Assembly: GCA_028282805.1 (NCBI GenBank)
Contig: JANQHD010000056.1
Coordinates: forward strand, 1 to 42,032
DNA from: Phycisphaeraceae bacterium
GTDB taxonomy: Bacteria > Planctomycetota > Phycisphaerae > Phycisphaerales > Zrk34
Reading direction: 5' to 3'
DNA: 42,032 nucleotides
Shown: positions 1 to 42,032 of the stretch, piece by piece
Position numbering within the stretch: the first letter of the stretch is position 1
Layout: every line of letters starts with the position of its first letter
Program-made: the position numbers and the translations under genes
The notes under the pieces: model-generated
The model's database searches: none
What the model was told of the DNA's origin: nothing
The model's input: the letters and a program-made list of their open reading frames with translations, nothing else

Positions 1-94
1 TTGACCAGTTGACCAGTTGACCAGTTGACCAGTTGACCAGTTGACCAGTTGACCAGTTGACCAGTTGACCAGTTGACCAGTTGACCAGTTGACC
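1..94. repeat. Tandem array of the 8-bp unit TTGACCAG
   Basis: Eleven perfect head-to-tail copies of TTGACCAG plus six bases of a twelfth. The array is cut by the left window edge, so its true length is unknown. It lies 10 bp beyond the stop codon of the minus-strand lipoprotein gene. Each unit carries TTGACC, close to a -35 hexamer, but no matching -10 is seen. The same word recurs as a single inverted pair at 12320-12388. Confidence 0.97.
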
Positions 95-103
95 GATACC
101 GAT

Positions 104-670
104 TCACTCAGCGTTTTTGTTTTCCGCCGGCTGCTCGGCGGGGCGATCGCGGACGGGCAGGTAGTTGGCGAAGCGTGGTGCGGCGTCGGGGTTGACGATG
201 GCCATCGCCTCGGGCACGGGGATGTTCCACAGGCGTGTGCGTTGGGCGTGCCACTGGTCGAGTCGGTGGCGGAGGTAGACGGTCTGCACGCGCGCGGTGC
301 CGTGGGTCATCTCGACGGGGGGCACGATGTCGACCTGGCCGTCGAGGCCGCGGATCTGGATGGAGATGACCTCGTAGACGGGGGCGTCGTCGGCCGCGTC
401 GGCGAGGCGTGAGCCGGCGCCGACGTTGTCGAGCACGTAGGCGTAGTTGCGCTGGGTCGTGCCCTCGGGCAGCACGAGGGCCCAGTCGGCGGGGGGCGCT
501 TCGCGCAGCATGATCAGCTTCAGCGACTCGGCGATCGCCTCGCGGACGCCCAGGTCGTTGGTGGATTCGGTCGCGACGCTGCCGGGCTCGCCGGGGATGT
601 TGACGTACGGGCTGCAGCCCCACATGGCCGAACCGAGCACCAGCACGCTAAGCAGTTTGATCGTCTTCAT
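104..670 (-). CDS. Small putative lipoprotein, function unknown
   Basis: Encodes 188 residues. The start is placed at the ATG at 670 because it opens a good export signal (MKTIKLLSVLVLGSAMWGC), with Cys19 as likely lipidation site, and a GGGAG element lies about 12 nt upstream. The lipobox (AMWGC) is imperfect. A longer open frame reaches 982 but would add a basic, low-complexity leader and bury the signal peptide. After the signal comes a segment with 'ADWALVLPEGT' and 'YAYVLDNVGAG', then a beta-rich central part and a charged tail rich in Pro, Ala and Glu. I do not recognise a family. It is likely envelope-anchored. It stands alone downstream of glmS on the same strand, separated by about 400 bp and two hairpins, so it is probably transcribed independently. 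Confidence 0.75.
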   Translation of the reverse strand: MKTIKLLSVLVLGSAMWGCSPYVNIPGEPGSVATESTNDLGVREAIAESLKLIMLREAPPADWALVLPEGTTQRNYAYVLDNVGAGSRLADAADDAPVYEVISIQIRGLDGQVDIVPPVEMTHGTARVQTVYLRHRLDQWHAQRTRLWNIPVPEAMAIVNPDAAPRFANYLPVRDRPAEQPAENKNAE

Positions 671-702
671 GGTCGTGATTGCTCCCACTTGATTCGCCGT
701 GC

Positions 703-711
703 ATGGTAGCA
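703..711 (-). promoter_or_regulatory. Possible extended -10 (TGCTACCAT) for the lipoprotein gene
   Basis: On the minus strand TGCTACCAT fits the TGnTAnnAT extended -10 pattern and lies 32 nt before the ATG at 670. No convincing -35 is seen. The assignment is by eye only. Confidence 0.3.
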
Positions 712-980
712 CATCCGGCCATCGCGTAATAGCGGACCGAACGCAGCGGGTCACGCCGACGCGCCGTGCGCACCGGCGCGCGGGCGGCGGTTGCGCAGCG
801 CCAGCGGGGGTGGTTTTGTCGGGCCGTGCGCACGGCGACACACCGGTGCGCGGCGGCGTGCGCACCGCTGGGCCGTGTTGCGCACGGGGCTTGCGCCGGG
901 GGTGGGGCGACGGCGTTTTGAGCTTGAAAACAAGGGGCGGCGTGCACGCGCGTCGGCGCGGCGCAGCGCCGGTGCGCGGC
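712..980. other. Intergenic stretch with repeated TGCGCAC words, no gene seen
   Basis: No convincing coding sequence. The palindrome GTGCGCAC occurs at 766-773, 826-833 and 858-865, with a variant TTGCGCAC at 878-885. Open frames crossing this stretch are Arg/Ala/Gly/Pro-rich noise without a ribosome binding site. The region could hold structured RNA or regulator sites, but nothing recognisable is present. Confidence 0.5.
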
Positions 981-1010
981 AAAGCCCACGGATGGCTATC
1001 CGTGGGCTTT
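981..1010 (-). terminator. Perfect hairpin downstream of glmS
   Basis: Two perfect 13-nt arms (AAAGCCCACGGAT and its complement) around a 4-nt loop. It lies about 70 nt past the glmS stop codon. The arm ends in TTT, but no longer U-tract follows, so intrinsic termination would be modest. It may instead act as an mRNA 3'-end stabiliser. Confidence 0.55.
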
Positions 1011-1042
1011 GGGGTGGTTTCAAATTACGCGGACCCGGGCCC

Positions 1043-1060
1043 GCACCGCTGAAGCGGTGC
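1043..1060 (-). terminator. Hairpin 18 nt after the glmS stop, CCGCTTCAGCGG core
   Basis: Read on the minus strand, GCACCGCTTCAGCGGTGC is a perfect 8-bp stem with a 2-nt centre. It starts 18 nt after the glmS stop. No U-tract follows. The same core recurs at 12345-12362, again just after a gene end, which supports a role in 3'-end formation. Confidence 0.5.
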
Positions 1061-1078
1061 TCGCCGATTATTCGCCGG

Positions 1079-2926
1079 TTACTCGACGGTGACGCTCTTG
1101 GCGAGGTTGCGGGGCTTGTCGACGTCGTGACCCCGGGCGACTGCGGCGTGGTAGGCGAGCAGCTGGAGCGGGATCGTGGTGATCAGCGGCTGGAGCGGCT
1201 CGGGCACGTGGGGCACGCGGAAGACGGTGTCGGCGTACTGCTCGATCTCGTGGTCGTCTTCGTCGGCGACGGCGATGATGTGCCCGCCGCGGGCGCGGAC
1301 CTCTTCGATGTTGGACACGACCTTGTCGTACTGGCTGCCGCGCGGGGCGACGAAGACGACGGGCATGCCCTCGTCGATCAGGGCGATCGGGCCGTGCTTC
1401 ATCTCGGCGGCGGGCATGCCTTCGGCGTGGATGTAGCTGATCTCTTTGAGCTTGAGCGCGCCCTCGAGCGCGACGGGGTAGTTGTAGCCCCGGCCGAGGA
1501 ACAGCCAGTTCTCGCGCTCGATGTACTTCATGGTCTCGTCGCGGATGTAGTCGGTTTGGTTGACGACCCGCTCGATGTAGCCGGGCATTTTTTCGAGCTC
1601 GGCGAGGTACGTGGCGACCACGTCCTTGGCGAGGTACTTGCGGCGGCCGATGAGCAGGCTGATGAGCGTGAGCACGGTGACCTGCCCGATGAAGGCCTTG
1701 GTCGACGCGACGCCGATCTCGGGGCCGACGTGCAGGTACACGCCGGCGTCGGTCTCACGGGCGATGGTGGTGCCCACGGCGTTGACCACGCCGATGGCCA
1801 GCGCGCCGCGGTCTTTCGCCTCGGTCAGCGCGGCGAGGGTGTCGGCGGTCTCGCCGGACTGGCTGATGGCGACGACGACCGTGCCCTCGTCGACGATGGG
1901 GTTTCGGTAGCGGAACTCGCTAGCGTACTCGACCTCGGCGGGCACCTTGGCCAGGTCTTCGAGCAGGTACTCGCCGACGAGGCCGGCGTGCATGGCGGTG
2001 CCCTGACCGATGAGGATGAACCGCCGGGCCCGCACCAGGTCGCGGGCGAGGTTGGCCAGCCCGCCGAGCACGACGCGGCCCTCGCGCTGGTCGAGCCGGC
2101 CGCGCAGGGCGTTGGTCAACGCCATGGGCTGTTCCATGATCTCTTTCTGCATGTAGTGGCTGTAGTCGCCGAGCTCGATCTGGTCGAGCGACATCTCCAG
2201 GTCCTGCACGACGGGGCTGACGGGGATGTCGTCGATGGTGGTGGTGCGCAGGTCGGGGCCCTGGCCGTTGATGGTGAGCTTGGCGACCTGGTAGTCGTCG
2301 AGGGCGATGACCTGGGTGGTGTGGCTGATGATCGCCTGGGCGTCGGACGCGGCGATGTAGCAGTCGGGCCCGAGGCCCACCAGCAGCGGCGAGCCCTTGC
2401 GGGCGACGACGAGTGTGTCCGGTTCGTCTTGCGCGATGCACGCGATCGCGTACGCGCCGGTCACCTCGCGCAGCGCCGCCTTGACGGCGTCTTCCAGGCT
2501 CAACCCGCTGCGGCGCAGCTCGCCGATGAGCTGCGCGAGCACTTCGGTGTCGGTCTCGGAGGAGAAGGTGTGTCCCTTGCCTTCGAGGAAGGTGCGTAGG
2601 GTGGCGTAGTTCTCGATGATGCCGTTGTGCACCAGGGCGATGGTGCCGGCGTCGTCGGTGTGGGGGTGGGCGTTGGCCTCGGTGGGCGAGCCGTGCGTGG
2701 CCCAGCGGGTGTGGGCGATGCCGAGGCTGCCGGCCAGGCCCCCGGCGTCGGCGAGGTTCTGCTCCAACACGCTGACGCGGCCGACGCTGCGGGCCGACTT
2801 GAGGCCCACCTCGCCCACCACGGCCACGCCGGCCGAGTCATAGCCCCGGTATTCCAGCCGTTTGAGCCCTTCCAGCAGGATCGGCTGAGCCTGCTTGGGT
2901 CCGACATAAGCCACGATTCCGCACAT
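1079..2926 (-). CDS. glmS: Glutamine--fructose-6-phosphate aminotransferase (isomerizing)
   Basis: Makes glucosamine-6-phosphate from fructose-6-phosphate and glutamine, the first committed step to UDP-GlcNAc for peptidoglycan and lipid A. It has 615 residues, close to the usual 600-610. The N-terminal class II glutaminase domain begins MCGIVAYVG with the catalytic Cys2 exposed after Met removal, followed by TRWATHG (73-79) and HNGIIENY (100-107). Two SIS domains follow (about 290-420 and 460-600), and the C-terminus ends DKPRNLAKSVTVE, the family's conserved tail. The ATG at 2926 is fixed by Cys2 and preceded by GGAG. It is monocistronic: a metallophosphoesterase gene lies upstream on the same strand across a 115-bp gap, and two hairpins lie downstream. 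No glmS ribozyme-like sequence is visible in the short leader. Confidence 0.98.
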   Translation of the reverse strand: MCGIVAYVGPKQAQPILLEGLKRLEYRGYDSAGVAVVGEVGLKSARSVGRVSVLEQNLADAGGLAGSLGIAHTRWATHGSPTEANAHPHTDDAGTIALVHNGIIENYATLRTFLEGKGHTFSSETDTEVLAQLIGELRRSGLSLEDAVKAALREVTGAYAIACIAQDEPDTLVVARKGSPLLVGLGPDCYIAASDAQAIISHTTQVIALDDYQVAKLTINGQGPDLRTTTIDDIPVSPVVQDLEMSLDQIELGDYSHYMQKEIMEQPMALTNALRGRLDQREGRVVLGGLANLARDLVRARRFILIGQGTAMHAGLVGEYLLEDLAKVPAEVEYASEFRYRNPIVDEGTVVVAISQSGETADTLAALTEAKDRGALAIGVVNAVGTTIARETDAGVYLHVGPEIGVASTKAFIGQVTVLTLISLLIGRRKYLAKDVVATYLAELEKMPGYIERVVNQTDYIRDETMKYIERENWLFLGRGYNYPVALEGALKLKEISYIHAEGMPAAEMKHGPIALIDEGMPVVFVAPRGSQYDKVVSNIEEVRARGGHIIAVADEDDHEIEQYADTVFRVPHVPEPLQPLITTIPLQLLAYHAAVARGHDVDKPRNLAKSVTVE

Positions 2927-2951
2927 GGTGACTCCATACCCCCCTCGTAAT

Positions 2952-2985
2952 GGCGTTTCTACCGTGATATCGGCGTTTCTGACAT
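2952..2985 (-). promoter_or_regulatory. Candidate glmS promoter with two AGAAACGCC direct repeats
   Basis: Read on the minus strand, AGAAACGCC occurs twice (2980-2972 and 2960-2952), exactly 20 bp apart, about two helical turns. A possible -35 ATGTCA (2985-2980) and -10 TAGAAA (2961-2956) are separated by 18 bp. The repeats overlap both hexamers, so they could be an operator or part of the promoter itself. Confidence 0.35.
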
Positions 2986-3041
2986 GATCCGTTACCGGCG
3001 CGGCCCATATTCTACGTCGCTCAAGGGGCCGCCGCGAGCGG

Positions 3042-3956
3042 TCACAGCGCGCTCACCTCGCCCGGTGCTACAGGCCATACGACGGGTTTCGCAGCCCAGT
3101 TCAGCCCCTCGCCCAACTCGTACCGCGTGATCTGCCACCGGCCATCGGCCAACACCAGCCGCCACAGGCCCTGCCCGGCGGGGTGGCGCTGGCTGGCCAA
3201 GGTCGGGGCCCCGGTGTCGATGACGACCACGTTCGACGCCTGCGGGTGCCGATAACACCACGGCCGATGCACGTGGCCGTGCACGTACAGCAGCTCGCGC
3301 TCGCTGGTTTTGAGTGTTTCGATCAGGGCCGCCTCGTCGACCAGCCGGTGCGAGGCCCGTTCGCCCTTGTCGCCGGGCGGTGTGCCGATGGTGTAGTGAC
3401 CCAGCACGATCACCGGCTCGCCGGCGGGCAGGGCGGCCAGTTTCGTGCGCAGCTTGTCGAGCTGCGCCGCGCCCGCCCGGCCGAGGTCGCCGATGACGTT
3501 CGGTTTCGACGTGTCGATCGCCACCAGGTGAACGCCCGGCTTCAACTCGCGGTGGTGGGGGAACAGGTCGACGGTGTGCCTCGCGAAGTGGTGCTCGAAG
3601 CGTCGGTTCCGCGTGGCGCTGAACGTATACCGGTCGTGGTTGCCGGCGACCATGAACGTGTCAAAGTTGTCGAGCACCGGACGCAGGGCCGCTGTGGCCA
3701 TGTCGAACTCACGCTCGAGCGCGGTCATGGTCACGTCGCCCGGCGAGAGCACGACGTCGGGCCGCATGTCGGCGATGCACGCGCACACGTGCGGCAGCAC
3801 GTCCATCCGCAGGTCGTTGCCGCGCCCGAACCACACGTTCAGCGCCCCGAGGATGCGTTTACTGAATAACTGCCACGGCATGATCCGCCGGGTGAAGCAG
3901 TGGATGTCGCCGAGCAGGGCGAGCGTGAGGGGGGATGTGCGATCTTCGATCTTCAA
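3042..3956 (-). CDS. Calcineurin-like metallophosphoesterase
   Basis: About 304 residues carrying the full binuclear metal signature in order: GDIH (16-19), GD (73-74), GNHD (105-108), GHY (186-188) and GHVH (227-230). The family hydrolyses phosphomonoesters, phosphodiesters or nucleotides; the substrate cannot be read from sequence. There is no signal peptide, so it is probably cytoplasmic. The N-terminus is uncertain: the only plausible starter before the first beta strand is TTG at 3956, which lies in a GATC-rich short-word repeat, and the reading frame stays open further upstream without ATG. The gene is divergent from padR, sharing a 152-bp gap, and precedes glmS on the same strand. A role tied to glmS is not indicated. 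Confidence 0.85.
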   Translation of the reverse strand: MKIEDRTSPLTLALLGDIHCFTRRIMPWQLFSKRILGALNVWFGRGNDLRMDVLPHVCACIADMRPDVVLSPGDVTMTALEREFDMATAALRPVLDNFDTFMVAGNHDRYTFSATRNRRFEHHFARHTVDLFPHHRELKPGVHLVAIDTSKPNVIGDLGRAGAAQLDKLRTKLAALPAGEPVIVLGHYTIGTPPGDKGERASHRLVDEAALIETLKTSERELLYVHGHVHRPWCYRHPQASNVVVIDTGAPTLASQRHPAGQGLWRLVLADGRWQITRYELGEGLNWAAKPVVWPVAPGEVSAL

Positions 3957-4034
3957 TCTGCGATCTCGTTCACGTGTTTGGGCCTCGCAACGCGGGCCAG
4001 ATCGTACATCGCCGATCGCAGATCGGACATCTGG
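3933..4034. repeat. GATC-phased degenerate short-word repeats
   Basis: Two clusters of similar words such as GATCTTC, GATCGCA and GATCGGACATC, including the inverted repeat CCGATC-GCA-GATCGG at 4013-4027. The first cluster runs into the start of the metallophosphoesterase gene and encodes its first residues. The character resembles the other short-word repeats at 1-94 and 16021-16051. Confidence 0.55.
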
Positions 4035-4063
4035 CCCATGAACATAATATTCTGAGAAATATA

Positions 4064-4093
4064 TTGCACGCCGATATATCGTTCAGCTATACT
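4064..4093 (+). promoter_or_regulatory. Sigma70-type promoter of padR with an ATATAT operator-like element
   Basis: TTGCAC (4064-4069), an 18-bp spacer and TATACT (4088-4093) make a good housekeeping promoter ending 15 nt before the padR ATG. The spacer holds the palindrome GATATATC (4073-4080), and an AT-rich match AAATATATT lies at 4058-4066. PadR proteins commonly repress their own promoters through AT-rich dyads, so autoregulation is a reasonable inference. Confidence 0.65.
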
Positions 4094-4108
4094 ACCCGTG
4101 AGTAGCCC

Positions 4109-4483
4109 ATGGCCAGAAAAACCCCACAACCCGAAGCGATCAACCGCGAGCTGGTGCGGGGCTCGGTGGAACTGATGGTGCTCAGCGTGCTCGTCGACGA
4201 CGCGAAGTACGGCTACCTCATCCAGAAACGCGTCGCCGACGCCAGCGACGGCCTGATCCAGCTCAAGGCCGGCACGCTGTACCCGTTGCTGCACCGGCTC
4301 GAGGCCGAGGGGTTGATCCGCGCCAAGTGGGAGAAGTCGACCGGCCGCGACCGCAAGTGGTACGAGCTGACCGCGGCGGGGCGACGGCGTTTGCACACCC
4401 AGGCCGGCCAGTGGCAAGCGCTGGCCCGGTGCGTTGAGAAACTGGTCGACCCGGCGGTGGCCGCGTTGGCCAAGCCCGCATAA
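4109..4483 (+). CDS. PadR family transcriptional regulator
   Basis: Encodes 124 residues, typical of the short PadR subfamily. The winged-helix core is clear: 'GSVELMVLSVLVDDAKYGY' for helix 1, then 'LKAGTLYPLLHRLEAEGLI' for the recognition helix, and 'RKWYELTAAGRRRL' for the wing. PadR proteins repress neighbouring genes until a ligand or stress relieves them. The start at 4109 sits 15 nt from a good -10, so the leader is short and no strong Shine-Dalgarno is present. The next gene starts 29 bp downstream on the same strand, and the pairing of PadR with a membrane protein carrying a permease-prefix-like head is a common arrangement. The likely targets are its own promoter and that partner. 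Confidence 0.93.
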   Translation: MARKTPQPEAINRELVRGSVELMVLSVLVDDAKYGYLIQKRVADASDGLIQLKAGTLYPLLHRLEAEGLIRAKWEKSTGRDRKWYELTAAGRRRLHTQAGQWQALARCVEKLVDPAVAALAKPA

Positions 4484-4512
4484 CCACGGCCCAACCGGGC
4501 ACGGGGGTGGTG

Positions 4513-5607
4513 ATGTCCGATTACGAGTTCGAAGCTTACCTGACGCTGCTGAGCAAGCTGTTGCGGCTGAGCGGCAAGCAACGCGAGGCGATCGCCGCGG
4601 AGCTGCGCGACCACCTCGACCAGCGGATGACCGAGTTGCAGGCACGGGGCGTCGATCGCGACGACGCGGTGTTGCGTGCGCTCGAGGAGTTCGGGGACGC
4701 GGCCGGGTTGGCCGCGGAACTGTCACAGATCAGGCAATACGTACGCAGGAGACGCATCATGAAAGCAACCCTCACCACGGTCACCGCCGCCGCGGCGGTC
4801 ATCTTGTTAACGCTGGCGCTGCTGCCGCAGACGCCGGGCTTGGACGTGAACCCCACCGCGATCGCCGACGCCGGCGAACGGGCCGCGCCGGCGCCCGCCG
4901 AGGTGGCCGAGAAACCCGACCCCAACGAACAGGTCCGCCGGGCCCTGGCCAAGCGCATCGAGGTGGACTTTCAGGGCAACCAGCTGGAGAACGTCATCGT
5001 TTACCTGCGGGACGTGACGGGGGCGAGCGTGCTCGTGCAGTGGCCGTTCCTCAATGCGGCGGGCGTGGCGCAGGACACGCCGATCACGATGCAGCTCAAG
5101 AGCGTCAGCGCCAGGCAGGCGCTCGACTTCGTGCTCGAACAGGCCAGCGGGCCGGACGTGGAACTCGGCCACGCGATCATCGACGGGGTTGTGGTGATCA
5201 ACGTGAAAGACCGGTTGCCGAGCGTGGCCGAGCGTACCGAGATCCGCATGTACAACTGCCGCGACCTGATCGAATCGACTTCGCGGAAGACCGGCTTTGG
5301 TGATCCGGCGCCCGTTTCGGAGCGCGTGGTGATGCTGATGGACCTGATTCGAGCGAGCATCGAACCCGACGCCTGGCACGCGAGGGGCGGGCTGACCGGT
5401 TCGATGAACGAATACAACGGCCTGCTGGTCATCAGGCACACGCCGGAGACGCACGAGCGGATCGCCGAGTTTCTCGATCAGCTGCGCAAAGTCGACCGAC
5501 AACCGGTCGGCCGGCAACAGCCCCCGCGATCGGCGGACGGGGGGTACGACGGGGGGTACGGCGCGGGGATGGATGAGCAAGCGGAGTCATACGGTGGTTT
5601 TGAATAA
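4513..5607 (+). CDS. Membrane protein with permease-prefix-like head and secretin-like domain
   Basis: About 364 residues. The start is set at the ATG at 4513, 5 nt after a GGGGG element; an in-frame GTG at 4507 is possible. Residues about 1-80 form a helical domain ('LLSKLLRLSGKQREAIAAELRDHLDQRMTEL', 'ALEEFGDAAGLAAEL') like the prefix domain that accompanies PadR regulators. One transmembrane helix follows (about 85-103). The outer part has a pattern typical of secretin N-terminal/STN-like domains: 'VDFQGNQLENVIVYLRDVTG' and 'ITMQLKSVSARQALDFVLEQ'. The tail is Gly/Tyr-rich. This looks like a signal-transducing membrane protein rather than a pore: no secretin beta-barrel is present. PadR lies immediately upstream. 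Domain assignments are by eye and the function is unknown. Confidence 0.7.
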   Translation: MSDYEFEAYLTLLSKLLRLSGKQREAIAAELRDHLDQRMTELQARGVDRDDAVLRALEEFGDAAGLAAELSQIRQYVRRRRIMKATLTTVTAAAAVILLTLALLPQTPGLDVNPTAIADAGERAAPAPAEVAEKPDPNEQVRRALAKRIEVDFQGNQLENVIVYLRDVTGASVLVQWPFLNAAGVAQDTPITMQLKSVSARQALDFVLEQASGPDVELGHAIIDGVVVINVKDRLPSVAERTEIRMYNCRDLIESTSRKTGFGDPAPVSERVVMLMDLIRASIEPDAWHARGGLTGSMNEYNGLLVIRHTPETHERIAEFLDQLRKVDRQPVGRQQPPRSADGGYDGGYGAGMDEQAESYGGFE

Positions 5608-5630
5608 CACTCAAGCACGCACGCCGTGAA

Positions 5631-5661
5631 AAAAGGCCGGAGCGTGACGCTCCGGCCTTTT
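5631..5661. terminator. Strong bidirectional intrinsic terminator
   Basis: A perfect 14-bp stem, AAAAGGCCGGAGCG with its complement, around a TGA loop. A-rich and T-rich flanks give a U-tract in both directions. It sits between the convergent genes ending at 5607 (plus) and 5683 (minus) and should serve both. Confidence 0.95.
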
Positions 5662-5682
5662 CGTTTTGGGGCTTGGCGTGGT

Positions 5683-7698
5683 TTACTCTTCGGCCTTGGG
5701 CAGTTCGACGATGCCCTTGCCGACGAGGCCGTGCTCGTTGACGTAGGTGTAGGAGCCGCCGACGCCGAACGCGCCCTTCATCTCCTCGCGCGTGGGCAGC
5801 AGTTCCATGATCTGCTCGAACTCATCGTCGACGAGGTCGTCTTCCACCTGCATCATCAGCGCGTCGTAGAGTATGCCGACGAAGTGGTCGAGGTTGTAGA
5901 ACTGCTGGGAGAAGCCGGGCTTGGGCTTGAAGATCTCGAGGTAGCGCTTGTAGCCGTCGGTGTTGACCAGCGCGGCCTCGCCGGCGGGGGGGTTGCGCAG
6001 GGCGTTGAGGACCTCTTCGGTGACCTCGTTGCCGATGCTGAGGGCCAGGTAGCCCTTGCCGATCATCAGCGAGCCCTCGGGGCCCTCGTCGAAGGGCGGG
6101 TTGAGCCGGTAGCCCTTGAAGCCCTGCTCCTCGGCGGGCTGGATCATGCCCTCGGTCATCGCCGTGAACGGCGCGATGTTGTTGAGCAGGGTCTCCCACG
6201 CGGGCTGGTTCTGGAGCTGCCAGATGAAGGCGAAGCGGGTGAGGTTGCCTTCGCTCATGCGCTCGCCGTCCCGCTCGCCGATCGGCTCGAGGCGGAGGAT
6301 GGTGTGGCGCGTGCCCAAGCCGGTGAGCAAGGTGCTCAGGTCGGTCTGGGCGAAGTTCTGGACCTGGGCCTCGGCCATCTCGATGTTGGTCGCGATGCCC
6401 TGGCCGCCGATGTCGACCGCCAGCTTCTTCGCCAGCGTCCATGCGCCGGCGAGGTCGAAGCTGATGAGGTTGTAATCGAAGGCGGTGGCGGGCACCCACG
6501 CGGGCACGCCGGGCTTGACCTTGGGCTGTTCGAGCAGGGTCAGCACGCCGCGTCGCGGCGCGGGCGCGGAGACGAACGCGCCGCTCTCCATCATGTTGCC
6601 GCGCATCGACCAGCGCATGGCGATGGGCCCCAGGCCGTCGAGGCCGAGCTTCTCGAGCGTCTGCTTGACCTCCGCGGCGTCGGCCGTCTCCGACAGCAGC
6701 GTAAACAGCGGTTTGGGGTCGCCGTAGGCTTCGAGGATGGTGTCGCCCTCGGGCATGGCGTCGGCGAGGCCGGGCGTGGCCAGCAGCTTGGCGACGTAGG
6801 GCTCGTTCGCGCCGCCGGTGTGCGCCTGGAGGAAACGCGCGAGCACCGCGGTGGCGTTCTTGACGCCGGACACCTCGTCGAAGTCGATCTCCTTTTCTTC
6901 CTCTTCGGCCACGAAGTAGCGGCCTTCGTTCATCGGGAAGGTGTGCATGAGGATCACCCGCCCGCCCATGCGTGTGACGAAGACGTTGGTCTGGTCGGAC
7001 TGGTAGACCTCGTACCTGTTGTCGTCCGCGGCGGCGCTGACGGTGCGGACCAGCTTCTCGCCGGCGGCCTTGAGGCCGGTGCTGAAACCCTCTTCGAAGC
7101 CGTCCATGTCGAAATCGTCGTCGTCCCACTTCCAGTCGATGTCGACCTCGGGCACGGCCAGGTGCATCACCTCGTGACCGGCGACCTCGATGTCGGTGCG
7201 GCGGGGCTTGGGGCGGTCCTCGTCTTCCTCTTCGGCGGCGAGCTCGGTGGCCTTGCCCAGCGCGGCGACGAACTTGGCGGCGCGCTGCTCACCGGGGTTG
7301 GCCCACGCGATGCCGATGAGCATCGGGCCGAACTCGTCGTCGCGCTTCTCGAGCAGAAGCGCGTAGCCGATCTCGCCGTCGAACAGGTGCTTGAAGTCGT
7401 CGACCTCCAGGCCGACCTGCGCCAGGTCGTCTTCCATCTGGGCCCAGTCGTCTTCGTGCTCGGTCTGGAGCATGTTCAGCGTCTTCTGCCAGCGCTCGTT
7501 GGAGAGCACGACGCTGCCGAGCTTGGTGTGGGCGCGGAGGTGTTCGAGGGTCTTCTTGCCCGACGGCATGCGCGCCGTCAGCACGGTCTCGGCCGGCAGG
7601 CAGTCGAAGCTGGAACGCAGCTGCTCGGCCGAGGCCTGCGGCAACACGGCCGCGCACACGAGCAGCGCGGCGGTAAGCGATGTACGGAGGTGCTTCAC
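5683..7698 (-). CDS. Large exported protein of unknown function
   Basis: Encodes 671 residues with a clear Sec signal (MKHLRTSLTAALLVCAAVLPQASA). The mature part is acidic, with a run of Glu/Asp around residue 155 and again near 270. It contains repeated features such as 'LFDGEIGYALLLE', 'FAFIWQLQNQPAWETLLNNI' and 'GKGYLALSIGNEVTEEVLNAL'. The latter resemble planctomycete proteins that measure a kernel of summed terms (DUF3352-like), but I cannot place it with confidence. The start ATG (7698-7696) overlaps the stop of the upstream protease gene as ATGA, so translation is probably coupled. It ends at the bidirectional terminator. No catalytic motif is visible. As last gene of a three-gene exported unit, it could be a substrate, inhibitor or partner of the protease. 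Confidence 0.8.
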   Translation of the reverse strand: MKHLRTSLTAALLVCAAVLPQASAEQLRSSFDCLPAETVLTARMPSGKKTLEHLRAHTKLGSVVLSNERWQKTLNMLQTEHEDDWAQMEDDLAQVGLEVDDFKHLFDGEIGYALLLEKRDDEFGPMLIGIAWANPGEQRAAKFVAALGKATELAAEEEDEDRPKPRRTDIEVAGHEVMHLAVPEVDIDWKWDDDDFDMDGFEEGFSTGLKAAGEKLVRTVSAAADDNRYEVYQSDQTNVFVTRMGGRVILMHTFPMNEGRYFVAEEEEKEIDFDEVSGVKNATAVLARFLQAHTGGANEPYVAKLLATPGLADAMPEGDTILEAYGDPKPLFTLLSETADAAEVKQTLEKLGLDGLGPIAMRWSMRGNMMESGAFVSAPAPRRGVLTLLEQPKVKPGVPAWVPATAFDYNLISFDLAGAWTLAKKLAVDIGGQGIATNIEMAEAQVQNFAQTDLSTLLTGLGTRHTILRLEPIGERDGERMSEGNLTRFAFIWQLQNQPAWETLLNNIAPFTAMTEGMIQPAEEQGFKGYRLNPPFDEGPEGSLMIGKGYLALSIGNEVTEEVLNALRNPPAGEAALVNTDGYKRYLEIFKPKPGFSQQFYNLDHFVGILYDALMMQVEDDLVDDEFEQIMELLPTREEMKGAFGVGGSYTYVNEHGLVGKGIVELPKAEE

Positions 7699-8690
7699 GA
7701 TCGGTTTCCTTTCTGGGGCGTGTCGTGATCGGATTCGGACGGTTGGTAGGGCGGCTGGAGGTACGTCACGCCGCTGTTGGGTTGGGCCGGGTCGTACAGG
7801 TAGGCCTCACGGTTTTTCAGGAAGTCGATCAGGTCGCGCGACGGGATGCCGAACGCCAGGCCTTCGAAGAAGGTGTGCCCGGCGCAGACGATGCCGACCA
7901 CCTCGCCGCGTGCGTTGAACATCGGCCCGCCGGAGTTGCCGGGGTTGATCGCCGCGTCGGTCTGGATGAACCGCAGGTGCCCGATGGTGCGCGTCGTCGA
8001 GCTAACGATGCCCTGTGTGACCGTGCGTTCCAGGCCCAGCGGGTTGCCGATCGCGAAGATCAGCGAGCCGCTCTTCAGGTCGTCGTTGTCGGAGATCACG
8101 ATCGGCTCGGGCTCGTAGCCCTCGGCCTCTTCGAGGTCGTACTGCAACAACGCGATGTCGCGCAGCGGCTGGATCGCGAGGATCTTGACCTTCTTCAGTT
8201 CCTGCCGTTCGTAGCCCTGGTCGGTCTTGCGGAAGATGCTGATCTTGATCGTCTTCTCCTGCTCGACCACGTGGTAGTTGGTGATCAGGTGGCCCCGCTT
8301 GGAGACGACGAAGCCGCTGCCGAGGCCCGAGGGGGTCTTGACGATGACGACCGAGTCGCCGAAGCGCTTGACCAGCTGCGGCACGGGGCGCGGTTCGAGC
8401 TTGCCCGTTTGGAAAACGTCCTGCTGCGTGGTCTGGTCGTTCGACTCCGAAGCGCCGGCGGTCTCGAGCTTGAGCACGCGTTTGGCCGGCACGCGGATCA
8501 CGTCGTGGCCGAGGTCGAGCACGACCGCTTCGTCGGTCTTTCGCAGCAATTCGGCGGTCACGGTCGAGCCGCCCTGCAGCGTGGCGATCACGCGGTCGCC
8601 TTCCTTCGGGCCGTCGGCGTAGAGCGCCGCGCCCCAGGTGCACATCGCCACGAGCCCCAACGCCAGCACGGTTTGTTTGTCGTTCCGCAT
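7695..8690 (-). CDS. Exported trypsin-like (DegP/HtrA type) serine protease without PDZ
   Basis: Encodes 331 residues. The start at 8690 opens a signal peptide (MRNDKQTVLALGLVAMCTWGAALYA). Residues about 28-78 form a small beta-rich domain ('GDRVIATLQGGSTVTAELLRK', 'VIRVPAKRVLKLE'). The S1C trypsin-like domain follows, with His140 in LITNYHVV, Asp178 in RDIALLQYD and Ser253 in GNSGGP, so the triad is intact. There is no PDZ domain; the protein ends with a Pro-rich tail. HtrA-type enzymes degrade or process misfolded envelope proteins. The gene is coupled at both ends: its ATG shares one base with the stop of the FG-GAP gene (TGATG), and its stop overlaps the next start (ATGA). An envelope-local protease acting with its two neighbours is a reasonable inference. 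Confidence 0.92.
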   Translation of the reverse strand: MRNDKQTVLALGLVAMCTWGAALYADGPKEGDRVIATLQGGSTVTAELLRKTDEAVVLDLGHDVIRVPAKRVLKLETAGASESNDQTTQQDVFQTGKLEPRPVPQLVKRFGDSVVIVKTPSGLGSGFVVSKRGHLITNYHVVEQEKTIKISIFRKTDQGYERQELKKVKILAIQPLRDIALLQYDLEEAEGYEPEPIVISDNDDLKSGSLIFAIGNPLGLERTVTQGIVSSTTRTIGHLRFIQTDAAINPGNSGGPMFNARGEVVGIVCAGHTFFEGLAFGIPSRDLIDFLKNREAYLYDPAQPNSGVTYLQPPYQPSESDHDTPQKGNRS

Positions 8691-10885
8691 CACTTGGCCT
8701 CCTCTCGGCCGAGGTAAATCAAAAGCCGGTCGTGGCACAGCATCGCCAGGTCCGCGACGCCGTCGCCGTCGAGGTCGCCCCCGATGACCGTGCGTGGTTC
8801 CGAATCCAGGTCGTCGTCGTCGCCGCCGTACGGGTAGGCCTTGTCTTCGAACACGGGCCAGCTGATCAGCGGTTCGAGCTTGTCGTCGGTGGCTCGCAGC
8901 AGCGTGATCTGGTGGCGCCGGTCGTCGAACAGCACCACCTCGTCGGCGCCGTCGCCGGTCACGTCGGTGGTGGTCATGCGGTGGATCGTCGCCTCGCGCA
9001 CGCCGCTGGGTCGGCCGGTCCGGCTGTCGAGCGTCTCGATCGCTTCCAGTTCGCGCGCCGTGCCGGGCGACAGGCTGGTCAGCTGGTTGTAACCGACCAG
9101 CACCAAACCGATCACGCGGTCGTTGAGCAGCGCCGCGCCGCCGGGCAGCTCGAGGCTCTCGTCGACACGCATCACGCCCGCGTCGTCGGCCTTGAGCCGG
9201 TGCACACGCTCGCCGCCGCTCTGTAGCGCCCACGCGCTGGTCGCGCCGATCGGCACGTACGCGCTGAGCTTCAGGCCGTCCGGCAGCATCACCTGGTCGG
9301 TCGGTTGCAACTCGTCGTCGAGCCACTGCAACACGCCGTCGGTCATCCGCACCGGCTTGTGCTCGCCGCCGACGGTCACCAGGCCGAACTCGACCAGCGG
9401 CGTCTTCTTCAGGTGCGCCGGCGAAGTCGTCTGCGGCTCGCCCGCGTCGTCGATCGTGACCAGGCGCGGGTCGCGCTTGTACTGGTCCATGACCAGCAGC
9501 CGGGCGCCGCCCAGCCAGACCGCGTCCTCCGCCGCGCCGCCCTTGGCCGGGTAGTCGGTGCGGGTCGGCGCGTCCTCGCCGGCGGCCATGGTGAACAGGT
9601 ACATGTCTTTGTCGGCGCGCTTGACCCACCACGTGGTGTCGCCGGCCTGGCCCAGCGCGACGAGCTTGGCGGGCTTGTCGGTCGGCACCGCGTCGCTGCG
9701 CAGGCGGGGGTAGGTCAGCCGGCCGTCTTTCCACTCGCTGACGTGCAGGTCGGCCGCGTCCTTCGTGCGGATCAGCAGCGTGCCGCTCGGCGCCGAGGGG
9801 GCGATGATCGCCTCGATGTCGCTGACCGCGGGGAAGGTCTCGGCGTCGGACCAGCCGCCGGCGATCTTGCGGTACACCATCAGCCGGGGCTGCTCGGGGT
9901 CGACGACCACCACCGCCGGCTTACCCCCGATCGTCACGCCGGCCCACGGCGTGCCGTCGCCGTCGGACAGGGGCAGGGGCTGGTGGTTGCCGAGCGGGCC
10001 CGCTTCGCCGTCGGTCATGCCGTGGCGTTTGAGCACGCCGCGCGTCAGCCCGCCGAGCGTGAGCAGCTCGCCGTGCTCGCCGCCGCCGCGCCGCAGCAGG
10101 GCCACCTCGTTGGCGTCGATGTCGCTCAGCCCGCGGGCCGGCAGCAGCGTCTTGCCGGTGTTCTCGTACCAGCGGATCGACGCCTCATCGCTGCGCGCCC
10201 ACTCGACGAGGTCGCCGTCGCCGTCGCCGTCGATGTCGCCGGTCCACCAGTCGATCCGGCCGGTCTTCTCGCGCGGCTCGAGCCAGCTGGGCCGCTCGCC
10301 CTCGGTCAGCACCAGCTGTTGGATGCCCTGGTCGAAGCTGATCAGCAGCGTGCGCTTGCCGTCGGCCGTGGTCGGCTTCCACAGCATCAACTTGTCGGCG
10401 CCCGTCGGTTTGCCGGGCAGCAGGTCCCAGTGTTCCTGCTCGGTCCACTTGCCGGCCTCGTCGGTGTCGTAGACGACCACGCGGGCCGGCGGCATCTCGA
10501 GCGTGAGCAGTTCCAGGTCGCCGTCGCCGTCGTAGTCGAACACCATCACGTCGCGCGGCAGGCGGTCGAGCACGATCTCCTTGCGCTCGAACTCCGGCGA
10601 CATCGGCAGTTCGTTGGGCCGATCCGGGTCCGCCTCGCCCGGCTGCTCGCGTTGGTCGGCCGGCAGCCAGCCGTAGACGTCCAGCCGGCTCTGCCGGGCG
10701 TTGATCAGCAGCAGCTCCGCCCGGCCGTCCCCGTCGAGGTCCGCGGCCCGCATGACGTCGGGGTAACCTTCCTGTTCGATCACCCGCATCGCCTGCCAGC
10801 CGACAAAACCGTCCCCGGCGCTCGCCGACGCACACGCGATCCACGTGCACACAGCGGCGCAACTCACCCGTAATAATTGTTTCAA
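8690..10885 (-). CDS. Exported FG-GAP/VCBS repeat (beta-propeller) protein
   Basis: About 731 residues. I prefer the TTG start at 10885: it gives a compact signal peptide (MKQLLRVSCAAVCTWIACASASA) and has AAGGGA about 9 nt upstream. An upstream ATG at 10957 would add 24 residues lacking signal character. Calcium-binding FG-GAP-like motifs recur: 'ADLDGDGRAELLLI', 'FDYDGDGDLELLTLE', 'GDIDGDGDGDLVEW', 'TDVTGDGADEVVLFDD' and 'GGDLDGDGVADLAMLC'. These fold as propeller blades used in binding and adhesion. There is no catalytic motif or membrane anchor. It is the first gene of the trio with the protease and the unknown 671-residue protein, and its stop overlaps the protease start. It may present or recognise a ligand for them. 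Confidence 0.88.
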   Translation of the reverse strand: MKQLLRVSCAAVCTWIACASASAGDGFVGWQAMRVIEQEGYPDVMRAADLDGDGRAELLLINARQSRLDVYGWLPADQREQPGEADPDRPNELPMSPEFERKEIVLDRLPRDVMVFDYDGDGDLELLTLEMPPARVVVYDTDEAGKWTEQEHWDLLPGKPTGADKLMLWKPTTADGKRTLLISFDQGIQQLVLTEGERPSWLEPREKTGRIDWWTGDIDGDGDGDLVEWARSDEASIRWYENTGKTLLPARGLSDIDANEVALLRRGGGEHGELLTLGGLTRGVLKRHGMTDGEAGPLGNHQPLPLSDGDGTPWAGVTIGGKPAVVVVDPEQPRLMVYRKIAGGWSDAETFPAVSDIEAIIAPSAPSGTLLIRTKDAADLHVSEWKDGRLTYPRLRSDAVPTDKPAKLVALGQAGDTTWWVKRADKDMYLFTMAAGEDAPTRTDYPAKGGAAEDAVWLGGARLLVMDQYKRDPRLVTIDDAGEPQTTSPAHLKKTPLVEFGLVTVGGEHKPVRMTDGVLQWLDDELQPTDQVMLPDGLKLSAYVPIGATSAWALQSGGERVHRLKADDAGVMRVDESLELPGGAALLNDRVIGLVLVGYNQLTSLSPGTARELEAIETLDSRTGRPSGVREATIHRMTTTDVTGDGADEVVLFDDRRHQITLLRATDDKLEPLISWPVFEDKAYPYGGDDDDLDSEPRTVIGGDLDGDGVADLAMLCHDRLLIYLGREEAK

Positions 10886-11068
10886 TGTGACCGTCCCTTC
10901 GGTGTGGGCGAAATGGTTGACGTTGAAAACAAGCCTGTGTTTCGATGCGATTCCCACGCAGGCTAAAGCGCAGCGCAGGGGTGTGTCAATGTATGTTTAC
11001 GACGGCCGGGCCGCGACTGTTTCTGCCATTTTTTGCCAGACGCGCACCAACCCGCATATGGTGTGCCT

Positions 11069-12304
11069 ATGAGCACCACCACACCCGCCATGGCCTACCG
11101 GCGGTTCGGCAGGACCGGCCTGGATATGCCCGTTTTTTCCTGCGGCGGCATGCGCTACCAGCAGTCGTGGGACGAGACCGGACAGGGCATCGAATCCGCC
11201 GGCCAGGCCAACCTCGAGGCCACCATCGGCCGGGCGCTCGAACTGGGCGTGAACCACATCGAAACCGCGCGCGGCTACGGCACCAGCGAACGCCAACTCG
11301 GCCGCATCCTGCCCACGCTGCCCCGCGGGAAGATGATCATCCAGACCAAGATCGGCCCCGAGGCCGACGCCCAGACCTTCACCGACAACTTCCACGACTC
11401 GCTCGAACGCCTCAAGCTCGACCGGGTCGACCTGCTGGCCATCCACGGCATCAACAACGGCGAAACCCTCGACCAATCCATCAAGCCCGGCGGCTGCTTC
11501 GAAGCGGCGCAGAAGATCCGCGCAGCCGGCCTCGCCGACTTCGTCGGCTTCTCTACCCACGGCCCCGTCGACGTGATCGTCAAGGCGATCGAGTTCGGCC
11601 GGCCCGAAACCGGCGCCGGCTTCGACTACGTCAACCTGCACTGGTACTACATCTTCCAGCGCAACTGGCCGGCGGTCGAAGCGGCGACGCGGCGCGACAT
11701 GGGCGTGTTCATCATCAGCCCCTCCGACAAGGGCGGCATGCTCTACAAGCCCTCGCCCAAGCTCGTCGGGCTCACCCGCCCGCTGCACCCGATCACGTTC
11801 AACGACCTGTACTGCCTCTACCAGCCCGAGGTGCACACGCTCAGCGTCGGCGCAGCCAAGCCCAGCGACTTCGACGAGCACGTCGCGGCCTTGTCCTACC
11901 TCGATCGCGCCGGCGAAACGCTGGCGCCGATCGTGGCGCTTTTAGAAAAGACGTGGAACGACGCGGTGCCCGCGGCCCTGCGCGACCCGCACCACGCGGG
12001 CCTGCCCGAGAACGACCACACGCCCGGTAGCATCAACCTGCCGATCATTTTGTGGCTGCTGCTGCTGGCCAAGGTTTTCGACATGACCGAGTACGCGAAG
12101 ATGCGCTACAACCTGCTCGGCAACGGCGGCCACTGGTTCCCCGGCCTCAAGGCCGACCAGCTCGACCACGACGGCGTGGAAGCCGCGCTACGCGCCGCGA
12201 TCGCCGACCACCCCCTCGGCGCCGACGCGATCATCGCGTTGCTGCGCGAGGCGCACGACCTGCTGCACGCCGAGGAGCAGAAACGGCTGAGCGAGAGCGA
12301 GTAG
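11069..12304 (+). CDS. Aldo/keto reductase
   Basis: Encodes 411 residues. An NADPH-dependent oxidoreductase of the TIM-barrel AKR superfamily. Visible motifs: 'RRFGRTGLDMPVFSCGGMRY' at the N-terminus, 'GVNHIETARGYGTSERQLGR' (Tyr of the active site region), 'IQTKIG' (Lys) and 'LLAIHGINN' (His). The C-terminal part ends 'MRYNLLGNGGHWFPG', characteristic of a subfamily also found in cyanobacteria. Some related AKRs carry a C-terminal 4Fe-4S domain; no cysteine cluster is present here. The ATG at 11069 is preferred over earlier in-frame starts because the family begins close to it. The substrate is unknown. It is convergent with the SDR gene and divergent from the FG-GAP gene, so it stands alone. 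Confidence 0.94.
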   Translation: MSTTTPAMAYRRFGRTGLDMPVFSCGGMRYQQSWDETGQGIESAGQANLEATIGRALELGVNHIETARGYGTSERQLGRILPTLPRGKMIIQTKIGPEADAQTFTDNFHDSLERLKLDRVDLLAIHGINNGETLDQSIKPGGCFEAAQKIRAAGLADFVGFSTHGPVDVIVKAIEFGRPETGAGFDYVNLHWYYIFQRNWPAVEAATRRDMGVFIISPSDKGGMLYKPSPKLVGLTRPLHPITFNDLYCLYQPEVHTLSVGAAKPSDFDEHVAALSYLDRAGETLAPIVALLEKTWNDAVPAALRDPHHAGLPENDHTPGSINLPIILWLLLLAKVFDMTEYAKMRYNLLGNGGHWFPGLKADQLDHDGVEAALRAAIADHPLGADAIIALLREAHDLLHAEEQKRLSESE

Positions 12305-12319
12305 ATCAGTCAATCAGTC

Positions 12320-12388
12320 AACTGGTCAATCAGTCAAATGGCGAGGCCCGCTTCAGCGGGCCGGGTTGGCCGGCCCAGTTGACCAGTT
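12320..12388. terminator. Nested hairpins between convergent genes, with inverted TTGACCAGTT copies
   Basis: An inner perfect hairpin GGCCCGCT-TC-AGCGGGCC (12345-12362) has the same CCGCTTCAGCGG core as the one after glmS. It is nested in an outer perfect 10-bp inverted repeat, AACTGGTCAA (12320-12329) with TTGACCAGTT (12379-12388). The outer arms contain the same 8-bp unit as the array at 1-94. It lies between the ends of the aldo/keto reductase and SDR genes and may terminate both, though U-tracts are poor. Confidence 0.6.
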
Positions 12389-12391
12389 CTC

Positions 12392-13114
12392 TCAGAACGG
12401 ATTCGTTCCCCAGATGTCCATGTCGCGGACGAGGGTGCGGCCGGGCAGGCGGGCGAGGTCGGTCACCAGCTGCGCCAGGTCGGCGGCGTGCAGGTATTGA
12501 CCGGGGCCGTGGGCGGGGGAAGTGTCTTGCAACTCGGTGTTCACGGAAGAGGGGTTGAGCACCATCACGCGGATGTTGTGCCGGCGGACCTCGTGGGTGA
12601 GCGATTGGGCGAAGCCTTGGAGGCCGAACTTGCTGGCGTTGTAGGGTGAGCTGCCGGGGTCGCCGCGTTTGCCGCTCATGGAGCTGATGATAAACACGTC
12701 GCCGCGCTGCCGGTCGATCATCGCCGGCAGCAGCGCCTTGCACACGAGGAACGTGCCGGTGAGGTTGGTGTCGAGGGTTTGCCGCCACGCGTCGAGTGAC
12801 AGGTCGACGACGTGCTGCCCGCGGCCCCACCCGCCGCCGGCGTTGGCCACGAGGATGTCGGGCGCCCCGTGCGCCGCGAGCGCGGCGTCGGCGAAGCGCT
12901 GCACCGCTTGCGGGTCGGCCTGGTCGCACACGTAAAACGCGCAGCGCTCGCCGACCCGTTCGGCGGCTTGTTGCAGCGTGCGTTCGTCACGCCCGGTGAT
13001 CGCGAGCCGGCAACCCGCTTCGTGCAGCTGGCGGGCGATGTGCCACCCGATGCCCCGGCTGGCGCCGGTGACGACGGCGAGCTTGTCGATCAGGTCATAA
13101 GTTTGTGCGGGCAT
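12392..13114 (-). CDS. Short-chain dehydrogenase/reductase (SDR)
   Basis: Encodes 240 residues, the classical SDR size. Start at 13114: an ideal AAGGAG lies 6 nt upstream, and the longer open frame to 13207 has no such site. The Rossmann nucleotide motif is TGASRGIG, followed by NAGG, and the catalytic Ser...YxxxK is read as 'IISSMSGKRGDPGSSPYNASK'. The family interconverts alcohols and ketones with NAD(P)H; 3-oxoacyl-ACP reductase (FabG-like) is one possibility but not proven. There is no membrane segment. It follows the L,D-transpeptidase gene on the same strand after a 330-bp gap, so it is probably transcribed from its own promoter. Confidence 0.93.
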   Translation of the reverse strand: MPAQTYDLIDKLAVVTGASRGIGWHIARQLHEAGCRLAITGRDERTLQQAAERVGERCAFYVCDQADPQAVQRFADAALAAHGAPDILVANAGGGWGRGQHVVDLSLDAWRQTLDTNLTGTFLVCKALLPAMIDRQRGDVFIISSMSGKRGDPGSSPYNASKFGLQGFAQSLTHEVRRHNIRVMVLNPSSVNTELQDTSPAHGPGQYLHAADLAQLVTDLARLPGRTLVRDMDIWGTNPF

Positions 13115-13444
13115 GGCGATCTCCTTGACGGAGAGTGTAAGGCGATCGCGTGTGTGAGGGGGAAAAGAAAAGGGGCTGGCGGCGAGCTGCGCTGAGATGA
13201 GATGCAAATGCAGGAGAACCTTTTCAGACCAACTCTCTGCTCTCCGCGCTGCTCGGGCCCGCTCAGCCCCTGTGTTCGGATGTCAACGGTACAGCCCTCA
13301 CCGGAAGTAAAACGCGCGCACGGGGCCAAGTCAAACACAAAACTCAAGCGGTTGGCGCTTTACCGGGGCGGCGATTATCGGGCACGGATCAGGCCGCGCC
13401 ACAGCCGGTGTTTGCCGGGATCGGCAATTGTTTCGACGGGTGTT
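13115..13444. other. 330-bp intergenic gap with a weak hairpin
   Basis: No gene seen. A perfect TTGCCG-GGAT-CGGCAA hairpin at 13412-13427, about 17 nt after the L,D-transpeptidase stop, may contribute to termination though no U-tract follows. A -10-like TACACT (13139-13134, minus) lies 19 nt before the SDR start. The block GGGGCTG... and ...CAGCCCC further in could also pair, but weakly. Confidence 0.45.
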
Positions 13445-14623
13445 TCAGGGCAGGATGACCACGGTGGACTTGCCCCCGACGAGCATGTCGAAGACCTCGA
13501 TGATGTCCTCGGGCAGGAAGCGGATGCAGCCCATGGAGGCCTGTTTGCCGATGGATTCGGGCTCGATGGTGCCGTGCAGGCCGTAGCTGCGCAGCTCGCG
13601 GGTGTTCTCGTCGATGCCCTGCAAGCCGATCCAGCGTTCGCCGATGGGGTTGGTCGGGTCGTTGGCGGCGTAGTACTTGCTGTTGCGTGGGTTGTGCCAC
13701 TCGGGGTTTTCGAGTTTCGAGCCGCGCTTGACGACGAACGCGCCGGTGGGCGTGGAGTTGAACTCGCCGAGGCCCACGCGGTAGCTGCGGACGTACATGC
13801 GTGTCTGGCCTTCGCCGAGGTAGATGTCGGCGCGGTATTGCGACTTGGTGATGACGACGTGGAACGGGCCCTCGATGATCTTGATGCGCTGGCCGGGGCG
13901 GATGCGTTCGGGCCGGGGGATGCGGTTGATCTTCTGGATGAACTGCCAGGGCACCTTGTGCGGCGGGGCGATGCGGCTGAGCGCGTCGTTGTCGCGGATC
14001 ACGTACTGCGAGCTGAACGGGTCGTGCTTGTCGATCAGCGGCGAGAACACCAGCTTCTCGTTGACCGCCGACATCTCACGGCGGACCTGCTCGGCCAATT
14101 GCGCGGAGATGTCCGACGCGAGCACCTGGTTGAGGTACGCCCGGCCCTCGGCGAGGCGGTTCTGCTGCACGAGCTTGAGTGCCTGGGTGATCTGCCGGTT
14201 GACCTGCTCGTTGTTCGAGGCGAGCTGCGGGCGGCTGGGGGTGGGCGCGGGTTGTTCGATGCGCTTGGGTTGTGGTTTGGGTTGGGGCTGCTCGACGCGC
14301 TTGGGTTGGGGTTTCGGTTTCGGCTTGGGTTGTGGTTTGGGCTGGGGCAGGGGCGCGGCGTGCTGCGGGGTGGTCAGCGCCGGGTCGCGCGGCTGCGGGG
14401 CGATGGTGGTGTGGCCGCCGGGCTGTTCGATGGTCGGGCTGTTGTCGGCGTTGGCCTGGTTGGGGCCCGCATCGTCGCCGCCGGCGATCATGCGCCAACA
14501 GACGAACCCCACCCCCGCGACGACCAGCAGCGCAGCGATCAGGCGCAACGGCCCACGCTTGCGGCGGGAGCTCATGTACTGCCGGCCGGCGCCGGCGCGG
14601 CCCATCTGACTGTCTAACACCAT
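13445..14623 (-). CDS. LysM-containing L,D-transpeptidase (YkuD family)
   Basis: Cross-links peptidoglycan 3-3 or attaches proteins to it, in the periplasm. It has 392 residues: a short cytoplasmic head, one transmembrane helix (about 27-45), a long Pro/Lys/Gln-rich linker with repeated PKPQPK words (about 85-130), a helical segment, a LysM-like domain ('YVIRDNDALSRIAPPHKV' to 'RIRPGQRIKII'), and the YkuD domain. The catalytic motif is HGT (His350) and SMGCIRF (Cys366). The start at 14623 is fixed by AAGGAG six nt upstream, and a TACAAT -10 lies at 14657-14652. The linker suits spanning from membrane to wall. The presence of this enzyme agrees with reports that Planctomycetota have peptidoglycan. 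The next gene upstream is the formyl-THF cyclo-ligase, which is not functionally linked. Confidence 0.95.
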   Translation of the reverse strand: MVLDSQMGRAGAGRQYMSSRRKRGPLRLIAALLVVAGVGFVCWRMIAGGDDAGPNQANADNSPTIEQPGGHTTIAPQPRDPALTTPQHAAPLPQPKPQPKPKPKPQPKRVEQPQPKPQPKRIEQPAPTPSRPQLASNNEQVNRQITQALKLVQQNRLAEGRAYLNQVLASDISAQLAEQVRREMSAVNEKLVFSPLIDKHDPFSSQYVIRDNDALSRIAPPHKVPWQFIQKINRIPRPERIRPGQRIKIIEGPFHVVITKSQYRADIYLGEGQTRMYVRSYRVGLGEFNSTPTGAFVVKRGSKLENPEWHNPRNSKYYAANDPTNPIGERWIGLQGIDENTRELRSYGLHGTIEPESIGKQASMGCIRFLPEDIIEVFDMLVGGKSTVVILP

Positions 14624-14700
14624 CGGTTGCTCCTTCTCGGCAAGGGGCGGGATTGTACCTCGCCGCGCCGTTTATTCGACGCCGAGCGGCGGTTGTTTGT

Positions 14701-15300
14701 TCAGGATCGGCTGCCGGCGGACGAAAAACGCACCACCCGTCGGTCCGTGACCAGCATGTCCAGCGGCACGTCGTGGCTGTGGGCGGGCACGGCGTCGACG
14801 ACCTGGTCGTCGAGCGCGTAGCCGCACGTCGAGCCGGTGAAGGCGGGCTGGCTGAGGAACCGGTCGTAAAACCCCGCCCCGCGCCCGAGCCGGTGGCCCG
14901 CCAGGTCGAAGCCCAACCCCGGCACCACGACCAGGTCCACCTCGTCGACGGGCACGGGTTGGCCGTTGACCGGGTTGGACAGGCCGCGCTCGTCGGTCTC
15001 CATCGGGTCGCTGAGCGAGCGGACCTCCACGGGGATCATGTGCCGCTGGGCGAAGCTGATCAGCGGGGCGGTGACGGTCTTGCCCAACTGCCAGGCCCGC
15101 ACGGCCAGCGGGCGGGTGTCGATCTCGTGCGGCATCGACAAAAACAGCATCACCACGTCCGCCCTTGCGAACTCGGCCGAGTCGAACAGGTACCCCGCCG
15201 CGTCCACCGAGCGGTCGGTCAGCTCGCGTGCGTCGATCCGGCGCATCCGGTCGCGCAGCTCCGAGCGCAGGGTCTTCTTGGGGTCGTGTTCGCTGTTCAT
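14701..15300 (-). CDS. 5-formyltetrahydrofolate cyclo-ligase
   Basis: Converts 5-formyl-THF to 5,10-methenyl-THF with ATP, rescuing a storage or inhibitory folate. It has 199 residues, the usual size. The family's hallmark 'VVPGLGFDLAGHRLGRGAGFYDRFL' (VPGLxFD...GxGxGxYDR type; shown here in parts) covers the ATP and folate site, with 'PLDMLVTDRRVV' near the end. N-terminal basic helices match the family. The start at 15300 gives the normal length; no strong Shine-Dalgarno is evident. It lies 43 bp after rarA on the same strand, so cotranscription is likely. In other bacteria ygfA is often near ssrS (6S RNA); no such RNA is recognisable here. Confidence 0.92.
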   Translation of the reverse strand: MNSEHDPKKTLRSELRDRMRRIDARELTDRSVDAAGYLFDSAEFARADVVMLFLSMPHEIDTRPLAVRAWQLGKTVTAPLISFAQRHMIPVEVRSLSDPMETDERGLSNPVNGQPVPVDEVDLVVVPGLGFDLAGHRLGRGAGFYDRFLSQPAFTGSTCGYALDDQVVDAVPAHSHDVPLDMLVTDRRVVRFSSAGSRS

Positions 15301-15343
15301 GGGATCAATTGTTTTCTTCGTCCGCGCCGGGCCGGTCGCGACA

Positions 15344-16738
15344 CTATTGGGGCGGGTTTTTGTCGCCCGTATCTGATACGCCCCCGGCGGCCTTCGGGTC
15401 GCGCTGTTTCAGCCATTCCATGAACTGCGCGATCCGCTGTTCGTAGCCGCGATCGGTCGGCTCGTAATACGTCTTGTCGACGCCGAGGTACTCTTGCTCG
15501 ACCCACCCGCGGTCGCCGTTGTGGGCGTACTGGTAGCCGACGTGGCCCAGTTGTTTCGCCCCGGCGTAGTGGCCGTCGCGCAGGTGCTTGGGCACGGGGA
15601 TCGTCCGCCCCTCGCGCACGTCTTTCATCGCCTTGCCGATCGCCACGGTGCAGGCGTTGGACTTGGGCGCGGTGGCCATGTAGATCACCGCCTGCGCCAG
15701 CGTCAGCTGGCACTCGGGCAGCCCGATGCGTTGGCTGATGTCGTACGCGGCCTGGGCGACCATGACGGCGCGCGGGTCGGCGTTGCCGATGTCTTCGCTG
15801 GCGAGGATCGCGATCCGCCGCGCGATGAACATCGGGTCCTCCCCCGCCTCGAGCATCCGCGCCAGCCAGTAGACCGCCGCGTCGGGGTCGCTGCCGCGCA
15901 TCGACTTGATGAACGCGCTGACCACGTCGTAGTGCTCGTCGCCCGTGCCGTCGTACACCAACGCCTTGCGCTGGATCGACTGTTGCGCGACATCTAAATC
16001 GATCACAAGCTTCGACCCCGGATTCCGGACTCCGGACTCCGGATTCCGGATTTCCTTCCCCCCGCTGAGCACCGCGATCTCCAGCGCCGTCAGCGCCCGC
16101 CGCGCATCGCCGTCGGACATCGTCGCCCAGTGCGCGACCGCCTCGTCGGTGATGTCGATGTCGAGCTTGCCGTAGCCGCGCTCGGCATCGGCCAGCGCCC
16201 GGCGGATCAGGCCCTCGACCTGCCGCTCGTCGAGCGGTTGGAACTGGAAGACCTGCGACCGGCTGATCAGCGCGCTGTTGACCGAGAAGAACGGGTTCTC
16301 AGTGGTGGCGCCGATGAGCGTGACCGTGCCGCGCTCCACGTCGCGCAGCAGCACGTCCTGTTGGGCGCGGTTGAAGCGGTGGATCTCGTCGAGGAACAGG
16401 ATCGTCTTCCGCTCCGTGGCCGTCAGGCGGTCGGTCGCCTGCTCGAGGATGCGCCGGACTTCTTTGACGCCGATCGTCGTCGCGTTGGCGCGCTCGAAGT
16501 AGCGGTTGGTGTGGCGGGCGATCACGTCGGCGAGGGTGGTTTTGCCCGTGCCGGGTGGGCCGAAGAAGATGACCGACGTCATCCGGTCGGCCTCGAGCAT
16601 GCGTCGCAGCAGCTTGCCGGGCCCGAGGAAGTGCGCCTGGCCGACGAACTCGTCGAGGCTGCGCGGGCGCATCGCCGCTGCCAGCGGGCGCGCCGCGTTG
16701 AGCATCTTCTCCCGTCGCTCGGCAAACAGGTCGGGCAT
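15344..16738 (-). CDS. rarA: Replication-associated recombination protein A (RarA/MgsA)
   Basis: An AAA+ ATPase acting at stalled replication forks. It has 464 residues. Walker A is GPPGTGKT (60-67), Walker B LFLDE (114-118), with the 'TTENPFFSVNSALISRSQVF' sensor region and the family tail 'VPKHLRDGHYAGAKQLGHVGYQYAHN'. Residues about 228-243 (IRNPESGVRNP and neighbours) are an in-frame insertion encoded by a 7-bp tandem repeat (see 16021-16051), between the lid and the C-terminal domain. The tail (DPKAAGGVSDTGDKNPPQ) is longer than usual. The ATG at 16738 is only 9 nt from a perfect extended -10, so a near-leaderless mRNA is predicted. The 5-formyl-THF cyclo-ligase gene follows. Confidence 0.96.
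   Translation of the reverse strand: MPDLFAERREKMLNAARPLAAAMRPRSLDEFVGQAHFLGPGKLLRRMLEADRMTSVIFFGPPGTGKTTLADVIARHTNRYFERANATTIGVKEVRRILEQATDRLTATERKTILFLDEIHRFNRAQQDVLLRDVERGTVTLIGATTENPFFSVNSALISRSQVFQFQPLDERQVEGLIRRALADAERGYGKLDIDITDEAVAHWATMSDGDARRALTALEIAVLSGGKEIRNPESGVRNPGSKLVIDLDVAQQSIQRKALVYDGTGDEHYDVVSAFIKSMRGSDPDAAVYWLARMLEAGEDPMFIARRIAILASEDIGNADPRAVMVAQAAYDISQRIGLPECQLTLAQAVIYMATAPKSNACTVAIGKAMKDVREGRTIPVPKHLRDGHYAGAKQLGHVGYQYAHNGDRGWVEQEYLGVDKTYYEPTDRGYEQRIAQFMEWLKQRDPKAAGGVSDTGDKNPPQ
16021..16051. repeat. 7-bp tandem repeat inside rarA
   Basis: Four copies of GAYTCCG (GATTCCG, GACTCCG, GACTCCG, GATTCCG) plus GAT. They encode the extra residues around 228-243 of RarA. The total insertion keeps frame although the 7-bp unit is not a multiple of three. 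Confidence 0.85.
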
Positions 16739-16747
16739 GATGTTCGG

Positions 16748-16756
16748 ATTATATCA
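16748..16756 (-). promoter_or_regulatory. Perfect extended -10 (TGATATAAT) for rarA
   Basis: The minus strand reads TGATATAAT, the consensus extended -10. Only 9 nt lie between it and the ATG at 16738, so the transcript should start at or a few bases before the start codon. No Shine-Dalgarno is present, and no clear -35. Confidence 0.65.
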
Positions 16757-16777
16757 GGGTTTGCCCGCCCTGCGCCC

Positions 16778-17236
16778 TCACCGCCGATCGAGGAACAGCG
16801 CCTTGGCCTCGGCGACGGTCTGGTCGTGGTGGACGAGCTTCGCTTTCATGCGGTGGCGGGTGCCGCGGCTGTCGACGAGGTGCGCTTCGACCGTGTACCG
16901 AACCCCCGCCGGCGCGAGCATCAGGTAGCGCACCGAGAGCTTGGCGGTGACCGCGGCGTGGTCGTGGGCGAACAGGCACTGGGTCATGGCGCTGTCGAGC
17001 AACGCCGCGATGACCCCGCCGTGCAGCTGCCCTTCGTACCCGGCCATCCAGGGCTCGGCCTGGAACACGCCCACCACCGCGCCCCCGCCCGCCGCCTCGC
17101 ACACCAGGCCCAGGCCGCGGTCGTTGTCACCGCCGCACACCACGCAGCGCGCGTGCGCCTGTTGCCGGCGCAAGCCAAGCGTGTACTGCGCGTCCGGCTC
17201 GGCCGGCCCGTCACGATCGGCAGTGGTGGTGGTCAT
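16778..17236 (-). CDS. PaaI-type hotdog thioesterase
   Basis: Encodes 152 residues. The hotdog-fold signature is 'YEGQLHGGVIAALLDSAMTQ' with the HGG motif of the PaaI/4HBT group, followed by 'LSVRYLMLAPAGVRYTVEAHLV'. A preceding 'CVVCGGDNDRGLGL' is a Cys-rich head often found in these proteins. They hydrolyse acyl-CoA or similar thioesters; the substrate here is unknown. Start at 17236, overlapping the upstream NifX-like gene by 26 bp in a different frame, so translation may be coupled. The overlap encodes Met-Thr-Thr-Thr-Thr here. An alternative longer start at 17296 is an unlikely extension. Confidence 0.86.
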   Translation of the reverse strand: MTTTTADRDGPAEPDAQYTLGLRRQQAHARCVVCGGDNDRGLGLVCEAAGGGAVVGVFQAEPWMAGYEGQLHGGVIAALLDSAMTQCLFAHDHAAVTAKLSVRYLMLAPAGVRYTVEAHLVDSRGTRHRMKAKLVHHDQTVAEAKALFLDRR

Positions 17237-17579
17237 GGTCGTGGCCGCCGCAAGGGTTGGGCGCGCTGGCGTCGGGGTTGGCGAGGTAAACTTCAATCAC
17301 GTCTTCGGGCTTCTCACCGCCGAGGCCCATCGTCACGGCGATGCCCAACTCGGCCAAACGCTGCTGCGCCGACGCGCCGATCCCCCCGGCCAACACACGC
17401 TGCACCGCCAACGACGCCAACCACCGCGGCATGCTCTCGCAGCCGCTGGCCTGCCGGCCGAGCACGCGCCGCTGGCTCGCCTTGCCCTCGGCCAAATCCA
17501 ACTCACACAGCATCACCCCGTCGCACTTGCCGAAGTGGGCACAGAAAAGCTCGTCACGCACCGGTACCGCCACACGCAT
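17211..17579 (-). CDS. NifX/NafY-type dinitrogenase iron-molybdenum cofactor domain protein
   Basis: Encodes 122 residues. Start at 17579: GGAGGTG lies 7 nt upstream, while an earlier TTG at 17594 would include that site in the coding region. The fold is the NifX-like domain ('MRVAVPVRDELFCAHFGKCDGVMLCELD', 'VLAGGIGASAQQRLAELGIAV'). The C-terminus ends in a Cys/His-rich tail, CGGHDHDHHHCRS, suggesting metal binding. There are no nif genes nearby, so a nitrogenase role is not implied; related proteins occur widely in non-fixing bacteria as possible metal-cluster carriers. The gene overlaps the thioesterase by 26 bp. Confidence 0.85.
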   Translation of the reverse strand: MRVAVPVRDELFCAHFGKCDGVMLCELDLAEGKASQRRVLGRQASGCESMPRWLASLAVQRVLAGGIGASAQQRLAELGIAVTMGLGGEKPEDVIEVYLANPDASAPNPCGGHDHDHHHCRS

Positions 17580-17667
17580 CGCGTTCACCTCCAACTTTCA
17601 ACTGAACACTATACGCCCGCCGGCGGGGTGGCGTTCAAATGTATTTCAGGCCCGCTGCGACCGGTTC

Positions 17668-19464
17668 TCAATCCACCGTGTCCTGCGGTTGCGCCGTGTC
17701 CGGCTCGGTCGGCGTGCCGTGGGGCGGCGGGTCGGTCGGGTCGGCATCGAACAGGTGGTCCAGCTCGTGGGCGCAGGTCGACTCGAACCGCCGGTCGGCC
17801 TGCTCGCTGATCACCACGCGGTCGCGACCGGCTTCCTTCGCCTCGAGCAGCGCCGCGTCGGCCAACGCCAACACCTCCGCGAACGAATCCACCTGCGAGC
17901 AGTACGCGATGCCGAAGCTCACGGTGAAGTGCGGGTGGTTGCCCGCCCGCACCGCCTCGGCCAGCCGCTCACGCACGCGCCCGAGCACCGTCGCCGCGTT
18001 CTCCGCCGTCGATTCCGGCAGCAGCACCACGAACTCCTCGCCGCCCCATCGGCCGACGATGTCGGTCGGGCGCAGCGACTCGCGCAACACCCGGCTGAAC
18101 ATCCGCAGCGCCCGGTCGCCGGTCTCGTGGCCGTGTGCGTCGTTGAGCTCCTTGAAACGGTCGAGGTCGCCGTAAGCCACCGCGTAACCCCGGTCGCCGT
18201 CGCGCAGCGACTGGATGTGCCGCTCGAGCGACCGGCGGTTGAGCAAGCCGGTCAGCGGGTCGGTCGACGCCTGGCTGCGCGTGCGCTCGTAGGCACGCAA
18301 CAGGCCGATGCGCTCGCTGAGCTTCGACGCGATCATCGTCAACTGCTCGACGCGCAACTCGTCGAGCGGTTGGCCGTCGGGGCCCGTCGCGTGCAGCACG
18401 CCCACCGCTCGGCCCATGGTGTTGATCGGCACGCACGTCGCCGAGCACTCGCCCTCCGGCCGGCTGCGCAGGTACGGGCAGGCGCTGAAGCACGTCGACG
18501 ATTCGAAGCTGACCTCGTGGCCGGCGCGCACCGCGGGGCAGTCGTGCGGCGTCTTCACCGCGCACACCGGGCCGTCGGCCTTCAGGTCGGTCGTCGTCGC
18601 CAAACGCATGTGCGCCTGGCTCGAATCGGCCAGCAAAACGTCGACCCGCCCGTCGACCCCGAGCTCGCCGATCGCCTCGGTCATCATCTGCAACGCGATC
18701 GCCTCGGTGCGTGTCATCGACAGCGACGCGTTGACGCGGTTCTCGAACGCACGCGCCCGGTTCTGGCGATCCGTCTCCGCGTGCGACAGCTCGATGGCGT
18801 GCTGCTGCCGCGAGATCGCGATGATGTTGTAAAGCGCCAGCGCCAGCCCCACGCCCAGCGCCGTGGTCGTCAGCACGATCGCGCGGGCCGTCTCTCGTGC
18901 ATCGGCACGGTTCGCTTTGGCCCCGAGCGTGATCGGCTCGTGGTAGTGCTCTTCCAGCAGGTCGACGCGGTTGCGGGCCTGCGTGAACAGGTCGCGCGTG
19001 GCCAGCACGACCTGGTCGACCTGCGCCGGGTCGGCGCCGTCTTCGATCCGTGCCGCGGCGCGCGTCGCCTGCACCCGCCACCGCTCGAACAGGCCGGTGA
19101 ACTGCTCGCGCACCGGTTGCTCGCCCGGCGCCGCCCGCACCAGGTCGGTGAACACCCGGTAACGCTCGCGGACCTGCCGGCGATTAAGGCGGTGTTCCGC
19201 GATCAGCTGCGCGCGGGTCGCGGTGTCGTCGGCCTGCGCCGCCTGTTCGAGGAACCACTGGGCCTGGTAGAAGTCGCGGTCGAGGTTCAGCAGCTTCAGC
19301 GTGCCCGGCACCTGGTTGTGCGTGTACTGTCGGATCTCTCGGTTCAAGCGGGTCAGCGTCAGAAAACTCTCGGCGCTGAGGCCGATCAATACCGACAGGC
19401 ACGCCAATCCGATAACCGACACCACCAGGCGTGAGTTCCGCGGTTTTGATCGGAGTTTGGACAT
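17668..19464 (-). CDS. Membrane diguanylate cyclase with Cys-rich GAF-like domain
   Basis: Makes cyclic di-GMP from two GTP. It has 598 residues; start at 19464 after GGGGG. Layout: TM1 (about 13-33), a helical extracytoplasmic sensor domain (about 34-190), TM2 (about 194-216), coiled linker, a GAF-like domain (about 245-390) containing six cysteines (301, 309, 325, 329, 340, 344), and GGDEF. The active-site motif is GGEEF (474-478), preceded by RPTD (465-468), a correctly spaced I-site for product inhibition. The tail after about 560 is acidic and Pro-rich. The cysteine pattern suggests metal or redox sensing. It is upstream of the NifX-like gene with an 88-bp gap. It probably senses an envelope signal, but the ligand is unknown. 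Confidence 0.95.
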   Translation of the reverse strand: MSKLRSKPRNSRLVVSVIGLACLSVLIGLSAESFLTLTRLNREIRQYTHNQVPGTLKLLNLDRDFYQAQWFLEQAAQADDTATRAQLIAEHRLNRRQVRERYRVFTDLVRAAPGEQPVREQFTGLFERWRVQATRAAARIEDGADPAQVDQVVLATRDLFTQARNRVDLLEEHYHEPITLGAKANRADARETARAIVLTTTALGVGLALALYNIIAISRQQHAIELSHAETDRQNRARAFENRVNASLSMTRTEAIALQMMTEAIGELGVDGRVDVLLADSSQAHMRLATTTDLKADGPVCAVKTPHDCPAVRAGHEVSFESSTCFSACPYLRSRPEGECSATCVPINTMGRAVGVLHATGPDGQPLDELRVEQLTMIASKLSERIGLLRAYERTRSQASTDPLTGLLNRRSLERHIQSLRDGDRGYAVAYGDLDRFKELNDAHGHETGDRALRMFSRVLRESLRPTDIVGRWGGEEFVVLLPESTAENAATVLGRVRERLAEAVRAGNHPHFTVSFGIAYCSQVDSFAEVLALADAALLEAKEAGRDRVVISEQADRRFESTCAHELDHLFDADPTDPPPHGTPTEPDTAQPQDTVD

Positions 19465-19483
19465 GCCCCCATGTTCCCTCAAA

Positions 19484-19515
19484 CACGCTTGTTTGCGTGG
19501 TCGATACGTACGACC
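19484..19515. promoter_or_regulatory. Two adjoining inverted repeats upstream of the diguanylate cyclase
   Basis: CACGC-TTGTTT-GCGTG (19484-19499) directly abuts GGTCG-ATACGTA-CGACC (19499-19515). They lie 20-51 bp upstream of the start at 19464, in the divergent gap shared with the CDGSH gene. They may be operator half-sites, but no family can be named. Confidence 0.4.
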
Positions 19516-19568
19516 CTGATACGGTTATGATCGGGCCGATCCCGCGCACGGTTAATGGGGCGCGCGTG

Positions 19569-19574
19569 TATAAA
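19569..19574 (+). promoter_or_regulatory. Possible -10 (TATAAA) for the CDGSH gene
   Basis: TATAAA lies 110 bp upstream of the ATG at 19685, in an otherwise GC-rich gap. No good -35 is seen. The leader also contains AAAGG about 7 nt before the start as ribosome binding site. Confidence 0.35.
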
Positions 19575-19684
19575 TATCGCACAAGTCACGGATTAATCGC
19601 GCGGCGTAACGCGGGAGACTTGATCGGTTTTGATGCGCGTTCTACGGTTTATCAGACCCTGCCCCATACCCGAAAGGTATCACC

Positions 19685-19882
19685 ATGGCCCGACTGATCC
19701 GCCACGAGGCGACCGGCCCGATCGAAGTGCCCCCGCAGGACAAGAGCGTGTGGATCTGCGCGTGCGGTTTGTCGAAAAACCAGCCGTTCTGCGACGGGGC
19801 GCACAAGGCCTGCCGCCAGCAGGAAACCGAGGGTAAGCTGTATCGTTACGACGGCGAGACGGCCGTGGAAATAGGCGAGTGA
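19685..19882 (+). CDS. CDGSH-type 2Fe-2S protein (mitoNEET family)
   Basis: Encodes 65 residues. The three-Cys one-His cluster ligands are Cys25, Cys27, Cys36 and His40 in 'CACGLSKNQPFCDGAH', the canonical CxCxxSxxxPxCDGxH. These small cytoplasmic proteins carry a redox-active, labile 2Fe-2S cluster; the partner is unknown. AAAGG precedes the ATG with 7-nt spacing. Its TGA overlaps the GTG of the DUF4846 gene as GTGA, so the two are probably cotranslated. It is divergent from the diguanylate cyclase. Confidence 0.96.
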   Translation: MARLIRHEATGPIEVPPQDKSVWICACGLSKNQPFCDGAHKACRQQETEGKLYRYDGETAVEIGE

Positions 19883-20838
19883 ACATGACCCAACACCGGG
19901 GTTATTTGACGGGATTGCTGCTCACCGCGGCGCTCGCGGGCGTCGGGTGCAAGCGGTCGGAACCGGTTGCGCCCAAGCCGCCTGCGCCCAAACCGGCCGC
20001 GCCGCCGGTCGTGGTGGCACCGAGCGCTAAGCCGCAAGCGGCGGCACCCGAGGCGGACGCGTACGCGTGGGTCGAACGGTACCACCCGTCGCAAAGCATC
20101 GCCCTGCGCATCGCGCCCCCGGAAGGTTTCGCGCGGGTCGACGTCGAACCCGGCACGTTTGCGCACTGGTTGCGATACCTGCCGCTCAAGCCCGGCCGGC
20201 CCGACGTGCGCTTGTTCAACGGCGAGCCCAAGGCCAACCAGACCGCGCACCACGCGGTGATCGACATCGACGTCGGCGAGCGCGACCTGCAACAGTGCGC
20301 CGACGCGGTCATGCGGTTGCGCGCCGAATACCTGTTCACACACGGCCACGCCGACCGCATCGCGTTCAACTACACCAGCGGCGACCGCGCGGCTTACACC
20401 GAGTGGGCCGAGGGCATGCGGCCGAGCGTGTCGGGCAACCGCGTGACGTGGTCGCGCAGCGCCGGGGTCGATCGCTCGTACCGGGGTTTCCGTCGGTACC
20501 TGCGCAACGTGTTTATCTACGCGGGCACCGCGTCTTTGTCGAAAGAGTTGCCGAAGCTCGGCGACCCGGCGCGGCTGCGCGCCGGCGACGTGATCGTGCA
20601 GGGCGGCTACCCGGGGCACGCGGTCATCGTCGTCGACGCGGCGGTCGATGCGCGAACCGGCCGGCGGGTGTACCTGTTGGCGCAGAGCTACATGCCCGCG
20701 CAAGACATGCACGTGCTGGTCAACCCGAGCGATCCGGCGTTAAGCCCGTGGTACACGGCCGAGCCGGGCCGGCCGATCGTCACGCCCGAGTGGCGGTTCA
20801 ACGCTTCGCACCTGCGGCGTTTCCCGCCGCCTCGGTGA
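19879..20838 (+). CDS. DUF4846-type exported protein, probable lipoprotein
   Basis: 319 residues from GTG at 19879 (overlapping the CDGSH stop); an in-frame ATG at 19885 is the alternative. The signal sequence ends at Cys (LTAALAGVGC), though the lipobox is not ideal. A Pro/Ala/Lys-rich spacer (about 28-55) precedes the domain, which has 'FAHWLRYLPLKPGRPDVRLFNGEPKANQ', 'AVIDIDVGERDLQQCADAVMRLRAEYLF', and 'LRAGDVIVQGGYPGHAVIVVDAAV', matching DUF4846. The last motif resembles a papain-like GxxGHA/V element, so a hydrolase or transglutaminase-like role is possible but unproven. It overlaps the convergent glycosyltransferase gene by 41 bp. Confidence 0.85.
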   Translation: MNMTQHRGYLTGLLLTAALAGVGCKRSEPVAPKPPAPKPAAPPVVVAPSAKPQAAAPEADAYAWVERYHPSQSIALRIAPPEGFARVDVEPGTFAHWLRYLPLKPGRPDVRLFNGEPKANQTAHHAVIDIDVGERDLQQCADAVMRLRAEYLFTHGHADRIAFNYTSGDRAAYTEWAEGMRPSVSGNRVTWSRSAGVDRSYRGFRRYLRNVFIYAGTASLSKELPKLGDPARLRAGDVIVQGGYPGHAVIVVDAAVDARTGRRVYLLAQSYMPAQDMHVLVNPSDPALSPWYTAEPGRPIVTPEWRFNASHLRRFPPPR

Positions 20839-22042
20839 GCACGCGTTCGAGGTCGTCGACGTGGCGATCCATGCCGAGGCGTTGGTCGAGTTGCGCATCG
20901 TGGGCGGCCGCGGCGCAGCGCCGGCGTTCGCTTGGGTCGGCCAGGTCGATCATCGCCTGCGCGAGCTCGTCGATGCGCCGCGGCGAGCGGATGACCCGCC
21001 CGGCGGGTTGGCGGGCGTAGGTGATGGGGTTGTTCATCGGCGAGCTGAGCGGGCTGGGCAGGGCGTTGCCGTCGGCAGGGTCGGCGACCCACTGGCTGGC
21101 GCCGTTGTAGGCGGTGCTGATCGCGGGCACGCCGTGCAACAGCGACTCGATGACGACCTTGCTCGACGGGTCGTACCAGCTTGGCAGCACGGTCACGTCG
21201 CTGGCGGCGTAGAGCGTGTCGAGCTGCCGGGTGGGGCCGACCCACCGCACGTGGTCGCTCAGCCCGAGCTGCGCGGCGCGGTCGATGGTGCCTTGCGGCA
21301 GGCACCCGGCGACGACGAGCTTGGCACGCGGCTGCACCTGCACGACCGTGGGCAGCGCATCGATCAGCGAACCCAAACCCTTCAAGCCCGGGTTCATCGC
21401 CGCGAACAGGTACACGATGTCGTCGTCGTCGAGCTGCCAGGTGTTGCGCACCTTTTGGCGAAGCTCGGCGCGCTCGCCGGGGCCGAGGCGTTCGACCGCC
21501 GCGGCGTTGGGTATGAAGTCCAAACGCTTCGGCGGGATGGTGTAATGATGAAACAGCTGGTCGCCGACGTACCGGCTGATCGCCACGATGCGCTGCACAC
21601 GCGGGTGGTTGAGCGACCGGCGTTCGGTGTACAGCAGCGCCAGTTGTTTCGGGCTGAGCGCGATGCCGAGCTGCTTGAGCGCCCGGCGGGTTGCGCCGCG
21701 CCGCCGGGCGACGTTGCGCGCGAGCGTTTCGCGCACGGTGCCGCTGCGCGGTTGCAGCACGTGGGCGGGCACGGCGAGCGTGACCGACAGGCTGACGTCG
21801 TAGTCGTCGAGCTGTTTCTCCGCCCACCGCGCGAAGCGCAGCAGGCCGAGCGCCGACTTGGTGCGCAGCCCGTCGGAACTGACGATGCGCCCGCCCGGCA
21901 GGTCGACGGTGGTGGGGTGTTTGCTGGTCAGCACGGTCACGTCGTGGCCGCGTTCGATCAGCCGGCGCGCGATCTGGTCGGTCGAGCGCTCGTTGCCGCC
22001 CGCGGCCGGGTTGAACCGCTCGATGACCAGGGCGATCTTCAT
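20798..22042 (-). CDS. Glycosyltransferase, GT4 family (group 1)
   Basis: Encodes 414 residues; start at 22042 overlapping the heptosyltransferase stop as ATGA. GT4 features are 'IALVIERFNPAAGGNERSTDQIARRLIERGHDVTVLT', the N-terminal acceptor domain, then 'IVAISRYVGDQLFHHY', 'FAAMNPGLKGLGSLIDALP' and the donor-binding 'VLPSWYDPSSKVVIESLLHGVPAIS'. It resembles WaaG-like LPS core glucosyltransferases in layout. Transfers a sugar from a nucleotide donor to a lipid A core or similar acceptor on the cytoplasmic face. It is the last gene of a gmhB-heptosyltransferase-GT4 unit, which favours LPS core assembly. Its 3' end overlaps the DUF4846 gene. Confidence 0.92.
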   Translation of the reverse strand: MKIALVIERFNPAAGGNERSTDQIARRLIERGHDVTVLTSKHPTTVDLPGGRIVSSDGLRTKSALGLLRFARWAEKQLDDYDVSLSVTLAVPAHVLQPRSGTVRETLARNVARRRGATRRALKQLGIALSPKQLALLYTERRSLNHPRVQRIVAISRYVGDQLFHHYTIPPKRLDFIPNAAAVERLGPGERAELRQKVRNTWQLDDDDIVYLFAAMNPGLKGLGSLIDALPTVVQVQPRAKLVVAGCLPQGTIDRAAQLGLSDHVRWVGPTRQLDTLYAASDVTVLPSWYDPSSKVVIESLLHGVPAISTAYNGASQWVADPADGNALPSPLSSPMNNPITYARQPAGRVIRSPRRIDELAQAMIDLADPSERRRCAAAAHDAQLDQRLGMDRHVDDLERVLTEAAGNAAGAKR

Positions 22043-23064
22043 GCGTCGACCACCTTGGCGCGGCGTGAATCGAGCAGCTGCCCGGCGGCGGTGACGACGG
22101 CTTGCGTTTCGATGCCGGTCATCGGGTAATCGGGCGCGTCGGCCGAGCGGATGATCGTCTCGTTGGGCGCGTCGAGTTGCGTCCACGCGGGGTCGGTCGG
22201 CCCGAACAGGCTGATCGTCGGCGCGCCGACCGCCACGGCCACGTGCCGCGCGCCGGTGTCGTTGGTGATGACCAGGTCGCACCGCCGGGCGATCGCCTTG
22301 AGCAGGTGCAGGTCGCTGTCGTGGTCGAGCAGCTTGACGAGCCTGTGCGAGGTCAACGCCTGCACCGCGTCGAGCAGCGGGCGTTCGGCGGGCGAGCCGT
22401 TGAGCAGCACCACCGCGCCGCGCGATTCGATCAGGTGGTCGGCCAGCGCGGCGTAGCGTTCGGCGGGCCAGTTCTTCGCACCGCCCTTGGTCGCCGCGCC
22501 GGGGTTGAGCATGACCACGGGTCTGGCGCCGCCGCTGACTTGGTCGATGATGTGCTGCGCCCTTTCGTCGTCTTCGGGGCGTGTGAACAGCTGCATCGTG
22601 CGGTCGGTGGTGTGTGCGCCCAACGGCTTGAGCAGTTCGAGGTAGTAATCGATCGCGGGCGTGGGCAGGTATCGGCCGGCTTCGCGCGGCGGCAGCAGCT
22701 TGTCGGTCAGCAGCCAGCCGCGCCCGTCGCGCACGTAGCCGATGCGCCGCTTGATCTTTGCCAGGCGCACCGTTAGCGCACTGCGAAAGCTGTTGGTCAG
22801 CAGCAGGGCGACATCGTGTACGCCGGCGCGCAGGCGCTTGGCGGTGGCAAGCACGCCTTTGCCGGTGGTGGTTTCGATCGCGTCGAGCCAGGGCGTTTGT
22901 TCAATGATCGGCGCGGCGTACGCCTTGCACGCGGCCGTGAGGTGTACGCCGGGCAGCGCCGCGCGTAACGCGCGCAGCGTCGGCGTGGCCATCACGACAT
23001 CGCCCACCCAGTTGGGCATCACGATCAAAACGCGTTGGGGCTCGGGTGCGTTGGCCAAATCCAT
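22039..23064 (-). CDS. Heptosyltransferase, GT9 family (WaaF/WaaC-like)
   Basis: Adds heptose to the LPS inner core from ADP-heptose. About 341 residues; ATG at 23064 chosen over TTG at 23067. GT9 motifs: 'VLIVMPNWVGDVVMATPTLRALRAALPG' (N-terminal), 'VVMLNPGAATKGGAKNWPAERYAALA' and 'LVITNDTGARHVAVAVGAPTISLFGPTDP' (donor site), like WaaF. No strong Shine-Dalgarno is seen; a TGATACAAT extended -10 lies only 6 nt before the ATG and overlaps the gmhB stop, so an internal promoter giving a near-leaderless mRNA is possible. It is 13 bp downstream of gmhB, whose product feeds the same pathway. Confidence 0.94.
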   Translation of the reverse strand: MDLANAPEPQRVLIVMPNWVGDVVMATPTLRALRAALPGVHLTAACKAYAAPIIEQTPWLDAIETTTGKGVLATAKRLRAGVHDVALLLTNSFRSALTVRLAKIKRRIGYVRDGRGWLLTDKLLPPREAGRYLPTPAIDYYLELLKPLGAHTTDRTMQLFTRPEDDERAQHIIDQVSGGARPVVMLNPGAATKGGAKNWPAERYAALADHLIESRGAVVLLNGSPAERPLLDAVQALTSHRLVKLLDHDSDLHLLKAIARRCDLVITNDTGARHVAVAVGAPTISLFGPTDPAWTQLDAPNETIIRSADAPDYPMTGIETQAVVTAAGQLLDSRRAKVVDA

Positions 23065-23070
23065 CAACCG

Positions 23071-23079
23071 ATTGTATCA
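23071..23079 (-). promoter_or_regulatory. Extended -10-like TGATACAAT overlapping the gmhB stop
   Basis: The minus strand reads TGATACAAT six bases before the heptosyltransferase ATG. Its TGA is the gmhB stop codon. It matches the rarA pattern, but chance is possible and no -35 was found. Confidence 0.35.
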
Positions 23080-24273
23080 GCGTTGCCCGTGCAACAGCAG
23101 GCAGGTGATCACCACGAGCTGGAAGAACACCGCGCCCAATAGCCAGTTGCCTGTCGCGCCCACGCCGATGACGCCGATCATCGCACAGAACAACGCCAGC
23201 GGTTGGGCCAGCGCCATGCCGATCACGCGGAACATCGACCAGTCGGCGTGGTCGAGCTGGTTGCCCTTGAGCTGGCGCAGTATCTGTTGCAGCAGGCGGT
23301 CGGTCGGCGACGGTTGATCTTCGCTCGGCGCCTCGGCCTCACGCGGCTCGTCGGCCGGCTGCGCCGCGGCCGGCGGTTCGCTCGGCGCTACCGTTTTGGG
23401 CTTGCGCGCCCGCTTCGCGACGGCCGGCGGGGTCGGCGCCTGCGGCTTGGGGATGTTCACCTGCGTGACCGGCAGGGGCGTTTTGATCCCCGTGCTCTGG
23501 TTGAGTTCCGCCGCCTCGGCCTGCTCCTCGGTGACCGGTTGGATGCTCCACGGCTTGAACGGCCGGCTGGTGTTGTGCACGGTCGGCTGCGAGCTGCTGG
23601 TGGTGGTTTCGAGCTTCTGCACGGCGGGGTACGTCGGCCCGGCGTTGGGGTTGAGCGGCTCTTCCTTGACCGCTTGCGTCTTGACGACCACCGGCTCGGC
23701 GTCGGGGGCGGCCTCGACCTCCGGCTTGAGGTGTTGGGCGATGATCCGCGCCGCCTCGACGAGGGTTTCGGCCGTGTACTCCGGCTCGACCGACGACTCG
23801 CCGTCGTCTTCGCCGATCAATACCGTTCGCACGCCCGCCGCCTGGCCCGCCTCGACGTCGCGCGCCGCGTCGCCGACCATCCAGCACAGCGACAAATCGA
23901 GTTTCATGTCCTTCGCCGCCTGAAGCAGCATGCCCGGCTTGGGCTTGCGCCACGGGTGGTCCTGGTCGTACTTGTCGATCGGCGCGTCGGGCAGGTACGG
24001 GCAGTAGTAAAAACGGTCGATCGATGCGCCGTTGGCGTGTTGTTCGACGAGGTTGGCGAGTTTGGTGTGCACCGCTTCGACGTCGGCCTCGGTGAACATG
24101 CCGCGCGCCACGCCCGACTGGTTGGTGACCACGACGATCTTGTACCCCAGCCCGCGCAGCGACGCGATCGCGCTGGCCGCGCCCTTCATCAAACGCACGC
24201 CGTTCGGGTCACCGAGGTAGCCGTCTTCATCGATGAGCGTGTTGTCGCGGTCGAAAAAGATCGCGCGTTGCAT
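23077..24273 (-). CDS. HAD-IIIA phosphatase (GmhB-like) with disordered linker and two TM helices
   Basis: 398 residues, about twice the usual GmhB. Residues 1-175 form the HAD domain: 'FFDRDNTL' (Asp8, Asp10), 'VVVTNQSGVARG', 'RKPKPGML' and 'VGDAARDVEAG' (Asp135, Asp139). This domain removes the 7-phosphate of D-glycero-manno-heptose 1,7-bisphosphate in LPS heptose synthesis. Canonical GmhB has a zinc loop with several Cys/His; here only Cys91 is in the corresponding segment (CPYLPDAPIDKYDQDHPW), so zinc is probably absent. Residues 185-325 are Pro/Ala/Glu-rich and disordered. Two transmembrane helices follow (about 348-372 and 375-395). It precedes the heptosyltransferase, which supports the heptose role. 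AGGAG lies 9 nt before the ATG. Confidence 0.86.
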   Translation of the reverse strand: MQRAIFFDRDNTLIDEDGYLGDPNGVRLMKGAASAIASLRGLGYKIVVVTNQSGVARGMFTEADVEAVHTKLANLVEQHANGASIDRFYYCPYLPDAPIDKYDQDHPWRKPKPGMLLQAAKDMKLDLSLCWMVGDAARDVEAGQAAGVRTVLIGEDDGESSVEPEYTAETLVEAARIIAQHLKPEVEAAPDAEPVVVKTQAVKEEPLNPNAGPTYPAVQKLETTTSSSQPTVHNTSRPFKPWSIQPVTEEQAEAAELNQSTGIKTPLPVTQVNIPKPQAPTPPAVAKRARKPKTVAPSEPPAAAQPADEPREAEAPSEDQPSPTDRLLQQILRQLKGNQLDHADWSMFRVIGMALAQPLALFCAMIGVIGVGATGNWLLGAVFFQLVVITCLLLHGQR

Positions 24274-24353
24274 CGTGGGCCGCTCCTGCTGATAGAACGA
24301 TCACACGATACCGCACCCGCGCCGCCTTGACCAAATCCCGCCGGCGATCGGGC

Positions 24354-24767
24354 CTACCGGTTCGTGATCACGGTCACCCCCGGCCGGTCCCGCTTCAGCG
24401 CCGCGATGCCCTCGGGCGTGACCGACGTGCCCGTCAGGTGCAGCTCCTGCAAGCCGCGCAGCTTGGCCACCGCGACCAGCAGATCGTCGTGCACCGCCCG
24501 GCCCGACAGAGACACCCGCTCGACCTCCACCAGCAGCGTGTCCGGCACAAAGCGGTAATGCGTCGGCGTGTGGTACAGCAACAGCCCCCCGTGCGCACGC
24601 AACTCGCCCACCGCGCGCCAGTGGTCGACCACCGGCATCGCCAGCGTCGCGCCGACCATCACCGCCGCGCAGAACGGCGCCAGCACGGGGAACAACCACC
24701 CGTACCGCTTCTCGCGCTCGCGGGTACGGTGACGCAGCACCAACATGCGCAACCACAGCCTTCGCAT
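24354..24767 (-). CDS. Small membrane protein with a leucine-rich repeat tail
   Basis: Encodes 137 residues. The first ~22 residues are basic ('MRRLWLRMLVLRHRTREREKR'; written as separated motif), followed by a transmembrane helix (about 24-47). The rest is outside or inside the membrane and ends in a planctomycete-style LRR unit, 'LRGLQELHLTGTSVTPEGIAALK'. LRRs are protein-binding; one unit only is present, so the fold is partial. Start at 24767, with a possible GTG at 24773. Situated between dnaJ-like and gmhB genes on the same strand, 37 bp from the former. The function is unknown. Confidence 0.65.
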   Translation of the reverse strand: MRRLWLRMLVLRHRTREREKRYGWLFPVLAPFCAAVMVGATLAMPVVDHWRAVGELRAHGGLLLYHTPTHYRFVPDTLLVEVERVSLSGRAVHDDLLVAVAKLRGLQELHLTGTSVTPEGIAALKRDRPGVTVITNR

Positions 24768-24804
24768 ACCCACATGATAGGCCGATGATCCGCCGGTTGA
24801 ACAG

Positions 24805-26604
24805 TTATTTCTTGCCCTTGCCCCGCCCTGCCTGCGCCTTGATCGCCTCGAGTTGCGCCTTGAGCGCCTCGCGGCGGTGGCCCAGCGTCTCGTCGGCTTG
24901 CTCGAGCCGATCGCGCCAAAGCTCGAGGTTCTCCACCGCCTGGCGCACCAGCTCTTCGCCCGCCTCGCGCTGCTCGGCGACCCGAGCGCGTGCATCGCCG
25001 ACAAACTCCGCCAGCTCCGCCTCGTGCGCTTCGAGTTGGTCGGCGTGCTCACCGAGCTTCTGCCCCAGCGCGTCGAGCTGCGCCTTGCGCTCGGCCAACT
25101 CCTCGGCCAGCGCGTCGAGCTCGGCCTGCTTGGCATCCAACTCACCCGAACGCTCGGCCGCCCGGGCTTCGGCCTGCTGCGATTCGGCTAAGCTCGCCTT
25201 CGCCTCGGCCAACGCCGCCTTGGCCTCGTCAGACTTCGCCGCCGCGTCGGCTTCGCGCTTCTCGATCTCGGCCAGCTGCGCCGCGATGGTCGCGCTCTGC
25301 TCGTCGAGCTGCTGTTGCTTGGCCGCCAGTTCCGCCGCCTGCGCGTTCAGCTCTTCGCTGCGCTGGTGCGAGGCGGCGATCTGTTTTTCCAGGTCCGACG
25401 CCAAATGCTCGAACTCGCGCTGGCGGTTGTCCAGCGACTCCGTGCGCTCATCGAGCTCCGGCCCGCGCCGCTCGATCTCCGCCTGCTGCTTGTCCAGGTC
25501 CGACTGCCGGCGGTCGACCTTCTGTTCGCGGTCTTCTAAGTCGGCCTGCCGGGCGTTCAGCTGCTCTTCGATCTCGTCGAGCGTGCCCTCGCGGTTGTCG
25601 AGGTTCGCCTCGCGACCGCGCAGGTCCGAAGCCCGGCGGTCGAGCTCCTCTTCCCGCTCACGCAACTGCTTGGCCTGTTCCGCCTTGTTCTTGCGCGACG
25701 CCGCGTCCGTCGCCGGCGGTTCATCGGGCACGTCCTTGCCCGCCAGCGCGCCGCCGAGTTGTTCGACGTAGCGCTTCTGCGTCGGTGTCAAATCCGTCGG
25801 CGCTTCGATCAACACGTTGACCAGCAGGTCGCCCGACTTCCCGTTCTCGTCACACAGCCCCTTGCCCGTGATGCGCAACGGTTCGCCGCCGCTCGTCCCG
25901 GCCGGCACGTCGATCATGATCGGCCCCGACAGCGTCAGTACCTCGACCGTGTCCCCCAGCACCGCTTGGTCAAAGCGCAGCTTTGCCTGCGCGATCAGGT
26001 CCAAGCCGTCTCGAAGCAACCGCCCGTGCGGTTCGATCACCAGCGTGAGGACCAGGTCGCCCGGCTTGCCCTTGCGGTCCCCGGCGGGGTGGCCCTTGCC
26101 CGGCACGCGCAGCTGCGCGCCGGCCTCCACGGCACGCGGCACGGTCACGTCGATCTTCTCTTCCTTGCCGTCCGCGTCGCGCAGGTGAAGCGACACCACG
26201 CCGCCCAACGCCGCGGTCTCGAACGGGATCTGAACGCTGTGGTGCAGGTCCTGCCCGTCGACTGGCCGGGTCCCGGTGCGCGACTTACGCCCGCGTTTGT
26301 GCTTGAACGCCCCGAACACCCGGTCGAGGATGTCCGCGTCGTCCATGCTCGCGTCGTGCAGGTCGCCGAAACCCGGTTCCGCCGGGCGTTTGCCGTTGGC
26401 CCCGTCGTTGTCGTACGCGCTGCGCCGCTCCGGGTCGGTCAACACCTCGTACGCTTCTTGCAGCTCGGCGAAACGGCCCGTCGCCTCTTCGTCGTCGTTG
26501 ACGTCGGGGTGGATCGCCTTGGCCAGCTTGCGGTACGCCTTCTTGATCTCGGTCGTGTTGGCGGTCCGGCTGACGCCCAGTATGTCGTAATAATCGCGGG
26601 GCAT
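24805..26604 (-). CDS. DnaJ/CbpA-type co-chaperone with a long coiled-coil tail
   Basis: 599 residues. The J domain (about 1-70) has HPD at 32-34 and 'YYDILGVSRTA'. Residues about 115-275 are the two C-terminal substrate-binding domains ('PFETAALGGVVSLHL', 'VPAGTSGGEPLRITGKGL'), without the Cys-rich zinc domain, so it is CbpA-like (type II). Residues about 305-590 are a very long heptad coiled coil rich in Glu, Gln, Arg and Ala, with words such as 'LDRRASDLRGREANLD'; the tail ends basic (GRGKGKK). It would stimulate Hsp70 (DnaK), not in this window. The tail probably dimerises it or anchors it to a partner. A TGATATGAT extended -10 is 37 nt upstream. Confidence 0.93.
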   Translation of the reverse strand: MPRDYYDILGVSRTANTTEIKKAYRKLAKAIHPDVNDDEEATGRFAELQEAYEVLTDPERRSAYDNDGANGKRPAEPGFGDLHDASMDDADILDRVFGAFKHKRGRKSRTGTRPVDGQDLHHSVQIPFETAALGGVVSLHLRDADGKEEKIDVTVPRAVEAGAQLRVPGKGHPAGDRKGKPGDLVLTLVIEPHGRLLRDGLDLIAQAKLRFDQAVLGDTVEVLTLSGPIMIDVPAGTSGGEPLRITGKGLCDENGKSGDLLVNVLIEAPTDLTPTQKRYVEQLGGALAGKDVPDEPPATDAASRKNKAEQAKQLREREEELDRRASDLRGREANLDNREGTLDEIEEQLNARQADLEDREQKVDRRQSDLDKQQAEIERRGPELDERTESLDNRQREFEHLASDLEKQIAASHQRSEELNAQAAELAAKQQQLDEQSATIAAQLAEIEKREADAAAKSDEAKAALAEAKASLAESQQAEARAAERSGELDAKQAELDALAEELAERKAQLDALGQKLGEHADQLEAHEAELAEFVGDARARVAEQREAGEELVRQAVENLELWRDRLEQADETLGHRREALKAQLEAIKAQAGRGKGKK

Positions 26605-26641
26605 AGACCCACCGTCGCACAGAACAAAATACCCAACCTAC

Positions 26642-26650
26642 ATCATATCA
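26642..26650 (-). promoter_or_regulatory. Extended -10 (TGATATGAT) for the dnaJ-like gene
   Basis: Minus strand TGATATGAT, third example here of TGATAnnAT. It lies 37 nt before the ATG at 26604. No clear -35. Confidence 0.45.
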
Positions 26651-26694
26651 GCATCGTCCCCTCGGGCCTGCACCATTAGCCCCCGTGGCCTATC

Positions 26695-28515
26695 ATGGGC
26701 CCGGTCCCGCTCATGAACGCCACCGCCGCCGCCATCTTGAACTTCCTCGTCCAGCCCCTCGACGTCGCCCGGCGGTACACCCCACGCAAGGCGCGGGCCG
26801 ACGCACTGGCCGGGCTCACCGTCGCCGTCGTCGCCGTGCCCCAGGCCATGGCCTACGCGCTCGTCGCCGGCGTCGCGCCGATCTACGGCCTGATCACACT
26901 CGTCGTCCAATCCCTACTCGGCGCACTGTTCAACGCCAACCCCTACCTCAGCGTCGGCCCGATCAACACCCAGTCCCTGCTCGTCGCCGCCACCGTCACC
27001 CGCCTGGTCACCACCACCGACCCCGGCGGCGCCGAACCCGAAGCGCTCTACCTGCAACTCGTCGTCGCGCTCACGCTCATCAAGGGCGCCATGCAGGTCG
27101 GCTTCGCGCTGCTCCGCCTCGGCGGCCTGGTCAAGTACGTCAGCCAGTCCGTCATCGTCGGCTTCACCGCCGGCGCGGGCGTGCTCATCGCCGCCGGCCA
27201 ACTTCACAACTTCATCGGCGTCGAGGCCCGCCGCGCCGACGGCGACTGGCCCGGCCTGATCGGCATCGCCCAACGGCTTTGGCCGAACGCCGCCGAGTTC
27301 AGCGCGATCTCTCTGGCGGTCGGTTGCGGCGCGCTGCTGATCGTCATCGGCTCGCGCGCCGTGTCGCGCCTTTTGCCCGGCGCGCTGCTCGCGGTGGTCG
27401 CCGGCGGGCTGGCGGTGTGGGCCGGGGGCTGGTCGAGCGCCGACTTGTCGCTCATCCAGCCGCTGCCGCAACGCAGCGAACTCGTACACCTGTTGTCACT
27501 GCCCGCGTTCTCGCTCGGCCAACTCGAATCGCTGCTGCCGGGGGCGCTGGCGCTGGCGATGCTGGGGCTGATGGAAGCCTACGCCATCGGTGCCTCGATC
27601 GCCGCCCGCACCGGTCAGCACATCGGGCCCAACCGCGAGCTGGCCAGCCAGGGCCTGGTCAACCTCGTCAGCGCGTTCTTTTCGTGCATGCCCGGCTCGG
27701 GCAGCTTCTCACGCTCGGCGCTGAACTACCACGCCGGCGCAAAAACGCTCTACTCGGGCGTGTTCAACGCGGCGTTCGTGCTGCTGATCGTGCTGCTGTT
27801 TGCGCCGGCGGCGCGTTACGTGCCCATGGCCGCGCTCGCCGCGGTGCTCTTCGTGATCGCCTACCAGCTGATCGACTTCCGGTTCATCGGCCGGGCGTGG
27901 CGGACCAGCCGGGCCGACGCGGCGGTGTGCTTCGTCACGTTCGCCGCCACGCTCGCCACGCCGTTGGAGTACGCGATCTTCATCGGCGTGGCGCTCAACA
28001 TCGCCATCTACCTGCGTAACTCGAGCCGTTTGCACGTCAACGAACTTGTGCAGAGCCACGGCGGGCCGTTCACCGAGCGCCCCGTGACCGACCGCAAGGG
28101 CCGGCGGGCGATCGTGTTCCTTTCGCTCGAGGGCGACCTGTTTTTCGGCGTGGCCGACGAGTTGCGCGACGCGCTCGGCCGGGCCGCCAGCAGTGGCGTG
28201 CGCGTCGTCATTTTAAGGCTCAAACGCACCCACTCCGTCGACGCCACCGTGCTCAGCGTGCTCGAACGCTTCACGCAGGTCATGCGCGAACGCCAGGGCC
28301 ACGTGTTGCTCTGCGGCGTGCGGCCGGGGCTCAGCGACACCATGCGCCGGTTCGGCCTGACCACGCGGATCGGCGAAGAGAACCTGTTCGAAGTGCGCGA
28401 CGGCGTGTTCGCCAGCGCCAAGGCCGCCGTCCGTCGGGCGCACGAGCTGGTCGGCGAAACGATCGACCCCGATGCCGCTAAGCCGCGAAGCGGCGCATGG
28501 TCTTACCAGATATGA
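26695..28515 (+). CDS. SulP family anion transporter with STAS domain
   Basis: 606 residues, usual size. The membrane part (about 40-440) has many hydrophobic segments and the SulP signature near the start: 'LAGLTVAVVAVPQAMAYAL', 'GVAPIYGL', then 'NPYLSVGPINTQSLLVA'. The cytoplasmic C-terminal STAS domain (about 470-590) has 'SLEGDLFFGVADELRDAL' and 'SVDATVLSVLERF'. It moves sulfate, bicarbonate or other anions; the ion cannot be read from sequence. Start at 26695 or the internal ATG at 26713; neither has a good Shine-Dalgarno. It is divergent from the dnaJ-like gene and followed 52 bp later by nth, with a small GCCGC-GAA-GCGGC hairpin (28482-28494) in its 3' end. Confidence 0.94.
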   Translation: MGPVPLMNATAAAILNFLVQPLDVARRYTPRKARADALAGLTVAVVAVPQAMAYALVAGVAPIYGLITLVVQSLLGALFNANPYLSVGPINTQSLLVAATVTRLVTTTDPGGAEPEALYLQLVVALTLIKGAMQVGFALLRLGGLVKYVSQSVIVGFTAGAGVLIAAGQLHNFIGVEARRADGDWPGLIGIAQRLWPNAAEFSAISLAVGCGALLIVIGSRAVSRLLPGALLAVVAGGLAVWAGGWSSADLSLIQPLPQRSELVHLLSLPAFSLGQLESLLPGALALAMLGLMEAYAIGASIAARTGQHIGPNRELASQGLVNLVSAFFSCMPGSGSFSRSALNYHAGAKTLYSGVFNAAFVLLIVLLFAPAARYVPMAALAAVLFVIAYQLIDFRFIGRAWRTSRADAAVCFVTFAATLATPLEYAIFIGVALNIAIYLRNSSRLHVNELVQSHGGPFTERPVTDRKGRRAIVFLSLEGDLFFGVADELRDALGRAASSGVRVVILRLKRTHSVDATVLSVLERFTQVMRERQGHVLLCGVRPGLSDTMRRFGLTTRIGEENLFEVRDGVFASAKAAVRRAHELVGETIDPDAAKPRSGAWSYQI

Positions 28516-28567
28516 TCACTACCGTTTAGCCGCGACCCGAAGGGGAGCGCTTGCTTGAAAGAGTTTC

Positions 28568-29239
28568 ATGGCAACGAAAACCACCACGAGAAACACCGCC
28601 CCGGACCCGGAACTCAAAAAACGCGCCGGCCGCATCTACCGCAAGCTCGCGAAGACCTACCCCGAGGCGAAGTGCGCGCTCAACCACCGCAACCCCTACG
28701 AGCTGATCGTGGCGACGATCCTTTCGGCCCAGTGCACCGACGAGCGCGTGAACATGACCACGCCCGCGCTGTTTAAAAAGTACCCCACGCCCGCCAAGCT
28801 CGCCGCGGCGAAACAGCCAGACGTCGAAAAGATCGTCAAGTCGTGTGGCTTCTACCGCAACAAGGCCAAGTCGATCCGCGGGGCGGCGCAGGGCATCGTG
28901 AACGACCACAACGGCGAGGTGCCCGACACGATGGAAGCGCTGCTGAAGCTGCCGGGCGTGGCGCGCAAGACCGCCAACGTCGTGCTCGGCAACGCGTTCG
29001 ACATCAACGAGGGCGTCGTCGTCGACACCCACGTCAAACGCCTGTCCAACCGCATGGGGCTCACCACGAACACCACGCCCGACAAGATTGAGCAAGACCT
29101 GATGCCGCTGGTGCCACAGAAGAACTGGACGATGCTCAGCCACCTGCTGATCTGGCACGGCCGGCGCACGTGCCCGGCCCGCAAGCCCGATTGCGAGAAC
29201 TGCCCCGTCGCCGACGACTGCCCCCGGGTCGGGGTGTGA
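28568..29239 (+). CDS. nth: Endonuclease III
   Basis: DNA glycosylase/AP lyase removing oxidised pyrimidines. 223 residues. The helix-hairpin-helix is 'LPGVARKTANVVL' with catalytic Lys134, the second catalytic residue is Asp153 in VVDTHVKRL, and the iron-sulfur cluster ligands are Cys202, Cys209, Cys212 and Cys218 with the exact C-x6-C-x2-C-x5-C spacing. The N-terminus (MATKTTTRNTAPDP) is a short extension. Start at 28568. recX begins 2 bp after the stop, suggesting a DNA repair pair. Confidence 0.97.
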   Translation: MATKTTTRNTAPDPELKKRAGRIYRKLAKTYPEAKCALNHRNPYELIVATILSAQCTDERVNMTTPALFKKYPTPAKLAAAKQPDVEKIVKSCGFYRNKAKSIRGAAQGIVNDHNGEVPDTMEALLKLPGVARKTANVVLGNAFDINEGVVVDTHVKRLSNRMGLTTNTTPDKIEQDLMPLVPQKNWTMLSHLLIWHGRRTCPARKPDCENCPVADDCPRVGV

Positions 29240-29241
29240 CG

Positions 29242-29916
29242 ATGACCGCTGGCCATGCCGAGGTCGAATCGCTGCGCCCGACGAAGCGCGACCCGCTGCG
29301 CGTGATGGTGCGCGTGGGGGGCAGGGTGGTCGGCACGCTGCCGCGCGACGCGGTCGAGCGGCTCGGCATCGCGATCGGCACGCCGTGGTCCGACGAACTG
29401 GCGGGCGCGCTGGCGCAAGCGGTGTCGGCGGACAAGGCCAGGCGTTATGCGCTCAATGCGCTCGGCCGGCGCATGCTCAGCTGCGGCGAGTTGGCCGAGC
29501 GCATGCGGAGGCGTGCGTACGAACCGGCCGTGGTCGAAAGTGTGATCGGGCAACTGGTCGAGCGCGGCGTGTTGGACGACGAGGCGTACGGCCGCGCGGT
29601 GATCCGCGCCGAGCGCGAGCGCAAACCGGCGGGGGGGCGGCTGTTGCGTCACAAACTATTTCAGAAGAAGCTGCCGCGCGAACTGGTGGACCGCCTGATC
29701 GCCGAAGCGGAAGCCGACCACGATGCGCCGGCGGCGCTGCGCGCGTTGCTCGAACGGCGGTTGCAGACCACGGCCATGCAGAAGCTCGAACCCGCGGTGC
29801 GCCGGCGGAGATTATGGGGCCTTGCGGCGCGGCGCGGTTTTAACCCCGACGACATCCGCGCAGCGATGTCCGATATTGTTGCGCTCGACGAACCGAACGA
29901 CAAATCATTCGAATAA
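29242..29916 (+). CDS. recX: RecX family regulator
   Basis: Modulates RecA filaments. 224 residues. The ATG at 29242 lies just after the nth stop. The three-helix RecX repeats are recognisable: 'ARRYALNALGRRMLSCGELAERMRRR', 'VVESVIGQLVERGVLDDEAYGRAVIR' and 'KPAGGRLLRHKLFQKKLPRELVDRLI', with a third repeat near the C-terminus ('RRRRLWGLAARRGFNPDDIRAAM'). recA is usually adjacent but is not in the window; coupling with nth instead is uncommon. Confidence 0.92.
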   Translation: MTAGHAEVESLRPTKRDPLRVMVRVGGRVVGTLPRDAVERLGIAIGTPWSDELAGALAQAVSADKARRYALNALGRRMLSCGELAERMRRRAYEPAVVESVIGQLVERGVLDDEAYGRAVIRAERERKPAGGRLLRHKLFQKKLPRELVDRLIAEAEADHDAPAALRALLERRLQTTAMQKLEPAVRRRRLWGLAARRGFNPDDIRAAMSDIVALDEPNDKSFE

Positions 29917-29943
29917 GCTAATGAATATCGGCTATCGCGCGTG

Positions 29944-29949
29944 TATACT
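29944..29949 (+). promoter_or_regulatory. -10-like TATACT before the tiny ORF
   Basis: TATACT lies 17 nt before the ATG of the 18-codon ORF at 29967. A -35 is not clear. The same hexamer is used at padR (4088-4093). Confidence 0.45.
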
Positions 29950-29966
29950 TGAGCCAGAGGGATTTT

Positions 29967-30023
29967 ATGAGACGCAAGATCTTCTGGCTGTTTGTGATGA
30001 CCACCATCGCGTTCTGGATCTGA
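29967..30023 (+). CDS. Putative 18-residue membrane micropeptide
   Basis: ATG to TGA encodes MRRKIFWLFVMTTIAFWI, a basic N-terminus followed by a hydrophobic stretch long enough for one short membrane helix. AGAGGG lies 5 nt upstream and a TATACT -10 before that. This combination is better than chance for so short an ORF, but there is no homology evidence. The BamE-like lipoprotein gene follows 51 bp later. It could be a leader peptide or small membrane protein. Confidence 0.4.
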   Translation: MRRKIFWLFVMTTIAFWI

Positions 30024-30074
30024 ACGCACCGCTTGTCGCTCGCCTTTGACCCGTCCGATCAGGGAGTTGCACGG

Positions 30075-30428
30075 GTGCCACGCTTCGCTTTAATCATTGT
30101 CGGTCTCTGCCTCGCGGTGTCGCTGTACGGCTGTCGCACCGAATCCGTCGAGATGGAAACCCACGCGGGCCAGCCGGTCAACCAGCAGCACGATTTCGAC
30201 GAAGTGAAGAAACGGGCCAAGCAACTCAAGGTCGGCATGCGCAGCGTCGACGTGCTCATCCTGCTGGGCTCGCCGGCGAAGAAAGAAACCAACGCGTGGG
30301 TGTACCTGCCGTCGCGCACGGGCGCGATCATTCCGGCCGAGGCGTTGCAGGTGAACTTCGAGCGTGGCCGGTACGTCTCGCACGTGTACCAGCCCATCGT
30401 CGGGGCCGAACGCATCATCTTCGATTGA
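30075..30428 (+). CDS. Small BamE (SmpA/OmlA)-like lipoprotein
   Basis: 117 residues from a GTG at 30075, with AGGGAG 8 nt upstream. The signal ends in a strong lipobox (SLYGC), Cys20. The mature part has the BamE-like pattern: 'FDEVKKRAKQLKVGMRSVDVLILLGSP', then 'WVYLPSRTGAIIPAEALQVNFERGRY', resembling the beta-strands of the OMP-assembly accessory fold. In Proteobacteria BamE helps the Bam complex; here the role is inferred from fold only. Its TGA abuts the GH35 stop on the other strand, forming TGATCA. Confidence 0.65.
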   Translation: MPRFALIIVGLCLAVSLYGCRTESVEMETHAGQPVNQQHDFDEVKKRAKQLKVGMRSVDVLILLGSPAKKETNAWVYLPSRTGAIIPAEALQVNFERGRYVSHVYQPIVGAERIIFD

Positions 30429-33152
30429 TCAGGGCACTTCGCTGTAGGGGCCCATGGGGTCGTGCACCAGCTTGCAGCCGCGCGGCGGCTTGCCGTGCTC
30501 GTCGAACAGCGTCAGCTCGTTGCCACCGTTTTCGTTCAACCAGGGCTCGGGCAGGTAGTAGCGCTTCTGCGGCGGCACCTTCTTGCCCGTGGCGGTCGCG
30601 ACCCAGTAGCGCCCGAGGTTGTGGCCGTTGAGGTAGAGCTGGCCCTTGGTCACGCCCGCCAACTCGACGAACAGCGGCTGCGAGGTGTCGGCCTCGCCGA
30701 ACGTGGTGCGGAACCAGCACGGCCTGCCGCCGGCGTGCTTGGTCGGCAGCGGTGTGAAGTTGTCGTCGTCGGGCATCTGCCAGCGGGCGAAGCGCCACTC
30801 GGCCTTGTCGCTGATCGGCTCGCCCTCGTAGGCGTCGACGGCCTTGGCGGGCGCAAAGCCTTCGGGCACGTCGCCGTGCATCGCGAAGGTGATCGTGTTG
30901 TTGCCGGCCTTGAGCTGCTCGTCGGGTTGCAGCACGAAGCGCGTGAGCATGCCGTGCGCGCCGTCGATGCCGATGGGCTGGTCGTTGACGAACAGCATGC
31001 TGGGCGGGCGCTGGCCGGCGATGCTCAACACGATCGGTGTCTTCCGGCGGTGGTTGAGCTTGTACGTGAACCAGGTGCGCGGCGTGCGGTCGCCGAAGCG
31101 GCGGTGGTCGACGTAGCCGCTGAGCACGAACGGGTCGGCGGCGGGCTTGACCTCGATGGCCGGCTTGCCCAGCGCGATCTTTTTTACGTGCAGCAGGTGC
31201 CCGAAGACGCCCTTGCGTTCGCCGAGCGCCGGGCCGTAGTTGAACCGCCCGAGGTTGTCGCTGAGCACGACCAGCTGGCTCTCGCCGGCGGGCAGGGCCA
31301 GGTCGAACGGCTTGAAGGTCGCGCCCACGCCGGTGCCGACGATGCCCTGGTGTTTGCCGTTGAGGTACAGGTGCAGTCGGTCGTTGGCCTCGGGCGCGAG
31401 CAGGTTGATCTTGTCGGCGCGGGGTTGCTTGAGCTTGAGCGCGTACCAGCCGTAGCCGAAGTCGACGCCGCAGTCTTCGTGGGAGCGTGGGCCGTCGATG
31501 CCCGCGAAGCGCGGGGCCGAGCCGTCGGCGTAGTCGTCGATGCGCGCCACCCGCCACGGCTTGAGCTTCGGCGCGGTCGGCTTGACGGCGGGTTTGAACC
31601 GGCGTGTGGTCACCTCGCCATCGGGCGACACGACGGTGCACGACGCGGCCGCGCCGCGAACCGGCTCGTCGTTGTCGTCGAACCCGCCGACGCCCACGAA
31701 CAGCCGGCCGTCGTCGTGCAGGTAGGCTTGGTCGATCTGCTTGTCGGACGCGATGACCACGGTCAACCCCTGGTGGTGGGTCACGAGCGGCTTGGCGCTA
31801 GCGGGCACGGTCGTCTGCAGCACCGCGCCGTCGACCGAGAGCAGGGCGTCGGTGCCGGCCGGGCCGAACAGCACGAGCATCTTGCGCGCCACGAACGCCC
31901 ACGGCCGCAGGTTGGTCAGGTCCAGCGTCGCCGCGCCGTCGAGGTTGGCGTCGAGCACGACCCACGCGGCGGCGTCGGCGCCGAAGTGCACGGGCAGCGA
32001 CCGGCCCTCGGGCGTGAGCACGCGGACGACGCGGTCCTTTTTCGCTTGGGCGCGGGTGAGGAACACGACGCTGCCGAACGCCCCGGTCTGTTGCACGACG
32101 CTCACGTCGTGGTCGGCGGGGGCGGCGACGGCGTGGTGCTCGTCGGGCTTGAGGTTGGCCATCAGCGGCGCGAACCGGTTGAGGAACACGCCGATGCGTT
32201 TAACGGCGTTGTACTTGGCGCCGCGCCCGCCGGCCTCGCGCAGCGGCGCGTCGTAGTCGTAGCTGGTGGTCATGAACCGGTCGGGCGAACCGACGGTGCG
32301 CCCGCCGAAGAAGCCGAAGTTCGTGCCGCCGTGGAACATGTAGATGTTGAACTGCGCGCCGGTCGAGCTGACCTCGGCCAGGGTGCGCAGCACGTCTTGC
32401 GCGGACTTGCCCGCTTCGTGCGGCGAGCCCCATTCGTCGAACCAGCCGGGCCAAAGCTCGGTCACGAGGCGCGGCGCATCGGGTTGGGCGATGCGCAGCT
32501 GGCGGGTGTGGTCGAACAGGTGGCCCCAGCCGTTCCAGCAGTCGATCGTGCCGGGCACGTGCTGCCAGAGGTTGTTGCAGTTGAGGATGGGCACCTTGCA
32601 ACCGGCCTCGCGCAGGAAACGGTTGAGCTCGCCGAGGTATGCCTCGCCCTGCGCATCGTGGTGACAGAACCACTCGTTCTCGTTTTGCAGCGCGATGATC
32701 GGCCCGGGCTTGCGCGCGGTGATTTGCAGGTCGGCGATCTGTTTCATCACCGCGTCGAGGTAACGCGCGGTGGCCTGGAGGAAGTCGGGGTTGGCCTGGC
32801 GGTAGCGGATGCCTTCGATGGTCGACAGCCACGCCGGCAGCCCCCCGAAGTCCCACTCGCTGCACACGTAAGGGCCGGGGCGCACGATCGCGTACAGGCC
32901 CTCCTTGCCGATCAGCTCGACGAAGTGGCGCAGGTCGGCGTCGCCGTCGAAGACGAACCGGCCGGGCTGGGGTTCGTGCACGTTCCAGAAGACGTAGGTC
33001 TCGATGCAGTTGCAGCCGGCCTGCTTGGCGGCGCGGATGCGGCTGCGCCACAGCTGGCGGGGCGTGCGTGTGTAATGGATCGCGGCGGAAACGAGCCAGA
33101 TGCGACGTGAATCGATGCTGAAACTCTGCGCGTCGTAGGTAATGGGGGGCAT
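30429..33152 (-). CDS. GH35 beta-galactosidase
   Basis: Hydrolyses terminal beta-galactose. 907 residues; start at 33152. The GH35 TIM barrel is at the N-terminus: 'LVSAAIHYTRTPRQLWRSRI', 'VRPGPYVCSEWDFGGLPAWL', acid/base Glu160 in QNENEW, and nucleophile Glu232 in TELWPGWFDEWG. 'YMFHGGTNFGFFGG' and 'TTSYDYDAPLREAG' follow. The C-terminal half has jelly-roll domains ('SQLVVLSDNLGRFNYGP', 'GQLYLNGHNLGRYW') usual in bacterial GH35. There is no signal peptide, so it is probably cytoplasmic. It is last in a minus-strand run from 36348; the preceding exported protein gene ends 23 bp upstream. Galactan catabolism with GH53 is inferred. Confidence 0.94.
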   Translation of the reverse strand: MPPITYDAQSFSIDSRRIWLVSAAIHYTRTPRQLWRSRIRAAKQAGCNCIETYVFWNVHEPQPGRFVFDGDADLRHFVELIGKEGLYAIVRPGPYVCSEWDFGGLPAWLSTIEGIRYRQANPDFLQATARYLDAVMKQIADLQITARKPGPIIALQNENEWFCHHDAQGEAYLGELNRFLREAGCKVPILNCNNLWQHVPGTIDCWNGWGHLFDHTRQLRIAQPDAPRLVTELWPGWFDEWGSPHEAGKSAQDVLRTLAEVSSTGAQFNIYMFHGGTNFGFFGGRTVGSPDRFMTTSYDYDAPLREAGGRGAKYNAVKRIGVFLNRFAPLMANLKPDEHHAVAAPADHDVSVVQQTGAFGSVVFLTRAQAKKDRVVRVLTPEGRSLPVHFGADAAAWVVLDANLDGAATLDLTNLRPWAFVARKMLVLFGPAGTDALLSVDGAVLQTTVPASAKPLVTHHQGLTVVIASDKQIDQAYLHDDGRLFVGVGGFDDNDEPVRGAAASCTVVSPDGEVTTRRFKPAVKPTAPKLKPWRVARIDDYADGSAPRFAGIDGPRSHEDCGVDFGYGWYALKLKQPRADKINLLAPEANDRLHLYLNGKHQGIVGTGVGATFKPFDLALPAGESQLVVLSDNLGRFNYGPALGERKGVFGHLLHVKKIALGKPAIEVKPAADPFVLSGYVDHRRFGDRTPRTWFTYKLNHRRKTPIVLSIAGQRPPSMLFVNDQPIGIDGAHGMLTRFVLQPDEQLKAGNNTITFAMHGDVPEGFAPAKAVDAYEGEPISDKAEWRFARWQMPDDDNFTPLPTKHAGGRPCWFRTTFGEADTSQPLFVELAGVTKGQLYLNGHNLGRYWVATATGKKVPPQKRYYLPEPWLNENGGNELTLFDEHGKPPRGCKLVHDPMGPYSEVP

Positions 33153-33175
33153 GTTGGCGACAGTGTACCCGCGGG

Positions 33176-34450
33176 TTAACGGAGGTTCCAGAGCGTGCGG
33201 AGCGAGTTCGGCGTGGTGCGCAGCAGCTTCTTGCCGGCGCCCATGTCTTTCTCGATCAGCAGGCCGTTGGCGTCGTAACGCGCGACCAGTTCCGCGGCGT
33301 TGGGGCTGAGCCGGCTGTGGATCACGTAGCCGTCCAGCGTGGGCGTGACCCGGTCGGTGCGGAAGACCAGCTTCTGCGAGGGGGAGTGGTACCAGTAGTA
33401 GCCGTACTCCGCGGGGGTGTCGTTGGGCAGCATCGCGGGCAGCAGCCAGCTCTCGACCTGCGCGAGGTAGCCGGTGTCGAGCCGGTCGAAGCGGTGGGTC
33501 TGGGTGCCGACGCCTTCCATGCCCTCGATGGTGACGTGGACGTGGTACTCGGTGGTCGAGCCGGTCTCGAGCGTGCTGATCGGCTGCCTGACGCCGGGCT
33601 TGTAGATCGAGGTGCGGATGGACCACGCCTCACCGGCGACGCGGTCGTTGGGGCGGAAGTAGTCGGCGACGGACTTGATCGTGCCGATATCGAGCTCGAG
33701 GTGCGTGTGCACGGTGACCTTGAGGCCCGGCTTGGCGTTGAACACACCCGTGCCCTGGTTGACGCGCATCCAGCCGATGTCCTTCTTGTCCTGGACGATG
33801 CGGAAGTACTGCTCGCGGATCAGCGCCTTCTGTTCGGCCTGCGGGGTGACGGTCTTCCGCCAGGCTTCGCTGCGCTGGATCGCGGCCTTGCGCAGCTCGG
33901 CGAGCTTCTTCTGGTCGGCGATCCGCAGCGTGCCCAGCACCGCTTCGAACGTGGCGAAGATCTGTTTCTCGTGCTCGATGCTGCCGGAGATCTCGAAGAT
34001 GGCGTACGTCTTGGGGTTGACCAGCACGACCGCGTGGCCGTACGAGCTGGCGCCTTTGCCGGTGCGGCCGCGGAAGTACATCACGATCGCGGGCTTGTCG
34101 TCGTAGCGCTTGGCGGCCTGGCCGACCAGGCGGGAATCGGTCGGGCTGTTGAGGATCTGCTGCTTGATCGACTCGGCGACCTCGTTGAGCGTCAGCGCCC
34201 GGCTCGACCGCCGCACGTCCACGTTCATCTGAAAGCGTTTCTCGCCGTCGATGATCCGCACGAGGTTTTCGTCGAAGGGCTGTTGCAGCAGCAGTGCGCC
34301 GAGCGGTGGTTGCAGCGACACGCCGTACTTCCGCTCCGACCAGCGCGTGGTGTCCAGCGGCAGGGCGTCGGACGGGTCGACCTGGCCCAGCGCCAGCCCG
34401 CAACCGCAAACGAGTAAGGCCAAAGCGAAACAGTTGGGCAGTGGTCTCAT
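33176..34450 (-). CDS. Exported protein of unknown function
   Basis: 424 residues. Signal peptide (MRPLPNCFALALLVCGCGLALG); Cys residues in it (LLVCGCG) leave a lipoprotein possible. The mature part has a first domain with 'RRSSRALTLNEVAESIKQQIL' and 'YGHAVVLVNPKTYAIFEISGSIEHEKQ', then a larger beta-rich domain with 'GVFNAKPGLKVTVHTHLELD' and 'RLDTGYLAQVESWLLP'. I recognise no family. The gene starts 2 bp after the stop of the next upstream gene and is 23 bp from GH35, so it is in the same unit. Possible carbohydrate-related envelope protein, only by position. Confidence 0.78.
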   Translation of the reverse strand: MRPLPNCFALALLVCGCGLALGQVDPSDALPLDTTRWSERKYGVSLQPPLGALLLQQPFDENLVRIIDGEKRFQMNVDVRRSSRALTLNEVAESIKQQILNSPTDSRLVGQAAKRYDDKPAIVMYFRGRTGKGASSYGHAVVLVNPKTYAIFEISGSIEHEKQIFATFEAVLGTLRIADQKKLAELRKAAIQRSEAWRKTVTPQAEQKALIREQYFRIVQDKKDIGWMRVNQGTGVFNAKPGLKVTVHTHLELDIGTIKSVADYFRPNDRVAGEAWSIRTSIYKPGVRQPISTLETGSTTEYHVHVTIEGMEGVGTQTHRFDRLDTGYLAQVESWLLPAMLPNDTPAEYGYYWYHSPSQKLVFRTDRVTPTLDGYVIHSRLSPNAAELVARYDANGLLIEKDMGAGKKLLRTTPNSLRTLWNLR

Positions 34451-34452
34451 GC

Positions 34453-35541
34453 TTATCTTCCCTGCTCAGGGGGTGGGGTCGGGGCCGTCGTGGCGATGCG
34501 TGCGCCGGCGACAATCCGCTTGGCCGCGTCCACCGCGACGCCCTGTGTGTTCTTATCGGCAATTATCCCGATGAACAGCAGTCGGCGCTCGTCCACCGCG
34601 AAAGCCCACTCATGATAGCGTTTGGGGATGGTTTGCCCCAACGCCAGCTGGCCGACGTACACCGTGCGGCCGCCCATCGCCACGGCCCGCACCGACCCGG
34701 CGGGTTGCTCGGTCCCCTCGAGCTTCGACATCTGCCCGGCCATGAACCGCACCATGGCCTGTTCGAGCGTCTGCTCGCCGCCGGCCGTGACCGCGTCGGT
34801 CGGCAGCGTGTACAACACCAGCCGGTAAAACCGTTCGCCCGCCACCGGCGCCAGCGTCACCGCGGGTGGGTGGTCGGGGTTCGGCTGGCGCGGCGCGTAA
34901 GCTGTCACCTGCTCGGGCACCGGCACGCGCAGCTCGCCCAGCGCCACCTCGCGCCCGTCGAACGCGCGGTAGCGCGTGTCCACCACCGACAAAGCCATCT
35001 TGCGGATGCGCGACTTGGCCTCGGGTTGCAGCGGGCCCGGCGCCTTGTTGTAGATCGCCAGGTACGACATGCCGTCCACCGTGGCGACCGCCATCACCTC
35101 CGAGAACGTGCGGGCGCGGCCCTCGACCTCCTGCTCGCTCTGCGAGGCGAACAACAGCACCTGCAACGCGCCGCGGTGGTACGACTGGCCCTCCACCGAG
35201 CCGCTGATCCAACCCGTCTGCTGGCGCGCGAGGTTGTAAACCTCCAACGGCTGCGCAAACTTCCGCCCCGGGTAGTACAGCACCTGGATCGCGCCACGCA
35301 CGCCCGTGGTGTCGTGCAACACGTTGAGCCTCTGCGATTGGCTGCTCACCGGCGGCACGCGGTAGTAACCGTCCGGCATCCGCGCGGTAAACACGTCGTA
35401 CAGCGTCAGCACCGGGTCCACCCGGCGGGCGTGGCTGTAGATCACCGCCACCGCGGTCGACCCGGCCAGCAGGCACAGCATGAGCGCGGCCACGACCACA
35501 CGCCGGCGGGGTTCCGATTTGATGCGCGATTCCCAGGCCAT
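34453..35541 (-). CDS. Membrane-anchored protein of unknown function
   Basis: 362 residues from the ATG at 35541; an earlier TTG at 35565 is less likely. A basic head (RIKSEPRRR) precedes a transmembrane helix (about 15-36). The outer part has 'MPDGYYRVPPVSSQSQRLNVLHDTTG', 'IQVLYYPGRKFAQPLEVYNLARQQ', 'GRARTFSEVMAVATVDGMSYLAIY' and 'AFAVDERRLLFIGIIADKNTQG'. No family recognised. It is followed 2 bp later by the gene at 33176-34450 and preceded 45 bp earlier by the isomerase-like gene. Together they look cotranscribed. Confidence 0.75.
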   Translation of the reverse strand: MAWESRIKSEPRRRVVVAALMLCLLAGSTAVAVIYSHARRVDPVLTLYDVFTARMPDGYYRVPPVSSQSQRLNVLHDTTGVRGAIQVLYYPGRKFAQPLEVYNLARQQTGWISGSVEGQSYHRGALQVLLFASQSEQEVEGRARTFSEVMAVATVDGMSYLAIYNKAPGPLQPEAKSRIRKMALSVVDTRYRAFDGREVALGELRVPVPEQVTAYAPRQPNPDHPPAVTLAPVAGERFYRLVLYTLPTDAVTAGGEQTLEQAMVRFMAGQMSKLEGTEQPAGSVRAVAMGGRTVYVGQLALGQTIPKRYHEWAFAVDERRLLFIGIIADKNTQGVAVDAAKRIVAGARIATTAPTPPPEQGR

Positions 35542-35586
35542 GCGCCCATGGTAGATCGCGGCCAATCGACCGGCAAAACGTGCACG

Positions 35587-36348
35587 TCAGCCGTTGATCG
35601 CACGCAGGTTTTCGTAGCTGATCGCGGCGCTGCGCAGCGGGTCGCCGCCCACCCAGCCGTCGTCGAGTTCCACGATCAGCCAGCGCGTGCCCCACGACGC
35701 GGCTTGCTCGCACACCGGCCCGTAATCGATCACGCCCGCGCCGACCTCCGTCATCGCGTCCGCGGCGGGCGCGCGGAAGTCCTTGACGTGAACCAACGGC
35801 AGGCGGCCACCCAGCTGCGACGCGAACCCGGTCGGCGACTCGCCCCCAACGTACACCCACCCGAGGTCGAGCTCGAAGTGCACCAGCTCGGCGTCGGCGT
35901 GGGCGATCAACAGGTCGATACCCCGGCTGCCGTCGTCGAGCGGTTCGAACTCGAAGTCGTGGTTGTGGTAAGCGAGTTGAAGCCCGGCGGCTTTCAGCTG
36001 TGCGCCGATGGCGTTCATGCGCGACGCGGCCGCGAGGTAACCGTCGCGCGTGCGCCGTTCGGGCGACAGGTAGGGCGCCGTGACCACGCCGTGGCCCAGC
36101 GTGTGCGCGGTGTCGATGGCTTGCGGCAGGCCCGCGTCGTCCAACGCTTCCAACGCCACGTGTGCCCCGGCCGAGCGCAGGCCCAGGTCGTTCAGCAGCT
36201 GCGCGGTTTGTTCGAGGTTATCGCCGTGGTCGCCCGCCCACTCGACGCCCTCGTAACCGATGGCCGCCAGCCGGCGCAGCGTGTCGGCGAAGCCTTGCTG
36301 AAGCGCATCACGCACGGTGTACAGCTGGATCGCGATGGGCAACGCCAT
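35587..36348 (-). CDS. Sugar phosphate isomerase/epimerase-like protein (xylose isomerase-like TIM barrel)
   Basis: 253 residues from the ATG at 36348; a start at 36384 is the alternative. The TIM-barrel pattern is 'ALPIAIQLYTVRDALQQGF', 'RRLAAIGYEGVEWAGDHG', 'LAYHNHDFEFEP', 'ELVHFELDLGWVYVGG' and 'LPLVHVKDF', with metal-binding His/Glu/Asp residues expected in AP endonuclease 2-type barrels. Members isomerise or epimerise sugars and inositols. It heads a run with two exported proteins and the GH35 gene, so a role in processing galactan-derived sugars is plausible but not proven. Confidence 0.88.
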   Translation of the reverse strand: MALPIAIQLYTVRDALQQGFADTLRRLAAIGYEGVEWAGDHGDNLEQTAQLLNDLGLRSAGAHVALEALDDAGLPQAIDTAHTLGHGVVTAPYLSPERRTRDGYLAAASRMNAIGAQLKAAGLQLAYHNHDFEFEPLDDGSRGIDLLIAHADAELVHFELDLGWVYVGGESPTGFASQLGGRLPLVHVKDFRAPAADAMTEVGAGVIDYGPVCEQAASWGTRWLIVELDDGWVGGDPLRSAAISYENLRAING

Positions 36349-36445
36349 GACGTGTTCCGCCTGTGTGGGTTTACGAACCGGCATGTTACACGAAGCCGGG
36401 TGTCGTTTGACCGCCCGTGCGCAGCGGGATACCGTTTGACGCATT

Positions 36446-36519
36446 GCCCCCGTAGCTCAGTCGGATAGAGCAACGCTTTCCTAAAGCGTAGGTCAGAGGT
36501 TCGAATCCTCTCGGGGGTA
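36446..36519 (+). tRNA. tRNA-Arg (anticodon CCU)
   Basis: 74 nt with all four arms: acceptor GCCCCCG/CGGGGGT with a G-U first pair, D-stem GCTC/GAGC, anticodon stem ACGCT/AGCGT with loop TTCCTAA, variable loop AGGTC, and T-stem AGAGG/CCTCT with loop TTCGAAT. Anticodon CCT reads the Arg codon AGG. The discriminator is A and no CCA is encoded. It stands alone, opposite to the flanking genes. Confidence 0.97.
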
Positions 36520-36539
36520 TTGTCGTGAGGCAGGCGGGT

Positions 36540-37253
36540 TCACACGCGCCGGCGCTGCGCGTCTTCGATGGTGAGCCCGGCACGCTGGGCCATGTCCAGC
36601 AACGACCGGCGGTCGCACGCGTCGAGCTTCTTGCCGATCGCGTTGCGGTGGTTCTCGATCGTCTTCGGCGAACGGTGCAGGCGGGCGGCGACCTCCTTGA
36701 CCGTCAGCCCGTCGGCCAGCAGCGCCAGCACCTCCAGCTCGCGCGGCGAGAGCACGTCCAGCGGGCCCAGGCGCATCACGTTCGACTCAAACACCTCCAC
36801 CGTCGGCGACTGCACGTGCTGGGCCGAGGGGTCGCCGGTGACGCGGCGCGTGATGTACATGAACACGCCCGACGGCTCGTTGGTTTCCTCGTCGGGCTCG
36901 ATCTGCTGCACCCACGAGTAGATCTGAAACCCGCGCCAGATCGTGCGCAGCAGGCGCGGCTTGCCGTCGGCGGCGATCTGCCGCATCAGCTCTCGGCGTT
37001 CTTCCAGGTAGGCTTGTGTGCTCCACTCCAGCGCCGACCGGCCGATCAGGTCTTCCGGTCGCGCGTCGTTGCCGGCGAGGATGACCGCGGCCTGTTGGTT
37101 GCAGTAGAGCACGACGCCGTCGCCGTTGACGATGGTCACGCCGGTGGTCGGCTCGGCGGTCAGCGATGTCCACGCCGTCTGCGCCAACAGTGGCGCCATG
37201 AGCGACTGATAAGCGGATTCGCTGTGGTTCGAAGGGTTCGTAGCCATGGTCAT
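36540..37253 (-). CDS. PAS domain LuxR-type transcriptional regulator
   Basis: 237 residues; ATG at 37253 (alternatives TTG 37256, ATG 37247). A PAS-like domain covers about 25-150 ('GVTIVNGDGVVLYCNQQAAVIL', 'DLIGRSALEWSTQAYLEER'), then a LuxR helix-turn-helix, 'LSPRELEVLALLADGLTVKEVAARLHRSPKTIENHRNAI' (shown in fragments across the ~175-230 region). No receiver domain, so it senses a ligand or redox state through PAS. It is alone; the tRNA is convergent. A 7-bp hairpin with a 6-nt loop about 40 bp upstream (37295-37314) could be its operator. Confidence 0.92.
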   Translation of the reverse strand: MTMATNPSNHSESAYQSLMAPLLAQTAWTSLTAEPTTGVTIVNGDGVVLYCNQQAAVILAGNDARPEDLIGRSALEWSTQAYLEERRELMRQIAADGKPRLLRTIWRGFQIYSWVQQIEPDEETNEPSGVFMYITRRVTGDPSAQHVQSPTVEVFESNVMRLGPLDVLSPRELEVLALLADGLTVKEVAARLHRSPKTIENHRNAIGKKLDACDRRSLLDMAQRAGLTIEDAQRRRV

Positions 37254-37720
37254 CAACTGTAAAATACCCGGACAACCATATACAACTTCGTCATAATAGG
37301 GGGTTTACCCTATTGCTATTTAATCGGTTCACGTCGATGATTCTTCACCCGTTCAGGTAATAGAAACCGAGCGCAACGGGAATTAAGTTGTACGTACAAA
37401 GTTGACCCAACCACGGGCCGGCATGCCTGATTTCGCGACCCCGACCCCCCCGCGCGGCATGTCGGCCCACTCTTTTTATCTGCGGCACGTTCCCAACCAC
37501 GGGCCGGCAAATCTGACTCCACGAACGACCGTTCATCGCTCGCACGCGCGGCGCTCGCCGCTGACCATGTTGTACACTTCTCTTAAAACGTATTCAAGAT
37601 AAAACGGCAAAAGTGTTGCGCACATCGAATAATAGCCGCTGTGTTTGAAACACGCAAACCAAATCACGGCCGCCGGGTATTCGGCGACCCATTGCGGGCT
37701 TAAGGGGCGTCACTGCATGC
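37254..37720. other. 467-bp intergenic region with an operator-like hairpin and an 18-bp direct repeat
   Basis: No gene seen. It holds AATAGGG-GGTTTA-CCCTATT (37295-37314), and CCCAACCACGGGCCGGCA repeated exactly at 37406-37423 and 37492-37509, with 86-bp period. Between them lies GGCATGTCGGCC (37456-37467), an 11/12 match to the complement of GGCCGGCATGCC (37416-37427). Tentatively a third, diverged module sits midway (43-bp spacing). Open frames here have no coding character. Confidence 0.55.
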
Positions 37721-38881
37721 ATGTACAGACGCCGTTTTTCGATTGTCATCGCTGTTTTAATCGCTTTGGTCGCATCCGATCGGGCCGCCGGCCAAGCCAC
37801 GACCCGGCCCTACCTCGTCGGCGGCGACCTGTCGGCGCTGACCCACATCGAGCAGCTCGGCGGCGCCTTCCGCGATGCCGATGGCCCGGCCGACCCGTTG
37901 GTCATCATGAAACAAGCCGGTTGGAACTGCGCGCGGCTGCGGCTGTTCGTCAACCCCACCAAGCGCGGCTTCGTCGTCAACGACCTGCCCTACACCCTCG
38001 CCCTGGCCAAGCGCTGCAAGGCGCAGGGCTACATGATCCTGCTCGACCTGCACTACTCCGACACCTGGGCCGACCCCGGTCACCAGACCAAGCCCAAGCA
38101 GTGGGAGAACCTCACCTTCGAACAACTCGAACGGCGTGTCGAACGCTACACCGCCCAGGTGCTCAGCGCGTTTAACCGCAACGGTGTGCGCCCCGACGTC
38201 GTGCAACTCGGCAACGAGATCTCAAACGGCATGCTCTGGCCCGAGGGCAAGCTCTTTACGGGTGAGCAGGCGCAGTGGGAACAGCTCGCCCGGTTGCTCA
38301 AGGCCGGCGTGCGCGGCGTCGAGCGCGTGGCCAAGCCCGGCAAGCCGCCGCTGATCATGATCCACCTCGCCAACGGCGGTTCGACGCAGCGCACCGCCGC
38401 CTTCTTCGACCAGATGCAAGCCCACGGCGTGCGCTACGACATGATCGGCCTCAGCTACTACCCTTGGTGGCACGGCACGCTCGCGCAACTCAAAGACAAC
38501 CTCAACCACACCGCCAAGCGCTTCGGCAAGCCGATCGTCGTCGTCGAGACCGCCTACACCTGGCAGCCGCACGAGTTCAACCCCGAAAAACACAAAAACC
38601 TCGAAGCCACCATGACCTGGCCGCAGACGCCCGAAGGCCAGGCGCAGTTCACGCGCGACGTGGCCGAGGCCGTGCGGCAAACCCCCGACGGCCTGGGCGC
38701 GGGCGTGGTATGGTGGCACCCCGAGTCGATCCCCGTCGAGGGCCGCGGCGTGTGGATGCGCGGCCGCGCAGCGCTGTTCGACGACAAGGGCCGCGCGCTG
38801 CCCGCGCTGTATGAGTTGAATCACGGGCTTAAAAACTCAACGCCTGCGCCGCGCCAACCCAAGTCCGCCGAGCGCCAGTAG
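37721..38881 (+). CDS. Secreted GH53 endo-beta-1,4-galactanase
   Basis: Cleaves the beta-1,4-galactan side chains of arabinogalactan type I. 386 residues. Signal peptide MYRRRFSIVIAVLIALVASDRAAG, so secreted or periplasmic. The GH53 barrel has 'VGGDLSALTHIEQLGGAFRD', 'WNCARLRLFVNPT', acid/base Glu166 in LGNEISNG and nucleophile Glu275 in VVVETAYTW, with 'SYYPWWHGTLAQLKDNL' between. There is no carbohydrate-binding module. An AAGGGG element lies about 17 nt upstream of the ATG. Its 3' end overlaps the convergent sulfatase gene by 45 bp. The cytoplasmic GH35 could finish the oligosaccharides. Confidence 0.95.
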   Translation: MYRRRFSIVIAVLIALVASDRAAGQATTRPYLVGGDLSALTHIEQLGGAFRDADGPADPLVIMKQAGWNCARLRLFVNPTKRGFVVNDLPYTLALAKRCKAQGYMILLDLHYSDTWADPGHQTKPKQWENLTFEQLERRVERYTAQVLSAFNRNGVRPDVVQLGNEISNGMLWPEGKLFTGEQAQWEQLARLLKAGVRGVERVAKPGKPPLIMIHLANGGSTQRTAAFFDQMQAHGVRYDMIGLSYYPWWHGTLAQLKDNLNHTAKRFGKPIVVVETAYTWQPHEFNPEKHKNLEATMTWPQTPEGQAQFTRDVAEAVRQTPDGLGAGVVWWHPESIPVEGRGVWMRGRAALFDDKGRALPALYELNHGLKNSTPAPRQPKSAERQ

Positions 38882-41395
38882 CGCAACGCTCGCCGGTTCG
38901 GGCGCCACCGGTTGCGCCGCGGCGACCGACCCGCCGAAGTTCGCACCCAGCGCATCAAGGTCCGCCAGGCCGACCACCCCGTCGTAGTCGAAGTCGCCGT
39001 CCTGCCACGTGCCCGCGGTGTTGAAGCTCGCGCCGAGCGCATCGAGGTCGTTGAGCGAAACCACCCCGTCGCCGTTCGCATCGCCCGCCAGCGCCGCCAG
39101 CAACCGCACGCGGTCGACCACGGTGTCGCCGTTGCCGTCTTCGTACAGCACGGCGACCGCGTGCCCCGCGCCCAACTGCCAGCCGGTGATCGCCGTCTGG
39201 TCGAAGCGCCCCGCGATCCCCTCTTCGCCCCCGGCGGTGAGCACGACGAACGCGTCCCCCGGCGTAAAGGCAAAGCCGTCGAGCGTGGCGATCGCCAGCG
39301 CCCCGCCGAGTTGTGCATCGCCCGCGACCTGCAACCGGTCAAACCGATCCGACCCGGCGCCCGCAAACTCGAGCGCGAGCGCGGCGGTGTCGACCTGAAC
39401 ATAATCATCGACCAGCGTGAGCACGCCGGTCGCTTCGTCGGCGTCCGGCTCGCCCGAACTCGGCGAGAAGACGCCGCCGCCGGTCGGCACGTCGTCGGGC
39501 CGGCCCGGCGCGACCAGGCCGAGGTTGTACACGTCGCCGATTACCGTGCCCTCGCCGGTCAGCGCACCGCCTTCGAGCACGTCGATCCAGCGGTTGCTCG
39601 CGAGCGTGCCTTCCGACAGCAGCACACGCCCGCCTTGCGAGATGCGCACCTCGTTGCGGCCGGTCGCCGTGACGCCCGCGACGACTTCGAGCGTGACCTG
39701 GCTCAGGTCGCCGCGCACCTCCAGGCCCAGCGTGGTCAGGTCCGTGTTGACCTCGACACGCTGGTCGAGCGCGAGCGTGCTGTTGATCACCGCCGACCAG
39801 TGCGCCCTCGGGGCCGTTCTCTGGTCCCACTTGTTTGCGCTGTTCGTGGCGTCGCCGTTGTAGCCGGTCCAGTTCGCGTATTCGACGGTGTAGCTGTCGG
39901 GCTGTTCGACGCCCTCGGCCAGGGCGATCGCCGTCAACTCCGCCGCGAGCTGCGCGTGCTCCGGCGCAAGCAGGTTGAGTTCGTCGTTCTCGTTCGGGTC
40001 GGTCGGCAGGTGATACAAACGCATCGTGCCGTTCGCGTACTTGATCAGCTTGTAGTCGTCCTTGACGATCGCCCAGCGCGGGTCCAGGCCGTCGGGGTCG
40101 GGCCCGTCGTACTGGTGGTGCTCGAAGATCAAATAATCGCGCTTACGGTCGAAGCCTTGGCCGGTGAGCATCGGCGCCAGTGAGACGCCGTCCATCCCCA
40201 CCGGCCCGCGCACGCCCGCCAGTTCCAGCGCCGTCGGCATGAAGTCCGCCAGGTCGGTGTAGCGGTCCGAGACGCCCTCGCCGATCACGCCTTGCCAGTA
40301 CATCACCAGCGGTACGTTGATCCCGCCGTCCCACAGGTCGCGCTTGCCGCCGCGCTTCTCGCCGTTGGCGTCGAAGAACCCGATCGGCGAGCCGTCTTCC
40401 GCCGTCGCGCCGTTGTCGGAGGTGAACACGATCAGCGTCTCACCGAGCACGCTGTCGGCCTTGTCGCCGTCGCCGTCGGGGTCGTCGAGCTTGGCCACGA
40501 TCGCCCCGACCGCCGCGTCGGCTTTGGTGATCATCGCCGCGTAGTTCTTCTGTTTCGTCGACCAAGGCAGGCCCGCGTAGATCCCCTGGCCGCCCGGGAA
40601 GTTGTCGATGCTGTCGATGTCGAAGTGCGGGATCGTCGAGTTGAACGACATATAAAACGGCTCGGCGTCGCCCGCGTGCCGCTCGATGAACCCCAGCGCC
40701 TTGTCTTCCACCAGATCGTGCGTGTAGTTAACCGTGTCGTCGTCGAAGTTGTTACCGGTCTTCTCCAGCCACAGGCCCAAATCGGTCGCCGGCTGATACC
40801 AATACTTCTCGCCCACCTCGTCGACGCCGTCGAAATCCTCGTCCGCCGGTTCTTCCGTGGTCCACAGCGAATCGACCTGGTACGAATGCGCCCGGCCGTG
40901 GTGCAGGTAGCCGTAAAACTCGTCGTACCCCTGAAGGTTCGGCAGCGTGTCGACCGTTTGGATCGAAGGGTAGGGCCGCAGCGAGCCGCTGCCGTTGGAA
41001 CCGCCGAACCCCCACTTGCCGTACATGCCCGTCGTGTAGTTCGCGGTCTTGATCACCTCGGCCAGCAGCACGTCCTGCGCACGGAACCCCGCGCCGAGGT
41101 TGCCGTTGCGGTCGAGCGAGGTGTGGCCGTTGTGAAACCCGCTGTACAGCATCGCGCGCGACGGGCCGCACACCGGCGCCGCGTACGCGTTGTTGAACTT
41201 CATCCCCCCGGCCGCCAGCGCATCGATGTTCGGCGTCTGGATCAGCGGTTGGCCCTGGTAACCCACGCTGCCCCAGCCGAGGTCGTCGAGAAAGATGTGC
41301 ACGATGTTCGGCCCGCCGGCGCTCGCGCCCCTTGACGTTACCGTCACTAAGCCAACCCCAACTAAAACGGCAACGATAAATGGCGCGCGGATCAT
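38837..41395 (-). CDS. Secreted sulfatase with dockerin-type and PEP-CTERM domains
   Basis: 852 residues; ATG at 41395 with AGGGG 7 nt upstream. Signal peptide about 1-26. The sulfatase domain (about 28-490) starts 'PNIVHIFLDDLGWGSVGYQG' and carries the formylglycine motif CGPSR (Cys76), so it needs an anaerobic or FGE maturase. A beta-rich segment with 'QVTLEVVAGVTATGRNEVRISQGGRVL' style repeats follows. Then a dockerin type-I-like pair ('GDANGDGVVSLNDLDALG' at about 771, 'GDFDYDGVVGLADLDALG'), and the PEP-CTERM tail APEPASVALLALGGLGLARRRR in which PEP and the Arg cluster are the exosortase signals. It probably removes sulfate from algal or similar polysaccharide at the cell surface. Confidence 0.94.
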   Translation of the reverse strand: MIRAPFIVAVLVGVGLVTVTSRGASAGGPNIVHIFLDDLGWGSVGYQGQPLIQTPNIDALAAGGMKFNNAYAAPVCGPSRAMLYSGFHNGHTSLDRNGNLGAGFRAQDVLLAEVIKTANYTTGMYGKWGFGGSNGSGSLRPYPSIQTVDTLPNLQGYDEFYGYLHHGRAHSYQVDSLWTTEEPADEDFDGVDEVGEKYWYQPATDLGLWLEKTGNNFDDDTVNYTHDLVEDKALGFIERHAGDAEPFYMSFNSTIPHFDIDSIDNFPGGQGIYAGLPWSTKQKNYAAMITKADAAVGAIVAKLDDPDGDGDKADSVLGETLIVFTSDNGATAEDGSPIGFFDANGEKRGGKRDLWDGGINVPLVMYWQGVIGEGVSDRYTDLADFMPTALELAGVRGPVGMDGVSLAPMLTGQGFDRKRDYLIFEHHQYDGPDPDGLDPRWAIVKDDYKLIKYANGTMRLYHLPTDPNENDELNLLAPEHAQLAAELTAIALAEGVEQPDSYTVEYANWTGYNGDATNSANKWDQRTAPRAHWSAVINSTLALDQRVEVNTDLTTLGLEVRGDLSQVTLEVVAGVTATGRNEVRISQGGRVLLSEGTLASNRWIDVLEGGALTGEGTVIGDVYNLGLVAPGRPDDVPTGGGVFSPSSGEPDADEATGVLTLVDDYVQVDTAALALEFAGAGSDRFDRLQVAGDAQLGGALAIATLDGFAFTPGDAFVVLTAGGEEGIAGRFDQTAITGWQLGAGHAVAVLYEDGNGDTVVDRVRLLAALAGDANGDGVVSLNDLDALGASFNTAGTWQDGDFDYDGVVGLADLDALGANFGGSVAAAQPVAPEPASVALLALGGLGLARRRR

Positions 41396-41473
41396 CGCGT
41401 AACCCCTAAACCCGGGTGGGCTTCACGACGATCGCGAAGCTACAAGCTATGACGTTCAACGACCCCGTGCGTT

Positions 41474-42032
41474 TCAACGCGCACGCCGAAATAATGTCGC
41501 GCCGCCGGCCATCAACAGCGCGACGCTCGCCGGCTCGGGCACCGCGGGCGTTCCGGGGGCGGTGGGTATCGCCTGGTTGAAGGCGGCGCCCAGCGCGTTG
41601 AGGTCCACCAAACTCACCACCCCGTCGTAGTTGAAGTCGCCGTCCTGCCACGTGCCCGCTTGGCCGAAGCCCGCGCCCAGCGTGTTCAGGTCCGCCAAGC
41701 TCACCACCCCGTCGCCGTTGGCGTCGCCCTTGATCGTCGCGAACAGGCGCACACGGTCGACGATGCCGTCGGGCGCCACGTCGGTGTCTTCGTAGAGCAC
41801 CGCGATCGCGTTGTCGGTCGTCGTGTCCGGCAGTTCCCACCCGCTGATCGCCGTCTGGTTGAGCACACCCGTGATGCCGCCGGCGCCGCCCGCGGTGAGC
41901 ACGACGAACTCATCGCCGAGCGCAACCGTAAATCCGCCGTCGGTGGCGATCGACAAGCCGCCGGCCAGTTCGACGTCGCCGGTGACGACGAGGTTGTCGT
42001 ACTGCGGGTCGAGCGGGTCGGCGTTGTCCGTG
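41474..42032 (-). CDS. Partial PEP-CTERM/dockerin protein (5' end beyond window)
   Basis: Only the last 185 or so residues are visible; the frame stays open to the window edge, so the gene continues to the right. It ends with 'GDANGDGVVSLADLNTLGAGF', 'GDFNYDGVVSLVDLNALGAAF' and VPEPASVALLMAGGATLFRRAR, the same module order as the sulfatase next to it. The part before, with 'DEFVVLTAGGAGGITG' and 'AVLYEDTDVAPDGIVDRVRLFATIKG', also matches the sulfatase's pre-dockerin segment closely. The gene ends 78 bp upstream of the sulfatase start on the same strand. The catalytic domain, if any, is not in view. Confidence 0.9.
   Translation of the reverse strand, partial: TDNADPLDPQYDNLVVTGDVELAGGLSIATDGGFTVALGDEFVVLTAGGAGGITGVLNQTAISGWELPDTTTDNAIAVLYEDTDVAPDGIVDRVRLFATIKGDANGDGVVSLADLNTLGAGFGQAGTWQDGDFNYDGVVSLVDLNALGAAFNQAIPTAPGTPAVPEPASVALLMAGGATLFRRAR

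Follow-up and report, generated by a model that had tools for sequence, protein, structure and literature searches.

The product of the gene at 23077-24273 of the window (the whole 42,032-nt stretch of Phycisphaeraceae DNA analysed here) is a GmhB-type HAD-IIIA domain followed by a disordered linker of about 140 residues, an amphipathic helix and a predicted two-helix membrane hairpin. Judging from the sequences of its relatives, the fusion is real and is kept across families and orders. We consider it likely that the gene is this bacterium's GmhB (D-glycero-D-manno-heptose 1,7-bisphosphate 7-phosphatase), anchored by its hairpin at the cytoplasmic face, near the lipid acceptor and the transferase. 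The architecture, its conservation, the gene neighbourhood and the homology of the tail module are established directly. What is new is the predicted anchor on a known enzyme; the anchor module was not found described in our family scans or literature searches.

Domain layout and the membrane tail

An uninterrupted reading frame with an ATG start encodes 398 residues on the minus strand (Table 1). In the AlphaFold model, built from a 35-row alignment of the window protein and its relatives, pLDDT is about 83-97 in residues 1-180 and mostly about 45-65 in residues 186-320, and three C-terminal helices follow. The original prediction had proposed that about 210 residues, with a disordered linker and two transmembrane helices, are added to the GmhB-like domain. 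The extension measures about 213-218 residues, the low pLDDT bears out the disorder, and the model helices together with hydropathy give the two predicted membrane segments.

Table 1. Coordinates of the gene product's parts and of the adjoining genes in the window.
Feature	Residues	Coordinates	Strand	Basis
GmhB-like HAD-IIIA phosphatase domain	1-180	23734..24273	-	NCBIfam, PDB and Foldseek matches
Motifs of the HAD domain	motif I D8-R-D10-N-T12; motif II T50; K110 of RKP; motif IV GD135AARD139			
Disordered Ala/Pro/Glu-rich linker	181-322	23308..23733	-	pLDDT about 45-65 over 186-320; linker make-up in 106 fused proteins
Short linker motif RPFKPW	237-242	23548..23565	-	[FY][KR]PW in 25/106 linkers
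Amphipathic helix preceding the hairpin	323-344	23242..23307	-	model helix; L..IL.ELR pattern in alignments A1, A2
Predicted membrane helix 1	347-369	23167..23235	-	model helix; hydropathy
Predicted membrane helix 2, with Gln385	376-397	23083..23148	-	model helix; Q385 nearly invariant in alignment A3
GT9 heptosyltransferase (heptosyltransferase II-like)		22039..23067	-	PF01075 E 9.2e-38; TIGR02195 148.4 bits, cut-off 134.6
GT4 glycosyltransferase, start picked by inspection		20798..22042	-	PF00534 and PF13439

Elsewhere in the window, the proteins at 38837-41395 and 41474-41956 (minus strand) have, by inspection, a PEP-CTERM-like end (VPEPASVALL..RRR), one of them being sulfatase-like. Positions 1-94, at the extreme contig end, are a perfect tandem array of TTGACCAG in 11.8 copies.

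The tails were compared in 106 distinct fused proteins, four of them from loci beyond the 191 GmhB-like loci that were read (111 from the searched genomes and 80 named ones, the best 80 of 586 matches). Distinct proteins are counted as well as loci because some named loci are records of searched genomes. In each of the 106 tails two hydrophobic windows exceed 1.4 (best pair of 17-residue windows per tail), and the loop between them has a median of 12 residues (6 to 34), which suggests that the enzyme probably faces the cytosol, on the cytoplasmic side of the inner membrane. The charges fit weakly with both ends of the hairpin in the cytosol: the mean number of K/R is 0.84 for the loop and 1.65 beyond helix 2, where 103 of the 106 tails have K or R, and the 20 residues that precede helix 1 carry a net charge of +0.87. 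The positive-inside signal is weak, since only 28 of the 106 loops are free of K/R.

The linker varies between 0 and 384 residues in these proteins (median about 100) and is abundant in Ala, Pro and Glu. The [FY][KR]PW motif is far above its frequency in shuffled linkers, where the mean is 0.025 and the maximum 1. Its stricter form P[FY][KR]PW occurs in 19 of the 106 linkers, namely 5 of 6 in group f1 and 14 of 34 in f6, and is absent in f3 (13), f5 (6), the named loci (43) and four others; thus it is a feature of only a part of the group. The hairpin matches no Pfam or NCBIfam family above cut-off, and Pfam gives nothing above the gathering score outside the HAD domain of the one fused protein scanned. 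No second copy of the tail was found in the own genome, where the best match (E 0.72) lies inside a cation-efflux-like ORF.

Two successive tail-profile searches within the phylum, over 246 genomes and over 391, the second with a profile that included the matches of the first, reveal fused GmhBs in further families of the class, as well as small CxxC...CxxC proteins with a hairpin in other Planctomycetota families. Over the 391 genomes the matches are clear down to E 6.7e-5, with one at 7.8e-4 and the remainder from 3e-3. Thirteen Zn-ribbon-like relatives align with four Cys and two Gln invariant (13/13). Comparison of the GmhB-tail profile (A1) with eleven Zn-ribbon tails from families outside A1 gives an hhalign probability of 94.4 (E 8.5e-8, score 40.9), against 12.9 for the reversed control and at most 26.6 for 100 locally shuffled ones. 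By this profile evidence, the GmhB tail and the hairpin of the Zn-ribbon proteins are homologous. Two of the Zn-ribbon proteins, scanned against Pfam and NCBIfam, gave nothing above cut-off. Members of the Zn-ribbon/hairpin set are L141, L143, L144, L169-L174, L176, L177, L180, L181, L183, L186, L188-L191, L193 and L199-L201; they often adjoin a sigma-54-type regulator.

The surroundings of these small proteins differ between groups. In f39, hldE-type adenylyltransferase and gmhA-like genes adjoin two of the three loci (L143 and L144 only), and neither neighbour was found by the gene calls at L141. The neighbours in f50 are a sigma-54-type regulator and a peroxiredoxin, with no heptose enzyme near, and those in f95/f96 are regulators and metG (names by sequence pattern in both cases). 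Rather than tethering the enzyme for substrate transfer, the hairpin might serve mainly for oligomerisation or regulation, for example as the part that a membrane protease such as FtsH takes hold of, or as a membrane sensor. We regard this as a possibility of some weight, though a rather unlikely one. Helix-helix contacts would fit the Gln that lies inside or beside helix 1 in 90 of the 106 tails, in helix 2 in 97, and invariantly in the Zn-ribbon relatives, and the f50 proteins carry the same module away from heptose enzymes. However, within the window's class it is GmhB that carries the module, and inside heptose loci; moreover, with a loop of median 12 residues the module has no sensor part outside the membrane.

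More doubtful is a wider reading, in which a dedicated two-helix module would serve Planctomycetota as the assembly site of LPS-core heptose synthesis, oligomerising via the intramembrane Gln and gathering heptose enzymes and heptosyltransferases at the inner membrane. Its carriers would be the GmhB fusion in Phycisphaerales/Sedimentisphaerales-type genomes and the Zn-ribbon-like protein beside hldE/gmhA-type genes in f39. Since the f50 and f95/f96 contexts show the module outside heptose loci too, they count against this reading.

Identity and neighbourhood of the phosphatase

Elsewhere GmhB is a small soluble enzyme that takes part in making a sugar of the outer bacterial surface; in LPS pathways it hydrolyses the 7-phosphate with a preference for the beta-anomer. 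The window protein matches the NCBIfam models PRK08942 (E 2.3e-39) and TIGR00213 (E 1.8e-34), with TIGR01662 above cut-off. Its best phmmer matches in the PDB are GmhB (E. coli GmhB 2gmw, E 1.1e-28). Foldseek with the AlphaFold model places E. coli GmhB at ranks 1-4 (best 3l8e and 2gmw, TM-score by target 0.86-0.90), followed by M. loti mll2559 and B. bronchiseptica GmhB (rank 6), with HisB-N behind. A Lys motif is characteristic of HAD phosphatases. The catalytic residues are intact: D8, T12, K110 and D139 are invariant and D10 and D135 are conserved in at least 90% of 35 aligned proteins. The window protein has DxDx(T/V), S/T, K and (G/S)D...D, three of these four motifs being worded as in PMC8204981. 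The GmhB-like assignment in the original prediction agrees with the nearest structures and with the leading models, yet the protein stays under the curated cut-offs (PRK08942 134.8 vs 178; TIGR00213 119 vs 149.6).

In the own genome this is the single GmhB-like gene. HldE is above its cut-off (184.3 bits vs 181.5), a GmhA homologue is below its own (176.9 vs 209.45), and no HldD epimerase above cut-off was found, the best match having 116.5 vs 274.6. There are two further GT9 genes, one of which is separated by two genes from an lpxK-hldE pair (lpxK named by sequence pattern). HldE, the GmhA homologue, the adjoining GT9 gene and the operons of relatives together provide the context of ADP-heptose synthesis.

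In the window the gmhB stop codon is 9 nt from the GT9 gene, which overlaps the GT4 gene by 4 nt; that the next gene encodes a heptosyltransferase had been predicted correctly. GT9 lies within 1.5 kb downstream of 68 of the 106 distinct fused genes (at least 900 downstream bases are available for 95), and within 3 kb upstream of the 106 we find hldE for 25, lpxK for 27 and gmhA for 12. At least one of these neighbours, be it GT9 behind the gene or hldE, gmhA or lpxK in front of it, is present for 81 genes, and for 25 no heptose gene was found nearby. GT9 also follows 27 of 35 standalone orthologues and 19 of 20 forms with a small soluble domain, as compared to 0 of 11 loci in a separate paralogue clade and 1 of 10 outgroup loci. 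Hence, this gene position goes together with heptose transfer, whether the tail is present or not. The gene order is lpxK-hldE-gmhA-gmhB fusion-GT9 in L196 and lpxK-hldE-fusion-GT9 in L195; L194 has lpxK, hldE and the fused gmhB with no GT9, and hldE-fusion-GT9 occurs in L138, L139, L140 and L142. Neighbours in L194-L196 were named by sequence pattern and a phmmer scan, the lpxK query itself being named by pattern.

Several further arrangements were seen at these loci. At L064:6627-8126 (G049) the GmhB domain is joined directly to a GT9 heptosyltransferase in a 555-aa frame, a natural fusion of the neighbouring genes. Another domain, small and soluble (about 80 residues, ..AHAIAERTGV...AAELRR.T..W...G.LW) and with no Pfam match above the gathering score, stands between gmhB and GT9, as a separate gene in L100, L103, L104, L097 and L111 and fused to GmhB in L088, L124, L125 and L129. 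We considered the small gene behind standalone gmhB as a split-off tail and rejected this: it is the other, soluble domain, and its profile also matches around tail-bearing f3 and f5 genes. L065, L066, L067, L068 and L070 form a second clade of standalone GmhB-like paralogues, with a gmhA-like gene near in several genomes and no GT9 downstream. The DnaJ at 24805-26604 of the window (minus strand) consists of a J-domain, a C-terminal domain and about 330 residues resembling a coiled coil; DnaJ is also upstream of gmhB in L031, L033 and L034.

The enzyme might act on a different sugar phosphate, one linked to the membrane, with GmhB merely its nearest relative. The low scores against both GmhB models would agree with this, and so would the zinc loop, which reads CPHH...CDC in E. 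coli GmhB and CPYL...HPW in the window protein. The C.H...C.C residues of the E. coli enzyme, which we take to be Zn ligands, are retained as a pattern in 0 of the 110 fused proteins among the 191 loci (80 of these being the best 80 of 586 matches) and in 5 of 57 standalone ones. Anchoring would also suit a lipid-linked substrate. Nevertheless, we find this reading improbable: the gene is the sole GmhB-like one in a genome with HldE and a GmhA homologue, its relatives lie in operons with hldE, gmhA and GT9, the fused relative L196 exceeds the TIGR00213 cut-off (152.1 vs 149.6), and the standalone and fused forms occupy one slot before GT9. We consider it very improbable that the protein is a histidinol-phosphatase of the HisB N-terminal type and not a heptose enzyme. 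The histidinol-phosphatase domain model TIGR01656 is above its cut-off (117.3 vs 84.15) and HisB-N comes behind the GmhBs among the structural matches, but hisB_Nterm scores only 59.5 bits, against 134.8 and 119 for the GmhB models, and the surroundings are those of heptose and LPS synthesis and not of histidine synthesis.

Distribution of the fusion among relatives

The window protein finds a match in 109 of the 121 genomes searched with it. The tail profile finds the fused architecture in 110 of the 191 loci, 80 of which are the best 80 of 586 matches: 6/10 in f1, 0/30 in f2, 13/27 in f3, 0/1 in f4, 6/6 in f5, 34/37 in f6 and 51/80 among the named loci (those best 80 of 586). Matches of G085 and G115 were left out of the 191, as was L069 (G004), whose contig holds the tail end only. 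In G021 and G039 the paralogue locus was read, and tail-bearing genes were seen in both, outside the 191 count. Within the window's family, 6 of 9 searched genomes have the in-frame fusion, and in a seventh, G004, it is broken by the contig end. The fusion is thus conserved in related genomes, as the original prediction had asked to be checked, and the contrary case that it named, separate genes or a frameshift in relatives, did not occur. Behind the 19 standalone loci inspected, the tail was not found as a separate neighbouring gene and is simply absent. A frame error, mis-assembly or chance gene joining, for which the missing tail in f2 and two near relatives is the sole support, is ruled out for practical purposes by the in-frame order that the fused loci share across many assemblies and by the match of the window tail to the profile (E 5.2e-24).

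On a quick LG+G4 tree of the N-terminal 172 residues (179 rows) the presence of the tail changes 7 times, against a mean of 58.2 in shuffles, 0 of 500 of which are as low; only 3 of the changes are forced by starred branches, and the tree does not separate gain from loss. The predicted anchor is group-wide and mostly inherited vertically. G001, from the window's genus (85% complete), gave no match, and G003, from its family (97% complete), has only the paralogue, the fused gene being absent. Since the gene of family f2 is tail-less and these two genomes are without the fused gene, the anchor is dispensable in evolution. In a small control, the tail profile matched in 0 of 6 genomes reached via the outgroup loci (Thermodesulfobacteriota, Deltaproteobacteria, Actinomycetota, Gemmata, Zixibacteriota and one further bacterium). 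G078 has two fused GmhBs, L031 (G078:C166) and L089 (G078:C251); the copy on a 3.8-kb contig, with 77% identity to the window's domain, is possibly on a stray contig from another species.

Proposed role and comparison with known systems

ADP-heptose synthesis is generally viewed as taking place in solution and supplying transferases that are bound to the membrane. In the following account the catalytic activity, the location in the membrane, the binding of partners, any channelling and a benefit from closeness are inferred. The C-terminal two-helix hairpin would hold GmhB on the cytoplasmic face of the inner membrane, with the HAD domain in the cytosol and the flexible linker giving it reach to partners. 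The conserved amphipathic helix and the Gln within the membrane helices probably let the hairpin associate with itself or with a partner in the membrane. The likely purpose would be that this step of ADP-heptose synthesis takes place close to the lipid A/Kdo acceptor in the membrane and to the heptosyltransferase that the next gene encodes.

The original prediction went further, suggesting that the fusion could tether heptose synthesis to the inner membrane where this transferase works. The conserved fusion, its linkage to GT9 and heptose genes, the two predicted helices and the likely cytoplasmic side support that idea. However, "tethers heptose synthesis" overreaches, because the GmhB product must pass the adenylyltransferase HldE, which has no such tail in the own genome; only the one step would be anchored. 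The tail-less HldE as the next step, together with the life of f2 without an anchor, also argues against a simple channel.

A group-wide anchor on one step would mean that location matters for the heptose pathway in planctomycetes, a group in which the making of the envelope has received little attention. Our literature search found no paper combining Phycisphaer* and heptos*, and a membrane-bound GmhB was not found among the matches listed. The analysis also brings to light a recurring two-helix module that is testable on its own.

With GmhB (TIGR00213 / PRK08942; E. coli 2gmw, 3l8e) the window protein shares the HAD-IIIA fold, the catalytic motifs and the NQ.GVARG-like and RKP.PGM stretches, and its relatives' genes adjoin a heptosyltransferase or hldE/gmhA. 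Unlike GmhB, with model lengths of 176-182, it has 398 residues with a linker and two predicted membrane helices, it is without the C.H...C.C zinc pattern, and it scores below the curated cut-offs. The GmhB models and structures used for comparison have 176-218 residues, none with such a tail. Helicobacter GmhB is described as a monomer with a 22.1 kDa subunit (PMC8204981), and the Vibrio and E. coli enzymes as functional when purified as His-tagged proteins with GmhA and HldE (PMC10948575). The HisB N-terminal histidinol-phosphatase (2fpr, 2fps) has the HAD-IIIA subclass and fold in common with the window protein; however, its score is lower and its gene surroundings differ. The small Zn-ribbon proteins (f39, f50, f95, f96 and others) share the two-helix module, the helix before it and the conserved Gln, but have 120-197 residues with an N-terminal CxxC...CxxC domain and no phosphatase. 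Finally, the inner-membrane LPS assembly proteins LapB/LapD of E. coli are alike in idea only, that of a membrane hub: LapB, described as such a hub and as co-purifying with WaaC, a heptosyltransferase (PMC9456370), is a precedent for the gathering of heptose transfer at the membrane, but it is not a heptose-synthesis enzyme.
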